Shown here piece after piece: positions 1-9,174 of a stretch of DNA of 9,174 bases. Under the pieces are notes generated by a model, which was given only the letters and a program-made list of their open reading frames with translations, searched no databases and was not told where the DNA came from. A program made the position numbers and the translations under genes. Numbering within the stretch: the first letter of the stretch is position 1; each line of letters begins with the position of its first letter. The stretch comes from Chloroflexota bacterium (lineage in GTDB: Bacteria > Chloroflexota > Dehalococcoidia > Lucifugimonadales > UBA826), in contig PBDP01000002.1 of NCBI GenBank assembly GCA_002718095.1, forward strand, positions 59,101 through 68,274, given 5' to 3'.

Positions 1-140
1 TTAGCTACACCTAATGCAATTCCTAAGCGATCCGCCATATTTCGTTGAGTAATTTGAGGAGTTTCTTCCAACTCTTCAAGGAGTCTCAATTCCTTAAAAT
101 CAGTACCTTCAGAAGGACTTTTATTCTGAGAATTTTCCAT
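1..140 (-). CDS. EPS-associated MarR-type winged-helix regulator, N-terminal fragment
   Basis: The reading frame opens with ATG at 138-140 and stays open to the left window edge, so only the first 46 codons are present. The visible protein has a polar tail of about 13 residues, then a helix (FKELRLLEELEETPQ) and a helix-turn-helix start (ITQRNMADRLGIALGVA). This closely resembles the start of the small MarR-type regulators found next to exopolysaccharide clusters (LRLLEEL..NP.ITQRELA..LGISLG). Members of that group are about 100-120 residues long and are thought to bind DNA as dimers. Here it is divergent from a polysaccharide ligase/polymerase gene and near sugar-transfer genes, which fits that role. 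The Shine-Dalgarno sequence is weak (GAG about 10 nt upstream). The family call is by motif recall from a fragment; a different winged-helix regulator is possible. Confidence 0.72.
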   Translation of the reverse strand, partial: MENSQNKSPSEGTDFKELRLLEELEETPQITQRNMADRLGIALGVA

Positions 141-165
141 TTTTTTTACTCTATAAATTTCATAT

Positions 166-195
166 AATTTACTTTTAAAAAATAACGTTGCTCAA
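166..195 (-). promoter_or_regulatory. Candidate promoter of the MarR-type regulator
   Basis: Read on the minus strand, TTGAGC (190-195) is followed after 18 bp by TAAATT (166-171), giving 4/6 matches to the -10 consensus. This would start transcription roughly 20 nt before the regulator ATG. The -35 hexamer overlaps one RTTGYTCA octamer (187-194), so binding there would block the promoter, as expected for autorepression. AT-rich spacers yield chance promoter matches, so support is modest. Confidence 0.35.
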
Positions 196-276
196 AGCTA
201 ATGTAATTTATTATTGTGCGTGAGCAATATGTAAGTTCGATTTACGAACACATATATTGTTCACGAATTGAACAAT
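187..276. promoter_or_regulatory. Probable operator with four RTTGYTCA octamers and nested inverted repeats
   Basis: The divergent spacer contains GTTGCTCA at 187-194 (+), ATTGCTCA at 221-228 (-), ATTGTTCA at 256-263 (+) and ATTGTTCA at 269-276 (-). The last two form a perfect 7-bp inverted repeat (ATTGTTC, 7-bp spacer, GAACAAT). At the centre, GTTCG (235-239) and CGAAC (245-249) form another perfect inverted repeat with a 5-bp spacer. The wider arms 219-239 and 245-265 match at 17 of 21 positions. Such dyads are typical of dimeric winged-helix regulators, and the gene immediately to the left encodes one. That this regulator binds here is inference. No convincing -35/-10 pair was found for the rightward gene, although TTGAAC at 268-273 within the last site could serve as a -35. 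Confidence 0.55.
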
Positions 277-377
277 TAAGTCAAGTATTTAATGTATTAT
301 TCCATTTATTAATTTTTGATGTATTCTATTCGTGTAAAATCAAATAACTGTAATATCCAGTAGGGAAAAATACATAA

Positions 378-2408
378 ATGACAATGAAAACTAGAAATTT
401 AGATGACTCTCAAGCTGCTATAGGGGCATTTATTTTTTGTATAAGGTGCGTCCTGTTAATTGTACTTTTTATGCCTTTAATCGTATCTACTTCGGCTTTT
501 TTTCCATTTGTAGTAGGTAAAGCAGTTTTTTATAGAATATTTATTGAAATCGCATTCCTTATGTGGATACCTTTGGTGATACTATCTCCTAAGTTTAAAG
601 ATTTTAAATCTCCCATAGTAATAGTTGTATTTATATACATGCTAATAGCTACCATAGCCTCATTTACAGGAGTTAGCTCAAATGTGAGTATTTGGTCAAC
701 TTATGAAAGAATGCAAGGCTTATTCGATTTATTGCATTGGTTTGCATATTTCATAATGGCCAGATCACTTTTCACAAATTCTTCACAGTGGAAAATTTTT
801 CTATCTGTAAACTTATTAGTCTCAGCTATAGTGTGCTTTATAGGGTTATCACAATATTTAGGATTCCATAGCTTAATAAGTAATTTTGCAGAAGACAATC
901 CTAGTGAAAGAATACAATCAAGTTTAGGAAATGCAGCTTATGTAGGAGCTTATTGTGTTGCAAATATATTCATAGCAACAGCATTAATTAGCAAATCTGT
1001 ATCTGATTTTTTTTCAAACACAAGTATCAACCCTAAAAATCAAGCACCTAAAAGAAATAAATCAAAATTAAACACAACTTTCAAATTCAAAAATACAAAA
1101 ATAGAATTTATATTTATTTCATTCTGGACCGTATGCCTGACAGCTAATATGGTTACATTGTTATTAAGTGGAACAAGAGGTGCTTGGTTGGGTTTTGGAA
1201 TCGCATTTTTGTTTGCAACGGTCTTATATGCCTTAGTAGGAAAAATAAAATATCTAAAAAAAATTTCCATAGCTTTTATAGTATTTTTCGTTTTATTTTT
1301 AATAACATTCATATCATTTAGAGATACTGATTTTGGTAGAGATATCGGAAATAGCAATGTAATTGCAGGAAGATTTATAGATTTTAGCTTTAATGATTCT
1401 TCAGTTATGAGTCGATGGCATACATGGCGAGCAGGAATAAAAGCATCTATGGATAAGCCTATATTAGGATGGGGTACAGATAATTTTGTAATAGCATGGG
1501 GTAGGTATTTCGATGCCTCAGATACGGTTAAAGAGAAATTTGACCAAGCACATAATAAACTTATTGAAGAATTGACGACAAAAGGAATAATAGGATTAAT
1601 AGCATATTCTGCGATATGGATAGTATTAATTTACTCTATTGTAAAAAACTATAACCGCTCAAAATCAATTGGCAACCAAAGTTATTTATTATTAATATCT
1701 GCTGCCTTAGTTGGATATTTTATCCAAAACTTATTTTTATTTGATACTTCAGTTACATATTCTCAATTTATTGTCTTAATTGCTTTAATTTCAAGTATGG
1801 ACCAAAATTTTTGGAGTAATTCAAAGGAAAATTATAGTGAGTATATAGGTTCTACAAATATTAAACTCAGTTTTAAAACTATTCACTTGCAATTATCTCG
1901 TAAATTAACAGTTTATACTGCATCAATTATATTGATTCCTATAATCATATATTCAATATACTCATTCTCTATAAAGACTTATACTGCGGCACAACACACT
2001 GTTTACCTAACTGCTGATAACTACCCATCTTGGGAGCAAAAAGTTTCTGTTTACAACTCAGCTATAAGCGATGCCCCAGGTTTAGCTAATTACCCAAGAA
2101 TATTAATGATTGAAGGAATTGCTAAGGATTGGTATGAATTTACGCCTGAAATAAAATTAGAGGCATATGATATTGTAGAAAAAGCAGCCATTGATGGATT
2201 GAATCAAGAACCAGAAGGTTGGCGATTAACTTATATGCTAGCTAGATTCTACCAAATTGCATCTACCGATAATCCAAGTTTGATGGATAAATCTGATTAC
2301 TATGTAAATAGGATAGAAGAATTAGCTCCCGGCACTATTGAAGCTAAAATAGCACGAGAGGTTAATAACAGAGCTCACGAATTCCATCAATCTCAAACTA
2401 TAGAGTGA
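378..2408 (+). CDS. O-antigen ligase / Wzy-type polysaccharide polymerase family membrane protein
   Basis: This 676-residue integral membrane protein has about twelve hydrophobic segments between residues 20 and 532, followed by a soluble C-terminal region (about 535-676) with TPR-like helical character. Family landmarks (Wzy_C/WaaL-like) are STYERMQGLFD (107-117), SLGNAAYVGAY (182-192), SGTRGAWLG (264-272), the loop PILGWGTDNF (361-370), and AHN at 391-393 followed by E398 and the G403/G406 region. Members join lipid-linked glycans at the outer face of the cytoplasmic membrane, either polymerising repeat units or ligating them to an acceptor; sequence alone does not decide which. ATG 378 is preceded by AGGG 12 nt upstream; a second ATG at 384 is farther from it. 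It converges on the phosphoglycosyl transferase gene with only a 5-bp gap, so there is no room for a separate terminator. Confidence 0.88.
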   Translation: MTMKTRNLDDSQAAIGAFIFCIRCVLLIVLFMPLIVSTSAFFPFVVGKAVFYRIFIEIAFLMWIPLVILSPKFKDFKSPIVIVVFIYMLIATIASFTGVSSNVSIWSTYERMQGLFDLLHWFAYFIMARSLFTNSSQWKIFLSVNLLVSAIVCFIGLSQYLGFHSLISNFAEDNPSERIQSSLGNAAYVGAYCVANIFIATALISKSVSDFFSNTSINPKNQAPKRNKSKLNTTFKFKNTKIEFIFISFWTVCLTANMVTLLLSGTRGAWLGFGIAFLFATVLYALVGKIKYLKKISIAFIVFFVLFLITFISFRDTDFGRDIGNSNVIAGRFIDFSFNDSSVMSRWHTWRAGIKASMDKPILGWGTDNFVIAWGRYFDASDTVKEKFDQAHNKLIEELTTKGIIGLIAYSAIWIVLIYSIVKNYNRSKSIGNQSYLLLISAALVGYFIQNLFLFDTSVTYSQFIVLIALISSMDQNFWSNSKENYSEYIGSTNIKLSFKTIHLQLSRKLTVYTASIILIPIIIYSIYSFSIKTYTAAQHTVYLTADNYPSWEQKVSVYNSAISDAPGLANYPRILMIEGIAKDWYEFTPEIKLEAYDIVEKAAIDGLNQEPEGWRLTYMLARFYQIASTDNPSLMDKSDYYVNRIEELAPGTIEAKIAREVNNRAHEFHQSQTIE

Positions 2409-2413
2409 TAATG

Positions 2414-3016
2414 TTATCTATCCATTTTTTGCCATTTTGCTTTTAATGTGTATAAAACAGATATTATCAAAAGCTTAATATCTAAGAATATACTCATATT
2501 ATCTATATATTCTCTATCATATTTAAATTTATCTTTTGGTGCAGTCGAGTATCTTCCATACACTTGAGCAGGACCCGTTAAACCAGGTTTAACTTTCAAT
2601 CTCTCTATATATAAAGGGAAATCTAATAGTATCTCTTTCATTATCTCAGGCCTTTCAGGTCGTGGTCCAACTAAACTCAAATCACCTTTCCATAAATTTA
2701 TAACTTGCGGTAGCTCATCTAAAGCTCTATCTCTCAAAAATTTACCTACTTTTGTAACCCTGTCGTCATTTTCTTTTGCCCATACTGCCCCAGTTTCATT
2801 CTCTGCATTAGGTACCATAGAACGAAATTTATATAATGAAAATTCTTTTCCATTTTTTCCTAATCTAGTTTGTATGTAAAAAATTGGACCTCTATCTTCG
2901 ATCCAAATAGCAATAGGGATAATAATCCATAAAATTAACCACACAGGTAGTAAAACCAAATGAATAATTATCAATATGGAAAAATCAAATATACTTTTGT
3001 AAAAATATCTGGACAT
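2414..3016 (-). CDS. Phosphoglycosyl transferase (bacterial sugar transferase family)
   Basis: This 200-residue protein matches the catalytic core of monotopic phosphoglycosyl transferases (PglC/WcaJ C-terminal domain), which move a sugar phosphate from a UDP-sugar to undecaprenyl phosphate and so start glycan assembly on the inner membrane face. A hydrophobic N-terminal segment (about 11-37) containing proline is the expected re-entrant membrane helix. It is followed by GPIFYIQTRLGKNG (43-56), KFRSM (63-67), the catalytic pair D100-E101 within ALDELPQ, LSLVGPRPERPE (113-124) and PGLTGPAQV (144-152). The length is that of the small, PglC-like form, without the extra N-terminal membrane domain of WbaP/WcaJ. 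It starts 8 bp after the epimerase stop codon and lacks a clear Shine-Dalgarno sequence, so its translation may depend on coupling within the operon. Sugar specificity is not visible. Confidence 0.92.
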   Translation of the reverse strand: MSRYFYKSIFDFSILIIIHLVLLPVWLILWIIIPIAIWIEDRGPIFYIQTRLGKNGKEFSLYKFRSMVPNAENETGAVWAKENDDRVTKVGKFLRDRALDELPQVINLWKGDLSLVGPRPERPEIMKEILLDFPLYIERLKVKPGLTGPAQVYGRYSTAPKDKFKYDREYIDNMSIFLDIKLLIISVLYTLKAKWQKMDR

Positions 3017-3024
3017 ATTATTAT

Positions 3025-3993
3025 TTAATAAATATCTATTTTTTTAGCCCAATCATAATTATCTTTATACCAATCAACAGTTCTAGAAATACCAACCTCA
3101 ATTGAAACATTTGGTTCCCACGACAGTATATCTTTGGCAGTATTAATGTTTGCCCATGTACTAGGAACATCTGCCGGATCTCTACCCACTACTTTAATAG
3201 AGGCAGACTTACTAGTATATTTTTCAATTAATTCAATAATTTTCTTAATACGTACAGGATTATCTCCCCCTAAATTTATTATGTTATAGCCTTCTAGATC
3301 TCCAGCTTTGCACACACCTTCTGCTATATCATCTACGTAGGTAAAGTCTCTCTCTCCTCCATCTCCATACAATAAAATTTCAGAACCATCAGATATTCCT
3401 TTAATAAATCTAAAAATAGACATGTCTGGCCGGCCTGCTGGCCCGTATACAGTGAAAAATCGTAAAATTTGTGTATTTATACCATATAAATGATGGTATG
3501 CATGAGCTAAAGTTTCCGCTGATTTTTTAGATGCTGCATACGGTGATAAAACTTTACTTGATTCTGAATCTTCATCGTATGGCTGAATAAGGCTTGAACC
3601 ATACACGCTAGAAGTAGACGCAATGACTATATTCTGAATATTATGATCTTTAACTGCTTCTAAAACATTTAATGTCCCTAGTACATTACTTTCAATATAC
3701 ACATGTGGGGTTTCTACTGATTGTCTAACGCCAGCTCGGCCAGCCAAGTGAAGAATTGAATCAGCATTCTTAAAAGAATCTGTCCAACTGCGGCTAGAGG
3801 TAGAAATATCATTCTCTATGAAACTAAAATTAGCATAATCTTGTAATTTTTCTAGTCGCCAATTTTTTATCGTAATATCGTAAGCATCATTTAAATTATC
3901 AATACCTACAACTTCGTGTCCAGATTCAAGCAATTTAGTAGAGACTACACTAGCTATAAACCCTGCAGCTCCAGTCACTGTATATTTATTCAT
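3025..3993 (-). CDS. NAD-dependent UDP-sugar epimerase (UDP-glucuronate 4-epimerase-like)
   Basis: This 322-residue extended short-chain dehydrogenase has the NAD-binding motif TGAAGFIA (7-14; GxxGxxA rather than the commoner GxxGxxG), the acidic D32 ending beta-2, the STSSVYG segment (126-132), and the catalytic Y152xxxK156 in SPYAASKK. RFFTVYGPAGRPDMS (178-192) and GGERDFTYVDD (212-222) are typical of UDP-sugar 4-epimerases. The N-terminal IDNLNDAYD and RPDMSIFRF are closest to UDP-glucuronate/UDP-galacturonate 4-epimerases, though GalE-like or dehydratase activity cannot be excluded. It would act in the cytosol to supply the UDP-sugar used by its neighbours. A good Shine-Dalgarno GGAG (plus positions 4002-4005) lies 8 nt before the ATG, within the end of the upstream transferase gene, which overlaps this gene by 8 bp. 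This indicates co-transcription and probable translational coupling. Confidence 0.9.
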   Translation of the reverse strand: MNKYTVTGAAGFIASVVSTKLLESGHEVVGIDNLNDAYDITIKNWRLEKLQDYANFSFIENDISTSSRSWTDSFKNADSILHLAGRAGVRQSVETPHVYIESNVLGTLNVLEAVKDHNIQNIVIASTSSVYGSSLIQPYDEDSESSKVLSPYAASKKSAETLAHAYHHLYGINTQILRFFTVYGPAGRPDMSIFRFIKGISDGSEILLYGDGGERDFTYVDDIAEGVCKAGDLEGYNIINLGGDNPVRIKKIIELIEKYTSKSASIKVVGRDPADVPSTWANINTAKDILSWEPNVSIEVGISRTVDWYKDNYDWAKKIDIY

Positions 3994-5248
3994 CGTTAGA
4001 ACTCCGCACTACCATATAAGAACCCCATCCAAATATATCCATTTTTAATGAGCCTAAAAAGGCAATCAATATTATCAATGAATCCACTGGAAATCTAAAT
4101 CTAGGAGATCCCCAAAATGGTATTACCATAAAACATGCATACAATATTACTAAAAGAACAGGTAATGTAACACGTATTGGCAGATTAAAAATTCCAAAAA
4201 TAAAGAAAAGAAACAGAGGTATCCAAATTAATCCCATTACAGAATCATTAATAGTCCATAATGAATCATAGGGATCCGGCCTAAAGTGCCAAAAGTTTTT
4301 AAACCTATTTATAACTGGTTCAGGCAGAGATGTAATATTATTTTTTATCGAATCTAAAGCTATTTCTCGTTTTAATAAGTCATATTCGTATGCGTTTACC
4401 TGATCTGAATTAACTAGTTCTGGTATTTTTAGAATATCTTTAGTATATTTCCCAGATTTAACATCAGAATTGTCCAACATTCCATTTGAAACTAATAGCA
4501 AGTGGCCACCTTGGGTGCTATGGGGAATAAACCTATCATACAAAATCAAATTATGCACAACCCATGGAGTCAAAACAATCGAAAAACTCAATAACCCAAA
4601 AAACAACAGTTTAGAGTTATTTTTAATATAACTAATTTGTCGTTTAAATAAGAAAAAATATGCTAACCAAAACATTAAAAAAGCTATAGGTAAAAACAAA
4701 TACAAACTACGAGTTAGCGCTAAAAATCCAAAAAATAAAGCACATGCAAACACATTTACATAAGACTTATTTTCAATAATTTTATACATATATATCACAA
4801 TAAGGATTATCAAGAATGCTGAAACAGTCTCTGTCAAAATCCACGTCGAATACCAAATGCTGGGAGGATAAAATACCCATAACAAAGAACAAAAAAATGA
4901 AATATTATATTTATTAATAAATAAATTTGCTAAAAGGAACACAAAAGAAGCACTCAAAGAAGATATCAGTACCATGAAGAACCTTGCATATGCAGGTTCT
5001 TCACCAAAAATCAGATATACGGGAGCTATAATTACGCCTAGAAAAGGAGGCCTTTCTGAACTTCCTAGAAAATCTCCTGATGATATTTCAACGGCTCTCG
5101 TGTGGTAAGCACCTTCATCACCATCTAATTCTCTAGTAAACCCATCAAATATTACTAAAAAAAGAATCCTGACAGTTAAAGCAAGAGCAAATACTAAAAA
5201 AAAGTAATACTCTGGTTTTTTATATACTGATTCAAATTTGTTTAACAT
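3986..5248 (-). CDS. GT39/ArnT-like membrane glycosyltransferase (PMT_2-type)
   Basis: This 420-residue polytopic membrane protein has about ten hydrophobic segments (first at 16-36). It carries the hallmarks of the ArnT/PMT superfamily of C-type glycosyltransferases: the acidic first periplasmic loop ELDGDEGAYHTRAVEI (40-55), RPPFLGVIIAPVYLIFG (66-82) followed by AR (88-89), and the C-terminal WGSPRFRFPVDSLIILIA (379-396). These enzymes use a polyprenyl-phosphate-linked sugar and add it to lipid, glycan or protein outside the membrane. The donor and acceptor cannot be read from sequence; the setting suggests decoration or building of the local surface glycan. The stop codon overlaps the epimerase start (ATGAATAA). 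No strong Shine-Dalgarno precedes the ATG, and an in-frame stop lies just upstream (about 5267-5269), so the start is well bounded. Confidence 0.86.
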   Translation of the reverse strand: MLNKFESVYKKPEYYFFLVFALALTVRILFLVIFDGFTRELDGDEGAYHTRAVEISSGDFLGSSERPPFLGVIIAPVYLIFGEEPAYARFFMVLISSLSASFVFLLANLFINKYNISFFCSLLWVFYPPSIWYSTWILTETVSAFLIILIVIYMYKIIENKSYVNVFACALFFGFLALTRSLYLFLPIAFLMFWLAYFFLFKRQISYIKNNSKLLFFGLLSFSIVLTPWVVHNLILYDRFIPHSTQGGHLLLVSNGMLDNSDVKSGKYTKDILKIPELVNSDQVNAYEYDLLKREIALDSIKNNITSLPEPVINRFKNFWHFRPDPYDSLWTINDSVMGLIWIPLFLFFIFGIFNLPIRVTLPVLLVILYACFMVIPFWGSPRFRFPVDSLIILIAFLGSLKMDIFGWGSYMVVRSSNDE

Positions 5249-5301
5249 ACTTGAATGATAATGTATTTACATAAAAATCACACTGACTTTAAATTTTTTA
5301 A

Positions 5302-5331
5302 AAAGTAAATGTGCTTTGGTTTCCTACTCAA
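5302..5331 (-). promoter_or_regulatory. Candidate promoter of the GT39-epimerase-phosphoglycosyl transferase operon
   Basis: In the 126-bp spacer 5249-5374, the minus strand shows TTGAGT (5326-5331) followed after 18 bp by TACTTT (5302-5307). It would give a leader of roughly 50 nt. The spacer holds no hairpin with a U-tract, so read-through from the DUF255 gene is also possible. Weak evidence in AT-rich DNA. Confidence 0.28.
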
Positions 5332-5374
5332 TGGATCATATAAATCGCTGTACGGGCTTCTCAGGGCAAATTAG

Positions 5375-7438
5375 TCACGATTTCAGGTTGGATTCAATTT
5401 GAAGTTCAAATTCTTTATATGATTCTGCCGGGAGATCACAGCTAAAGTTTGAACACACATAACATATGGTATTTTGACTTTTGGGCTCACGCCCCTTTAA
5501 CAATACAATCGTATCTAATTCACTTGATAATTCTTGATTTTGTTCCTGAACCCACCCTATCAAGGTCCTATCTGGAATATACTTACCCCCAATTAAATGA
5601 AGAAATGGTAGAGCTAAAGAGAGGGTAGGGGAGGTAATCAAAACTTCTAAACTTTTCAACAAATTTGAATACTCAACCGAAAGCTGATTAGAAAATGACA
5701 AAGGAGCCCCTCTCACATAATCTGTCATCTTTTCATTAATTAATATATGTATATTATTATATTTAGATATATTGAATATAAATCCTAATTTTCTCAAACA
5801 CCTGTTTGCTTCAGATGTCCCGCTAGGTGTCGCGTTGTCAAATGGGTTTATCGGCCTATAAATTAGGTCAGATTCGTGCCTAGAAGTGTCGTAAAACCTT
5901 TTTTCTGGCTCGTGCCAGAATAAATCTATCATTTCATCTGCTATATATTTTGCTTTTTCAAGCCAAAATAAGTCTAAAGTTACCTCATGAAGAGATATAC
6001 AAGCGTTCACGAAGTACGAATAATCTTCAAGATACCCAGGGCCAGAAATTATATTATTGTTAATTGATCTGACTAGGACATTATTTGTTTCATATAAATT
6101 TAGCCACGTTTTTGCGTTTTGTATAGCTATATTTTTATATTTTTCATCAGCTGTTATGAGATATGCTTCGCACAAAGATTGAACCATTAATGCGTTCCAA
6201 GACAATATTGATTTTGTATCTTTAAATGGCCTAATCCTTGGTGCCCTATTATCAAATATTTTATTTCTTAATATTTTAAGTTCGTCATTATCCTGATTTT
6301 GTGATGTCCAAAATCGATTCATAGTATCTATTGAGTTCATGTGGAGTATAGAGCGACTTTCAAAGTTAGGAGTTTCATTTATTGTAAATATTTCACTTAT
6401 TAACTGAATCTCATCATTATTTAAAAATGTCTTTAATTCTTCGATTGTCCAGGTATAGAACAATCCTTCTTCTCCATTTGAATCAGCATCTTCTGCCGAA
6501 TAAAATAGTCCCTTATCATCAGTCATATCTCTACAAACGTAGTCGATAACTTCTAATGCTACTGTTTTATATACTTCATTATTGGTCACTTGATATAAAT
6601 TCAGCATCAATTTTGACATTAAAGCATTATCGTAAAGCATTTTTTCAAAATGAGGTATAAGCCATTCTCTATCTACAGTGTATCTGTGGAATCCGCCCCC
6701 TATATGGTCAAATATTCCACCTATCAACATTTTATCCACAGAATCCTTAATTATATCTAGTACAGATGAATCAGAAGTAACCGAATAATATTTTAATAAG
6801 AAATCTAGTGTCATCGAATTTGGAAATTTCATGGCTTCTCCAAACCCACCAAAATCTTTATCGTACCTTTCTTTTAAATCATGAATAATCTCTTGGGTAT
6901 CATTTTCATTAAAATTATCAGACTGGCCTTCAAATGCTATAAACCGTTTCATATTTCCCAAAAGTGAATCAGCTGATTTTAATAAATCTGATTTGCGATT
7001 TAAATATGCATCTGATATCGCTTGTAAAATTTGCGGAAACCCTGGATGCCCATATCTTGGTTGGGGAGGGAAGTATGTACCTCCAAAAAATGGTTTTGCA
7101 TCAGGTGTCAAAAAAACTGTCAGAGGCCAGCCACCCTGACCTGTCATTGTCTGTACAGCAGACATATAGATATCGTCAATATCAGGACGCTGTTCTCTGT
7201 CTACTTTTATATTTATAAATTTAGTATTCATTATCTTGGCTATATCTTCATCTTCAAAGGATTCATGCTGCATAACATGACACCAGTGACATGCGGAATA
7301 GCCTATACTCAGTAAAACCGGAAGATCTTTTTCTTTTGCAAGGCTGAACGCTTCCGCAGACCATGGAAACCAATCAACTGGATTATCTGAATGTTGCAAC
7401 AAATAGGGACTTGATTCTAAATGGAGTCTATTAGGCAT
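5375..7438 (-). CDS. DUF255 thioredoxin-domain protein (YyaL/SPATA20 family)
   Basis: This 687-residue protein is full length for the family. An N-terminal thioredoxin-fold domain (about 1-165) begins with the conserved [21 protein letters not shown] and carries [13 protein letters not shown] (45-57) with a C50-x-x-C53 pair, then [10 protein letters not shown] (79-88) and [14 protein letters not shown] (100-113). The rest is an alpha-barrel of the six-hairpin-glycosidase/N-acylglucosamine 2-epimerase type: [13 protein letters not shown] (196-208), [13 protein letters not shown] (244-256), [13 protein letters not shown] (262-274), [14 protein letters not shown] (317-330), SWNALM (413-418), and [19 protein letters not shown] (534-552). 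The biochemical role of the family is not settled; redox and sugar-linked roles have been suggested. No signal peptide is seen, so it is probably cytosolic. It lies 36 nt downstream of tRNA-Arg on the same strand and has only a distant Shine-Dalgarno (AAGG). TATAAT on the minus strand (7467-7472) may be its own -10. Confidence 0.93.
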
Positions 7439-7474
7439 ATATTATAAAAAACACCTTTGAAAAGATATTATAAA

Positions 7475-7551
7475 TGGTACGCCTGGAGGGATTCGAACCC
7501 ACGACCTATTGCTTAGAAGGCAACCGCTCTATCCAACTGAGCTACAGGCGC
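7475..7551 (-). tRNA. tRNA-Arg (anticodon UCU), CCA encoded
   Basis: The minus strand folds as a full cloverleaf: acceptor GCGCCTG with CAGGCGT, D arm GCTC/GAGC around AGTTGGATA, anticodon stem GTTGC/GCAAT with loop CTTCTAA (anticodon TCT, reading AGA/AGG), a 5-nt variable loop, and a T arm with TTCGAAT loop. A73 is followed directly by encoded CCA (7475-7477). Two oddities appear: G1.U72 is a wobble pair, and the T stem GTGGG/CCCTC contains a U50-U64 mismatch. AGA is a frequent arginine codon in such AT-rich genomes. Confidence 0.96.
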
Positions 7552-7561
7552 ACATACATAA

Positions 7562-7590
7562 ATTCTCTCTAATTAATTCCTTTTGGTCAA
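7562..7590 (-). promoter_or_regulatory. Candidate promoter of tRNA-Arg
   Basis: On the minus strand, TTGACC (7585-7590) is followed after exactly 17 bp by GAGAAT (7562-7567), 10 nt before the tRNA 5' end. The -35 hexamer lies at the outer edge of the left arm of the 28-bp inverted repeat, so anything binding that repeat could affect tRNA transcription. Position and spacing are good; the -10 match is 4/6. Confidence 0.45.
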
Positions 7591-7644
7591 TCCCATACCC
7601 AATAGTGATTAATGCGATTAATCACTATTGGGTATGGGATTGAC
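7586..7644. repeat. Perfect 28-bp inverted repeat with 3-bp spacer
   Basis: Arms 7586-7613 and 7617-7644 are exact reverse complements around the spacer GCG; each arm begins GTCAATCCCATACCC on its outer side. With an internal loop, pairing could extend through CTTTT (7580-7584) and AAAAG (7649-7653). It lies between the divergent tRNA-Arg and HTH genes, so it is not placed as a terminator of either, and no U-tract follows directly. It could be an operator, a cruciform-forming site, a remnant of a small mobile element, or a rearrangement junction. The two arms place TTGAC-type hexamers facing outwards on both sides. Confidence 0.93.
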
Positions 7645-7655
7645 TTTGAAAAGAC

Positions 7656-7677
7656 CAGAAATGTCTCAGAAATGTCT
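7656..7677. repeat. Perfect 11-bp tandem duplication
   Basis: CAGAAATGTCT occurs twice head-to-tail with no mismatch (7656-7666 and 7667-7677), 11 bp after the large inverted repeat and just upstream of the consensus -35 at 7687. One helical turn per unit means both copies face the same side of the DNA, as for paired activator or repressor sites. It could equally be a simple duplication. Confidence 0.85.
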
Positions 7678-7686
7678 GAAAACCCA

Positions 7687-7715
7687 TTGACACTGCATTG
7701 CTGTATTATTAACAT
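7687..7715 (+). promoter_or_regulatory. Candidate promoter of the small HTH gene
   Basis: A perfect TTGACA (7687-7692) is followed after 17 bp by TAACAT (7710-7715), which keeps the key T1, A2 and T6 of the -10 consensus. Transcription would begin near 7722, leaving a short leader of about 25 nt before the chosen ATG. Confidence 0.55.
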
Positions 7716-7746
7716 TTATTCACATGAAGAGAGTATGGAGTACATG

Positions 7747-7971
7747 ATGGCTAGAAAAACAAAGAAAATGCTTGCTGTAGAGGAACGATTCCGACAACCG
7801 TTGGAGGATATGTTGCCTGAAATGGTTACCGAGCAAGGTTTAACCGGAACTGCTAATTACTTAGGTGTCAGCAAGGCAACCTTAGGATATTGGCTGCTTA
7901 AATTTCGGATAGATGTTCGCCGAGTAGCGCTAGCTCCTGGAGACACAATACAGGTGAATAGAATTAAGTAA
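7747..7971 (+). CDS. Small helix-turn-helix DNA-binding protein
   Basis: This 74-residue protein starts MARKTKKMLAVEERF and contains a compact helix-turn-helix: a first helix near EERFRQPLEDMLPEMVTEQG, then LTGTANYLGVSKATLGYWLLKF (about 32-53), where TANYLGVSKATLGYWL matches the 'helix, turn, recognition helix' pattern. A short basic tail with LAPGDTIQVNRIK follows. No catalytic domain is present, so it is probably a transcription factor or a small element-linked regulator. The longer frame begins at 7612, but ATG 7747 has GGAG (7737-7740) at 6 nt and a promoter just upstream; ATG 7744 and 7735 are alternatives. By eye the gene is richer in G+C than the polysaccharide genes. It is alone, between the inverted repeat and a strong terminator. 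I do not recognise a named family. Confidence 0.72.
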   Translation: MARKTKKMLAVEERFRQPLEDMLPEMVTEQGLTGTANYLGVSKATLGYWLLKFRIDVRRVALAPGDTIQVNRIK

Positions 7972-7993
7972 ACTTAAAAAAATCTCTCTAACT

Positions 7994-8039
7994 AAAAAAG
8001 ATAGCCCTCAAGAGTTAATTCTTGAGGGCTATCTTTTTT
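7994..8039. terminator. Bidirectional intrinsic terminator shared by the HTH gene and smpB
   Basis: Perfect 20-bp arms (7994-8013 and 8020-8039) around a 6-nt loop form a stem with the GC-rich core GATAGCCCTCAAGA. Its outer ends are six A on the left and six T on the right, giving a U-tract in both directions. It ends the rightward HTH transcript 22 bp after its stop codon and the leftward smpB transcript. The smpB stop codon (plus 8029-8031) lies inside the right arm. Confidence 0.93.
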
Positions 8040-8481
8040 CAGCATTCCTGGCATCCCTCAACCTTTCCTTATCTTTAATTGATCTTCTTTTGTCGTAATG
8101 TTTTTTACCACGCCCGATCCCTAACTCAACTTTTGCATAATGGCCAGAAATATACATCTTCAACGGAACAACCGTATGACCTTTTTGCAAAGCCACTTTA
8201 GTAAGATCTCTTAACTCTTTTTTATGTAATAAAAGTTTTCGCGGCCTCGTCGGTTCATGGTTATTTCTTGCTGCTTCAGAATAGGGTGCAATATGGCAAT
8301 TATGCAACCAGAGCCCATCTTTATTGGGGTGAGCAAAGGCTCCAGCTAAATTCACTCTATTAGCCCTGATTGACTTGATTTCAGAAGACCATAAGACTAA
8401 CCCTGCTTCAAATCGTTTTAAAATTTCATAGTCATAAGTCGCTCTTCTATTAACGGCTATAACTTTATTCGAAGAAGTCAT
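8029..8481 (-). CDS. smpB: SsrA-binding protein SmpB
   Basis: This 150-residue protein is the normal length for SmpB, the partner of tmRNA in rescuing stalled ribosomes. It shows NRRATYDYEILKRFEAGLVL (11-30), SEIKSIRANRVNL (33-45), the HNCHIAPYS segment (60-68), NHEPTRPRKLLLHKKEL (74-90), GHTVVPLKMY (101-110), and KVELGIGRGKKHYDKRRSIK (117-136), ending in a basic tail that enters the mRNA channel. AGGA (plus 8492-8495) lies 10 nt before the ATG. It starts 15 bp after the upstream S41 peptidase stop codon, so the two are probably one operon. Its stop codon lies within the terminator stem, so the last codons are constrained by the hairpin. No ssrA gene is visible in this window. Confidence 0.98.
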   Translation of the reverse strand: MTSSNKVIAVNRRATYDYEILKRFEAGLVLWSSEIKSIRANRVNLAGAFAHPNKDGLWLHNCHIAPYSEAARNNHEPTRPRKLLLHKKELRDLTKVALQKGHTVVPLKMYISGHYAKVELGIGRGKKHYDKRRSIKDKERLRDARNAEKR

Positions 8482-8496
8482 ACACTAAATTTCCTG

Positions 8497-9174
8497 TTAT
8501 TGACTTAACTGTTCGTACAAAATTTCCTTTGCTTTATTTAATTGATTTGCCTCAGCTTCAGTGGGATCAGTAGAAGTCACAATATGATCTGGTTCCAAAC
8601 CATTACCCTCTATTAGTCTCATACTGGGAGTATACCATCGGCCAATCGACATATATATACCGCCTCCATTACTAAGCTCTCTAAATACATTTACCGTACC
8701 TTTCCCAAAAGTTTTTTCTCCTATAGTTTCAGCTCGTCCCAAATCTTGAAAAGCCCCCATAAGAATTTCACTTCCGCTAGCACTGAATTGATCTACAAGA
8801 ATTACCATAGGAATATCTATAGCTTTTTCTATATCTTTTACAGGACCACTAGAGTTCCAGACTCTTTCATCTCCTTGCCTAACCTCAATTAAAACAACTT
8901 CTTCATCTAAAAACATATCCGCAATATCGTACACCACGTTCAAATATCCCCCAGGATTGCTTCTTAAATCCATAATAAGTGCCCGGGAGCCTGAATCTAT
9001 CTGTTTTTTTAAAATATCAAAGAACCTCTGAGCAGTATCTGCTTTAAATTCTGTAATTCTTATATGGGCTATCTCATCGCCCACCTCACTTCTAAGTAAG
9101 ACGCTAGGAAGTGCAATAGCATCCCGTATTACATTAATATCTACTAAGGCTGAGCTTCCTATATGGCGAACAGT
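8497..9174 (-). CDS. S41 C-terminal processing peptidase, 3' part (5' end beyond window)
   Basis: The frame is open to the right edge, giving 225 residues of a CtpA/Prc-type serine protease. The first visible residues (VRHIGSSALVDINVIRDAI) look like the end of a PDZ domain. They are followed by EIAHIRITEF, LIMDLRSNPGGYL (about 67-79), and the catalytic region DQFSASGSEILMGAFQDLG with Ser133 (the second S of SASGS) and Lys158 in TFGKGTVN, 25 residues apart as in E. coli Prc; Q143 of FQD completes the usual Ser/Lys/Gln set. It ends with the GRWYTPSMRLIEGNGLEPD strand typical of the family. Full-length relatives have an N-terminal signal or membrane anchor and a PDZ domain, which would lie outside the window. 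A GTG at 9082-9084 is not a real start, because the frame and homology continue upstream. It is followed after 15 bp by smpB. Confidence 0.95.
   Translation of the reverse strand, partial: TVRHIGSSALVDINVIRDAIALPSVLLRSEVGDEIAHIRITEFKADTAQRFFDILKKQIDSGSRALIMDLRSNPGGYLNVVYDIADMFLDEEVVLIEVRQGDERVWNSSGPVKDIEKAIDIPMVILVDQFSASGSEILMGAFQDLGRAETIGEKTFGKGTVNVFRELSNGGGIYMSIGRWYTPSMRLIEGNGLEPDHIVTSTDPTEAEANQLNKAKEILYEQLSQ

Follow-up and report, generated by a model that had tools for sequence, protein, structure and literature searches.

A perfect 59-bp palindrome upstream of a small HTH gene in a SAR202 genome: probable correction of an ancestral quasipalindrome

Introduction

Quasipalindromes are hotspots of template switching at which an imperfect inverted repeat turns perfect, a process established in Escherichia coli and known from the Ripley model, the E. 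coli thyA hotspot and the lacZ QP reporters (PMC7202029). In hairpin evolution, a single template switch can yield a long perfect stem, as seen for the hairpins of RNA genes (PMC8794818). The palindrome described here would share with the former the perfection of an imperfect repeat by arm copying, and with the latter the formation of a long perfect stem in one event. Unlike the E. coli cases, it is reconstructed by comparing genera of a marine lineage that is uncultured, and the tract involved is long, reaching about 19 bp past the core; unlike the RNA-gene hairpins, it sits in a divergent promoter region. Operators are also found between divergent genes, beside the gene of a regulator. The site shares its position and a quasipalindromic core with such operators, but differs from them in that its conserved core is asymmetric and the protein binding it is only putative.

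The window, the whole stretch of 9,174 nucleotides that was analysed, comes from a Chloroflexota genome of 1.44 Mb whose named relatives are SAR202 Chloroflexi. SAR202 is an abundant group of the deep ocean.

The palindrome and its neighbourhood

The palindrome is flanked by two genes that are transcribed away from it. To its left lies a tRNA-Arg gene with anticodon TCT (7475–7551, minus strand), which reads leftwards, and to its right a gene for a 74-residue helix-turn-helix (HTH) protein (7747–7971, plus strand), a member of an orphan family of the SAR202 order. The HTH gene is followed by a bidirectional terminator-like hairpin (7994–8039), a neighbour that lies outside the element, and then by smpB. 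The pairing of the tRNA with the HTH gene is widely kept in the family. An Rfam search returned the tRNA and, apart from it, only hairpin look-alikes below threshold.

The left arm (7586–7613) and the right arm (7617–7644) are complementary at 28 of 28 positions around a 3-nt spacer, GCG, so that the whole palindrome spans 59 bp (7586–7644). Long repeats were surveyed in this one contig of 279 kb, where no other perfect inverted repeat is as long; three contig-sized control sequences from a first-order Markov model reach 12 bp at most. As single-stranded DNA it has a folding energy of −30.4 kcal/mol (z = −14.5). The −35 element of the tRNA-Arg promoter, TTGACC (7585–7590, minus strand), extends into the left arm at its outer end and is paired with a −10 element, GAGAAT, at 7567–7562; its position is conserved in relatives. 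The HTH-gene promoter on the other side (7687–7715, plus strand; TTGACA, a 17-nt spacer and TAACAT) is conserved as well. The initial annotation had described a perfect 28-bp inverted repeat, with a candidate tRNA −35 in its left arm, that is not placed as a terminator. The survey agrees with all three statements, the palindrome being upstream of both flanking genes. An automatic terminator match was accordingly rejected, since the hairpin is 5′ of both genes and has only ATTGACTTTG behind its stem.

Next in length among the contig's perfect inverted repeats is one with 22-bp arms and an 8-nt loop (C2:98119–98170). It also sits between divergent genes, beside a small HTH gene, and its counterpart is absent from G006, a member of the same family.

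A conserved core upstream of the HTH gene

The central part of the palindrome (7605–7625) corresponds to a 21-bp element with the family form GTGATTAAT-N4-TTAAGCAY. This core is present between tRNA-Arg and the HTH gene in 11 of the 12 family relatives that carry the HTH gene, the exception being G005, which keeps the gene without the core. When the window was left out, the best common 21-mer scored 184, against 144 at most in 100 shuffles, a score inflated by relatedness, as eight of these genomes belong to one genus. The core is nonetheless common to four genera, that of the window included. In the eleven relatives it is asymmetric, with GTGATTAAT as its left half and TTAAGCAY as its right half, and forms four to seven of nine possible pairs.

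The position of the core follows the HTH promoter. At all 12 sites (the window and 11 relatives) it lies 67–79 bp from the HTH −35, whereas it is separated from the tRNA −35 by 25–29 bp in genera g1 and g3 and by 69–72 bp in g2. The fixed distance to the one and the variable distance to the other indicate that the core belongs to the HTH gene. With up to one mismatch, all occurrences of the core lie 5′ of the HTH gene, except for a single match in the host genome that falls within a coding gene and was rejected as a further element. The core therefore looks like a local element rather than a regulon site. Taken together, these comparisons suggest that the core, a quasipalindrome with slight asymmetry, is probably an ancestral cis-element of the HTH gene and the binding site of a dimeric regulator, perhaps of the HTH protein itself. 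We infer a function as a local operator-like site, which would act about 72 bp upstream of the HTH −35.

Origin of the perfect palindrome

The window departs from the family form in its right half alone, the left half being unchanged. Every one of the 11 relatives has TAAGC in the right half. The window alone has TAATC there, its right half being TTAATCAC, the exact mirror of the window's own left half and a form seen nowhere else among the family sites. The flanks differ in the same manner. Of the 19 positions outside the core, all are paired in the window, compared to 1–7 in ten relatives and 12 in one, so that pairing beyond the core is at about chance level in ten of the eleven relatives. 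It is implausible that 19 additional pairs arose one base at a time. The derived arm is thus the reverse complement of its partner, including positions that are otherwise fixed in the relatives, and an imperfect inverted repeat occupies the same place in those relatives.

The simplest history is probably a quasipalindrome correction of the ancestral core, in which the right arm was overwritten with a copy of the left one through a template switch during replication; this is read from a comparison across genera, the nearest relatives examined belonging to other genera. The left arm is taken as the old arm and the right one as the copy because the tRNA −35, whose position is conserved, lies in the left arm, and the distance from this −35 to the tRNA is similar in relatives. 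Furthermore, the distance between the two −35 elements is only about 8 bp off that in the nearest genus, which amounts to about 4 bp of growth on each side and therefore speaks for replacement rather than insertion.

We infer a switch from left to right with the following course. At the quasipalindrome, in the lineage of the window, the nascent strand would fold back on its short inverted repeat during replication, so that some 28 nt of the left arm would be copied as their reverse complement before the strand switches back. The copy would replace the right half-site together with its flank and duplicate the tRNA −35 in mirror image, leaving a perfect palindrome of 59 bp. Selection for a symmetric site could likewise favour such products.

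Comparable repeats are found in other families. In G023, perfect arms of 18 bp lie at the corresponding place upstream of the same HTH gene. The left half (AAACAACACGCA) recurs unchanged in G059, its genus sister, where the right arm is imperfect, which makes G023 a second, weaker case of a perfected repeat. In G017, from a third family, perfect arms of 16 bp lie upstream of the same gene. Across other families, the best inverted repeat reaches p ≤ 0.05 in 11 of 59 upstream regions, against 3 expected, a count that may include unrelated hairpins. Sequences such as ACACG-N-TAAAT-NN-CGTGT probably represent the core element too, a reading made by eye in which G003 provides the link, although the core forms of other families differ strongly and homology with the core is likely rather than proven.

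Alternative explanations

The palindrome as a whole could be a selected, extended high-affinity operator, both 28-bp arms being needed by a regulator, the HTH protein or another, that binds as a dimer or tetramer. Its position between divergent promoters and beside an HTH gene fits this explanation, as do the recurrence of long perfect repeats 5′ of the same gene in other families and the similar setting of the 22-bp repeat elsewhere in the contig. However, the arms outside the core are not conserved, with roughly chance pairing in ten of eleven relatives. Moreover, the HTH protein is 81–92% identical across the family, and it is hard to see why its operator should require 28-bp arms in a single genus. 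We consider an extended operator unlikely. The suggestion in the initial annotation that the repeat is an operator thus finds partial support in the conserved 21-bp core, a putative operator that follows the HTH promoter (67–79 bp, versus 25–72 bp to the tRNA −35), but not in the 28-bp perfection, which is not the conserved part and is probably mutational.

It is quite improbable that the palindrome is an artefact of assembly or whole-genome amplification. Fold-back during amplification can produce perfect short hairpins, and the 22-bp repeat without counterpart in G006 might be seen in this light. The relatives, however, have homologous flanks in the same order, and a chimera would be expected to join unrelated or wholly inverted flanks rather than 28 bp centred on a conserved core. 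Since both flanks are homologous and ordered as in relatives, the amplification chimera raised earlier is not supported, and the palindrome is probably not chimeric.

A cruciform at the palindrome is physically possible. A more far-reaching proposal combines two parts, namely that the HTH protein is an order-wide DNA-binding protein linked to chromosome architecture or replication, with a compound control region of phased GAAA motifs and an upstream quasipalindrome, and that the perfected palindrome forms a supercoiling-sensitive cruciform which removes the −35 of tRNA-Arg(UCU) from the duplex. If true, it would couple tRNA-Arg(UCU) to DNA topology; as a whole, we regard it as a long shot.

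That the site serves in chromosome dimer resolution (as dif) or as some other element of the terminus is highly improbable. This idea was suggested by the location of the HTH gene, which lies at 0.35–0.49 of the circle from dnaA in eight near-complete relatives. It also draws on the asymmetric half-sites around a short centre, on the XerC/XerD pair encoded in the host genome, on the lack of a canonical dif above control in the order (60 genomes) and on a local skew switch at the HTH locus in G020 and G080, with a weak one in G048. Against this, no switch of strand-specific GC3 skew is seen at the site, either in the window's own 279-kb contig or in the family member G006 (323-kb contig), or at the HTH locus in G025, G037 and G081, and the switches in G020 and G080 have opposite signs. 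The arms contain no canonical XerD half-site, and the core lacks ATTATGTNAA and the canonical 11-6-11 arrangement of XerC and XerD half-sites. A dif or terminus function is therefore not supported for the window's element or for its family.

Several observations on dif and skew were made alongside. The canonical-looking dif matches common to genus g2 are few, all lie in coding sequence and were rejected. Judging from the 60 genomes and the XerC/XerD pair of the host genome, the SAR202 order seems to use a dif that departs from the canonical sequence. The skew switch in G029 and G025 lies about 30–60 kb from the HTH locus. In G020 (C1, near 441,880) and G080 (C1, near 2,402,806), the sign of GC3 skew changes near the HTH locus in opposite senses, and G080 has several further sign changes. 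In G018 (C1, 1,145,001–1,210,000), the HTH locus sits in a local patch of near-zero skew within a replichore that is otherwise strongly skewed, and this patch is perhaps a foreign or inverted segment.

That the palindrome is a remnant of a mobile or repeated small element, as the initial annotation had also considered, is barely credible despite an inverted repeat adjoining a tRNA gene, because no second copy of the arm occurs elsewhere in the host genome, in 97 related genomes (up to 3 mismatches) or in IMG/VR (exact matches), while the core is ancestral at the site and the palindrome is found 5′ of the tRNA gene rather than in its 3′ end.

The HTH protein and its control region

The HTH protein is present in 71 of 98 genomes and keeps 61–81% identity to the window's protein beyond the family. 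It has no Pfam match over the cut-off and no NCBIfam match, and a search of IMG/VR found no relative. The predicted structure (pLDDT 86) consists of three helices and a beta hairpin, and on this model the 74-residue protein is a winged HTH protein. Its fold matches are weak, the best being Fis with a Z-score of 4.7, followed by the ArgR type at about 4, with a Foldseek E-value of 0.16 at best; the search of solved structures gave no match of note.

Four GAAA motifs, phased at 9–11 bp, are located between the palindrome and the HTH promoter (7648–7681, plus strand), just 5′ of the −35, and such an array is found directly upstream of the HTH −35 throughout the order, with conserved spacing. In 67 genomes, GAAA pairs at distances of 10, 11, 20, 21, 30 and 31 bp occur 49, 31, 29, 30, 22 and 14 times, respectively, whereas shuffled sequences give about 0.5 pairs at each distance. 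In motif searches over the whole order, the phased GAAA repeats dominate over the core. The array, rather than the palindrome, may be the HTH protein's own binding site. The phasing of the GAAA motifs points to head-to-tail binding by the small HTH protein or to intrinsic curvature.

Conclusions

The palindrome is most likely a new instance of a known mutation process and not a new kind of element. Quasipalindrome correction, the history favoured here, would make it an example of template switching as it occurs naturally among uncultured bacteria. However striking its symmetry, a perfect palindrome is not necessarily a binding site that has been perfected; set against its relatives, this one resolves into a conserved 21-bp core and a probable mutational overprint. 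At the same time, the locus draws attention to an uncharacterised, strongly conserved small protein of SAR202, with a putative role in DNA binding, and to its control region.
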